Positions 1-64,000 of a stretch of 64,000 nucleotides of DNA are shown in pieces. Source of the stretch: Paramacrobiotus metropolitanus (taxonomy: Eukaryota > Tardigrada > Eutardigrada > Parachela > Macrobiotidae); the NCBI RefSeq assembly GCF_019649055.1, contig NW_026570309.1, positions 124,001 to 188,000 of the forward strand, in the 5' to 3' direction. Both the position numbers and the translations under genes were made by a program. A model generated the notes under the pieces. That model ran no database searches, was not told the origin of the DNA, and saw nothing but the letters and a program-made list of their open reading frames with translations. Each line of letters opens with the position of its first letter. The first letter of the stretch is position 1.

Positions 1-153
1 TACAGGTGCGCCTTTCTCTTCACTGCTTCCATACCTGGGGGTGGTAGCTAAAATTTCTTCCCCGCAGAAATTACGAACTATGCTTCTGTTCCGTATGATG
101 TAATACGTCCTTGAGCACTGAAGTACGGTAACTTGGGTATGGTTGTTTTGCAG

Positions 154-2619
154 AACATACTCGATCGCTGCCAGTGTTCCACCCAGTGCCATCCACTGTC
201 ACCAGCTTATTCCGTACGAAATGCAGTACCTCATAGCTAAACCCTCTTGTGTGTCGAGCAGTACAAGAACGTTGTTATGCGTAGGTTGTGTACGACTTTC
301 GGGTCCTTGAGCCTGGCCACTGTCATACGTCAGCAGACAATACAGGGAAGAAACCAAAAAGCATGGAGACCATGGATGTAAGCGTTGAAAGACATGCATT
401 CGCAAAACTAGTACCCATGAAATCCTGTAAATTTTGTGATGACAAATTGAGTTCTTTGGCAGTGTATTGTAAAGCATGGTCGACTGGATCTGCTCAGCCA
501 TCCCGTCTGTAAGCATTACCTCGATACAAAATGGTGAGAAAGAACAGTGACTTTTAAGACTGCGCCTACGTAGTGGACAAAAGTTTTCCCACAGGACGAC
601 GTACGGTATTTACTTCCACTTCGTGAACCTGCTAGTGTACATTGTCTTCTTGGCCATGCTGACCTTTCTGTTACTGCGCGGCTTGGAAACCGAACTGCGG
701 CCGCATATGACGCGCATTAGCCTGCAGAATCTTCTCAAGTATAAACCGGATTTCAATCAAACCCATTTTGGCCCGGTCCCCCTGGTGTATGACTTTGACC
801 AATTGGCTCCGGTTTCCCAAGCGTTTCTTACCGTTATCCTCATCTTCACCGCGTGTCAACTGTTCAAAAAGATTCTGCAAATTTATTTACAAGTGCGTCA
901 TGATCCGCAAAAAATATTCTGATTATATAACATGATTTCCACATTTTTCAGGGATGCAAATATTTTTTCCGACTGGCCAACTACATGGAAGTGGTGTTGT
1001 ATGTTGCCGCATTATGTTTTGCCATTGGATTATTTGACACGAACGATCGCTACATGCCGTGGCGCGTACAGTGGATCCTGGGTGCCGTGGCTGCGTTTTT
1101 CTCCTGGATTAATCTGATTTTGCATTTTCAACGCTATGGAAAACTGGGCGTCTATGTTAACATCTTCTTTCGTGGACTGAAGGTGTATTTCAAAGCGGTA
1201 TCGGTGTACTTTATCATGGTGATAGCGTTTAGCATCACGTTTTGCGTGCTGAATCCGGAGAAAATTGTTCCCAACCAGTCGATCTTTTTCCAAGTAAGCA
1301 TTGGACAAAAGAATTTAATACTTTAGCAATTTTGCATATCAAAACAGCTGGAGACAATAATATAATTTAATTTAGTGTATACGCCATATTTGTCTTGATT
1401 ATGTATTATGTCCTTGACGTAAAACCTAGGGGGTACAACGCTGAGTACTGTATACTAAACCGTAATAGTGGTGTCTCATTTATTTTTCTCCTGTTTCGTA
1501 ACCAAAACAAAAACTTCAAAATTTTTTAATTCAGAAATTAACTTCATCGTAAAATTAAAATTCTTCAGGTTGACCATAAAGACGATGACCCGAACAACTA
1601 TCTTACGGCCAGCGTTAACCTGGCGTCGTCGATCATACGCATTTCCGATATGCTGGTCGGAGACGTCGATGCCATTCAGAATTACATTACACCGCTGTTA
1701 AGCGACATGCTGGTGTTCCCCGCCGCAACCTACTTCCTGGCGCTGGTTACCGTGGGAATGATTACTCTGCTGATCCAAGCCATCCTGGTTAGATTTTATA
1801 CCAAACTTAACCTGTATTTGATTTCGTAATCCATGGCTGCTTCGTATTCGTTTTCGAGAAGTTAATACATTTTGCGAATTTGTTTTGTAGATGAATATCG
1901 TCGTGCAGAATCTGCAGGAAGTCGAGCGCAACGCCTCCCTGAACATGTTAGCTATGCTGGTGAAGTTGCACACGGATCTCGAAGAGAAGCTGCCCAGTTG
2001 GTTTCTTCGCCGGGTGAGAAAGCAGCAAGTGCGCATCTTCCCCAACGCCTCCCGGTGGAAATCGTTCCAGCAATGGCTGAAGAAGTTATCAGTGGGCGGA
2101 CTGGACGAACTGGACCAGGGCGGCAGTGCCGTGGGAAATGGGGATGATGTTCCGGAGCGGTGTGTCAGCTCCACGCTGTTGGTTCAGAACATCCACGAGC
2201 AGCGCTCAAAGTAAGTAAAAGGTCACCTTAAAACTTGGAGCGCTTTGTGGCACACTAGCTAGCAGAAAACGATCCTAGTAACTGAAAGGCACCCGGAAAG
2301 TAGCACCGTCCTTGTATTGCAGCAGCACAATAAGAACAGATAACGGTTTAATTAAAGGTTGAGAAGCCTGAATGGACGGATGGATCAGCACCGTGAACTA
2401 CTGCGGAATATCGTGCAGCGTATGGAGATCAACATGGAAGCGGATGTGGTAGATGATCCGACCAGTGCCCAGCGAAGGATCTCCCGTTATGCTGTGCCGA
2501 AACAACCGCGTCCCCGAGCGTTATGGAATAAAGTGAAGAATGCGCAGATGCTTAAGTCCGCACTGAAGAGAAAGGTCACGATTGGCGAAAGAGATATTTC
2601 TGTCAGCATCGACGAATGA
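154..2619 (+). CDS. TRPA1: TRPA-family channel, copy A (3' part, cut by left edge)
   Basis: This is the C-terminal half of a TRPA ankyrin-type cation channel; the ankyrin domain should lie left of the window. Exons are 154-213, 285-377, 463-533, 595-892, 952-1293, 1569-1787, 1891-2210 and 2358-2619, and all splice phases close. The 595-892 exon holds S1 and the S1-S2 loop. The 952-1293 exon holds S2-S5 with the S5 run FQRYGKLGVYVNIFFRG. The 1569-1787 exon holds the pore, with filter segment SDMLVGDVDA, and S6. The 1891-2210 exon holds the TRP-like post-S6 segment, with NASLNMLAMLVKLHTDLEEK and WFLRRV as in other TRPA1 proteins. The tail is basic and ends in TGA. Exon lengths match copy C exactly across most of the gene (60, 93, 71, 298 versus 297, 342, 219, 320), so A and C are the closer pair. 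Channel function is inferred from family; ligand or temperature sensitivity cannot be read from the sequence. Confidence 0.9.
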
Positions 2620-3359
2620 TGCTGATTGTGAAGATACAATTAAGTTTGTGGACTGTATGAATTGTGGTATTTATTAATTTATTTCATTTATTAGTATATG
2701 GATTTTATTTGTTTTACTGCTTCCAACATGTGAAGAAGGCGACTGCACATAACGGACATGGCTGCTTCAGTTAAACTTATAGGCTCGATTATCGGTTGCA
2801 TCGTTACACATAGATAATTATGTTTCAAAGGGTGCTCACGCAGTTACGATAGCCTGCGGGTGATGTTGCTCAGTGCTGGTCACTGTTGCTGCACGCAGAG
2901 AGTCGGAAGTAAGCCGGTTTAAAATGGTCCGGTCGTTTCGTTTCATCCACTTTTAGGTACATATGCAAAGAACATACAGACATACACAATCCAAAAAATC
3001 TTTAAATCAGATGCTGTACAACAGCCCAACCAATAATTAAATTAAATCGGGTGGATATTTAAAAATCTAAAAGTACTCAGATAACCGAAGCAGATGAAGT
3101 AAAAAAAAACAGAAGCCGGATGCGATGAAAAGGGAATAACCAGACACAACGCCGGCAAAATCGCACATCTCGATATGAACATTGCACGACCGAATAGCAT
3201 GGTTCACTTCAGGCAGACAGGTGAACCATTAAAAACCACTTCACCACGTGCAAATAAAATACGGCTTGAGGCAAGTAAGACAAGAGGACATTAAAAAATA
3301 TAAAAGCATAAAACAGGAGGGATAACGGCGTTGTCACGGATTCTACTAGCAGCGGAAGC
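2620..3359. other. Intergenic, convergent 3' ends of TRPA copy A and CPEB1
   Basis: AT-rich sequence between two converging genes. I see no conserved reading frame, RNA gene or repeat here. It must contain the 3' untranslated regions of both neighbours. Confidence 0.6.
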
Positions 3360-5535
3360 TCACACCGTTCCCCCGCATAGCTGCTGCAGCGTTGGCTTTT
3401 CCTGGTCACCGATCTTGCCAACGGCACGTGATGTCAGTCGCATCATCGGTTGGTGACCTTTCAGCAGTTCAACCACGGAGTGTTCCCACTCCCAGCATTC
3501 CTGGCAAAAATATCGACAACAAGCCAGGTCGCGGCAGAACAGTGGACCGCTTTTGCGGTAGCACACGCTGCATTCGCTGTCGTGGAGAAAGGGATCAATC
3601 TGGATGATCTTTGCGAAGCGGTCGGTGCGCAGTTCCATCGCTCCGAACAGCACCGCCGTCATGTAACATCGCAAATCCCGGAAGACCGCTCGCCCCGATC
3701 CAGTGGGGTATCGAAATTTATCTGAAAAAATGTAAAATATTCCAAACGAATATGGTGCGTATCTAAACAGTGAACAGAGAAAAAAATACCCGGTACATCC
3801 TGTTTCCAGAAATGTTATATCGGCTTTACACGAGACTCTCTGATTTCTGGTATGCAAAGTTTATCTTGTTGCTGTCACATACAGATACAGTGTATCGATA
3901 TGCTGAAAGCAGCATGCTGTAAAAATTTTATAGCATGCAGCGCAGCAGCTGCAACTCAAAAATAAAATATGCGAGATTTAAATAACGAATGAAAGATCTA
4001 AATTCAAGTTCGAACAAAGGAAAGTGCTAATTCTCTTTAAGTCCTAGCTTCAAGTTACCAGTGTCAAGCTCCACAGCTTCCATGGGACCAAACGTCTGAC
4101 CCATGATGCGGGCAAGGGAACCGGCCGTGATCTGTCCATGGATTCCACCCACGAAAACCGTCCGTTCCAGTGCACCGTAGTCCGCTTCCGGCATATATGC
4201 CGGTTCCGACCACTTTGCGTTATTCACCTGCCAGGGAATAATCTGCACGGTCTTCTGTTGAATTTTCCCACTAGAAACCTGTAATGAAGGTATGCATGAT
4301 ATATTGTACAACGAAGATAATTTCTTGATCGCCAATACAGTAATTTTCTTAAATTCCATTCTATTGCAAAAAATAAACGCAATAGTTGCCTTGTAGAAAA
4401 AGCTGGGGCCATGCTTTTCCACCTCGTATGTGCAAGATCCCAGCAAATTCAGGATTGACTTCTCTGCCTCAAAAATCAAATACAGATATCCTGCAAGTAA
4501 AAAACACAACAGAAATCAGATTATCGGGGATCCCCAGGCAGACCCTGAGAAAATATTCGAGAGACCCATAGGGTTGAGAAGTCACTACTGCACGCAAAGA
4601 AAATTCTAAATACGCATGCAGATAATAAAATGCATTAGCAACTACCAATAGTACAGTTAGGAAGAATGCCGTCGTCGCTATTATGCCGATGCGAAGTATC
4701 ATCGTGCATGTGGATTGTTTCCTACCGTATTTCGGCCTGCGAATCGGCGACTTCAAATGACGTGCTTCGGTAGCACTTTTTGGTCCAAATCCAGCAGGCC
4801 ATTCCACTGCGACTGTGCCAAAGCAGTCGAAAGCGCAGTGAAGATCTGTTTCCGTAATGTCCCAAGGCACGCCACCCACGAAAACCTACCAAACATATTA
4901 TCGTACTTATGAATTCGATAACTTACCAGTTTAAAATAATTGAATTTCTACCCTTAACTGATCATGATTAATATGTTACCTGCTCGTAATGCATCAACGG
5001 TACAGATCAAATTGTTCTGATCGCAATATGTACAAGATTCTAATAATTAATCGTAAAAAAGATTTTAATTGTTAATGTGTTATGAATGTATGTGAGCCGA
5101 TTCATTGAGCACTACCAGTACCGTACAATACTCAACGATTCTACTCGTACAATGCTAAACATTCGACAATACGGCGTGAATACGACAAATATCACAAGTC
5201 CAGGAAATATCAAAAAATTTCATAAGCCATGTTTGTGTGAAACAGAATTACAAAAACTCTTACACTACACAACAATCATGCTGCAGGAAAAATTATAAAG
5301 GACGGTAAATATGTACTATAAATTGTATTAGAAAATCGAATACTTATCTAGACACGGTGCGCTCTATAGTACTACAATTATACAATATCTACTCTTAACC
5401 ATCTGCTCATTCTTATTGAGTTACCTTATTGGAGAAAGACGATCCCAAGATGTGCGGGGTCATCACGGATCCCGTCCACACCAGCGGAACAGACGGGAGA
5501 TCCAGATCGATGATCTTCGGTTGCCGTAACGCCAT
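3360..5535 (-). CDS. CPEB1: CPEB1-like cytoplasmic polyadenylation element-binding protein
   Basis: This encodes an RNA-binding protein that binds U-rich CPE elements in 3'UTRs and controls poly(A) length and translation. Exons on the minus strand are 5535-5425, 4885-4726, 4490-4390, 4278-4059 and 3721-3360; all phases close and give 317 aa ending in TGA. Residues 38 onward carry RRM1 (VFVGGVPWDITETDL, then GYLYLIFEAEKS). RRM2 follows (VQIIPW, RTVFVGGIHG, then DKFRYPTGSGRAVF across a splice site). The C-terminal zinc-binding CEBP_ZZ domain reads CSVCYRKSGPLFCRDLACC and YFCQECWEWEHS. Motif order and wording fit CPEB1 rather than CPEB2-4. The intron 4389-4279 starts with GC instead of GT. The start at 5535 (MALRQPK) is only the innermost ATG; family members have a long N-terminal region, so upstream exons are probably missed or lost. 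Confidence 0.88.
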
Positions 5536-6642
5536 GGTTACCACGGGTGGACGGTGGCACCAGATTCCACTGGCAGAAAAGACGGCGGTCATATTACGGA
5601 ACGAAACGAGGTTTAAAAATTTCAAAATGATAAAATGGCAAAACAAGTAACAAAGGAAGCAAACCGGATCCAAAAGAGAGAAATAATTATATGGATCCAA
5701 AGAGAGGAACAGTTATTAACAAACAAGTTGAGTATGTAACATCAGCAAGTACTACAGCGGTACAACCCCTACCTACAGATAATACATACAAGCTAGTAAT
5801 TAAGTGTGCTGGCACTAGTCCAAAGGTATGTAAATAAACAAACAACTGAAACTGGCTAGACGCTCTTTCGTTTCTCCTGTCCAGGGTTTATAAATACTGT
5901 AAACGCAAGTACATTCATGCTACACGCTAGTAACCTTCATGTTCTTCAAGCTGCAAACCGGCGTGCGGAATGGCCGGGACGCCAGCTAGCCCGTCCCCTT
6001 GCCTTCCTCTATTGTTGCACCACTTCGCGCCTCTATTGTTGCGTCATTTTGCTCCGCTGTTTTGGCTCACACAACTTTTGTTTACGCTGGCACTGGAATT
6101 CCGAGAATCGATAATTCGAATCGCTGACGCAAGAGGTCGCACCACCAACAACCTACATCGTGTAAAATGTGCCATACAGCGTACGATGGTTTTGTCTGAA
6201 AACTATGAACAGCATTACAAATTGATGTTTCGAAATCTACAGTTCACAATGTTTTCCCTTTTTGTGTATTTTAGTTTTGCACGTTTTTCGTTCGTTTTTG
6301 ACAGCAGTCTTCCTCGATGGTGAAATACTTCACTTTCCACGTTAGATACTCTTGCTAACAAGACCGAAGCCGTAACCGCGGGCTACGTTACTCACCATTT
6401 GCGCCTATTCATAAAAAGCATAATTAAAGCACCAAAACAATTTGTAGACTGCAACAGGTGTGTGGTGAAGTGTAAGCTTCCCGTTTCGATCCGTGCGGCA
6501 GTTGCAGATTGTTTTTCACAACACTGTAACAACAGATGACAGCGCAGTTTCAGTGTTGTTTATTTCAGTATTCACGTAGCCATTACTGGTATCTCTGGTA
6601 GGATCTGGAAGCAATTACGCCATACGGACCTCCCTCGCATGG
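5536..6642. other. Intergenic, upstream of CPEB1
   Basis: Mixed-composition sequence upstream of the CPEB1 core on the minus strand. It may hold CPEB1 5' exons, but I found no frame with family motifs. A 117-codon plus-strand frame at 5970-6323 has no recognisable domain and I do not call it a gene. Confidence 0.4.
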
Positions 6643-7698
6643 ATGTTTCCACAAGAGCTATATAGACTCGACCAGGTATTTCGCGAGGCGGTTGAGATCA
6701 TCACCAATGTCAGGATGGACCACCCAACATGGCTCCAGGCCTCCCTTCCTGTTCGTTTCGGTGGTTTGGGAATCAGACGCACCGAGAAGCTAGCTCCCTC
6801 CGCCTACTTGGCATCGGCTTCCTCGTTGCACCAACTGATTTCCAGATTATGCCCGACACTGACGGCAACGGATGTCATCACCGCCACGCGAGCCTGGAAG
6901 TTAGAGGCCGATACTGACGAACTTCCGATGGAGGCTTTCCGACACGTCCAGAAAGCCTGGGACACTCCCACGACACTGCAAACATTTTCAAGGCTGACCG
7001 CACTACGAACTTCACAGGAGGAAGTCGCACATCTTAAGGCGGTGTCAGTCCCGGAAGCAGGCGTGTGGATCCATGCGTTACCGGCAGCTTGCCTCGGTAA
7101 TTTGTTAGATGACAACGCTTTTCGCATAAGTGTTGCGCTGCGTCTGGGAGCACCGATCGTCACTCCACACGTATGCGTTTGTGGTGGGCTGGTCGACGAG
7201 TTCGGCCGGCACGGACTTTGCTGTAAGCGGTCTGCCGGAAGATTACCACGACACGACGGAATCAGCGCGGAATTCGCCCGGGGCCTGAAATCAGCCGGCT
7301 TCTCTTCAAGAATGGAACCAAAAGGTCTATCCCTCAAAGATAAGAAGAGGCCGGATGTGATCACCCTTATTCCGTGGAAGCGCGGAAAACCGCTGGCAGT
7401 GGATGTTACCTGCGTGGACACGCTGGCGGCCTCGTATGTCGACCGCACTTCCGTGAATGCCGGCGCAGCAGCCCAACTTGCGGAAAGGGGGAAACTATCA
7501 AAACACGCCTGGATGCAAGCAAGATACGATTTCGTTGCTGCAGCCTTCGAAATTTACGGACCCTATGGAGACGGAACTAAAAAGCTAGTGGACACGATTG
7601 GAAATGGTATAGCGACTTCAACTGGTCAAAAGCGGGCGAAAGAGTTTTTAAACAGCGAATATCTATGCAAATACAAAGGGGAAACGCGATTTGTGTAA
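6643..7698 (+). mobile_element. 5'-truncated retroelement ORF: RT-associated thumb, zinc motif and restriction-like endonuclease
   Basis: A 351-codon uninterrupted frame matching the C-terminal part of retroelement polyproteins. The visible order is: GGLGIR box near residues 40-45 (end of the reverse-transcriptase/thumb part); a zinc motif C178-x-C180-x9-H190-x2-C193 followed by RH at 203-204; then a PD-(D/E)xK-type endonuclease core with RPD at 236-238 and the second acidic residue in AVDVT (D254). The catalytic RT palm is missing upstream, so this cannot be an autonomous copy. Truncation at the 5' end is typical of target-primed non-LTR insertion, though no poly(A) tail or target-site duplication is obvious. 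The frame is open to its TAA, so the insertion is either young or domesticated. Family assignment within R2/NeSL/CRE-like or related elements is uncertain. Confidence 0.7.
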
Positions 7699-8320
7699 TG
7701 AGTACGATCCTTGATCAGGATTGCGTAGAGGAAGTGTTTCTTTTGTAAATTCGGTTTTGTTCTGGTGCATAGTTTGTACTCGTACCGTGATACTTATTAA
7801 AGGAATATATTACGCCATACAGTTATTACCGGATGTATGCCTCAATGCATGCAGTTTTGTTCTCATGCAAAATAATATTATGCTGGTTAGAGAAGTAAAT
7901 GTTTTGGAGTTTTGCAGACTGTATTAATTGCAACTTCTGCTATGACCGGGCAGCTGCGTACTAGTACCGCTTCCGTAAGTGAGCAGACACAAATGCCATC
8001 TAATACGTCAACATGAACGGTATGAATAATAATCATTCATAAAAATTTCTCCGAGCGGAATGATGTGAATGGCTTGTAAACTTATCGGTCATTAAGGAAA
8101 AATCTTATTCGTGGTATGCGAAGCAAATTACGAAAACACGCCGGTAGCTTTCTTCATCGTTTTGATTTGCCGGTACCTCATTTTGATCAACATGTTGGTA
8201 CTTAGTAAAATGTAAGAAGCATTAGCTGAACTCACAGCTGAACTTCTATATTAATTATTATATCTCCTGAATCGACTTTCTGTAAATTCTATAAATTGAA
8301 CAAATCATCCGTTTCCAACA
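7699..8320. other. Intergenic, upstream of TRPA copy B
   Basis: AT-rich sequence between the retroelement fragment and the first TRPA-B exon. It presumably holds the TRPA-B promoter and 5'UTR. No specific signal could be supported. Confidence 0.5.
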
Positions 8321-11300
8321 ATGCCGTCACCTTTTTTACAGCAGAAAAAAATCTACAATGTCGAGCCTCGTTATGGCTCCAAAAGAAACGGTGGCCAACC
8401 ATCGGTGGAGGATTATCAATCCCGGTTTCGGCAAGTATGTATATGTACGAATACGTTTACTTCTGTTTCTCTACATCGCTTAATTAATTGCACGTTATCT
8501 TTTTCTGAAATACATATAATTACTTTAACTTTTTTGGATCATTATTTTCGTTCCAGGCTATCCAAAATGGTTTACTGGATGCTGCCCAATCGTTACTTCA
8601 CAAACATCCAGATTTATTACGCAAAACGTCGTCGGTCAACCAAAGTCCTGCTCATCTGGCCGTCGTTGCAAAACAAGCGGATATGCTCCAATATCTGCTA
8701 CAGTTAACCAAAGGTATTAGCTTTATTTCTGGGGCGTTGTTGAAATAATTCAGTAATGGAAAATTATCTCTTGTTTTTCTTGCAGATCCTAACGAAACAG
8801 ACTCAAAAGGGTACACATTGCTTCATGCGGCCGTTGCGGAAAATGAGCCTTTTATTATTAAGGAATTGTTAAAATTACCGGAAGTGGAAGTTGCCGCCAC
8901 ACTGCCATCTGGTGATACGGCGCTGCATTTGGCTGTACGGCTCGACCACCACGACGCTCTACATGTAAACGCATAACCACATACAAGTATTAATTATGAG
9001 CCCTCTATAGATACATTTTCGAAATCTTCTGTTGAAGTGTAACTACATATTTTAACTCTCATTCTTTTTTTATTTGTTTTCACTATTATTTACGCATGTG
9101 TATGTCGCAAAACAAAACAACAAATTATCTGGAGATTTGGAGAGAAAATTTAAATTTGATTTCTACTCGGCGATTTTTTGTTTCGGATTACCTTGTTTTA
9201 TTCGATTCAATTGATTACAACTTTCCTTTTAATTTTATTACATACTGCATAAATGCGTAATTCTAGCACACACGGGGTACCTGTATAATTAATTTAAGAA
9301 ACACGGTTGCGAAAGTGAAAGCTGCGCTTGTTATCATTTTTCCGTTTTCTTGTAAACAGGAGCTATTATTGTCTGCTCGAATCAGCGTGGATGCCGAAGG
9401 CAATAATGGTAAAACCCCGCTGCATGTTGCCGCCGCGCTAAACCATCTTGAATGCACCAAAATTCTTATTCGGCACGGTGCCAGCTTAACCGCGCTGTCT
9501 GACACCGGTGAACAGCCGACACACCGTGCCGCCGATGCCGGTTCCGTTGATGTCCTCCAGTACATCCTGCAACTGCCTGATTGTCCCGTTGAGCACTTGC
9601 TCTCCTTCAAAAACGAAGAGGAAGCTACACCACTGCATTATGGGGTCAATAGTGGCAACAGGGATATTGTGCGGATTTTACTGGAGCATGGTGCTCCCAT
9701 TGACGCCCAAATGGTAAAACCATGAACCGCATAATTAATATTCTGAATTTATTCATCGCTGCTGTTATTATGGTAGTTTGAGCAATCAACACCGCTGCAT
9801 TTAGCATGCGCCCGAGGCTTCACCGACTTAGTGGAGCTAATGCAGGCGCATTGTCCGAAGAAGTTTGATAAAGTCCTGGCCATGCCCGATGCGCAGGGGA
9901 TGACGCCGATGCATCGTGCCGCCATGTTTAATTACTGGGATCTCTTGAGGCTATTAGCGGAAAAAGTAAGGGACGTAGTTAGCAATGTGTTGACAGGTTT
10001 ACCGGTGATGCATGTCACGTAGTTTCATTGCTTTCGATTTCGTCTTTTAAATTTGTACTCTTTCAATTGCGTATGCGTAATATCAAAAAAGGGTCCGAGA
10101 AAATGCTCAGAATGTTCTATAATTTATCAGATGAAATTACAATTAAGCCGTTAAATACTCGTATTTTTTTAAAATTGTTTAATGGTGATAATTTTAGCGG
10201 GCTCCGGTTAACGCTCAAGACAGCCTTGGTCGCACTGTCCTGGTTCTGGCTGCATCCTGTGGATCCTGGGATGCCGTATCGGAACTGCTCAGTCTCGGCG
10301 CTGATCCATCCATCAGCACGGCTGTGGGACAGAATTTCATCCATATGACCGTGTCCATTGGTGACGATCCCGAACGTTTCCGAGACGATATTAAAAAAGT
10401 ATTACCTCTCGTTAGTACTCTGTACTTTGTATATGTATTACCAGAATGAAAGCATTACCTTCTGGTTAATTGTTGTAAAAGGAAAGTTTGCTGCCGTTGA
10501 TTAACGGGCCGGATAGTGACGGGCTAACACCACTCCATCATGCCGCCCAGCATGGATTCGCTAGTTGTTGTGAAGCGTTGATCAGAATGGGAGCGAGCTT
10601 ACATGCTAAGGATAAACAGTCAAGGTCGCCATTGCATCATGCTGCTGCGTAAGATTTCAATGAAACTGCGTAGTGTTTATCAATGCATTACTTAGAGTAT
10701 TTTCATTTTTTAGAAACGGACGATATAATACAGTTAAAGCCTTACTACGCAGTACGGTCACTATCATAAACGATGTGGATGCAGCAGGTAAAGGTCATTC
10801 ACAGTGTTGCTTTGCTTTTGCGTTAATCGCAAAAATTAATGTTGTACGTTAATAAGGTTTAACCGCGCTTCATATGGCGGCCGAAAACGGCCACATCCGG
10901 ATTGTCAATTTCCTCATGTCACGCGCCGCGACGATGCTACGGTAGGTGACAATTCCACATAATAATCGTCGTAGAGTAGTGGCTACAGTACAACATTTTA
11001 GTTTCAGTGCTCTGACATTTCCACAGTTATAGTGCTGGTGCAACTATAAACCCTTACCTTTTTCAGAGACTACCATGGATGTCTTCCGTTGCATCTCGCC
11101 TGTGCAATGGATCAGCAAGGTTGGTGTCTTGCCGACGTATTAAGTCGCATCCGTATCTTGTACATACAGCAACGTAAAGAGTAACTGATAACCTTTTCCA
11201 GATGTCGCAGAGATGATTATATCCGCACATCCTACCTTGTTGGATGCGACAGAAAAGGAAGGCGTAAGTGCTATGGGATTCCTGTTTTTTAATTACTGAG

Positions 11301-14194
11301 TTGTAGTGTTGTAATAAGTATTCGCTGAGCGATTACTGATAAAGCATGTTTTTAAGTTACAAAAATTATTTTCGATGATGTAGAACACACCACTGCATGT
11401 GGCGGCCCAGCACAACGCCTTGAAAACAGTTGCCTATCTTTTACAAGCCAATGCCCAATTAACGACAAATGATCATCAACTTACAGCGCTGGATTTAGCT
11501 ATAATGAATAAACAGAAGGATGCCGTATTGGCGATGATTGGGAGCGATCGGTAAATTTCAATGGTGTCGAAAATGTCGCGTGCAAGCGCGGACTACAAGA
11601 AAATTATCTTTGTACAGATGGACGCAAATCTTCACGCAGCCGTCATCACTATTTAAATGGCCGGTGCTTGGACTGATCGAAGAATTACCGGGGGTTATGC
11701 TGGTAGGAAACGGGGATTTCTGCTTATTCCACAATGTTAAAGGTTAAGAAGTCCACATTTTGCAGAAAGTGCTGGATAAATGTGCTACCACGGCAAGCAG
11801 CGGCTCGCTGTCGAAGAACTTCTGGGTAAGGGTCATCGTATATAATATTGCTGCAGGCAGCAGCGTTTACTCATTAACCTTTAAAACAAACTTAAGACCC
11901 AAGGTTTATAATGTGTTTCATGTGGTTTAAATGTTTATAATGTTTACATGTGGTTTATAATGTTTATAATGTGTTATAATGATACTTATGTGTTTCAGGT
12001 GCGATACGATTTCGAATTACTGGAACCGAAAACCGAGACTAAAGGCCTAAAAATTCCATCCAAAAGACATCCGCTTCAAGTGTTAAATGTATGGCTGTTA
12101 TAAAATCATTTGCGACATTCAGAAATACCTATTTTACTGAAAAATACTTCCAGTTTAAATAAAGACATTACTTGCTTTTGTAGCACATGACGGCATATAA
12201 GCGAACCGAACTTCTGGAACATCCAGTGTGTACCCGCTATCTGGATTCCAAATGGCACACTTACGGAGTGTATTTTCACTTCTCCGGCTTGTTGCTGTAC
12301 ATTACCTTCGTCACCCTGCTGACCTATCTGATCCTCCAGGGAATAGAAATGGACCTGCGGCCCAATGTTCGCAAACTGGATCTGGCCCGCATCAAGACCC
12401 ATCTGCCGGATTTCAATGGGACGAAGTTTGGACCTATCGATTTGACTGCGGCAGAAGAAGACCTGACCACGTTGGACGGGACACTGGTAGCGTTGGTGAT
12501 CATTTTTGCTGCGATCCATCTGGCCAAAAAGGGTCTCCAGTTAATACAGCAAGTAAGTACAGTAAGGTTTGTTCACAATGCTGCTCCACGACACACTGAC
12601 TTTGGAGTACTGTCGTTGATGCAGAAATGGCGATTCATTTTCGAAGTGCGTAATTATTTCGAGCTGACCCTGTACATTGCAACACTGGTGTTTTGTGCGG
12701 CGGCTCTGGACGGAGCGGATTATTACATGTCCTGGGAGACGCAGTGGTTGGTTGGCGCGACGGCGGTTTTCTTTACATGGGTCAATCTTTTCTTCTGTCT
12801 GCAGCGGTAAGTTTGTTGTGTTCTGTTTACCGTAAACAATGATTTCCTGTACTTCTCGCTAAATTCTTGTTAACATTTTCAGTTATGGCGAGATCGGTCT
12901 GCATGTGATCATCCTGTTAAGGGTCATGCGGACCCTAGTCCAGGCAATGTGCGTGTTATTTGTTGTGGTACTGGCCTTCAGTCTGACCTTTACCGTTCTG
13001 AATCCAATGAAGATTCTTCCGGATGATCCCGATTTCTATGAGGTAAAATGGTTTTAGTTCGGCAAATACGAGAATGGAATTAATGCTCAGTGATCACGAA
13101 AACTGAAAACTTGAGTTATTCGCAGCAAGATCATGACAAAGACCACCTTGACGATATCTACTTCACCTCCTATTCGACGCTGCAAACTTCGATTTTGCGC
13201 GTATCAGACCAGATGATTGGAGATGCCGATGGTAAAGATCTTACTTTTCGACGATGAGGTGACAAAACTCAATGCCTGTCTGCTTTTGCAGTGATCGCTA
13301 ACTTCATCACTCCCATCCAGAACAAAGTTCTGCTTTTTCCCAACGCTACCTACATTCTGGCGATGCTGTCCATGGGCATTGTAACGATGCTTGTTCAGGC
13401 TTTAATTGTAAGAATGACGGTATGCCTGAGCGGCCTTTTTTTAATAAATCGTACTGCTTTTAGAATGGCCTCACTTTGGGTGACATTCGTAAAGTGCGAG
13501 ACACACTGATATTGCGCCGCAAAAAGATGCAGGTTGACCTCCACACCGAAATCGAAGAGAAACTACCGCAGAGACTGTTGAATCGATGGCGCAAGACCAG
13601 CGTGATGGTATATCCGAACCGTCTGAAATCCCGCTTCTTAAAGGTCACTCATACAATTTTAGTAGTAACTTTTAAAGCAATGTTTCGTTTAGTAACTAAA
13701 TTGCGCGGACAGTGGATATTACATTTTCGTTTTGTTATTTTATGTCGCACTGCAGGGAGTCTTTCGCTACTTGACCAATCCAAACATTGAAGTCGATAAC
13801 GATGACGATACGGATGGCACACTGAACAAACAAAACGGCGACTGGGAGAAAAACGCTGCGGCGATCCGAACGGAACTAGACAAACAAGATAAAATGCACC
13901 TTGTCGTGTTATCATTGTCTTTTGATTTATTGGCCGGTATTGGTAGTAATATAATTATTATTCTCACTTGTTGCATATAGAACGGACAGTTTAACAGCGA
14001 AACTGGAGCAAGAGCAGGAGTTGCTGCGCTTGATTGCCATGCAATTGGGGCTGCCGTTGGAGAACGACACCGGCAGTATGAATGGTATAAAACACCAGAG
14101 AACATTTAGCCGCTACGTCAGCCTGCGTCGCACAGCGTCACGACGGCAACGAAGAAATGATAAAGCCCAGTCGAAAAGTTCAAATTCCGTCTGA
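8321..14194 (+). CDS. TRPA1: TRPA-family ankyrin cation channel, copy B (complete)
   Basis: A complete TRPA channel model of 23 exons and 1166 aa, close to the usual TRPA1 length of about 1100-1200. Exons: 8321-8434, 8557-8713, 8786-8964, 9360-9713, 9783-9965, 10198-10398, 10482-10648, 10714-10787, 10857-10941, 11067-11119, 11202-11263, 11384-11550, 11618-11702, 11766-11825, 11999-12079, 12184-12552, 12625-12806, 12883-13042, 13126-13231, 13292-13407, 13464-13643, 13756-13907 and 13981-14194. All phases close; the 13907 donor is weak and the least certain. Roughly the first 650 residues are ankyrin repeats (KTPLHVAAAL, STPLHLACAR, MTPMHRAAMF, NTPLHVAAQH). The six-helix channel follows, with pore SDQMIGDADV, then VDLHTEIEEKLPQRLLNRW and a basic tail. 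B is the divergent member: it lacks the intron that A and C have before S1, and it has extra introns in the last ankyrin exon, S4-S5 and the pore. Start at 8321 is the first ATG in frame; an upstream exon cannot be excluded. Confidence 0.88.
11895..11990. repeat. Short imperfect repeat in TRPA-B intron
   Basis: Imperfect tandem copies of a TTTATAATGT-like unit inside the intron 11826-11998 of TRPA copy B. It is simple AT-rich expansion with no evidence of function. Confidence 0.6.
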
Positions 14195-14315
14195 TGTTGT
14201 GTTGATTGTGCACATTCTGAATGAACTGAAGTAATCTCCGCTAAATTGTTCTGCGTTTGTAAATTGCACAGCATCCAACTTATCTATTGTTTTGTACAGC
14301 TGCACGGTATTATTT

Positions 14316-14334
14316 AATAAAAACTGTTAATAAA
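14316..14334 (+). terminator. Polyadenylation signals of TRPA copy B
   Basis: Two AATAAA hexamers, at 14316-14321 and 14329-14334, lie 122-140 nt after the TRPA-B stop codon, a normal distance for a metazoan 3'UTR end. Confidence 0.6.
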
Positions 14335-14659
14335 ATTTCTCACTTCGTGGCTGGTTTTAACGTTTAAGTGTGATTAGCCAGCACTGTGATTAGAAACACT
14401 GTGATTGTACCTGCCTGGGGAAAAAGGCGAGTTTTCGGGACATTTCACCGTAAAATTTATTTGCAAACCAACTTCAGATTCGCAATCAGTGCATCAAATT
14501 AGGTAAGGAAACTTGCTTTTAAGAGAAGATTGTATCGAGTAGTTCTCAATCGCCGATTCGCTACAGACAACCATAAACTAAAACAACCTTCTCTGCTTTC
14601 TACAACCAATTTCCAAAGCTTCACACTTAACACCGCCGCCAGCTTGCCGTAAGCGTTTC

Positions 14660-15056
14660 CGACCTTCTATGCTAGTCCAGGTCTGGTCTGTAAACTGTGG
14701 TGTAAACTCGCTCTGCGAAAGGTCATCTGGCCCCTGCAATTATGCAACGCCAGATCGTAATCGTTATAACGAGCAGAAAACTATTCTGTGCACTGCAGTC
14801 CAAGCGGAAAAGGCTGACAGCGCTTGCTAAGCCATTGATCATTAGGATAAAGCAAGCAATCTAAAATTGTAACGCTAGGGAAGCGAAACGCTTACCTTTC
14901 TCTCGGGATTGTATGCGCTGCTGCCATTAGTTTGAATATTTCGGTAACTGCTCTTCACCGGCCGAGACCTATGCCGCATTTACTAATAACAGCACTGGCA
15001 ATATCAGTGCAGTTTCCGAAGGAGCGAACGGTTCTGCAGCAGGTATAACCGTATAA
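14660..15056 (+). pseudogene. Decayed copy of the ten-cysteine secreted-protein gene
   Basis: Two separated segments resemble the intact gene at 17692-18784. The stretch around 14680-14850 matches its upstream region (about 17300-17480). The stretch 14931-15056 reads GNCSSPAETYAAF, matching the C-terminal ENCPTAAETYDAY of the intact protein, then runs on to a TAA. A TAG directly precedes 14931, as if an acceptor were kept. The signal-peptide exon and most cysteine-bearing sequence are gone, so no full product is possible. Orientation and order agree with the intact module, supporting a duplication followed by decay. Confidence 0.55.
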
Positions 15057-16109
15057 TCATATTACACTTGCAAATTAGTAACACCGGTCACCGTACAGAC
15101 TGTATAGGGCCGATTCTATGCCGTGGAAATCGTACCAAATACCAATCAAAATTGTAATACTTGCAGAGAGATTTTGAAGCTGTGGTCGCTGGGTTTGGAA
15201 TTGTTAGAGAAGCGCATCTTCACAAGTAGGCGCATTGTTAAGACTCACAAAAGTGGAAATCGACCAGTCGGTCCATAGTTCAGAATCAGGAAAATAGGAA
15301 ACAGGAAACTAATGTACAATGGCGTGCACTGGTTGACCGGAGCACATGTACAGCAGACCGGAGTACTACATAAAAACAGATCCATTGCGCATAAATCGCC
15401 AGGCAGCACTGGGTGCGAACAGACAAGTGCTTGGTTACGCAACCCTTTCTCTTCCTACGAACGTAACGAAGCGTTTCTAAATCGCGATTTGCGGAGGATC
15501 ACTGCTCTGAATCTGAAATAATGCATATTGTACATGCCTACGGCCTATATTCGCACAGAACCAAAATCTGGGATTTAATTGGTGACATTGTAACAGGCAT
15601 TCGTAGAAGTATGCAGTAAGTGCATTGCGGTGGTTTCCAGCACCGATGTCCAGTCTCGATGCACCTCCTCCTTTCAACTTGAGGGCGGAAAACCTGCTTT
15701 AGGTAGTGCGGATATACTGCTCACTTATGACCAACGTCTGGATGTACAGTAGATATTGCCAGTGCTGTTATTGACTCGATCATAATGCGAAAAATACGTT
15801 TACTACGTGTATACTGCAAGAGATCTGTAAATCTATACAAAATTAATAACATCTTTTAGCAATTGCTGCAAGCAGGTTACTGGTCGCTTGAACACATGTG
15901 AGCCGAAGACTTAATAGGACAATAATGTCGAAAAGCGTCATGCTCACCCGCTTTTGACACCGAAGGGGGAAGTACTTATCTATACAACCAGTACTTATTT
16001 AAAATTACCTCCGCCCAGAATTTTTTTCGCTGTTGTTTTACGTAAAAGCTAAGTGCCGCTTAGATAAGGAGCAACGTACTCGTAGTTGCTGATTTTGATG
16101 GCAGTACGG
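15057..16109. other. Intergenic within the decayed module
   Basis: Non-coding sequence between the two gene remnants of the decayed module. Short frames on both strands show no signal peptide, cysteine pattern or known domain. Confidence 0.5.
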
Positions 16110-16362
16110 TTGGTTAATGGGAATACGCCGAACCAGCCCGAACTACACTCTGTACACGCATTCTGCAGCACCATGCAGTGTGGCTGCATTAGGCCAAGCC
16201 AAATTTAACCCGGGCTAACAATAAGAAAATAAGGGAAAAGAAGGAACGTCACGGTTTGGAGGACAGCAAGCTCTTCGTCCTTAAGGTCGCCAAAATCGGG
16301 GACGCCAGTCCGTATCCGTTGCTCATACCCAGGTCGGCGGCATTACTGTAGCCGCTGCATCA
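16110..16362 (-). pseudogene. Decayed copy of the Gly/Tyr-rich secreted-peptide gene (last exon and 3' flank)
   Basis: The minus strand at about 16359-16248 reads SGYSNAADLGMSNGYGLA, matching the second exon of the intact gene (20668-20565, ...GLGGLGMNNGYGLA...). It then loses the family frame and stop. The 3' flank also matches: 16120-16210 aligns with 20405-20515, including a shared AACCAGCCCGAAC block. I could not find a counterpart of the signal-peptide exon, so this is a partial or decayed copy. Confidence 0.65.
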
Positions 16363-16399
16363 GGCATTCTAGTGTACGAAAAGGTCACACATGCTGCTC

Positions 16400-17064
16400 G
16401 ATGTTTTCGCAACGTGTGCAATGCCCGGCAGGAGCAGGCAGAGGCAGGACACGTTCACCTAGCGGCACTAGTGCTGCGGAACTTCTCATTAAAGATTGAG
16501 TCGGTGCTATTTTTTTCAGATTTATAGATTTATTGATATTCAGAAAACTACAGTAATTTCGTTCTTTCCTCCTATACAATTTAAAAGGATTTTTTCACAG
16601 CGTCAGAGCGACAGTGAAGAAATGACAGGAGGTCGTACGTAGCGCAGAATGCTTACTATTCAAGTGAAACGGTTGCGCGTATTCCGAATGATCTGGGATG
16701 ACCTTTGCCGGGTCAAGTTGCTTTGCGAATGATCGCCGTAATTTTATAGGTTTTGTAATTATGTCTTTATTTACGGCTACGATTAATTAGTAAAGTTAAT
16801 TACGTACACATTTTCTCACTTTGTTGCAAGTAAAACTGTAAAGAATGACTGGCCAAATATGCACAGTTACTGTACTGCAGAGCTGCGCTGAATCGGTGTC
16901 AACCGAAAAGCGGTAAGCGCTGCTACAATCATGAGCAATTTTTTTAAACCAGATTTGGATAGATAACCGCAAAGTATTTAGTGGCGAATTATTACTGTTG
17001 CCTATGTGAAGCCTTGAATTGTACACAGTATAACTAAGATGCAGTCAACTTTGTTTATATTTTT
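16400..17064. other. Intergenic, no features seen
   Basis: AT-rich sequence between the decayed module and the palindrome cluster. No coding or RNA gene was supported on either strand. Confidence 0.5.
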
Positions 17065-17084
17065 CATGAGGTTCGAACCTCATG
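17065..17084. repeat. Perfect 20-bp palindrome
   Basis: The sequence equals its own reverse complement around the centre TTCGAA. It lies 11 bp before a much longer perfect palindrome. It contains GGTTCGAACC, which looks like a tRNA T-arm/B-box, but no tRNA body surrounds it. Confidence 0.9.
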
Positions 17085-17095
17085 TCGAACCTCGA

Positions 17096-17167
17096 AAGAT
17101 GTCAAGGAAATAACAAGTTAGAGATGTAAGATCTTACATCTCTAACTTGTTATTTCCTTGACATCTT
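17096..17167. repeat. Perfect 72-bp spacerless palindrome
   Basis: Two 34-base arms match without error around a central GATC, itself self-complementary, so all 72 bases form an uninterrupted inverted repeat. It could extrude as a cruciform or form a 34-bp RNA hairpin. It sits at the border between the decayed and the intact secreted-protein modules. Confidence 0.95.
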
Positions 17168-17691
17168 CAGTGTCTGTTATGCAAAAGCTCTTATGATTGC
17201 TTATGCCTAATCATACGGCACAACGCATGGTGTGCCCCTGCCAGAAGAAATCTGGGGTAATAAAGTTGCCTTGTCTTGTCGTGTGTACCTGCACGCTGCG
17301 CTCCATAGTGCAGGTCTGATCTAAAAAAAGATATCAACTGCTCATTTTGCAGAGCGTAGCACTTAGCAGGTCCCTGAAATTAGTTAACACGAGATCGCAA
17401 TCATTATTGCATAGAATACTGTACTGCCCGTTGCATTCGGGACAGAGGAAGTCAACAGCTTTTCTTATCACAATGATCAGTATATTAATGTTTAACGAGC
17501 CATTTAAAAATTATTATGCGTAAACATATACCGCTTACTGCACAGTGCACACGAAACACTTTGCGCATATAAAGCGGGCACATTAGGCAGTTCAAATTTT
17601 AAAATTCCGCTGTTCGTAAAATTGGGAAGTGTAATAGTGCAGCGAAACTCACTTCATTAAGCTGCAGTCCAAGCAGTTTGCAGTCCAAGCA
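17168..17691. other. Upstream region of the ten-cysteine secreted-protein gene
   Basis: Non-coding sequence leading into the gene at 17692. The part 17300-17480 is the one that has a diverged copy at about 14680-14850. Confidence 0.5.
17568..17573 (+). promoter_or_regulatory. TATA box candidate
   Basis: A TATAAA flanked by GC-rich bases lies 119 nt upstream of the ATG at 17692. It is consistent with a focused promoter, but position alone supports the call. Confidence 0.4.
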
Positions 17692-18784
17692 ATGTATTTT
17701 GCATCTGGTATATTAGTCGCTTTTTCCGCCCTGGTGAACATCGTCGCTCCAGCAGTTCAAGTGCCGACATGGAGATGTGATTACGCCACGGTATTGCCGT
17801 GCTACATACCCTTTCAAACGTACATTATGAGTCCCGAAGGACAGACGATGATAGGAAGTCAACGATATGAAATAGCTGAAACCCAGTTCGACACTCTCTG
17901 CAGGTAAAACAAAATTAAAAATTCTGATAAATCTGGTGCACTGGAAGTCTGCATGTATGGTTTACAAGACATAAGCACTGCGCAGAATGCAGACTCTGTA
18001 ATCTCCACTGTAGGGTAAGGTATCGCATACTAAATTAATTTATATGGTGTGTGTGATATAATTTCACGACTTTCCGGTACTTGTACTACAGAATCGCCAC
18101 GGAATTCGTCAGTTGTGCACAGCGGAATCTGAACACTTGTATCCCGTTAAATCTGACGGATATCCATGAAGCCGTTGCCGGTGTGTCCCAGCTAACCGCC
18201 GCTTGCCAACGCCCGGGGGCGTACGACAAATATCGGACCCTGGACCCTGGCAAAGTGTGCAGAGAGAGTGCAGCAGCACACTCCCAGCAATGGGAGGGCA
18301 TCGTACTGCCTTAACGCCGGGCCTTTATCGTCATCGTTGGTGCAGATTGGAGCTCCAGAGTATTTCGGCACCAGTGAGCGTGAGCGAATTGAAGCCACAC
18401 AGTGGAGTAATGGACATTTCTTGAAACTTTTGTGCTGGTAAACAAACATATTCGATAAACTTGGATTAACGTATACGTATCGATCTTTCGGTGTTAAAAC
18501 TGCTTAAGTCCAGATTAGCCAATATTGGTTACAAGAAACACCGTTAACTGTTTCAACGAACACTTACATGTATTGCGACCCATGATTACAGCGGAATCCA
18601 ACGGCAAAAGGAATGCTTCGGGAATATGTTGGACACTGTGTGCGAACCGGAAGCGAGGCAATTGGTCGATGCTGCGATAGCGGAAGTCAAGAACACGTTC
18701 GGATGTAATGGAGCTCGTGTAGAAAACTGTCCGACGGCGGCCGAGACATATGACGCGTATGGCACCCCCCACAAAATGACTTAA
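17692..18784 (+). CDS. Secreted ten-cysteine protein of unknown function
   Basis: Exons 17692-17903, 18092-18220 and 18592-18784 close in phase and give 177 aa ending in TAA. Residues 1-22 form a hydrophobic signal peptide. The mature part has ten cysteines, at 29, 37, 70, 79, 87, 109, 122, 131, 152 and 160, so five disulfides are possible. Spacings of seven or eight residues recur (29-37, 70-79, 79-87, 122-131, 152-160), hinting at an internally repeated fold. Some nematode secreted families have similar paired-cysteine spacing, but I do not recognise the family. The exon 2 donor (GTACGA at 18221) was chosen because it restores phase; reading on gives a stop at 18314. A TATA candidate lies upstream and AATAAA is at 18927. 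A decayed paralogue lies at 14.7-15.1 kb. Confidence 0.72.
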
Positions 18785-18926
18785 ATAATTAAATCAGATG
18801 TTCTCCGGCGACTCACGTAAAGTACGTTTCCTGTGGAACATTCTGTTTCATGTGAAATTAAATGAAATGCTCAATCGTATATTGCACCATTAGGGTGAAC
18901 TTATTAGCGAGGCATTGAGATATTTG

Positions 18927-18932
18927 AATAAA
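18927..18932 (+). terminator. Polyadenylation signal candidate for the ten-cysteine gene
   Basis: AATAAA 143 nt after the stop codon at 18784. Confidence 0.45.
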
Positions 18933-19479
18933 TACATAAAATGCCGCTCCCGCGCGAACTGAAACTATCCGGACTTACAGGTACAGAGTCCTCTGTACTT
19001 GTTAAAGTACAAAGGAGACGATTGGACCCAACAGGGAAAACAGCAGAATTCAGGTTGCCGAGGTGTCTACGTTGTCGTTTACTGTTTTGCGAAACATGAT
19101 GTACCGACCGTTGAATGGATGCGAAAGCGCTAATCAGATCTTGGCATGTAGATGCCGCCACGGTTTCACGCATGAGTTGTCGCATGATAGATTGTCTGAA
19201 AGTGAGATTTAAGATGCCATCTTCCCACTCTTCGGATTCTGGCTCGTTTGGTTCGCTGTTCGAAACTTATTTCCCACCGGGAGAAGCAAATAAAACGATA
19301 AACTGTAAAATTTTGCTCGGTCTGCCGGCAGATATCGTGTATTTCCGTTGCATATGTGGTACTGTTAGTAATAATTATTACTGCTGTTAATGAACGCATA
19401 AAACATGAACCAGACTAAATTATTTACAATATGGGCGGAGAAAGCCGGGTTTTGCTATGTTTCTTCACTGCCGAGTCCA

Positions 19480-19960
19480 GACTTGGCCCATCTTTTGGGT
19501 GAGGTGAAAATTTTTCCCATTTTTCCCAGCCCATCTCACCTTTAGGTAAAATGAGGATGAGGTGGGAAAGAGCCGCAGATGAGGTGAGATGGGCTGGGAT
19601 TGTTGAAAGATGGGATGGATCCAGAAAACAAATAAAAATAAAAATGTTGATATTTTCATATTTTCATCTGTTTTCAGGCTAGGAGCATGTAAAATGCATT
19701 CGAGCTAAAACTAAAATTTTCCGGCGATTTTATCAATAAGTAATTATATTTTCTTGGGAACCAAAAAGCAACTCTATGGTATGCGGAAAAACTTGCGAAA
19801 TTAACGACGCTGAGCCTGTAAAAAATGGGGATGAAAATGAGGTCCAAAGGTGAGATGGGCTGAAAATTTGAGTGGCCGGAGGTGGGCTGGGCTGGGAATA
19901 AAACTGTGAAGGTGGGGGTGGGGTGAAAGTGGGATTAAAAGCGAAAATGGGCCAAGTCTG
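19480..19960. repeat. TGGG/CCCA-rich low-complexity tract with inverted repeat
   Basis: A G-rich tract built of variants of GATGAGGTGGG and GAGATGGGCTGGG. It contains a perfect 17-bp inverted repeat, 19525-19541 against 19582-19598, with a 40-base loop, and a third related segment near 19850-19890. Long open frames on the minus strand here are a side effect of composition and are not called. Confidence 0.75.
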
Positions 19961-20564
19961 CTGCCGACTCCGAAAATGAATGGGATACAGTCTGACAGCG
20001 TGCGACCCATCGCCTTCGAAATATAAAGCAAAATAAGAAGCGCACGTGAGAAAAATTAGTACAAAATTAGTACAATCCCGTGTATGTATTAATGCATTAC
20101 TTACGGCGGTAAAAGATGATTCTACACACATGGTTTCACAAGCAAAATACTATTTTAATAATATTTGACGATTACAATTAACACCCTATAAATTACTCTA
20201 GTCCTATTATTATGCTATAATAATTTTTCGAATTTTACAAGCCAATCACAAACATCAGTAATATTAAAAGCTGTTTGTAATGCTTTGATACCGTAAAAAA
20301 AGCCACTCAACAACATGCCATATTCCGGATTGGCATTAACGTAGTGTCATATACCTATGTAAGTACCATCTGCTGTCCATTCTTCCGGCTTTATTCATAT
20401 GGTTGACAATGAGATAACACGGAACCAGCCCGAACTTGACACGCATTCAGCGGTCCTGCATCACCGTGTATCGGTCGTTAAACTAGGCCAGCCCATTTTA
20501 ACCCGGACAAGAAAATAACGAAAAGAAGGATGCATGTCACGGTTGAAAGGCGGCGACTGGCTCT
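19961..20564. other. Intergenic, 3' flank of the Gly/Tyr-rich gene
   Basis: Non-coding AT-rich sequence. The part near 20400-20520 is the 3' flank that is also preserved next to the decayed copy at 16.1 kb. Confidence 0.5.
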
Positions 20565-21339
20565 TCATCCTATAAGGCCGCCTAACGGGAGCGCCAATCC
20601 GTATCCGTTGTTCATGCCCAGGCCGCCTAATCCCACGGCATTATTGTAGCCGTAACCGTAGCCGGATGCTGCAGAGATTAATCATTCAAATTAGTTCATA
20701 ATATTGTTACACATTTATATAAACTTAATTGATATTCTAGGTCTATTACATTTATTATAATTATTATTGTGTTACATCTAACTTCTCGTGTTAACTGGGA
20801 CAAATTCTTCATTTGATTGTATTAGACTGAGTGGTGCTCGTTGCTGTACATATTGAAAAATAAAATCTCACTGATATTGTATCACATTAACTTAATTCGC
20901 CCTTTGTTTCTGCAACTTTTTCAAACATTTTAACTTACTAATTAAGTTAGGTTAAATAACGAAGTAGACCCAATGGTTAACATGTTTATATGTTTTTTTG
21001 TAAATGTGTTAATAAAGCTGATCGAAAGTTATGCCGGAGATGGTAATTTCGACTTTTTTCTATATATTTTGGTCAAATTAATAAATCATGCAGGAAACTA
21101 TACTGTTTAGCGTATAAGATTGCTGTAATTAAATTAAAAGACTGTAACTTACAAATTCCTTGAAGTTGGCTCTGCAGACCGGCAAGTTGTCCACCGTAGC
21201 CCAGTCCGGCGCCCACGCCCAGCTGGCGTCCCTGACGTCCCATGTTGCGTCCCTTCGATCTCAATGAAGCTCCCGACGCGCTTCCGCACAATAGGATACA
21301 ACAGCAAAACAAGAAAGCCAAAACCAGGGAGAGCCTCAT
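20565..21339 (-). CDS. Small secreted Gly/Tyr-rich peptide
   Basis: Minus-strand exons 21339-21153 and 20668-20565 close in phase and give 96 aa ending in TGA. Residues 1 to about 24 form a strong signal peptide (LVLAFLFCCCILLCG). A basic patch (RSKGRNMGRQGRQ) follows, then a Gly-, Tyr-, Leu- and Asn-rich tail containing GYGYGYNN and GLGGLGMNNGYG. This composition is seen in cuticle or structural peptides and in some antimicrobial peptides, and the sequence does not decide between them. A second in-frame ATG lies at 21360; I chose 21339 because it starts directly before the hydrophobic core. A decayed paralogue exists at 16.1-16.4 kb. Confidence 0.75.
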
Positions 21340-21483
21340 TTTAATAAAGTTACGAGTCACGACGTAAACAGATGGCTGAATGACACTGGCAACGAAAGGT
21401 CACACTGGTAAAATGCACTGCTAAGGTGATTTTGGCCGCAGTTAAAATAAACTCGCATCACGATTATGCAGTTTAGCAGTGCC

Positions 21484-21491
21484 TTTAAATA
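21484..21491 (-). promoter_or_regulatory. TATA-like element upstream of the Gly/Tyr-rich gene
   Basis: TATTTAAA on the minus strand, about 145 nt upstream of the ATG at 21339. The other two secreted-protein genes in the window have TATA-like elements at similar distances. Weak evidence alone. Confidence 0.35.
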
Positions 21492-23773
21492 GACTGCCAA
21501 GAGCATTCTGTGGCCGGCGAACAGGATCTGTCAAGGTAGGAGTAGACAGAGGTCTAAAGTGGACGTGACAATAGAATATGTGGAGGTCAGTTCCGTTTCT
21601 TTTCTGCTGGCTGCAGTCTGCACTTGTAACGAAGTTTGACCGGTATTAAGCAGTACGATAAAAATTCACGTCTACAAAATTATCTTTGACTTTTTTATAA
21701 GATTGCAACTGCAACATTACCATTTGACCTTGTTCTTTGTTCACAGATTCATATAGTTATGGCGGGAAGACAAGAAGTACTGTACACTCATGTAATAATG
21801 GATTAATGTTCCAGTATTTTGCACCGGCTTCGTGCGAGGTTTTAAATAAAATAAGATAAACTCGGAGGCTGATAAGAATGACGAAAAGAATGTCAAAATA
21901 ACAAGATATATTATAATAAAGAATGAAAGATTACAAAACATTATATATAGGTTTACCCCGTTCTGCTGTTCAGACTTCATGGGCGACTAAACTGTTTTTA
22001 AACTAAAGAAAAATAATTTTTTTTCAACGCCCTTAAGATACACGTCCAGCGTGCAGTTTCAGCAACGAAAACTGGAATCCATTATTTAGCAACCATAACT
22101 AGAAATGAAATACCAACCGGAAAAAAATTTATATTAACATTTAGATACTTCAAGAAAACTTGTTATTAAGTTCAGCCCAGATTAATTAGGTGTTCCCGAT
22201 TGTTACTTGGACTGTTCCAGCCAATCTACTACGTTCACACCTATAATTTTGCAAATCCTGAATCTGTGCGTAACGTTTTAGAAAACAAAATTCGATTTCG
22301 AACCTTCGCTATGACGCGATTAAGCAACAGGAAGTAAAATTTATTTTTTCTTTTAACCATTTAAGAGTGATGTTTTTAGTTTACCAATATGGAAAAAACT
22401 GCAGTTGAAATTACTTATTTTTTAGACGGAGTTCGTCATTCGTCTGTTATTATGGTGTAATGCAGCACCATGGGCGTTTCTGCTGCGCTCGAAATTCTCC
22501 ATTTTAATTACTGTCAATGAATAAAAATTTAAAACAGTCGAGTGTTATAGTGATGTTAGCGATGTTTTTTTTCCCGGGACAATGTGAATAATGGCGTCCG
22601 GGTGAGAAGCAACATTATTATTGGAACGTTAGACATGAAAAATTATGGCAATCACGATGCATGTACCGGCATAATGCACCATACAGTTATTTATTATAGT
22701 CTTGTGGCTTCGATGCCATTACAACAGAAACGGGAGATACCTTATGTAAACTGCATTTTGATACCTTACGTAACTGTGGTTTTTGACAGGTATCTGTTCG
22801 TTTAATTTTTTGAAAGCGTGGGAAATTTGTTTTGAACAGTTTTAGAATATTAGTACAAAGTGCGTATTTCTTCACGTTTCATTCTTCTGTTACGAATTAT
22901 ACAATGCGGCTAGCACCGTACAGGAGCGTGAACGGGAGCTGCGGATTCTGAAGACATAATTTAAATCGTTATTACTGTACCAGCAATAAGTATTAATATA
23001 TCTATATATTTTTATAAGCAGTTATAGCCTCTTGTTTGTATCATGTAGTATGTGCATCATCATGTGTGATGCATCTGTCTGTTGTTTTCATTGATGTGAT
23101 TGTGAGCAACTCGTATGCATGAAACATTATTTTTCTGTGTATTGCACACATTACTCAACAAATTGTCTGGCCGTAGTTTGGACAGCTGGAAGCTGTTTTT
23201 GCGCTTATACCAATGACCAGAAATAACGATTAAGAAAATTCACAAATAAGTTTGGCTCGCACCGATGTTATAAAGTAAAACCGGCAAAAACAACAGCTCA
23301 CGGCATGTGCAGCTTAAGGAAAATACCACAACACATATCATATGAACCTGTACACAACGCTACGCGGACCTTTCCTTCGAACAACTGTACAATATTATTT
23401 TGTTAATACTGCTTCATGGTTTTAAGAATGAGTATGTCGGTATTTGTTATTCATAGCGCGCTTATTTGCGGATTTGGTCAAAAGTGCGTAGTATCGTTCT
23501 GTAATTGTCTGTGTTTCTGTGACGGTATTAAATACGCCACTTTATACATAGGTTAACTACAGTATCTACTATAATAATACTGATCTCAAGTAGACTGCTT
23601 AATCGAATATTTTGTCAAAATTTATAATAAATTGATTAACATATGTAATTTACTATCATACCGGGATTGGGCTATTTGTTAATATGGAATCGATACATTA
23701 TCCATACACCAGCTAACAAGCTAGGACTATAGAATTGTTAAGTAAAACCAGGATTGATCATTTTTCATCAAAC
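21492..23773. other. Intergenic, upstream of TRPA copy C
   Basis: About 2.3 kb of AT-rich sequence between divergent genes (Gly/Tyr-rich peptide on minus, TRPA-C on plus). Small frames such as 22584-22805 show no domain. No RNA gene or long repeat was seen. Confidence 0.5.
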
Positions 23774-26700
23774 ATGCAACTATCTTCGGTGTTCCGGAAA
23801 TGGAAACGATCTTTTTCCCCTCCGCCGTTATCCGATGGAATGCTCAAAGACAACGCCTCCCTAGCATCCAGTGTGGCCAGAAACTATCGGGACTCTATTT
23901 CGCCGGAAAAGGGCATCGCCATCCATGGCTTCCAACCGGCATCGGCAACCGGTAGAAAGCGCTGGAGCAACGATGTCAGCACCTCATCCACCGCCAATTC
24001 CTCGTTGGACAGCAGCATCGGTGAATCCCGAATAGTCACGGGGTTTTTTCAGGTTAATGCGAGTATGAGCCATAGTTTTGTGGAATTTTTATTGGCTGTA
24101 CATGGACTTACAGATGCTCATGAAAAACAATGGTTTACATTAATAAATAACGTGGGTAAAAGTGATTTTATTATGGTGCAACATAACTAAATTATTTTTC
24201 TCGATTGAACGGAAAGGCTATTTTATTTTAAAATTAGTTTGAGTCAATTATTATTTTTCTTAATTATTTTATTTTGAGTTAATTAAGACAGTAAAAAATT
24301 GCGATTAAGATTGCATAATTTTTTCGACAACATACGTTGTTGTTTTCGACGTTGTTTAATTATATACAGATGGCTCGAATTTGGTTCTGAGCCAGTGTAC
24401 TACGTTTTAGCTACGAGCCTACGGATAACTAACAACATGGCATCGTCTCTAATGACATGGGTATTTGTACTAGTATTAGTAATATAGTCTATGTGTACAT
24501 TTGTGTGAAATGTTTATTATATCTATATAAAATATTTCGTAACCCTTTTTTACGTAAAATGCGATTTAGCAGTAGCAAAATTTTATACAAAAACAAAAAT
24601 AGCAGATATTTTATTTCGTATTATATTTTCAGACTTTCAGTTAAGCCAACACCTGTTTACATTTGAACTGGCTGTTTCTAATTTTTACATTATATAAATT
24701 TGTATTAGGCAATTTCTGCTGGAAATCGGGATATAGTCAAACGTTTAATGCATGACAATGTCGATTTGGTCCACGCAAGAAACGGCCACGGTCAAACTGC
24801 TATCCATGTTGCTGTGATGGATGGAAAATTCTCACTTGTCCAAGATCTCATAGAGAGCGGCGCAGGTACGGAAGATTAAAACTGAGCAAAATTAATTTAT
24901 TACTATACAATTACTATTAAGTTACTATGAGCACAATTCGTACAAAATAAAAGGCGTCTATGGTAATCTCAATACTGGACAAAGCATCGCAGCATTGACC
25001 GTTCATGAAATTATTATCAATTTTGGCTGACTAATGCCGGTTGTTCGGAAAAACAAAATCATCATACGCAGACATAGGTTTTACGCGGAAGAGCAGTGTT
25101 TGTCTGATTGTGAGAACAACAATGCCATTCCGCCGCGCGTAATTTATTGCCTACCGGTAATGGATTTGTTTCTGCTGCTTTACAAAAAGCCACGGTTTTC
25201 AGATACTGACGCAGCTGATGGCGACGGAAATACGGCGCTTCATCTGGCAGCACTTAAAAACTGTGGCAAAACTGTTGCCGCTTTATTGGCCTTACAGGCA
25301 AATCCCAAAGTAAAGAACGGGAAACAGGATACCCCCCTGCATGTTGCTGTCCGTGGACGGTGTACGGATGCGCTTGCCGTATGTGGCTCAAGTTTTTCCA
25401 AAAATAGTCTTATACTGCAAAATTAATTTTATAATTTTATTATTGACTAAAACATGAACTTAAAATTTACCCGGTTCATGCTTTACATATGTATCACGCC
25501 TTTATGATTATGCAGCGAAGCTTTATTTTTATTTGTGTTTTTATGCAAGAAAGCCTTATGTTTATGTGGTATGTACTAACCTTCCAGGTATGCTGAATTT
25601 TCTGAATTTTTATAACAACGCATGGACAAGAAAAAAACGGGTTGGGCATTTATTGATACAAAAATAAAATAGAGGTAGTAAATGAACGTACTAAAAATGT
25701 TTTGCTGAATTTTACTTAAGCATATGCCTACAAAATTACATGAATTTTTGAATTGAATAAAAAATTATTATTTAGGTACAGTACTTTAAATATTTTTAGA
25801 AATTGCTGGATATCTCCACCGTGGACGTCAACACTCCCGGTTTTAACGGCGAGACACCGGTACAAATAGCCGGCAGCCTGAACCAGATGGGCATGCTGGA
25901 CATGCTCATCCGACGCCGCGCCGATATCCTGCATGGCAACGACCAAGGTCTGACCGTCGTCCATCTGGCCGCCTCTAAAGGCGCTAACCAGGCACTGCGG
26001 TACCTGCTGGAAGACGACAACACCGGCTACCCGGTATCGCAGTTGGTCAGCCTGGAGGACGACGAAAAGGGCACACCACTGCATGCCGCGGTGTACGGCG
26101 GCAATGTGGAGGGAGCGGAAGTGCTGTTGTCGTTTAAGGCGGCGGTGCTGGCGCAGACGGTAGACGGTACGACACCGCTGCATTTGGCGTGCACGCAGGG
26201 ATCGGTGGAAATTGTACAACTGATCTGCGAGTATGCCGGTGAGGAGAATGAACTGGAAGAGGCGCTGTCTAAGCGAGATAACCACGGTTTGACGCCACTG
26301 CACAGGTAGTACAGGATGTAGTTCTGACAGGTACAGGATTCCTACTAGTTTTCGCTCATTTAATAATGTGCGCCAGTCAAAACTAGCACACACCACAAAT
26401 ATGTGTTTTCTTACACTAAACGACCTTTTTTGCGATTGTATACATGTGTTAGCGCACATGTACGAGTATATTAGATATTTCGATATACTGTACTTAATGT
26501 GCTTTACATAATGCAACATCTACTCGTAGTACTTTAAATGTAACATTTAAGAAAGCGTTAATCCGTTGAAAAATAATTATTAATTTCTTGCGGTTTTTCA
26601 GGGCGGCAATTTATAACCACTCTGATTTGATCGACATCTTAATTCAAGCAGTAAGTTCGCACGGCACAGCTGCAGATTGATTTGCATATTTGGAATGTAA

Positions 26701-29700
26701 CTTTTGAAGTGGTTTAAACTTTGACTGTCGTCATGCCGATAGTGCGCTAGCTGCTTATTTTGTTTGTATGTGACGAAATACAAATTATCTACATATTACC
26801 CTACCGATTATACTTCCGGTTATATAAAAACGGCGCGCTTCGGCGACAGCTTTATTACGCGGCGGATTAATGTTAATGAATTTCAGGGAGCGCCGGTGGA
26901 TGCACAGGATAAAGCCGGCAACACCCCGCTCATCAGTGCGGCATCGCAGGCGGCCGAGGATTGTATCTCTGAGCTGCTGTTCCACGGCGCCGACATGTCG
27001 GTCCAGAACAAGGACGAACGCAATTTCCTGCATTATGTTATCATCAGCGGGGCCGATCAGCATACTATATCTAAAGAAATCAACGACGTACGTCAATGAA
27101 TACAAAATGTTTAATCATGGTCGTTGCGTCATAAACATTGTTGTTCGAAAACAGAACGAAATTTTCATGAAACTGCTGAATGAAAAAGACAAAAACGGCT
27201 ATACACCGTTGCATTATGCCGCGGAAGGCGGTCTGGGCGCGGCCAGTGAAGAGCTGATTAAAATGGGCGCGGAGGGTGCTATTAAGGATGGCCAGTCGCG
27301 ATCGCCACTCCATGTCGCTGCGGCGTACGAAAAACGCATGCATGACATTTCACGCGCGACGCTAACTATAGAATTTTTGTAGGTTTGGAAAATACAACAC
27401 GGCGAAAAAACTGCTGGAATCTCCGCAAGGACTGAACACTATCAACGCATACGATCGGCAAGGTAAATGCTTAAAGGTCACCACCGCTATTGGTATTGCA
27501 ATAAGACTTTTGCTTTTAATAGGAAATACACCACTGCATCTTGCCGCCGCGGAAGGTCATAGTCGGATTGTGCAACTTCTGTTGACCAATGGAGCTTTGA
27601 TTCATAAGTAATCTGGAACCATACAAAAGTTATCACAACGTTCGCAGATTTACTAGCGTTACATGTAAATAACGAATGCTGTTGCTAGGAATTTTTCGGG
27701 AAAAACGGCGCTTCACCTTGCGGCTATGCAAAACAGCCGTGGTAAGCCACTTACAAAAATTTATTTAGGAGCAACTGCTCTACGCTTGTATTTGTAATAA
27801 CTGTGATTCAAATAGAATCCTGTGCGCTGCTCCTGAAAAGTTACGGCTATCTGGCACAAATCAAAGACCGGGATGGTGTACGTATTTCTCATTACTTAGA
27901 TGGAGCTACTTTGGTTTGCAACGCAAAATGCACATTCTGTTAAGAATTCTCTAACGGCACGATCTACTGCAGAATTCGGCATTACACGATGCGGCGGAGC
28001 GCGATGCCGGCGATTGCGTGGATTTCCTTCTGACATCAGGAGCGGAAATTACGCCCAATAAAGCCGGAGCACTACCGCTGGATTTGGCGATTTATAACAA
28101 GAACGAAATCTCCGTCGCCGCTATGATGGATCATCCGCGTTGGGAAGAGCTTCTGGCATACCCGTCCAAATTCTACAAATGGCCAATTTTGGGGCTGATT
28201 AAAAAGCTGCCGGAAGTCGTCGAGGTACTGCGATTTTTAGAGTGTATGGCTCTGCGGCGTCGCATTCTGCATTGCGAATAGATAATTTTTGCATTTCTCG
28301 TATAAGTAAAATAATAATTTAATGTAACACAAAATACTGAAATTTAATAAATCTAAATATAAACTAGTAATATTACGTACTGTCCGATATATATACGCAT
28401 ATAACGCGTATGGGTGGCGCAGCCGTAATTTTATGAACGTATGTACAGCGTATGTACGTATATACGTATGTACTTGACACAAAATTACAGAGCCTTGTTT
28501 ACAGAACTTGCTCGATCGGTGCCAGTATTCATCCCAGTGTCATCCTTTATCGCCAGACTACTGTGTACGTCACTCAATGCGCTTTTGGTTTTCTTACAAG
28601 CAGTTCAGGATATGTCATATATAATTCCAGATTGTATATGACTTTCGTATTCTGGAGCCCGATAACGCTCCCACTCAGCCCGGTGACGCAACCGACAAAG
28701 CTAAAAGCATGGAAGCAATGAATGTAAGACGACATTAAAAGACAAAAAAGCGTTCGCACAGTGCTCAAACACGTTGCTCTATACAAGAATTTAATATACA
28801 GTGTATTGTCAAGTACGAACGACTGGATCTGCTAAGCCATCCCGTGTGCAAGCACTATCTAGACACCAAATGGTAAGAAAGGTCGCCTTCGTCTGCATTA
28901 TCAAGTTTCCATACTATACGACCAGATGTACAGTCTTACGTAACTAATAATTAAAGGACATCATACGGGATTTATTTCCATTTCGTCAACCTGTTGCTGT
29001 ACATCGTGTTCTTGGCTCTGTTGACCTTTCTCTTACTACGCGGCGTTGAGAAAGAGTTAAAGCCGCATATGACACGCCTCAGCCAGGAGAATATTTGGAA
29101 GTACAAACCCGAATTCAATCAAACGCACTTCGGTCCCGTCCTCTCACGTACGACTTTAATCAGTTGACGCCAATGTCGCAGGGGTTCCTCACGCTCGTCG
29201 TGATCTTTACAAGTTTTCAACTGTTAAAGAAAATAGCCGAGATTTACTGGCAAGTAAGTACATAATGAAGCTTTATCAGAAGATCCAAAATAATGCATGT
29301 ATCTTTATCAAAGGGATTCAAATATTTCTTCCGATTGGTAAATTACATGGAGGTGGCGCTGTACATTTCGGCGCTCTGCTTCGCTATTGGCCTGTTCGAC
29401 ACGGCGGATGCGTTGATTCCCTGGCGCGTACAGTGGATTCTCGGCGCTATAGCGGCGTTCTTCTCGTGGATAAATCTCATTGTACACTTTCAGCGTTACG
29501 GTAAACTGGGCGTGTATGTCAATATCTTCTTCCGTGGGATGCGAGTGTATTTCCGGGCGATATGCGTGTACTTTATTATGGTAGTCGCCTTCAGTATTGC
29601 GTTCTGTGTACTGAATCCGGAGAAGATCGTTCCTGATAAAGCTGCATTCTATCAAGTAAGAATCGCCTGTACTGGCTGTACAATATACATGTACGTAATT

Positions 29701-30823
29701 CCTTACGTAAAGGTTACATTGCTCTTGGGGAGATTTTAGCCGAAGTTTTTTCTGATGATACACGGTACGCTGGGCTTTTTGGAGCATCCACATGCAATAG
29801 ACAGCGGTCACAAAAAGCCATGGTTTAGTTGTAACTTTGATTTTAGGTTGATCATAAGGATGACGATCAGAACGATTACCAGACTGCCAGTGTGGATCTG
29901 GAGTCATCAATCCTCCGCGTTTCCGATATGCTGGTTGGAGACGTCGATGCCATTCAGAATTATATCAGCCCGTTATTAAACGACATGCTGGTTTTCCCGG
30001 CAGCGACATACTTTTTGGCGTTGGTGACTATTGGCATGGTTACGCTGCTCATTCAAGCCATTTTGGTGTGCTCACACTTCTCACTTGTTTGCACCGGCAA
30101 CTACTTAACCGGCGTTTTTCTTTTAACGCTTTTTGGTTCTAGATGAATATTGTGGTTCAGAATCTGCAAGAGGTGGAGCGCAATGCTTCCCTGAACATGT
30201 TGACCATGCTGGTAAAGCTGCATACCAATCTCGAGGAGAAACTACCCAAATGGTTTCTTCGGCGGGTTACGAAGCAGCAAGTGCGCGTTTTTCCCAACGC
30301 TTCCGGATGTCAACGGCTACAACAGTGGCTGAAGAAGTTGTCGGTGGGCGGACTGGATGACCTTCAGCAAAACGGGGGAGGCATTGCGCCCGGCGAGGAT
30401 ACCGCTGAACGATCCATTAACTCAACATTGTTGGTACAAAACATCCATGGCCAACGATCCAGGTAATTAAACCCAAAGATCATAAGTTGTCTCCCACTTT
30501 CTGAGTGTTTGTGCATCCGGCAAACTAACAAGTTCTGATAAAGGTTGCGAAATTTAAATGGGCGAATGGATCAGCATCGGGAGCTGCTGCAGAATATTGT
30601 GCAGCGGATGGAAATCAACATGGAAGCGGATGTTCTGGATGACCCTTTTAGCGCACAGCGCCGGATCTCCCGCTACGCTGTCCCCAAACAACCGCGACCG
30701 CGAATGCTGTGGAATCGCGTAAAGAATGCTCACAGAATCAAAGCCGCCTTAAAGAAAAAGCTCACGGATAAAACCGACAAGGAAAGCATTATGCGGGACA
30801 GCGAAGGCAGCGAGATCGACTAA
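23774..30823 (+). CDS. TRPA1: TRPA-family ankyrin cation channel, copy C (one-base frameshift in S1-S2 loop)
   Basis: A full-length TRPA gene of 20 exons: 23774-24052, 24709-24865, 25203-25378, 25800-26305, 26602-26650, 26887-27087, 27155-27324, 27383-27462, 27523-27607, 27689-27741, 27816-27877, 27973-28224, 28505-28564, 28631-28723, 28802-28872, 28957-29253, 29314-29655, 29847-30065, 30143-30462 and 30544-30823. All phases close except within 28957-29253. That exon is 297 nt where copy A has 298, and its frame breaks at 29138-29142, in a CC run where copy A has CCC. With that base restored it would encode about 1250 aa. N-terminal ankyrins include ETPVQIAGSL, TTPLHLACTQ and GNTPLHLAAAEG. 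The channel part has RYGKLGVYVNIFFRG and pore SDMLVGDVDA, almost identical to copy A. The ATG at 23774 is the first in frame, ahead of a Ser/Pro-rich N-terminus. Confidence 0.87.
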
Positions 30824-31442
30824 ACTTACGCGATGAATATGTGCAGTCTACTGAATAACGGAACCGTCATACTTTGCATTTCAACTGATTGAATCGTAAT
30901 AATTAATTTTCTGTGGTGAATATATCTAAGGCTGCTTAGATTTTCTTTGTATTGTGCTAAATAGTAAGTTACCCACTGCAGACTTAATAATAATAACAAT
31001 TATGTAGTTGGTATGGTTGGCACAGTTTGCTAGCTACATACTCAGGTAGCATTTACTATGCTGGTATCTTATTATGTAGGGGTGCACACGCCAAGTTGTC
31101 ACCAAGTTGTCACCTTGATGATTTATTAAAAATTTCAGGATGACTGTAGAATTGTTAATTAATGTTTACATCGTCCCATTTTTATCCTGCTTCGTTTGGA
31201 TACAAGATTGCCAAAAAGAAAGCGTTCTTCGAAAAGTTTCGACAGGAAATTCGAAGATCACCTTCTTCGCAAAACGACCTGACCCGTCAACCGTGCATGC
31301 CTTCCGCGCGTCCAAAATTCTTTTAAAAATTCTGTTGATTCCGTTGCGTATCGGCGATAAGTCCGAAGAAATGGACATTTAATGGCCTTCAGAAACATAT
31401 CTAACCCGGTTCGTACAAACCATTCGCGAATGGTTTGGAATG
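30824..31442. other. Downstream of TRPA copy C, between original and duplicated tail
   Basis: Contains an 80-codon plus-strand frame (31140-31382) with no recognisable domain. I see no convincing gene; the stretch separates the TRPA-C terminal exon from its partial copy. Confidence 0.4.
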
Positions 31443-31567
31443 GCGACCGCGAATGCTGTGGAATCGCGTAAAGAATGCTCACAGAATCAAAGCAGCCTTA
31501 AAGAAAAAGCTCACGGATAAAACCGACAAGGAAAGCGTTATGCGGGACAGCGAAGGCAGCGAGATCG
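31443..31567 (+). repeat. Partial duplicate of the TRPA-C terminal exon
   Basis: These 125 bases match 30694-30818 (the end of the last TRPA-C coding exon) at 123 positions by eye. The copy stops just before the original stop codon, and its frame runs on to 31641. It has no obvious acceptor directly at its start, so it is more likely a recent fragment duplication than an alternative last exon. Confidence 0.85.
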
Positions 31568-32070
31568 TTGGTAAACCATTTTTCAGCTTTGTTTTCATAC
31601 AAATACTCGTAGATAGCCAGTGTAACGCGGCTACCAATTAAACGCCATTTCTTAATGCCATCTAATTGTTCGCTGCAGATTCATAGTTTCAAGCATGATT
31701 CTACGAGTATTAAGGAAAATATCAAGAATTTGAATGCGTAGTACCGTTTAAAAATGTCTTACATATGTTACACGATGCGTATAGCGATCTGAAAATCTTT
31801 AGCGCTCCTAAAACTAACGTTTTTAAAAGCAAGCGCAATGCCACAATAAGAACATGATTTACGGCAGGTTGATGACAATTAAATTACTATGGCTAAACTG
31901 CACTGCATCTCTTTATGCATTGAGCCACAATTTGCGAATTCGTTTTCCTTAACGGCCGGGATTTTCAGACTTCAACCTAGCTTAGTATCTACGTTGGGCA
32001 ATAATTAACACGCAATTAAAGCAGAGAAGCAAATTCGTGCGTGCTGCAGAGCCATTCGTACAAAGGTGCA
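31568..32070. other. Intergenic before the hairpin array
   Basis: Non-coding, no gene or RNA seen. The last bases before 32071 already resemble a degenerate end of an array unit (AGAGCC...GTACAA). Confidence 0.45.
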
Positions 32071-32920
32071 TATATCAGCCGCTACCAGTGCTGGCGCTAA
32101 TAAGCCCGGCTGTATATAGGCACGCTTGTTACGGTGCCACGGCAGAGCCGTGGTACCGTACAAGTGTGCATATATCAGCCGCTACCAGTGCTGGCGCTAA
32201 TAAGCCCGGCTGTATATAGGCACGCTTGTTACAGTGCCACGGCAGAGCCGTGGTACCGTACAAGTGTGCATATATCAGCCGCTACCAGTGCTGGCGCTAA
32301 TAAGCCCGGCTGTATATGCGCGTTGCGGTGCCACGGCAGAGCCGTGGTGCCATACGATATATATCAGCCGCTACCGTGCTGGCGCTAATAAGCCCGGCTG
32401 TATATAGGCACGCTTGTTCGGTACGGCGGAGCCGTAACCGATGGTCGTGCATATATCAGCCGCTACCAGTGCTGGCGCTAATAAGCCCGGCTGTATATAA
32501 CGGCGAGCGTTTGCCGGCAAGTGCATATATCAGCCGCTACCAGTGCTGGCGCTAATAAGCCCGGCTGTATATAGGCACGCTTGTTACGGTGCCACGGCAG
32601 AGCCGTGGTACCGTACAAGTGTATATATCAGCCGCTACCAGTGCTGGCGCTAATAAGCCCGGCTGTATATAGGCACGCTTGTTACGGTGCCACGGCAGAG
32701 CCGTGGTACCGTACAAGTCGGCATATATCAACCGCTACCAGTGCTGGCGCTAATAAGCCCGGCTGTATATAGGCACGCTTGTTACGGTGCCACGGCAGAG
32801 CCGTGGTACCGTACAAGTGTGCATATATCAGCCGCTACCAGTGCTGGCGCTAATAAGCCCGGCTGTATATAGGCACGCTTGTTACGGTGCCACGGCAGAG
32901 CCGTGGTACCGTCCCGCGGA
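32071..32920. repeat. Tandem array of nine ~100-bp double-hairpin units
   Basis: Core copies start at about 32071, 32171, 32271, 32360, 32452, 32526, 32624, 32724 and 32824, so spacing is 100, 100, 89, 92, 74, 98, 100 and 100. Each unit has a conserved core of about 60 bp whose ends pair (CAGCCG near the start with CGGCTG near the end, extended by TATAT/TATATA). A GC-rich linker follows and usually forms a second hairpin (GTGCCACGG, loop CAGAG, CCGTGGTAC). Linkers vary more than cores. The unit is not a multiple of three, so the open frames across it are not protein genes. Confidence 0.93.
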
Positions 32921-32955
32921 GTGGTAGTTTGGTCCCGGCTGATATTAGGAGATTT

Positions 32956-33031
32956 GCAGCACGTAACGTGCTGCACAGCCTCCATACTAATTTCTCGTAG
33001 AGCCGTCAGAAGCGCAGCACGTGACGTGCTG
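32956..33031. repeat. Two related short palindromes after the array
   Basis: At 32956-32974 a 9-bp-arm palindrome with one central base (GCAGCACGT/ACGTGCTGC) and at 33015-33031 a related 8-bp-arm version (CAGCACGT/ACGTGCTG), 40 bases apart. Confidence 0.85.
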
Positions 33032-33789
33032 ACAGTGATTGCACGTCCTGAAAGTGCTTGCACGTCGCACGACTCATCCGCGCTATGCAGGCGACTACGA
33101 GTAGTATGAATAATTTTTTATTCTATACTTATTTTAAAATGTATACTAGATTAATTGTTTTTTGGTGATTTTATTCAGTCAATTTTATATATTCATCAAT
33201 TATTATTATGATTTATTCGACATTTACAATATTTTGTTTAAATTCTGCTTATTTGTTATTTTATGCTGCATAAAACTTATTATTAATTTTGTTATTTTAT
33301 TCTGCATAAAACGTTTCAAGGTGAGCTTATACAAAAAACTGTTTCCATTTTACAGTCATAAATAACTTCATTTACTCCACACCAAATAATTTTAAATATA
33401 TTTTGCAATATTATTATGGCAATATTCTGTTTTAGTTCCATAATAGATGTAGGTCCTGCAATTTGCAGTCCGTCAGCAAACGCCGGGAAGATTGCGGCCT
33501 TTTAATTCTAACAGCCTGATAAACACCGCAATCAAATAAGAAACCGTCATTTCATTGAAAATGTTTCGTAATGAATTTCCCAAGAATTTCCTCGACAATT
33601 CCAACCACGGTTTCTCGTTTCATAATTATACCAATAATTTAATCCAGAGCAAAAAAAATAAACTCACAACAAAAATTTAAAAAGAACCAATTAATTTACA
33701 ATAACTAAATAATCGATTTAAATTACCTGTCACAATATTGGCGCTCACAGTATCCATCGCAAAATTCATGAGTCGGCTAAGAATTGTAA
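33032..33789. other. AT-rich intergenic sequence
   Basis: Strongly AT-rich (for example 33110-33420), low complexity, with no coding or RNA gene supported. Confidence 0.55.
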
Positions 33790-34706
33790 TTAAATTTAAT
33801 TGACCTTTAACTGGCAGACATAACCAGCATCTGCATCCTCCGTCTCGGCGGCGTGCAGGTCGGCATCGCGGCCAGCGAGATGTTTCTGCAGTTCGGCCAT
33901 CTTGTTAGCCGGAAAAGGCTACCGGCAGAAGACGCACAACAGCGGCTCGGTAAATTCCGTCTTCACCAGTTTGGCTTGCTCCTTGTCAACCACGATCTGC
34001 CCTTCCGCCTCTGAAGTGCCGATGGCCCGTTCCGGGTCCATGAACAGCGCGCGCGCTGAAGGAGCAATAGTCCAGATAATAAACGAAGAAAATAAAACCA
34101 TGCGGAAAAAATTACGAGCAAACTAAATAATAATTTTCAATTTTATTTTAGGCATCTGGCAAAAACGATTTTTAATAATTTTTAATCTGGCAAAAACTAC
34201 AAACAGAAAATTATTCCGCAGCAAAACCAAACAAATTAACGAAAATTAGAAAAAGCAAAGGCAAAAAATATCAAAATTAATTAAATAAATCAACGAAAAT
34301 TATTACAAAAACTAAATTTAAAATATTTAAATTTAAGAAATCAGAAGAAAAACAGTAGAATTAATCGGGCCAGCGAATTCCCTAAAATTATTATTCAATT
34401 CGACAAGAAGCGCACTAACTTGAAAATCCACGGTCATAATGTGCGTATGCAGCCGGATGAACGTCGGAATCGTATGGAATCCCAGCACCAGCGGATAGTG
34501 CGTTTTCGGTTGAATCTACTCATCCGCAAAGCACTGCGCCCGCTGTATCATATGCCGCAACAACGGCACATGCTCCCGCGTCAAATCCTGGACGGTGTCG
34601 ATGGGCTCCAGGGGCAGCACTAGATAATGGTGGGCTTGGGGATGGAGTCGGCCAAGATGACCATGGATTCATCGAGGTACAGTTGGCGCGCGGGGTCCTG
34701 GGAGGA
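33790..34706 (-). pseudogene. APTX: Broken aprataxin-like gene (HIT domain plus C-terminal zinc finger)
   Basis: Minus-strand segment 34706-34430 encodes a HIT-type domain in aprataxin order: DPARQLYLDES, DSIPK, then in the next frame HHYLVLPLEPIDTVQDL, REHVPLLRHM, and GFHTIPTFIRLHTHIM. The expected His triad has lost its first His (RLHTH). Segment about 34055-33790 matches the C-terminus, with VVDKEQAKLVKTEFTEPLL and a CVFC...LQKHL zinc finger. Aprataxin removes AMP from aborted DNA ligation ends. Breaks are one frameshift near 34640 (CCC where CCCC would keep frame) and two in-frame TAG codons, one after FADE and one right after CVFCR. The splice phase between the two parts also fails to close. 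N-terminal exons were not found. A pseudogene is the simplest reading. Confidence 0.7.
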
Positions 34707-34792
34707 CTGCAGGAGCGAATATTAAGCGAAAACTGCGGCCGCGTTTTAAGTCGCCAGGCATCCGCCATCGGGATCCGCATTAGTGAGGCACA

Positions 34793-34929
34793 ACTTCCGT
34801 TTTGCCTGTCGGCTGTCAGTGCCTTCGTCACTCTACGCCAGTGACGAAGCTTATGCCAGTGTAGACACACGAGGGCATAAGCTTCGTCACTGGCGTAGAG
34901 TGACGAAGGCACTGACAGGCAAAGCGGAA
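34793..34929. repeat. Long near-perfect foldback (~57-64-bp arms, 16-base loop)
   Basis: Left arm 34793-34856 pairs with right arm 34873-34929 around a short loop. The arms differ mainly by a seven-base insertion in the left arm (GGCTGTC, which looks like a local duplication) and one base pair. A smaller hairpin (GCATAAG/CTTATGC) follows near 34945-34962. It lies between the aprataxin remnant and U2AF1. It may be a foldback/MITE-type element; no flanking duplication was identified. Confidence 0.85.
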
Positions 34930-35180
34930 GTTGTTGCGATCTCGCATAAGCTTGCTTATGCAACATTTTTTGTGTGCTTAGTGCTTTCCGTCCTTTCCGA
35001 TTTCATGATTTGTCGATTTTCCTCATCTTGCCAGAGCTGCCAGTTTATTTTACAGTGCGATTTTACGTTTTCAGATTGCTGTCATAAATTTCTGCCTTTA
35101 CAATACCATTCGTCAGGAATACGCGCAGATTCCCCGACGATCAGTGAACGTCGTCAGTTACTGATCACAGTACCACAAAT

Positions 35181-36777
35181 ATGGCCGAGTATCTGGCATC
35201 CATCTTCGGGACGGAGAAGGACAAAGTCAACTGTTCCTTCTACTTTAAGATCGGCGCCTGCCGTCACGGCGACCGCTGCTCGCGTATCCACAACAAGCCC
35301 ACCTTCAGCCAGACCATCGTGCTGCTGAACGTCTACCAGAACCCGCAGAACAGCGCCCAGACGGCGGACGGCTCGCATCTGGGCAACATCACCGAGACGG
35401 AGATCCAGGAGCATTTCGACCAGTTCTTCGAGGAGATCTTCACCGAGGTGGAGGACCGCTACGGGGAGATTGAGGAGATGAATATCTGCGATAATCTCGG
35501 CGATCATCTGGTGGGCAATGTCTATATTAAGGTGAGGAAAGACGGTATGGGAACCCCCCTGTTGAGTTCTTGGAATGTTTTCTTGGGGAACTTTCTCTGT
35601 TCTTTTCCGATTTTCGAACGGGATGGCTGGCAAAGGTTTTTGCAGCTGGTGATAATGTTTAATTATCATTTCTAAGCAGTCGTTAGAAAATTTTCGCAGC
35701 TGACTTTTGACTGCTCTCGAAAACTTCGAATTCTTGAGCTTGAAAAAGTTTTTTCATGTTGTTATTTTTGGGTTTTATACCTTTATGGATTTTTATCCAT
35801 TAATTTTCGGATTTATTCCGTCGCGCTTAATGTTGAAAGCCTTATTATATTTTATGTAATTTTGCGTTGAAGATTTCAAACAGTAAGACTAGTAAATTTT
35901 CGGGTTTTAATTTTGTTTATGGCGTATTTGCAGTTTCGTCGCGAGGAGGACGCCGAGCGAGCCGTTAACGAGCTGAATAATCGCTGGTTCAACGGCCGTC
36001 CCATCTATGCGGAACTGTCACCCGTTACGGACTTCCGCGAGGCCTGCTGTCGGCAGTATGAAATGGGCGAGTGCACCCGGGGAGGGTTCTGCAATTTCAT
36101 GCATCTGAAACCGATCAGTCGCGAACTGCGCAAGTACGTTGTCGTTTCAGTCTCTTATTTGGCTGTAACAATTCTGCTCCTTGCATGGTTCACTCGCAAG
36201 CGGCAATATCTTATAGTTGCCTAATATTTTATTAGTCAACTTGTCAAGTATTCCATCTATCCGAAATACCGAAAAAAAGTAAAATATGATTAAAAATCAT
36301 TGTAAGTGTAGCATCTGACCTGGAAAACTGCATACATAAGTAATTTACTAATTTATGCACACTAACGCTGTATTGTGATGCTGTTGATGTGCCAAATTTT
36401 AAAGCCAGATTTTTTTCAGCAGAATAATCAATAACGTTTACGAATTTATATCATCAGTGAAATACATTCTAAAATTTAACATGGTCTCTTATGCTTAAAA
36501 TAAGCGATTGTTTTGCCTTTATTATTCTGGTGCTGTCTTCGTTTTCCACTCTAGTCCACTTTGAACATATTTTACCTTTACTTTATTGTTGCTGTTGTAT
36601 AGGCGATTGTATAATCGTCGTCCCGGAGCGTCGTTCGGCGGCCATCGCGGCAGTTCGCGTTCACGCAGTCCACCGCGGAAGCGCGGACGTGATGACTATG
36701 ATGATCGACGCGGTGGTGGCGATCGGCGCAATTTTGGTGGACGCGGCGGGGGTGGTGGTCGGCGCGATCGCTACTGA
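35181..36777 (+). CDS. U2AF1: U2AF 35-kDa subunit (3' splice-site AG recognition)
   Basis: Exons 35181-35531, 35934-36133 and 36603-36777 close in phase and give 241 aa, the normal family length. The protein pairs with U2AF65 and recognises the AG at the 3' end of introns in the nucleus. It starts MAEYLASIFGTEKDKVNC like the human protein. First C3H zinc finger: C18, C27, C33, H37. A UHM/pseudo-RRM follows, with FEEIFTEVEDRYGEIEEMN and the NNRWFNG tryptophan motif. Second C3H finger: C156, C164, C170, H174. The C-terminus has a short SR stretch (SSRSRSPPRKR) and then an RGG/Gly-rich tail (GGGDRRNFGGRGGGG). No breaks were seen. Confidence 0.97.
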
Positions 36778-37312
36778 AACGTCCCCTTCTATGCCCGTAA
36801 TGGAACCTCCACTGTTTTACACTACTTACTATTCCGCCAGTCGACGTTGTTTTGTTATTGTCGTGTATTTACCGTCTGTTTAATTATTGTTTGATTTTTA
36901 GTTCCGCGCCGACTGCCGCTGCTGTATGCGCTCGGCCAGTGTTATTTATCATGTAATATTTAAAAAATGTCCATCCTGTAAGCAACCTGTATGTGGCATC
37001 TCGGGATTAACAGTATCAGTAAGTCAAGTTTTCTCGGGAGAATTCCCATAGCAACTTCCGAAACTGGGAGAGTATCGCCTGTATTTTTTGGGTGTCTGAA
37101 TTGTGTGTGCACTGGGCACTTCGACGATTAAACCAGCCGATTGTTATTAAATCAGCCGTTTAAAAAACTTACAAATACAGCTTTTCGCAAATTGGGTTTA
37201 GTAAGCAAGCCATCAGGGTGGATAAGTTTTGGCTGATACATAATCACAGCCTTTCCGAAATTACGGGCCGTTTTCTAAATTAATTCCTGGGATTAATCAA
37301 ACACTGTTGATC
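36778..37312. other. Intergenic between U2AF1 and DIM1 copy 1
   Basis: Same-strand spacer of about 0.5 kb. No coding sequence or clear signal beyond what must be the U2AF1 3'UTR and the DIM1 promoter. Confidence 0.5.
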
Positions 37313-38216
37313 ATGTCGTATATGCTGCCACATTTACAAAACGGCTGGCAAGTGGACCAGGCTATTTTATCGGAAGAAGACCGCGTGGTGGTTATCCGGT
37401 TCGGCCACGACTGGGATCCGACGTGTATGAAAATGGATGAGGTCAATCCATAAAACATCTGTGGTAACTTGAAACGCGGTTACAACATCTGTGGTAACAC
37501 TTCAACAAAATTAATAATTTTTTGGTTAAGTATTTGCTTTTATTTTCCGTCCATGATATGACGCAGTATATAATTAATAATTTATGTCTATCAGCGCAAG
37601 AATACAATAGAATTACGTGAAAACACAGTTAATTTTGTATTTCGTTTTTCTTAGTAGTTACAATTTACAAACAGGAAATTAAATCAAAACTTAATGGTTA
37701 GAAACACCTGACTTGGTAGTGGATGCATGGCCAACTTTACATGACCATTACGTGCAGTCGGTGCAGACAGCAGAAATACTGCTTACGGTATTTTTGAAAT
37801 GAACAATAATATCAACCGAAAGTTAATTGTAAAATTTCTTTTATTTCATGCATGTTTTAATAGATTGTACTATTATTTGAAACAATTGTTATTAAATTAT
37901 ATTCGTTTATTGACAGACGCTGTTTCGCATCGCGGAGAAAGTGAAGAATTTCGCGACCGTGTATTTAGTGGACGTATCGGAAGTGGGAGATTTTAGTAAA
38001 ATGTACGAATTATACGATCCGTGCACGGTGATGTTCTTCTTCCGCAACAAGCACATCATGATCGATCTGGGCACGGGCAACAACAACAAGATCAACTGGG
38101 CGATCGAGGACAAACAGGAAATGATCGATATCATCGAGACGGTGTACCGCGGCGCCCGGAAGGGGCGGGGCCTGGTCATATCGCCCAAAGATTACTCCAC
38201 GAAATACCGCTACTGA
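37313..38216 (+). CDS. TXNL4A: DIM1 / TXNL4A, U5 snRNP thioredoxin-like splicing factor, copy 1
   Basis: Exons 37313-37441 and 37917-38216 give exactly 142 aa, the universal DIM1 length. It is a thioredoxin-fold protein of the U5 and U4/U6.U5 tri-snRNP, needed for pre-mRNA splicing. Conserved blocks include MSYMLPHL, NGWQVDQAILSEEDRVVV, FGHDWDPTCMKMDE, ELYDPCTVMFFFRNKHIM and the end KDYSTKYRY. The donor GTCAAT is weak. Compared with the family consensus this copy carries substitutions (LQN for LHN, VSEVGDFSKM for the usual TEVPDFNKM), so it is the more diverged of the two copies. The frame is intact. Confidence 0.95.
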
Positions 38217-38986
38217 CTGACCGCCGGTGCCGGTCGCAGTTAAAATGCCGCATACACGATTGTTCATCTAAAACAAGAACGTAATTTATGCGTAAACGTG
38301 TAAAACTGTGATCACCAGGAGTAAAAGATGTCTGTGAAATTAAAAAAATGCTTACGGGAAATTAACAGAATTACTTACTAAATTCGACCAGAAAGTATAA
38401 TTCCTGAGCTATTCAACTAGGCGAATTTGGAATACCTCGTTTGAGCCCCTGTTCTACATAGTATACTGTTACATTCACGAATCACGACTGTGCCCTGTGT
38501 ATGGTAATATGGTAGTGTACTTATGTACCATTGTATTCGTGGAAAGTAAAAAATCAGTAACAACTAACAAGTTTTTTGTATAACTGTGTACAATTATGCC
38601 TACATGTACCTATGATAAAGAAATAAGCCACTCGGCCAATTATAAAGGTGTTATTTTTGTAATGCACCTGAACTTAATGGATTATAAACACACAGAAATA
38701 ATTACTCTGAATAGCATTTTTAATTCTGTAAACCAGAGTTCAAATATGCCTTACTGTACATACAGTGTACAGTACAACGTCATGCCGCTTTGGTACTGAA
38801 GATTATCACTAGAAAATCAAACAGTTGATTCTATCCATATTCTTCAAGTTAACGCTAGTGTTAACTGTAACAACATTATGTCCAGTTAATAATAATATTA
38901 TTTTTACTTCCATGCAGTTGGTAAAAATGACCAGACAGGTGTATATAGACGAAGAACGGCCGTTTTCGTGGTCCGGCGATGTAAGG
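38217..38986. other. Intergenic, convergent 3' ends
   Basis: Region between DIM1 copy 1 (+) and the Ser/Ala-rich gene (-). Short frames such as 38596-38799 have no domain. No other feature seen. Confidence 0.5.
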
Positions 38987-40095
38987 TCATGCAGCGCTCT
39001 GGGCGGATGTCGCAGCAGCGGTTGTGGCCTCCGTTGCATTCTGCGACTGGGAGGCCGACGCGTCGGAAGCGGCGGCAGCGGAGGACCCGGCGGAAGAGGA
39101 CGTGGTGTTGGTGTTGCTGGCGTCGGCATTGTGACCGGCCAGGGCAGCAGCAGCGCCCGCCGCGGAGGGCAGCGGCTGGGAGGCCAGATTGGGAATGGCG
39201 TCGCGTTCACGCTGGACGATTTCTTCGGTGCTCAGAGATTTCCCTCTGCAATCCAAGAAATCGTATATTCATAAACATATGAGGTATAGCTTCCATAGAA
39301 TAATCTCTTACAGCCACCGATAGGGCCGTTTTTTACGGCAGTTAGTTATGAAACTACATGTACACGGGCGTGATCGGCAATAATTAAATCGTATCAATGT
39401 ATAGCAACTGAACACCTTTATACATATATAATTATATATTTTTGATTAACGCAAAGTATATTGATAACATTCCATTATTTAATAATTTATACTGATGATA
39501 ATTTTTCGGGATTTTGTTTGCGCACTGTGCAATGTAAATAAATATAAAGCAATCATATCAGTATAAATCATAAAATAATGGTTGATAATTTTAAAATTGA
39601 TAAATTTAAAATTGATAAATTATAAAATAATGATTGATAATTTTTCGGGATTTTGTTTGCGCACTGTGCAATGTAAATAAATATAAAGCAATCATAATCA
39701 AAACATGTTGTCATATCTGTATTACTGTATGCATATGGTAGGTCGATATTAAAAGTTACTGGACGTAACCATATAAAGCCTTATTGAGTTACTGTATGTA
39801 GAAATGGATTTGTAGTGCAATGGCAAATTGATGATGTTCCGGACAGAACAAGTTCAGTCAAGAATTTCGTAGGTAGCGGAAACAGTTAGAAATGGTGTAA
39901 AAATCAAAAATATTTTTAGAACAGTAATCTTTTTCTCGATAGACATGTCACGTACCCTGCTCCGTGAATAAAGGGTGCCGGCAGGACAACGGTAGAATTA
40001 TTCAGACCGGAAGCGGTCAGATTCTGATTTTGCCCGTACAACACCGGCACAACTGCCAAAACTCCCACCATTAACACGGTATAAATTCCGGCCAT
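38987..40095 (-). CDS. Small secreted Ser/Ala/Thr-rich protein
   Basis: Minus-strand exons 40095-39956 and 39245-38987 close in phase and give 132 aa ending in TGA. Residues 1 to about 22 form a signal peptide (YTVLMVGVLAVVPVLYG). The mature start has two N-glycosylation sequons (NLT, NNST). A charged segment follows (SLSTEEIVQRERDAIPNLAS), then a C-terminal half made almost only of Ala, Ser, Thr, Asn and Gln. I do not recognise the family; such tails occur in mucin-like or structural secreted proteins. The intron (39955-39246) contains a 60-bp direct repeat. A GC-rich plus-strand frame over the second exon is a shadow. Confidence 0.65.
39497..39695. repeat. 60-bp direct repeat in intron
   Basis: 39497-39556 and 39636-39695 are identical by eye over 60 bases, with an AT-rich spacer. 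They lie in the intron of the Ser/Ala-rich gene and look like a local duplication. Confidence 0.88.
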
Positions 40096-41175
40096 GATTA
40101 TAAATTAAACAACTATCAAAATGCAAAAAAATAAAATTCGCAACAAGTAAAAATTTTCAAGACGCAAAAGACAACTAAATGGCGACATACGAAGTAGGCA
40201 TGAATGAAAACGCGCTTTAAATATCCAGACAGACCGTTACAAAGGTCTCGGCCATTCCGCTAGTCGTACACCGGAAACGACAAATATTACGAAACATACA
40301 TTCACGCGGGCTAGTCCGTTGACGGTTGGATGGATGAATGGATGCACATGGTTCACGCGTTGAATTTAAGATTTATCGGATACTCTATCAGGAAAATATT
40401 TTCGATTCAAGTTCACTGGAATTTCCTTTGGACTTTAGAATAACTGTCCGAGAATTCTCGACCCAACCTGTTGGAAACTCTGATGTAACGCTAAATTAAT
40501 ACCGCTGTTACCATTGACAAAACAAGAGAATTATCAAAACTTAATTTAACCACGTGATAAAGACAATTAAAAACTAAAGCAAATAATTATAAGAAATATT
40601 TTCAAATTTATTAGCGACTAGCACAAACAATGCAAAAACATCAGTACTGTAGTGTGAATATTTATATTTTCTTCAATTTGCAAAGCTGTCAACCAGTCAA
40701 AACTGGATAGAAAAATCAGCGGCAACATTCACCAACTTGTGCGGAAAATAACAAATACATGCATTTACTCCCGGAGTCCCGGTTCACCTTTTCACAGAAT
40801 ATTCATTTTTTGTTAACACATTTTCCGTTGATTTTCTCTGCTATTAACACAAATTCAGTCGCAGTATTTGGAGACGAAATCTTGCCGTCATTTTCGCCAC
40901 AATTTTATAATACATCAGAACAAATATCATCTGGACAAAATTCACAAAAAATACAACTGGCTGGATAAACTGTACTGCTAAAAAAACTGAAAAAAATATC
41001 TCCAAGACTGTGTAAGAAAATCCTTCCAACGTTAAAATTATCCGTCAACCCACAAACCAACACGACGCGATCGATATCAATGCACCAGATGCACGATTGA
41101 ATACGAAAAGATCAAATGCAACATAAGAGTGGACAAAGCAATTAAAGAGGAGATTGTGGGATCCAAACAGCGAGA
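40096..41175. other. Upstream of the Ser/Ala-rich gene, downstream of DIM1 copy 2
   Basis: Non-coding AT-rich sequence. Contains the TATA-like element listed separately. A 69-codon plus-strand frame (40759-40968) has no domain. Confidence 0.5.
40216..40224 (-). promoter_or_regulatory. TATA-like element of the Ser/Ala-rich gene
   Basis: ATATTTAAA on the minus strand, about 121 nt upstream of the ATG at 40095, similar in position to elements of the other two secreted-protein genes. Confidence 0.4.
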
Positions 41176-42006
41176 TCAGTAGCGGTATTTCGTGGAGTAA
41201 TCTTTGGGCGAAATCACCAAACCCCGTCCCTTCCGCGCCCCCCGGTACACCGTCTCAATGATATCCACCATCTCCTGTTTGTCCTCCAGCGCCCAGTTGA
41301 TCTTGTTGTTGTTGCCCGTGCCCAGATCGATCATGATGTGCTTGTTGCGGAAGAAGAACATCACCGTACACGGATCGTATAATTCGTACATTTTATTGAA
41401 ATCCGGCACTTCCGTCACGTCCACTAGGTAGATGGTGCAGAAGTTTTCACTTTCTCCGCTATACCAAATAACGTCTGCAAAATTCATTTTGTTAAATCAA
41501 AATTCTGCTGCGCGCACCGTACAGTCCACATGTGCGTAATATTTATTTAGTGTACTGCGTTAACTTAAAAACGATTTCTCGAACATAATTCTTGCACTGC
41601 GGTCTGCGAAGCAAATGGCTTTCGATAAAACTGTCGATCTGACATGGTAATACCATCACGGTTTTAATTTTTTAATTAACAATTTGCCGCTAGAATTTTA
41701 TTCATATGTAAAGTGAATAATCTGTGAGGTGGGAAATGTTGAAACGAGATAAACAGCAAATTCTGGGACTCTGAGCTTCCGTCAATATTTCGAGTGTGTT
41801 CGTACTCAACAATGTCGCGTGCGCAGTTCGCGTATGCGTCAAGCTTAGGGGAATGATGGTAAAAAAACTGTCATTACCTCGTCCATCTTCATGCACGTGG
41901 GATCCCAATCATGCCCGAAACGAATGACGATAACACGATCCTCTTCGGATAAAATGGCTTGATCCACTTGCCAACCGTTATGGAGATGGGGAAGCATGTA
42001 CGACAT
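41176..42006 (-). CDS. TXNL4A: DIM1 / TXNL4A copy 2 (single-base frame break)
   Basis: Minus-strand exons 42006-41878 (129 nt, as in copy 1) and 41474-41176 (299 nt, against 300 in copy 1). The frame breaks at about 41444-41447, where GTGAAAAC has four A where five would keep AEKVKNF in frame. Everything else is intact to KDYSTKYRY and TGA. This copy is closer to the family consensus than copy 1 (LHNGWQ, VTEVPDFNKM, EMVDIIE), which argues for long-term selection and makes a sequencing or assembly error likelier than a pseudogene. The donor is a good GTAATG. It is divergently oriented to USP34, with 1.15 kb between the start codons. Confidence 0.85.
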
Positions 42007-43155
42007 TTTCACAAGCCAACAGATCTCTCGGTTACTGACAAAAAAGAGACCCTCTCGCGCTGCCGCGAGACACTCGCTTCTGATTTTGGAATGAAAGACT
42101 TTAAAGTTTATTTAGTAACTTTAGGCTTTAGTTCATCTCAAATGGCCAAAGCAAATCTGCAATTGCGAAGCGCAAAACCCAAAGCCAAAAGGCAGAAATT
42201 CGTCAAAAGACAAAAATTGACGAAAACTTTTCGGAGTGGCATGGTGTGCCGAAGATGGCCACCAGGGGCTTTTGCTGTCTGATATTCAATACTATGTAAA
42301 GTGTAAACTACATACAATTTATTATTAGTTATTAATTTTCATAGCAGATTTTTATTTCATATTTACTAATAATTAGCAGCAAAATCAAATTGTCAAATAA
42401 TTACAAAACAGACAGGCAACGTAAAAGGGGAAGCGGAAGACTCACTTGCGTTGCGTACCATTTTTATTGCCTATCGAAGCTTACCGACTTGTTTCCCGTC
42501 CGCAGTTGGATGCTCCACCGGGTGGAAGTCTGGTGGAAATGACGTCAGCCCGCCGTTGAATGGGGCAAACGAATGTTACCGCCATAAAATCGCTCGATTT
42601 AACACGTTCGCTGTACGCTGAACGGAAAACACCTGCTTTCTGAGCAGTTGAATCAGCTCTCCAGTCGTGTTGTAACACGTTAGATACGGCGCTCATCTCT
42701 CCAGCGCAGCACCTGAACCGAACCGATCTGAACCGACTTTTCATAATAAATGACAGGTCTCTCCAACCAGTCTCTCGCACAGCACACAGACTGGGAAATA
42801 TTTGAGTTCAGCTGTCCATTTGGTCAGGTCGGTTGGTGTGAGAAATCGTTTCTTTGATCACGTTTATATTCCAGTAGGAGACCTGCGAGTGGAAAATTTG
42901 TAGTATTTGTTGTGATTCTGCGAAACAGATCTTTCATCGCACCGTTCAATGTGCGCGCTACGATTGACACGCTGCTGCATTTGATTGATTCTCTGTGATG
43001 CTGTGATCTCTCTGCGGTTTGTTTTGGTTGTGGTTTTTATAGTTTGCAGACTATTAGCTTTTCTTTCGATTGCTCAGACGGGATATCTTTGTTGTGTGCT
43101 GCCGATGGGGAACACGGGATTGATCATTTATCCGTCATCTGATTGGATGTGAACG
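42007..43155. other. Divergent promoter region between DIM1 copy 2 and USP34
   Basis: The only space from which both DIM1 copy 2 (-) and USP34 (+) can be driven. Plus-strand frame 41959-42282 overlaps DIM1 exon 1 in antisense and is not a gene. Short CTGAACCGA-type repeats occur near 42710-42740. No core promoter motif is clear. Confidence 0.5.
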
Positions 43156-46100
43156 ATGCCACCTGGCAAAGAACTCTGTCCTGGCTGCGAGGAACTCAGG
43201 CCTTTGTTGAGCAAATGTGCGTGTTTGTTTTGGTTTGTCAGCACTTGAGGTCTCCAGATTTATTTCAAGTCGTAATTCTTGATTTATACTTGGTTTTTGT
43301 TGTGTGTGTTAGGAGAATTTTTTAATTTATAAATTAGATCATTTAAGTGAAGTCAGCTAACCAGCGCTTTGCAAAAATGCAAAAATCCAGTGAAAAATTA
43401 AAAATGCAATTTGCGATTTAACGTTTACTGTTATATTATACTGTTACTGTATAGTGTTTTTTATCTTTACGCAATATTTTAATTTTGACATTCAGTATTA
43501 ATAAAAGTTTCGAACGCTGCTGGTGAAAGGAGCGTTGAAGACTCGATTCAGTTAGCACACAATTAGCAACCATATTGTTAAATCACCGATTTATCATTTA
43601 TCATTAAACAATATGGGTGTTGACTGTAATTGGAAATTGTTTGTTACATTAATGATCAACTTAATAAATGTTTTATTATATCGAAAGATTTAACTGAAAT
43701 CCTTCAGTGTTTAGCACGCGATTGTCAATTATTGAGCGTACTCAGCGTAGTATTTTAGATGTTTTAATTGTTATTTTTGAATCAACCAGTTTTGAACTGC
43801 GAAGTGGAAATGTTGTAAGCATGGGTGCTTAATGCTCATTGTGCGTAACATTTTAGGAAAATTAAATTTGATAACGTTTCTGAATTGTGATGTCGGAAGG
43901 TTTTGTTTGTATATAAAAATCAGCAAACGATTTTTCTGCAGTTCGGACCATCCGTGAGGAGCAGCATGCCAAACATCCGGATCATTTGGATCAGCCCTGG
44001 CTGACGGTGCGGCCCTTATCCAAAGAGGAGGCCTTCGTTCTGATGCGCTTCATCAAGCACTGGTAAGGTTTTTCCCGCACACCGATATCGCAATGGCTTA
44101 ATCGTGTAGAGCTGTTGTCGCCTTCACATAGTTTCGGGAAAGTGTTACATTTTTTTGAAATAGTTTTTCAGTTAAAATATTGAGTAACGAGACTGCGTGT
44201 GCACTGTGCACTTTTTGTTGGTGGATTGGATATTGTTCGGTCGTTGCAGACGTTGATTAACGTTTTCTTGAATTTTGTAAGAATTAAAACTGACGAATTT
44301 TACAGCCGCTGTCAGAGAGTGCAGCAAAGTGAGATGTGTAGCTTGTGTTTGCCGGTTTGCCCTGTTTAGCCTTTTTTAAATCTTAATTTAAGGAAGTGAT
44401 GTCGTAGTGCAGTGGCGGCATATCAATGCTATGGATGGTGGTTATGTTGAAAATATACGCATTATAGTATACAAGCAGATAAATTAGAAGCGCCAACTGC
44501 CAAATATAGTTTTTATTATCTTTCTATAAAAATAATATCTTGTATCGTAGTGCGTATCGTAGGTAATAAATACTGCGAGACAACAGTGGTATCTCGCAGG
44601 TACTTTTATTTTTTTTAAAGAAAAACATCATATTTGATTTTAAATTTGAGTGTAAACTTGTTAACAGGAATTTTTACTGCATTAATTAAGCGCTGTTATT
44701 GTACAAGCAGCTAACTAACTGACGACTAATTTTTCTTCCTTCCAGGCCAGCTAATCAGAACTTTGCACACAGCCACATTGCCTGCCTCTTCAAATCCCAT
44801 GAAGACATCGAAGCCCTGCACGCCATCACCCTGGCCTTCATCCTGCTGGGCATCCACTACGCCGCCAGCTGCCAGGCTGGTATCGAGCGCCGCAGCAAGG
44901 CCGAATCATCCTCACGGCAGTCGTCCACGGGATCCTCCGCCGACACCCTGCCCGACAATCCCACGCCGTCATCCGAGCCCGACAACACCGTCCTCACCTC
45001 GGTGTCACCGCTGCCGTCCACCCCGGAAGTGGGTGTATTACGTGAATCCCCCGTGGAGCCGGTGCCGTCCACCTCCAAGGAAGAGCCGGACGAGACACCG
45101 GCCCGGGTCTCCGTGACGCCGACAGAGACGGAAGGGGATGGGGACGGACGCAGGATGGGTTGGAGATGTTTGCCGTGTGGACGCCCAAGGAGTTGGAGGA
45201 GTTTATCTGTACGTACCATCGGGTATTCCTGCCCACCTACGCGCTGTACGTGGCGGGGAAGTATATCATGCAAAGGGAGTTACGCGATGAGGTAAGCTCA
45301 CATCGTGATTTTGTGGCTTGATAACCGTATTTGTTATTTTTACTGTTTAACATGAATTGTCTTCTTAATTTTATTCTCAGGCAGTAGTGTGTCTGGTTGG
45401 AACCATCAGAATTGTGAAATAAAGTTACCGAAAAAAACGAGAAAACTGACACAAGTGTTTTCATTTTGTTTTTGATTTAATTTGTTTGTAAAATTACTTC
45501 TGATTCATTGCTCTAATTTATCTGGTATATTACTTGATGTGATTTGTTTTAGCTTTGGAATGGAGAGAAATATTTGCGCTTCTGTTTTTGGTTTCGATTT
45601 TAAATCGATCGACAAAATTTGAGATTTAATCATAGAGATAGTCCATAATGGCGAACTATAGTTCTATTTGATTGTTGTCGCATTTAAAGGAATTTTGCTT
45701 GTGATAGTGGTATGGTGATAGTGGTATTCCTCGAAGCGTTTAAATTTTCGGTTTTCATGTTAGGTGCTTTTAGATGAAAAGCAGGTCTACTGTGTAAAGT
45801 TATCTTTTATGGTAGTTATGCGTCACGGATTAAAGAAATATTGTCAGGATTATTTTCAATTTGTGGACTTAGAAAATAACTGCAGGGATAGAGTTATGCT
45901 GCAAAATTTGTATGAAAAAAAAACACATTAAAGCAAAGAATGTTTCGCGGTAAAAGTTGACGAGGCCTTACTTTGCACAGATGCAGCGGAAAACGTCGGA
46001 AGCCGGCAATTGTCCGCCGTACTTTCTGGATACTTTCACGTACTGGGTGACACAAGGAGGGCTTTCATATTTAACCAGTTATTTCAATCAGGCCAATTCG

Positions 46101-49100
46101 GAAAATTCCTCGCTAACCGAAGCGATGATGCTGGTGTCATCGGCGTTTCATGTGCGTATGCATACAGCGCGTGTGTGTGTGTGGGTTTTGTTATTGTTGT
46201 TGGTGCACTGTGATTGACCTAGTTCGATGCTCATATGGATGTTTGTTTACAGGTGAGAAACTTCGTGTATTTTGAGGTGTTCCTCAGTCAAATTGCCACG
46301 TTTCGGATAAGTGTGATCAAGTAAGTGCCGGCTTTCTTGGAGAATTTCTAATGTTGATGTTTACTGGAAAATGGAAATTGGGTAGTGCAGTGGAAGTGTT
46401 CAGGTGTGCAGAGGTGCTGTTTACTGTAACTAGAACAACGAATATATTTATACAATACGCTTATAATTCCTGCAGCCGAAATAAAATTTCGATATCTTTG
46501 TAAAATTAGTAATTTTTAATGGTGAACTGGCAATTTGGCGTGATAGTTTCATTTGGATTTTATGCCGATTTTTATGATTTGGATTTTGTGAAATGCTTCC
46601 CGTTTCCTGTGTACACCGTACAGTCCGCATTGCTGTTACTTAATCGAGTAAGATGGTGTGCGTGCAAAAGTGATGCTAGCTGTTCCCTTGGGTCATTATA
46701 TTTTATTACTGTATAATAAAATTTAATTGGTGAATAAATTGAGTAGTTTTATTTTCATCAGTGTACTAATATTTGCTTTCCATATGTGATGATTTAAAAC
46801 GTTATTTGTATTTCTGCTAACAGAACTAAATTATTATCTGGATTTTTACAGCTATTTGCTCACTCTTCCGTTGGAAGATTTTCGTAAGCAGCAATGCCGG
46901 CATATTGCCGAAATCATGTGGAATCTCCGCAAGGACACGTCATGGCCGCTGGGCACCTTCGATCTGGACGGATTAAATTTGGCGCATAAATTCTTCAGCT
47001 GCAGTTCCCATCTGGCGCTGCGTCTGATCGGCATTCAGGAAATTAACACATATATTCTTAACTTCAATGAGCTGGTATCCGATCTGGATCCGCGCATCAT
47101 TATTCAGTTGGGCAGCCACATTGCCACGTGGATTCTGGAGCGGCGCATCGTGGAGGAGATCTTCGGGCAGAATGCGCACGTGGAGCTCATCTCGCGGTCG
47201 GTGCAGATTATCAACTTTCTCTCGCAGCACGCCTGTTTATCGGTGGAGCAGTTGGATTGTATTTGGAATGCGGCGCAGGTACCTCTACAGAGTGACGAAT
47301 AAGGGCAAACGAAAATTAATTAGTTAAAATAAAATTCGCAGTTCGAAAAAATTCGATTTACGATTCGTAAATTCATAAAATAATGGGAGTTGATATTTCC
47401 GCAATTTTAGAAGGTGCCAACTGGCAGCTAAATATTCTTACCGCAAATAGGTTGGTTTATACAGTTAAAATGTGAGTCTACAACCAGAATATTTAATAAA
47501 TTTGCGGGGGTGAAATGGTAATTTTTCTTGGGAATTTATCCGTTTCAAGCGTGAAGTGGTATGTATTATTTATCGTAGTGTATTGGCATTATTGGACGAC
47601 GACTTCCTCAGAGTGTTCGTGCTGAAAATGAGTTGTCACCTCACAGTTTTCATAGTCATTACAGCACAAATTGTGATTTAGTCATAATTTTTGTTTGCTC
47701 GTTTATGACCTTTTTGCAGTTCTGATAATGAACTCTGCATAAGTGCATATTTTTCTCTGTAGCTGAACTACATTAGCCGCCACGTGATGGAAATGCTGCC
47801 GAACATTGTCCGTCCGTTGGAACCGACGCTGTTGATGCACCTGTATAAAAACTCTGCGAAATGGACGCGGCCAGCCACAGTGAGCAATCCATCAACGTCA
47901 TATCCATGGTCATTCGGACGATCTGGAACTATGCAATTCAACAGAAAACGGCCTATGCCGCGCGACGTAAGAGCGGTTTTTGCGCTACAGTAATATGCTC
48001 GTAGGACGATTGGGTTAATTTTGTTCTATTTTACTTTATCTTAATGGCTGATTTATGTATTAAATGAAAACTGTTTCTGCAAATTTGTAGAAAATGTGGA
48101 CCATGCTCCGCGTCAATCCACCTCCCAAGTGGGCCCCGTAATGCAGGCACGAACCGTCCGCGAGGCTGCGGTAAGTCTACGGTAGTGAAAGTACAGTACA
48201 TTGGTGGATTTTTGTGAACCAAAATATTGCAGGGGTTTATTATTGTATTTATGAGTATTTATTGGATAATTATTTATTTATAATGTAGTTTAGTTTAGGT
48301 GTAAGTAAAATATAAACTTGCCGGGCAAAAGTAAATTGTTTGAAGCGGACGGTGGGTACCTTTTGGAATTTGTAACAGGAGTAAGGACATAGGAGGTGTG
48401 CATAAAAGAAAGCAAATAAAATAAAGCATGGTGTACATAGAACGCGGGTCTTAGAATCGCGCTGAATTTGAATATTGTTTAAGTTAATTAGTTGCTTATT
48501 TATTATTATTATTATTTATTTGTATTGCTGATTTATTTGTAATGTAATTCTAAGACGCGATACATGTCAATAAAACGTGGTATTGGGTGGGTGTAAATAG
48601 AACGCTTCATAGGGAATGATTTAAGGAAAACAAAAGCAACGCGTTAAGTAAAAAAAGCGCTTCCGGGAACCGTGTTAAAAGAGTTTTACTTGCAGGTGCT
48701 GCATAAGTTGTACCACCGCGATACCGGGTCCAGCTCGGAGGGCGGCAGTTCCGACACGTCGGGATCTGGTTCGGAGGAGGCCTCCGACTCGGACGGACTG
48801 GAATCGGACGGCGACGTGGATGAGCACCCACCCACCCGCATTCCGCCGATCACCGCGCTGTGTCCTGGGAAACAGCCGCCTGTGCTGGCGCAACTACAGC
48901 TGCAGGCTAAACAGATCAACAGCAAGCAGCTGAAACAGGCGTGCGAGGCGGTGGGCAAGGCGGTGTCCGTGCCCATCCGCCCGGCCGGGCCCAGTGAGGA
49001 GGAGGGATCCAGTGGATCGGAGGAGGATGGCGAGGAGGACGAGGTGGAGAGATCCGGCGGAAGCGCTCGCCGTGTCCGTCGGGAGATTCGCCCGTTAACC

Positions 49101-52100
49101 AAAAGAGTAAGGAGTCGAATTGGGGAATATTCTAATAAGGCCCAGACGAAATTAAACGAAATTAGTGAATTTAACTAATGCTCTGAAATTAACGCAGCCA
49201 GATTCTGTTATCAACTGACAGCTAGAGATTCATCAAATATAAAAAATAGCTCGGTTTCTAAGATATCATCGAGAACATCTGACAGATATTTGGAGAGTGA
49301 AGTTAATGGCTTTTCTCCGTACTTTAAATGGACTTCTCTCTCTATTTTACGTTTGTGTGGTTTGCGGGGTATGTTGTAGTATATTGGCAGTAAGCAGGGG
49401 TTCGATGCGAGTTTTCACTAATTTCACGTAAACAAAGCATTCTCATTTCGACATTTTCGAAGCAGCAAGTATGGAATTTTTTTTCCTTTAACGGCTGTGG
49501 TCATTTTCGCGAATCCATGGAAAAAAAATCGGAAATTGGCGTTCCTTTCAGATTTTTCGAATTTTCATTTGTAATTTTTGCCTCCTTTCAGATTTTGTGA
49601 AACATTAGCCACATATCAGTGTTTCAGCGTTCACTTTGAAAAATTCGGTTGTAAATCGTAATAAATTGTCAATTAAATTGTAACTGCTGGGTGTAGGGAA
49701 AATAGTGGGCCCAGTCTCCTGGTCGGGATCCAGTGTGGCCGTAGCGGCCAGTGTGGCCAATTCGGCCATTATGGAGCAGCTGCGCGCGGCACCGGGTGTC
49801 AAGATCCAGCCGCATATCAAGGAGAAAGTGGTGATCAAAGGCAATACGTTTATTGCGGATAGCATGAACGGTAGGTCCAAATTAACAGTATACTATGTTG
49901 CCGGGAATAATTATTTGATTTACACTGTGTTTTTTGAAGATATGAGCTTTAAGACGGGCACAACGGACGACGACGTGATGACGCAGGGCAGTGACGGCGC
50001 GGATGCCGAGTGCAATTCCTCCACGAGCGATATGTCGGAGAAGGTGCAGGATCTCGAAGCCGATCTCATGGAGGCCATGCCCGAGAGTGAGCTGGGCGAC
50101 GATGAGGATGATGATTTTGATATGGATCTGGATATGCAGTCGCCGCATATTGCCTCCCTTATCAAGTGAGTTTCGTCAGATTTCTGCTACGTTGTTCGTT
50201 TATTTGTTGCTTAAGTATCTCCTTGTGAATTAGCGTTTGTTTTTAGTACGGACAAATGTTTATTAGAAACGAAAAAAAAGCATTAATAAATGTTCTTCCT
50301 AAATAAATAAAGCTTCCTACTGTTTTGTATTGTTCACTGAGTCTTGTGCGTTGTTGGTGTATTGTTATGTTGAGCAGCTCCATAGTAAATATTGCATTTT
50401 GAAATTTTTTTTGGTTTTGCTTTGAACCTATTGGCACATTTTCACGTACACATAGACTGTTGGCTGCGTTGGACGTATTCAGATTTCTTTATTCTTATTT
50501 ATTATGTTTTTAAATATGTTTAATTGTTTCGCGCGTGTCGGGTGTGTTTGCATTGAATGTTGCGGGTGATGGGAGCACAAACCGGTTTTTTTGTATGTTT
50601 TAGAACTGTTTTTAGTGAGGATTTACGGAGCATTAAGACGTTTCATCTGGCCAATAACCGCCAGATTACTTATACACCGCGTGCCCGGGAAATCGCCTAC
50701 AACATTGACGAAGCCGCCAAGCCGGGGAAGACCCTGCTATGGGATCTGCTTCAGGAGCAGAGCTGTGCGGGAGTCAGTCCGACGGTGCTCAGTCTGGCCG
50801 AAAAGGAGCTCGGGCAAATTATCATCAGTTCCGGTGCGTTTTTGGATATTTAAGCTTGTATCGTAATTTTTTCTTCGATTTTTAAAATTGTCTGCATGCG
50901 AGAAGATCAATACGCCAGAAAATTATTTATAACGAAAGTCGTTTATTTGTTTTTATTGAAATGGAATAAGTTTTTGATGAATCTCAAAAGGGTTATTTGA
51001 TGCATTATTTATTATGTTACTTTACGTTGTTTGTATTTGTAGTAATGTATTATTTATTCATAATGTTTTTTTGCTTTTTTTATTTATAGTACACGTATTT
51101 ACTGGATCTTATTGATTTGTAATTATTTAATTTTCTGTTCTTATTTTTTGCAGGTTCGCAATTTTTAATTACGAAATTTTGTGAAGCCTGTGTGACCAAC
51201 TTGAGCGTGCACCTGACCGTCTGCGTCTCACTGCGCCTGCTGACACGCCTCATCCAGGCACCGAACTCGGGCCGGCCCTTCGATGCCGGCAACGTCAAGG
51301 GTCTGATGGCGCATTTCTTCAGTGATCTGCAGGTCTTCGCTGATAAACCGCCGCCGTGCGAGCAGGAACGCTCCGCGGAAATCCGCATCCGTTTAAATTT
51401 CCTGCAGACGGTGTATTCCAATCCCATCACCGATCGCCGGTTCCGCCTGGATAAGGACCAACTGGATAAACTGTGGGAATGTTTGGCCGTGAAACTGAAG
51501 TTAATTGATGAATTGTCGCAGTGGCTGGGACTGGTACAGTAATATTTGTGATTAATTGAAGAGTTTCTGTAACCGTTAAGCATCTGACTAATGAAATAGG
51601 TAATTATTAAAACTGAATGAAAACTAAATTTGTATCTTATTACTTACAAAGCCAGATTAATTACAGACGTTTAGTCAACGAAATTAAAGTAAATAAAGAA
51701 TAAAACTGTTGTTTTATGGCTGACGAACTGCAGCAAATCGAATTTGTTACGTGCATGTAGTAAATAAAATTTTCATGATAAAAAAATTAATTCTTGACTT
51801 TGCCTAATGAACAGGACGAATTGGAATATTTTTATTGCGAGGTCTGTATTTTTTTGCAATTATTCAGGTGAGCGGGCAAGAATTTCACGCCCTGACCGGG
51901 ACCAGCTATCAGCAGCTGTTTTATGTCCATCTGGGTAAACTGGAGCCGGGCCAGATGACGGTGAATGCTATGCGATTGTACAATCAGTGCCTCGTCCAGC
52001 TCAACACCATCCACATTGATAAACTGACCGATCTGCGCGGTGAATTCGCCGCGAAACTGTGGGGACACGCCATGTTCGGGGAGAACGAAGTCAGCGATCT

Positions 52101-55100
52101 GGCCATCAAACATCTCAATTTGTACTATCTGCAGACGATCGTTAATGGACATAAAGGTAACGTCTACTGACACATTGTCAGGTGCATGACTGTATTTTTC
52201 GCAGATGTTTAACGATAATGGAATTATTTTATTTTTATCTGGGTTTTTATCCCACGAATTTTTATTCGTGGCCGTTCCATGTCGCAATAAAATAACGATA
52301 TTCTTGTTTTAGTATAGTAATATTTTAGTTTCAAAATGGTAATAGTTTATTTCTACTGGCATTTCACAATAATACAATTCTGATAATTTTTAGTTTTCTG
52401 TACAACAAACATGGTGCTGTACTGGACTTGTTTTAAAATTTTTATTTCCCAAACTTGTGAGCAAATAAATTTGGTTGGCAGATCGCCGGGAGGTCTGCTG
52501 TGCGCCGATGGGGGAATCGGTAATACATTACAAGGAAGAAGAGTTGTTTCGGCGCAGCATGGAGTATATTCGGGGCGCCATGGATAAACTGGAAACCGAT
52601 GTGGCGGCCTACACGACAATCATTCGCTGTATAACGCTGATGCGCAAACAGATCGAAAGCTACCGACAGCGCTATGGATTTCATTTGAAGTTGTGGAATT
52701 GCGTGGGCAACACAGTGCTAAGGTAAGTCTTGTGTACGATGCTGTAGTGCGATGGCGCGATGGCAGCTGCAGAACCTCTCCAGCGCTGTAACAGTTTTAC
52801 TCTTGTCAGAAATTTGCTAAATTTAGTCTGAGAGAGCGATAGAATTTTTGCATGTTCACGTTTCTATCACACATTTTGACCTAAAGTTATTAGTTGAACC
52901 AGATGCGGGTTATTTTTATTAAACTGTAATTTATGAGGTTATGTTTCTAATGAAACGTTTTTTTCCAGTCACAATGCACAGTCGCTGCCGATGAATGGTC
53001 CACCGAATCGTCCGTACTTTTTCTTCCACGCCACGATCCATCTGCCCGATGAGCGTCCGCACGAAACCACGTTGACCATGTATTCTGGGTACTATCTTGG
53101 AGAGTTGCGAGCGGAGCTGGTGTACTATGTGTGGCGGCATTATGACAAGAATCCACCGGTGGAGAGGGATATCGAGGTTTTCCTGACTGATATTTATACC
53201 TTCCTACGAACAAAAGGTAAGCAATCGGATAGAATTACTGTATACAAAATTCATGTTAGATGGCTGGGTACCGTAATTTGGGCTGAAACTGCTTTGCAGT
53301 ATTGCAAATACTGAGATATTGATAACTGTAATACTCGTATATGTGTTATAATTTGTAAGCGCGTGTAACGTAGTGCTGTGGCTCTTAGTGTGTACCCACG
53401 ATATCTCTCGTCGCCGTAGTTTACAAAGCTTTTGAAGCCAACTGAGTGGTATTATTAGTAAACCTTTGTAGAGGGTGAACAATTTTTTAACTGGGGACTG
53501 GATCCTTTGCACAAAGGCTTTCTATTCTTTTTATAGGACCCTTTAGCATTTATTTCCGAAACGAAGAATTGCTTCCGGAAAAGGACGACCAGACCCTATA
53601 CGATCTCAGTTTCCGGCAGGAGAACGCCATCCGCGTGGAGATCGGTCCCAACCAGCGGAAAGTGCCGAAATTCAAGGACAAACACCCCAACGGCTACCCA
53701 CCGGCGCCCTGCCGCGACACCGTTCCCATGCTGCTGGTCTCCTCGCCCGCCAACTTCGAGATCTTCTTCCAACTGCAGGACATGCTGAATCTGCTGGCCC
53801 ACGCCACCCAGGGCGATCAGGAACGTGAGACCCTCCGGAAACAAGTGGCCAAGAATCTCTGGGATTTCCTCATGCTGATCCCCACCTCGTTGGCCGTGTC
53901 CGATCAGATCAGCATGGAACCGCCGCATCACCAACCCACCCCGGAGAGTTGGACGGAGGATCTTGCCCAGTGATGATGCGCATCGCTTGCTGTATTCGCT
54001 GCAGGCGCTGGATAATTTTTACCGCGATCCCAACGCGCACCGCTCGCCGGTGGTGCGGGCGGATATTACGCAGGTGTGGGCGGATAAGTTCATCCGGTTG
54101 GGCGGGTTCGCGCGGCTGTATGAGTTGTTGTTGTCGCCGGAAGTGCAGGAGAGCGGGGAGCAGTGATAATGTGGATCAGCACCGCGAGTGCCTGAGTAAT
54201 CTCATCCGGGTGGTGTTTATGTTCTCGGTGGAAGCGGAACGGGTCAAGCGGGAAGAGGAAGAGGAGAGCAGTGGCGAGAGTGAAGAGGAGGAGGGAGAGA
54301 ATGCCGCAGTGAAGGATGAGGTGCAGAAGAAGCGCAAGGCGACGGAAAAGAGTGTCAAATGTAAGCCATATTTAAAACGCGTACTGTAAGTTGAATAATA
54401 ACTGCTTTACTCTGCAGTCTGCGTTCACAGCGGCCACGATTGTGAACACCTACTTCTACTGCAGAAATGCAACCGCTTCTAGTAAACGTGTCAGATATCG
54501 TAGTGTAGTGACGTATGTGACGGTAATATAAATTCCTGTTAAAAGGATTTAGAATGTGATTTTTGAGTGTTGACCTGACGTGCCATTAAGGACGTTTACA
54601 TTAAATTTTTGCGCAACTTCTGGTTCTGTTGAATTTTTGCTTTTGTTTTATTTTGCCGGATACAGTCTGACGAAGTAAACCATAGAAATTCAGTCCTGTA
54701 TAATCTGATTAATTCTACTTGGAAGTTGGGGAGACAAGAAATTCGGCCACAAGTTCCCGGTTCCGTAATTGACAATTCCAGTTGAAATTTTCAGATTCTT
54801 AGCCGATAATCGTGATGGTTATGTTGTAGTTTTCCTTGGCGCCGCCAAACGCTCTCGGCAGGAAGTGGTACGCGAGGGACCGCGATTCAAACACAGCATC
54901 CTGGAAATTCTGGACACGGACAAAGTCCTGGACGCCCTCTACGCATCCAATACAACACCGTCCTTCCCGAAAGAGCAGACGGAACCGCGGCCGGTGCGGG
55001 CGGCCCGCCACGCCCGGCAGACGGTTGTGCGGCTGGCGTTCGACTTCCTCACCGGCTGGGCGTCCGGTAATCCGGATGTCTTTGGGGCGCTGGGACGTCG

Positions 55101-58100
55101 ACCGTTTCTAACGGATTGGTTACGCCGGTTGGCGCTGGAAGCGGCGGATTCGGCGGTGACCGTGGAGACGGCCGTGTTTATTGACAAAATGTGCCGACAT
55201 GAGCCGGAGTACCAGTTGAGCTGTGCGCTGCTGGTGCCGTTGGTGGGGATGATGAGTTTGGCGGATGGGATCAAGTGTGTGCGGACCGCTGGCAGGGAGG
55301 ATAAGCCGCCGATGAAACCGTCGCCGAGGTAAGAAATATTTTTTGTTTCTTTTTTTAATTTGTCCTGGTTTAACTCATTAATGATTGGGTTACATTTTTA
55401 ACGTACAGTAATTCTGTGAAGGGTCGGTCGCCTAATGTCGTAATGTATCGTAGTGTAGCGGCTTGTAAATGACCTTCTTTGAGTTCCAAGCTTCCTAGTT
55501 ACTTGAATATTGTGACGTTAAGATAGCTGTTATGGTAAATTTAATTTTCGATTTATGAAATATCTTTTTGTATATTTTCTCCATTTTCTTGTGTTTTTCT
55601 GGTATGAAAGGTATCAATCGTGCATCATTTTAGATACTTCTACGAAGCAATTTCAAAGTTATTGGAGATCATTCCCAATCCGATTGTCGTGGAGAAAATC
55701 GATTTGGATGCGCTGTGTGAGCAGTTAGCAAATTCGCTGGAAAGTCGACCATGTTTTGAGCCACGACTGGGAAATTTGGAGGATGACGGACTGATTGGGC
55801 TGCTGCGAGTGGCCACTCAGGTTGATTGTCGTAGTGAAAATTGTTTCTGCATTTGTCATTTCGCCATAACAAGTTTTGGAAGTATTTACCGGAAAAATTT
55901 TTTAAGTATCAACTTTTGCGCTGTGTGAACGCTTATGCAAATGTATTCATTGTGATTTGAAAATTATTATTTTTTGGTTGCAAAAATTCTATTTAAGTTT
56001 TTCAAAATACTTGAATTTTTTAATCAAATTGCTAAATGATGTACCGGTATTTTCAGGTGCTGTCCCATGGTCCGCAGTTCAAGTTCCGTCCATCTGGACT
56101 GAAGATGTTGCTGACGATTTTCAGCTGCCTGTTCGAACAGCCGTGTGAGAAGAAGCGGGATCTGCCGAAATGCAAGTCTGTGGCGGCGCGTAATGCCGCC
56201 TATAACTGCCTGTTTGAGATCACTCGCAATGCCCCGGAGAATTTCATCACATTAGCCCGGCAGTTATTAAAACAACATTGCAGTGCGCGGCCCATTCAAC
56301 ACTGGGATTATTGGCCACGGGATGACATGCGAGCGGATTGTGGATATGTCGGCATTACCAATTTAGGTGGGTATTATTGAATAAAGTGTTGCGTATACGT
56401 ACGTATTTTGATGTGTGGTAGATGTTGTGCGTAGAAAGTGTAGTCCAACGGCTTGAATGTTCTTGTGTTTGTATGTTATCCATTCTAAAATTTAAAGAGA
56501 ATCAGTAATAAATAAATATTTCGAAATTTCGATTTACCGTTTTTTTATTTGCAGTTTCGCACGAATGAGTTAATTTTGAGATAAGATTGTGAACGTAATA
56601 ATGATGATATTTATGGTTTAAGACTTAAGTGTACCGCTAAATCTGTTTCAGTCCAGTTGGTTATTTTGCCCTACGTATTTTTGCTTTATCGTTGTGCATT
56701 TTGTGTTGGCTAGTATTTTTATTGGTTTGGTTATTTTGCCTTCTTTGTATCAAGGCATTTATTCGTATACTTTTTCATGGGATATAGGAAAGACTGCACT
56801 TTCTGCTATGGCCACCTTGTGATCGGAAAATGCTGTATAACGTTTATGAAATCGTTTAGTTATTAAATTGTTTTTTTTTATTTTTCAGTAATGTAATTTT
56901 TTATTTATTTATTTTCTTAGGTGCAACCTGTTATATGGCGACCACCATGCAGCACCTGTACATGATCCCGGAAGCCCGCAAAGCCATAATCGAAGCCACC
57001 CCGGCCGATCCCAAGAACTGGGCGGCGCTATGTGAGATGCAGAAGATGTTCGCGTTTCTCCTGGAGAGCGAACGGAAGGCCTATTCCCCGGAGGGATTCT
57101 GTCGCAGTTACGACATGAACAACCAGCTGTTGAATCCCACCGAACAGAAGGATATGATGGAGTTCTTCTCCGATCTGGTGGCCAAGATGGAGGAGATGTC
57201 GCCAGCGCTGAAGTGCATGGTCAAGAAGCTCTTCACAGGCACGAACTGTAATACGGTCATTTCGCTGGATTGCGGACATGTCTCGCAGACGACGGAAGAA
57301 TTCACCACCGTGCGATGCCAGGTAATGGTCGTGATCTTTCTATTAATTCGTGCCTTTGAAGGATCGTTTTTGGTTGCAACATAATTCTTTTAATTGCTAA
57401 TTTTATTCTAAAGGAAAATTTCCATACTTTACGGCAACTAGGACATTCGTGTAATCGTAATAGTACGCGAAAATACAGTTAAAAAACAACAAAAATGTAG
57501 TGAGATTGACGCAGACTGCATTCGTTTTGTCAGTTGTAACAGTTTTATCACTAGTGGATTTAATTAAGTGCTTATATTTTTGCTGCTGTAAAATTAATTC
57601 AAAATTATAATGATATTACTAGTTTATTACTTATTGCATTCTCTAGTCAGATCTTCCCAGCACTTTCCCCTTTCTTTTTTTCATAACGACTGCATTCTCT
57701 AATCAGATCTTCCCAGCACTTTCCCCTCTCTTTTTTTCATAATGGTCCGATTAGGACCGCGTTGCAGTTTTTGTATTTTACCTTTCTCCAATATTTGTGT
57801 TACTGTTAGTTGGGGGTTAGGATTAGTAACCGGGTCCACAAAACCGGATAAATTAAACCGCGTATAAATTAGTACGGATCCACTGTCGTACTGCATGATA
57901 GCATGCAGCGCAGCTAAACAACGGTGCAGAATCTGGTAAGGTACCATCTCTTGTGATAATTTATGCAACAGCCTCGAAACACGCGTTTTTAACAGCGAAT
58001 ACTCCGTTTTTCTTGCGAATATTTCTATGAAAAATATTTTATTTAAAAAAGCGAAATATTTTTCCAGTTTTCAAATTTTTTATTTGGTTGAAAATGGTTG

Positions 58101-61100
58101 TTTTGTCGCATCGCCATGATGGATGCACTGTGACAGCTGTCAGATGATCAGTACATAAGTAGCCAGTGGCGACTCGTATTAATCAAAATATAAATATATA
58201 AATTAAAATATAAATTAGAAACATTAATGTACTTGCCCCTTTTGTAGATTATTTTAGTGATTCCACCCCAGTGGCATAAATCAGTTTTAAAGTTTTAATT
58301 TCCTGTGCAAATGAAAATATTTTTGGTATTTTAGGTGAATAATATGCGAAATCTGTACGAATCACTGAACGACGTCTGCGTCAAGGACGTCCTGGAAGGC
58401 AACAACATGTACAAATGCGGCCAGTGCAATCGCGAAGTCCGCGCCGAAAAGCAGGCCTGCTTCCGCAATCTCCCGGAGATCCTGGTGCTGAACACGCTAC
58501 GCTACACCTTCAACATGGTGACCATGCAGCGCGAGAAAGTCAACACGCACTTCACCTTCCCCATCGTGCTGGACATGGCGCAGTACATGGAGGAAAATCT
58601 CTTCAAGGGCGCCGACGGGATGGGCAGTCATCCCGAGCAGTACAAGTACGAGCTCATCGGGGTGACGGTGCACACGGGAACGGCCGAGGGCGGCCATTAC
58701 TACAGCTTCATCCGCGATCTGGAGTGCGGCGAGGCCGACCACTGGCTGCTCTTCAATGACGCCGAGGTGCGTTGGGTTTTGATTTTGTTTAGTTAACGAT
58801 TTTGCCAGGTCTTTTCCTGAAATTTATCACATCGTATTTAAATTATAATCCATTTCGTATACGTGAATTTAGTCGTTGTTTATTTCATTTCATTTTTATT
58901 GCGGTGGATTTATTTAATTTACGTTTACCTTTTTACGCGAATTTAATTGTATAAATTACTTTATTGTGATTATGAATTTATAGGCCTCAGGAGATTTAAT
59001 TCTTAAATTACTAATTTATCCGCGCAAGTTTTGCATTTAAGTTCGTACATGTTAAATGTACAGATCCTGAACTTATTTTTCTAAGTTAAAATTTTATTTT
59101 GAAATAAATTTAATTAGTTAAAGGTTTATTATTCCTGAATTTAATTGCTTTATTCAATTCATTGGAAATAGAAGTTTATTTACGGATTTTATTGATTTTT
59201 GTTTCATGGCTTTGTGAAATTATTTAGGTACGGATGTTTGATTCGGAGCAGCTGGGCCCGGAGTGTTTCGGCGGTGAGACCAAGCAGTTCGATAATAATG
59301 GTGATCGGTATTTGGATTTTGGATTGGAGAAAACAAACAGTGCTTACATGCTGTTTTACCAGAAAGTTGACCGGGTAAGAAGTTGACTTTGCGTTCGAGA
59401 ATTCAGAACGGAAAATGCAGTTGCACATTTCGGTAGGTTCGGGAGCAGTTAAATGTCCGAGTGGCGTCTCCCTGTGTTCCCAAGGAAATCCAGCAGTGGG
59501 TGTGGAAGGATACCACGGAATTCGTGCAGGATATCAACATTTACGACCGGTATTACTTTGATTTTCTGTGGAAACTCTGCTATGCCGCGACACCCAGCAC
59601 GTTCACGCTGAAAGACCCGCATTCCGATCCCGTGTTGCTGACGGGACAGTTAGCCATCAGGTAAGTTACTGTTACAGGTTTTAATAAAATTCACAGCGTG
59701 TGAGCCTGTGTTTTATGACTTATTGTTTGAATTTTGCACTTCAGATTCAGTTTTTCCATACACCGTTTTTTCGTTATTAAATTGACTAGGTTTTCGGTCG
59801 TTGCAGACGTGGTTCAGTGTTTTCGTGCATTTTTTTGAAAATTAAAATTTACTGGTTAGAATTTTAAAGCCGGACTTCGTGAGCGAAGCAAAATGGGTTA
59901 ATAATATGTTAACGTCCTAGACGTTAATTACCATTAGCTGCTGTTTATGCTGGAAAGTGGTGTCGTAGTGCGGCGGCAGAATATCCATGCTTCCGAGAAC
60001 GGTGTTTGAGTTAGTAAATCCTGCATCAACTGGAAGCGCTAGCGCAGTTAACAGTTACCAGCAAATTTTTTCTGTTTTCCTTGTAAAATACTATTATGGA
60101 TCAGAGTGCGTATCGTAAATAACGAGTTCAAGAGAAGAGACCACATATTTTCATATTTTTCTAGTAATCACAAAGTTTTCTTCCTTTTTCGAAATTATTG
60201 TTTCATAATTTGGGAGGCGGGGTTATAATTTTCAATGGGATATCTATGTGGCAATAAATCCTTAATATAATAATATAGTAATCAGATTTTTTACGGTTTT
60301 CAGTTGAATCAGATTTATTCACCACTTTGTGCGACAATAGTATTTGGCCATATTTCCTGAATAATTAAATATTTTTTCATTTCTTTTCGATTCTTGATCA
60401 GTAATTTTCACTGGTCTTATTTTATTTCAGTGCTTATTTAATTTGAGAATAGCCACGTATTTGGTGATCTTACGAGTACAGTTCACTGATTGTAAGAAAA
60501 TTTTGCTTGATAGTTTTCTCTGGGAGACGCTGATCCGCGCTCGCGACCGCAGCCAGTTCACCAATTTCTTTGATTTATCGGTGCGGCTGGCGCTGACGCA
60601 GCCGAGCGTGGTGGAGTGGTTCATGCGGCAGATGGTGGACGATCATCGGTGGCTGTTCGGGATCCTGGTGCAGTGTCCCATCAGCAGTCTCCGCTCGACC
60701 TTCCAGCGCTTTATCACCAACTTATTCCAAAAACTCCGCCCGCAGCCTCAAATCAATCTGATTGAGTTCTACGCCCACGAAGTGCCGGGATTCGCGTGGC
60801 AGTCGTTGGTGGGACGGTTCTGCCGGAAGTGTATCGGGTATCTCGACGAAGCCGAAGTCCGGTGAGCATAATTATTGTGGACTTTTTGCATTATCTGATT
60901 ACCTTTCATTTCTGTGTGCGGTGCATTGCGCTAAATCGAAGTCTCTGTACTAATGAATGCGAAACAACCACTGCAAATGATAAAATAAATGGGATTAAAT
61001 CATATAACAAAATTTTACTATGCAAAAATTAATGGATTGACCTGATTACTGGAAAAATATTATAAGCAACGAAAGAGAACGGGGAGAAGGTCAGATGGCT

Positions 61101-63773
61101 TGAAGAAATAACTGGTATAAAACATAGGATTAGCGAAATTGCCTTGGGCTCCGTTACAAATTTTTTAGTTTTTTTAGGTAATTACTTTATTTTCTTTAGA
61201 TAATTACTCTTTTCCAACACTTTGTGCGTCATTGTTTTTATGAGCCACTTAACTTTTGGTATTTTTTTAATTTAAATTTTTTCTTGGTTCGTGTCGTATT
61301 TTGAATTTACGAATAATTACGTACTTTTTTCTTTATTTGATTGTTAGTTGTACTGTTGTATACTTTTCTTTTTATTGATGTTATTTATGGAATTCTCATT
61401 GCAGACTGCACTGGCGGAACCTGAACGATATGATGCACATGCTGGTGGATTTTGCCAAGCTGGGAGAGCTGGAAGCGTGGTTCCTGGTGACGAACGATCT
61501 GTTCTGCCACTGCTACCAGTTCTACACGTATCTGCGCCAGCTGAAGGACGTCCGCACGCCGCTGATCGGACCGCTGCCGTTGTTCCCCATCCCCGGGAAT
61601 ATTCTGGAGATGGCCATGCTGGCCACGGATGAAGGCGATACCTCGGACCGCTTCTCACCGGATCTGGAGAAGGACAAGCCCAATACGCTATCCCTCATGA
61701 CACTGCTGTTGCGCCATTGCATTGAAGTATTCCAGGTATGTACACGGCATATTCAGCTGGGAGTCTGCTTAGGTCGCGCTAATGCAGATGTAGTTGGTGG
61801 AAAATTGTGAAACGGTACACCCTGATACGTACGTGTTTACGTATGATCAGTTGAAATCGTAATTCACTGGCAGGGTGTGTTAACGCCGGCTCAAACGTTG
61901 TACTGTATGCTACTGCAGTAAAATGATTATGTCAGAAAATTAAATTTTTTATGTTGTTTCGGTTTGGGTTTTGAGATTTGAAAGCCGACGACAGTTGGCT
62001 TTTTTATAATGATGCTTGAGTGTGGCAGGGATTCTACCGAAATTCCCGGTAGTTATGGAGCGTAATGAAATGATTGCTTTGCAGAAAAGTGTGTTCCAGT
62101 GTAAGCTGCAGCAGAAAGAGCCGGCCATGCACGGGCCCTTGGAGTTGGCGCTGAGCAACATCCACAGCGACATCGAGCAGTACATGGGCCACCTGACGGA
62201 CGCCGAGCAGTTGGACTTCCTGGCCAATCTGATCCGCGACGGGATCGATCCGGTCAATGCGCCGCGGCTGGCGGCCTTCCTCTACCTGGATAAACCGGAG
62301 AAGGCGCGCCGCGCCATGCACCACTTCCTCGGCAAGGTGCACGATCTGTCCGTGGCCACCGAGCCGGCACTGACCAAAAAAGTGAGTATCTTGTGCTGAT
62401 GTACTATTGTCGGGGTAAATATGGATGATGGTATAATGGTATTCGTTCTAAACTTACTAGCGCATGAAGCGGCCATACGTTATACATTCATCCACAAAAT
62501 GCAGATTGCAGAGTCCTGCACTTACTAGTAGGGAGGATAAATTGTAGTATTGTGGCTTTGTCCGATGGTGATCTAAATTCTGTCTTCTACTGGCGTAAGA
62601 TCGGCAAGAAATGTTACAGGAGCGTGATCGGGAGCTGCAGATCCGAACGTACCTGAACGCCGTCATGGAGATGATCCGGCATGGCGTTCAGTTGACGACC
62701 ACTCTCCTGACGGGCGCCGGTGTCGAGCAGCACCCCATGGTGCCGCAGTATATGGACTATTTGTTGGAGAAGCTGCTGGAGGTGATCCTGGTCTGTCCGC
62801 TGTTGACCTACCAGTGGCTGGGGGAGAATATGCGCATGTCGGCACTGCGCCGTTGGGTGCTTGAGAAGTTGGGATGTGTGCTGGAATGGCACGGTGTCCC
62901 GGTGGGCAAACAGGTATGCACACGCATCAAAGAGGCGAAGCATTTACGAGAACTGGAGTGGCTTGTCTGCACACTGTAGCGATAACGTAGTGTACTGGCT
63001 CGAAATCCAGGTCTCATCTATTGTGCGTGTCTATATAAACCGGTGTACCTGTGAACAGTCTGATCGATACTTGGTAATTAATTCTAAACTAATTTTTTTC
63101 AAAATGTTCAATCATTTTAATTAGTGTAAATCTGCGCAGACGTATCGGTATTTGTACTGGCGAATGCCAAATTCAGAGCTGCAAACTGCAGTAATTGTTT
63201 TTGACTGAATAATTAATTGAGTCCGAATGAGCATAATATTTGGGAATTAAATTGTTTTATAGGAACAGCTATGTCTTTAATATTTTTACTTAATTTCATT
63301 TAATAATTGTATAGCTTTGGTATGAAGTTTTGTCATTTTTACAGCAGACTCCGTACCGTGACGACCTGCAGATCGAAGTGGCGCGGCTGATTGTCAGTCT
63401 GAGTGGCGAGCAGAAGCTGCGCGAGATCTTCTGTCCGTACCAGCAGGGCCTGATCTTCCAGGCCGGGAAGGATAAGTACGCCAACATCCTGACGGCAGCC
63501 GATAAGATCGACCTGCGCCTGGACGCCGAGCAGCACGAGTGGCTGCGGCAGATCATCGAGCGGGTGCTGGACTACTTCCAAAAACTGCTGGACCAACAAC
63601 CACAAGTGTTCGAGGCGATGGCCAGTGAATCGTACCAGTGGGTGTTGTTTGCCGTGCAGTTTCTGTTGATGGATGAAGCGGAGAAGAAAGAGGTGGCCGC
63701 GCGGTATCCACTGCTGCGGACCATGTTGATTGGACAGTTGGTACCCGAGGTGAAGATGGGCGGCAATCGACAG
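43156..63773 (+). CDS. USP34: USP34-type ubiquitin carboxyl-terminal hydrolase (29 exons seen, cut by right edge)
   Basis: A giant deubiquitinase, family C19, orthologous to USP34/fly puffyeye. Exons: 43156-43216, 43942-44062, 44746-45291, 45981-46151, 46253-46320, 46852-47278, 47763-47966, 48091-48170, 48696-49106, 49697-49870, 49940-50165, 50616-50833, 51154-51533, 51868-52156, 52482-52722, 52969-53216, 53537-54360, 54803-55328, 55634-55820, 56057-56366, 56921-57321, 58335-58766, 59228-59374, 59437-59660, 60514-60861, 61405-61735, 62085-62381, 62620-62913, 63345-63773. About 2872 codons are visible; human USP34 has about 3550. The catalytic Cys box is GITNLG/ATCYMATTMQHLYM (Cys near residue 1908, codon 56929-56931). 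The His box is GGHYYSFIRD (His codon 58695-58697), with LLFNDAEV. Acidic Ser-rich segments lie in the 44746 and 48696 exons. The first exon (CPGCEEL) is phase-compatible but less certain. Frame breaks of one base occur near 45134-45143, 47847-47851, 49697-49702, 53966-53968 and 54155-54158. Confidence 0.92.
44210..44600. repeat. Dispersed intronic repeat, USP34 copy 1
   Basis: Shares several blocks in the same order with 59790-60130: TCGGTCGTTGCAGACGT, then TGTCGTAGTGC followed by a GGCGGCA-like block, then GCGCCAACTG/GCGCTAGCGCAG-like, then GTGCGTATCGTA. It lies in the intron 44063-44745. Diverged, with no frame or terminal repeat. Confidence 0.6.
57322..58334. other. USP34 intron with tandem duplication and antisense frame
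   Basis: Contains two 56-bp tandem units, 57635-57690 and 57691-57746, differing at few positions (CAGATCTTCCCAGCACTTTC core). A minus-strand frame of 89 codons, 57968-57699, overlaps the second unit; it looks partly protein-like (GFVDPVTNPNPQLTVTQILE) but I recognise no domain. It may be debris of an inserted element. Confidence 0.6.
59790..60130. repeat. Dispersed intronic repeat, USP34 copy 2
   Basis: Partner of 44210-44600, in the intron 59661-60513, with the same order of shared blocks. It also carries the recurrent CGTAGTG motif (59964). Confidence 0.6.
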
Positions 63774-64000
63774 GTAAATGGGCGTCGGTTTCGTTTTTTT
63801 GAATCTGATGCGTGGCGGTGAAGAAATTGATCGTTTTTTTTATCTGTTATCTTATTTCTGTTAAATTCATTTGTGTTTCGTTTATTTATAATGAAAAAAT
63901 ATTTAGACAATTTTTTCGCCATTGGTATGTTGTCGCAGGGCAGATTAAAAAGAAGAAAGAAATTTTATAAACCTTTGCTATCTTGAGAAATACATAATAC
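63774..64000. other. USP34 intron running off the window
   Basis: Donor GTAAAT follows the last visible exon. The remaining AT-rich sequence shows no further exon; the USP34 C-terminus lies beyond the edge. Confidence 0.7.

Follow-up and report, generated by a model that had tools for sequence, protein, structure and literature searches.

In the window (the whole 64-kb stretch of DNA analysed here), we found nine head-to-tail repeat units, each of ~100 bases and self-complementary, which occupy positions 32061-32913 and have a TRPA-type gene on one side and a U2AF35-type gene on the other. With a probability of roughly two in three, these units represent a short satellite-like (minisatellite) array, of which the monomer is composed of a palindromic stretch and a 48-nt core. 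No RNA function is required by this reading. The tandem arrangement of near-identical units, their palindromic design, the larger amount of change between the cores than within them, and the fact that two of three diverged units no longer fold as wholes all count for the satellite-like reading. On the other hand, the diverged units reside in the middle of the array, which is not predicted by simple unequal exchange, and the tests based on random edits and on swapped halves lean towards hairpins that have been kept.

Layout of the array and its surroundings

A unit was defined as the 48-nt core with an arm on its 5' and 3' sides, followed by a linker hairpin, and the nine units so defined make up the entire array (Table 1). 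The cores start at positions 32070, 32170, 32270, 32359, 32451, 32525, 32623, 32723 and 32823, and Tandem Repeats Finder (TRF) splits the array into two calls of ~100-bp period (32057-32499 and 32518-32912). Both results bear out the preliminary description of this DNA, which had proposed nine units of ~100 bp. As core-to-core steps such as 100, 89, 92, 74 and 98 bp cannot be divided by three, the array is not a coding repeat; its monomers are noncoding, near-identical and arranged head to tail, as those of satellites and minisatellites are. A satellite in the strict sense would have further arrays of its family in other parts of the genome; no second array of the same repeat was seen within the 64-kb window.

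Table 1. Positions of the array, its parts and the features following it
Feature	Position	Strand	Remarks
Tandem array, nine units	32061..32913		core-to-core steps 100, 100, 89, 92, 74, 98, 100, 100 bp
Unit 1 core, 48 nt	32070..32117		identical in seven of the nine units
Common inter-core palindrome, 52 nt	32118..32169		single 23-bp hairpin; contains the linker hairpin 32129-32160
Unit 3 core and following stretch	32270..32358		core intact; inter-core stretch 41 nt, 9 events
Unit 4 core	32359..32405		47 nt, one A missing
Stretch after unit 4 core	32406..32450		contains the deviant linker hairpin (32419-32440); 6 indels among 8 events
Unit 5 core	32451..32498		intact
Stretch after unit 5 core, 26 nt	32499..32524		common hairpin gone; 6-bp hairpin remains
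Units 6-9	32518..32913		near-identical to units 1-2
Post-array fragment	32930..32945	inverted vs core	88% over 16 nt to positions near the core start
Right-flank hairpin	32955..32975		arm 9, loop 3; similar hairpin at 33015-33031

The window looks like part of an animal nuclear genome, judging from the predicted products of its genes: a segment of a TRPA1-like channel (29269-29739), a U2AF 35-kDa-type subunit (35163-35675) and a USP34-like hydrolase (58335-58796). To the left of the array, a 125-bp stretch (30694-30818) is duplicated at 31443-31567 with 98.4% identity, and the duplicated stretch is apparently the end of the TRPA-type gene. The locus thus seems to have been rearranged recently. 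Within the array, the diverged units 3-5 (32261-32524) lie in the middle, with uniform units on both sides. The edges of an array are usually expected to diverge first, and the divergence in the middle is contrary to that expectation.

Several other features were noticed in the window. At 17096-17167, two perfectly paired 32-bp arms enclose a loop of 8 nt; this hairpin may represent a foldback element or a miRNA-like locus, or may be a snap-back produced during assembly. An imperfect foldback, 83% identical to its own reverse complement, lies just upstream of the U2AF35-type gene (34790-34934). Two inverted copies of a gene, which we take to be TXNL4A/DIM1, are located at 37313-38216 and 41176-42006, the matching DNA pieces being 79% and 88% identical, and a direct repeat of about 70 bp (39489-39557 and 39627-39696) is 97% identical between its two copies.

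Conserved cores and variable inter-core stretches

Seven of the nine cores are identical to one another, and the remaining two differ by a missing A (unit 4) and by a G to A change (unit 8). In total, the nine cores (432 nt) carry two changes, whereas the eight inter-core stretches (416 nt) carry 29 events; the 5' arm of the first unit and the terminal part of unit 9 lie outside this count. The difference is significant (Fisher's test, p = 1e-7) on the assumption that the events are independent and the boundaries are given; the core boundaries were set after the data were seen. The events are distributed unevenly, as 25 of the 29 fall in the stretches after cores 3-5. The alignment contains a run of 30 columns free of change, the chance of which depends on how the events are counted, being 0.0006 with 31 independent events, 0.020 with 20 and 0.22 with 12, and 0.019 if every diverged stretch is regarded as one block.

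The preliminary description emphasised linkers that vary in sequence and yet keep pairing. This generalisation did not hold for the array, since the common linker is present with at most one change in six of the nine units (units 1, 2 and 6-9) and is mostly lost in unit 5. The linker of unit 3 carries a few changes, and unit 4 has lost its 5' arm. The likeness to repeat-spacer arrays had been regarded as superficial, and we agree. CRISPR arrays are prokaryotic and carry unique spacers between identical repeats, and a CRISPR-like array was rejected here because five of the eight inter-core stretches are alike (two events at most) and the surrounding genes are animal-like.

The cores of units 4 and 5 persist where the fold of the whole unit is gone, indicating that what was kept is the sequence of the core and not the outer fold. 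The pairs within the core are almost invariant and are therefore uninformative about pairing in either direction. In the satellite-like reading, the uniformity of the core may stem from protein binding, in a role like that of the CENP-B box, or from recombination between copies. A CTCF-like motif would be another conceivable reading of the core. Satellites are commonly reported to vary unevenly along the monomer and to retain conserved segments (PMC3694981). The satellite DNAs of Meloidogyne with a CENP-B-box-like motif, described in the same paper, are similar to the present array in being tandem and noncoding and in combining a conserved segment with uneven variability. The array differs from them in that its monomer is a pronounced palindrome and in that it is known here as one array of nine copies.

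A kept core between varying arms is also what a ribozyme core would display, and the minus strand of the core is predicted to fold into a three-way junction. The units could in that case be tandem structured or self-cleaving RNAs, in which the conserved core is the active part of a new ribozyme, following a logic like that of retrozymes. Metazoan retrozymes are tandem repeats with one ribozyme per unit, their reported monomers being 150-450 bp long and carrying a hammerhead (PMC7229834). The present array resembles them as a tandem, noncoding animal repeat with a conserved core, and departs from them in its monomer of ~100 bp, in which the type I hammerhead expected of each unit was found neither as an Rfam match nor with a hammerhead-like regular expression (nine matches in the window, zero in the array). 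Furthermore, no Rfam family reached its gathering score across the window, the core alone barely folds beyond shuffled sequences (z = -1.10 on the plus strand and -1.38 on the minus strand), and the 5' arm is lost in unit 4. We consider the ribozyme reading highly improbable. Known RNAs were rejected as well: between 31900 and 33100, and up to an E value of 10, Rfam yielded two miRNA models only, their scores of 22.9 and 20.5 falling far short of the respective thresholds (68 and 70). ARAGORN, in its bacterial setting, found no tRNA.

Folding of the units and maintenance of the hairpins

The preliminary description portrayed the array as nine double-hairpin units. Seven units do fold, as RNA, far better than dinucleotide shuffles (z = -5.27, -5.74, -3.83, -4.92, -4.98, -3.67 and -6.48 for units 1, 2, 3, 6, 7, 8 and 9, respectively), but the description fails for units 4 and 5, which as wholes are no better than shuffles (z = -0.72 and -0.26). 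Thus, among the three diverged units, unit 3 folds well and units 4 and 5 do not; unit 5 retains just a 6-bp hairpin, which is built with different partners. Folded as DNA, unit 9 is strongly structured on both strands (z = -6.67 and -5.97). The self-pairing extends further than had been claimed, because the common 52-nt inter-core stretch constitutes one 23-bp hairpin and a core, the following gap and the next core together constitute one long hairpin. Several folds therefore compete, and the fold into two hairpins is one among them.

Such tandem hairpins, with stems of 20 to 23 pairs and a z value of -17 for the whole array (against 20 shuffles), bring to mind a hairpin-RNA (hpRNA) cluster, in which a long transcript would give rise to repeated hairpins that are cut by Dicer into endogenous siRNAs. 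The nearest functional analogue of the array would be hp-CG4068 of Drosophila, which is present in 20 tandem copies in D. melanogaster and nine in D. simulans (PMC10317233). The two are alike in carrying tandem hairpins within one array and in a similar copy number; the present array differs in being known from DNA alone and in that two of its nine units fold no better than chance. The stems are interrupted, units 4 and 5 behave like shuffles, and no exact match of at least 12 nt to the array, such as a target might carry, was found in the window outside 32001-33000. Moreover, any tandem palindrome would be expected to reach a whole-array z value of this kind. An hpRNA cluster is rather unlikely. 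We regard as quite improbable a more specific version, namely a nine-hairpin precursor on one strand, in which the 48-nt core would be the working part of a new small RNA and the outer hairpins would be its processing handles; such a precursor would be hpRNA- or ribozyme-like, with a core unlike any Rfam family.

The preliminary description argued that covariation in the linkers points to a structure that matters. We tested covariation on a MAFFT alignment of the nine units, which are related to one another and come from one locus, so that the power of the test is low. Pair cells changed on both sides amounted to three of 291, in three of 36 pairs. Two of them belong to unit 5, of which the predicted fold is without the helix concerned, and one belongs to a gapped part of unit 4. 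When the columns were shuffled 500 times, the count of double-changed cells and the covariation score were each reached once, the paired percentage (94.5) was never reached, and the number of pair types was reached 333 times, albeit related sequences may exceed such shuffles without any structure. A control with the partners slid by +1 also gave three double-changed cells. Swapping arms between units gave p = 0.53 for the outer stem of the core (nine units, consensus core) and p = 0.022 for the linker hairpin, for which unit 5 was excluded and eight units were compared. In the latter, unit 4 is the only one of which the own halves are more stable (-14.0 kcal/mol) than both forms half-swapped with the common partner (-12.1 and -11.2 kcal/mol). 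This short hairpin of unit 4 is the one clear sign of coupled change, and a weak one; a single template switch could give rise to it.

The linker in question (32418-32440) had been described as strongly different from the common one while its two arms still pair with a single bulge. We located the quoted arms at 32419-32427 and 32431-32440, and they do pair with one bulge. On alignment, however, the linker of unit 4 is the common linker with one and three bases missing from the 5' arm and two from the 3' arm, plus one substitution in the loop and one in an arm, and its pairs CGGT/ACCG and ACGGC/GCCGT are the same pairs as in the common linker. When edits were placed at random, the linker hairpin was at least as stable in 1.6% (full edit set) to 14% (fewer edits) of the cases.

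In units 3, 4 and 5, the larger inter-core hairpin was in no case more stable than both of its half-swapped forms. Compensation in the strict sense is therefore absent, as one or both of these forms surpassed the native stretch each time, and no clear compensatory substitution of the kind expected of a structured RNA was found among the nine related copies. With the few double-changed cells and the result for the outer stem, the step from covariation to a selected structure is not sustained. Part of the evidence leans to the side of the earlier claim. Besides the good fold of unit 3, random editing of the stretches that follow cores 3, 4 and 5 left a hairpin at least as stable as the native one in fractions of 0.015, 0.060 and 0.108 of the trials, respectively (p = 0.005 for the three combined), and the inter-core swap test gave p = 0.003 (0.024 without unit 5 and 0.023 without unit 4), although this test favours native pairs where both halves of one stretch have decayed. 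The random-edit results suggest that the palindromes have been kept somewhat better than expected under random editing, through some pressure or copying. DNA template switching has been proposed to create the stem of a hairpin in one event and to help maintain it, the evidence for maintenance being "circumstantial" in the authors' own word (PMC8794818). As proposed, template switching would keep palindromes without any selection on pairing.

Such a process accords with the satellite-like reading, in which the array would have grown by unequal exchange or replication slippage. Its palindromic stretches would form hairpins when single-stranded, and in that state would collect small deletions and templated (hairpin-copied) changes, which may be why the changed linker still pairs. 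Among the options offered in the preliminary description (a structured non-coding RNA, a cruciform-based satellite or a processing substrate), a hairpin-forming satellite is the best reading, and a processing substrate is a possibility.

Flanking sequences, relatives and implications

The flanks bear on a further alternative, in which a non-autonomous DNA element (Helentron/HINE or MITE) would have brought the array to this site as its internal tandem repeats. In HINEs, a short array resembling a satellite is often accompanied by a palindrome in the right flank; such elements also have a microsatellite and 11-12 bp subterminal inverted repeats (PMC7492417). Similarly, the present array is short and is followed by palindromes, with short hairpins lying 42 and about 100 nt past its end, the first being the right-flank palindrome at 32955-32975. 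The motif CATAC..CTCGTAG occurs on both sides of the array, at 31596 (+), 32983 (+) and 33095 (-), in the manner of element ends, and the similarity between the left flank and the inverted right flank was matched by only eight of 300 shuffles. Nevertheless, when random pairs of real segments of the window served as the reference, 72 of 3000 scored as high as the picked segments and 155 of 1000 as high as the whole flanks, so that the similarity is not significant by this standard. Exact inverted matches between the flanks reach 9 nt at most, a length attained in 850 of 1959 random pairs; the 11-12 bp subterminal inverted repeats were not found, and TRF listed no microsatellite in the left flank. 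A transposable carrier of this kind is accordingly unlikely. We also sought older, diverged units in the flanks and rejected them, as between 15 and 228 of 300 shuffles did equally well in the six comparisons made, of which that of the right flank on the minus strand was the strongest (15 of 300).

Searches for relatives with core patterns in viral and prokaryotic contigs returned 0, 0, 5 and 1 stretches, and one linker 18-mer returned two in viral contigs. These eight loci were dropped as chance similarities, the best match to the doubled unit being 17-22 nt among the matches listed. The repeat had no match in phage records. As the collections searched comprise viruses, prokaryotes and phages, this lack of relatives means little. 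No work on the repeat was found in the literature, as judged by titles and the openings of abstracts, which is no proof of novelty.

Should the array be transcribed and its RNA processed, it would represent a tandem cluster of hairpin RNAs similar to hp-CG4068, of which the conserved core would be new. If it is an ordinary satellite-like array, it would provide a small example of a palindromic tandem repeat imitating covariation: indels and hairpin-templated changes can leave the same stem behind, and pairing that persists is in itself no proof of a selected RNA.
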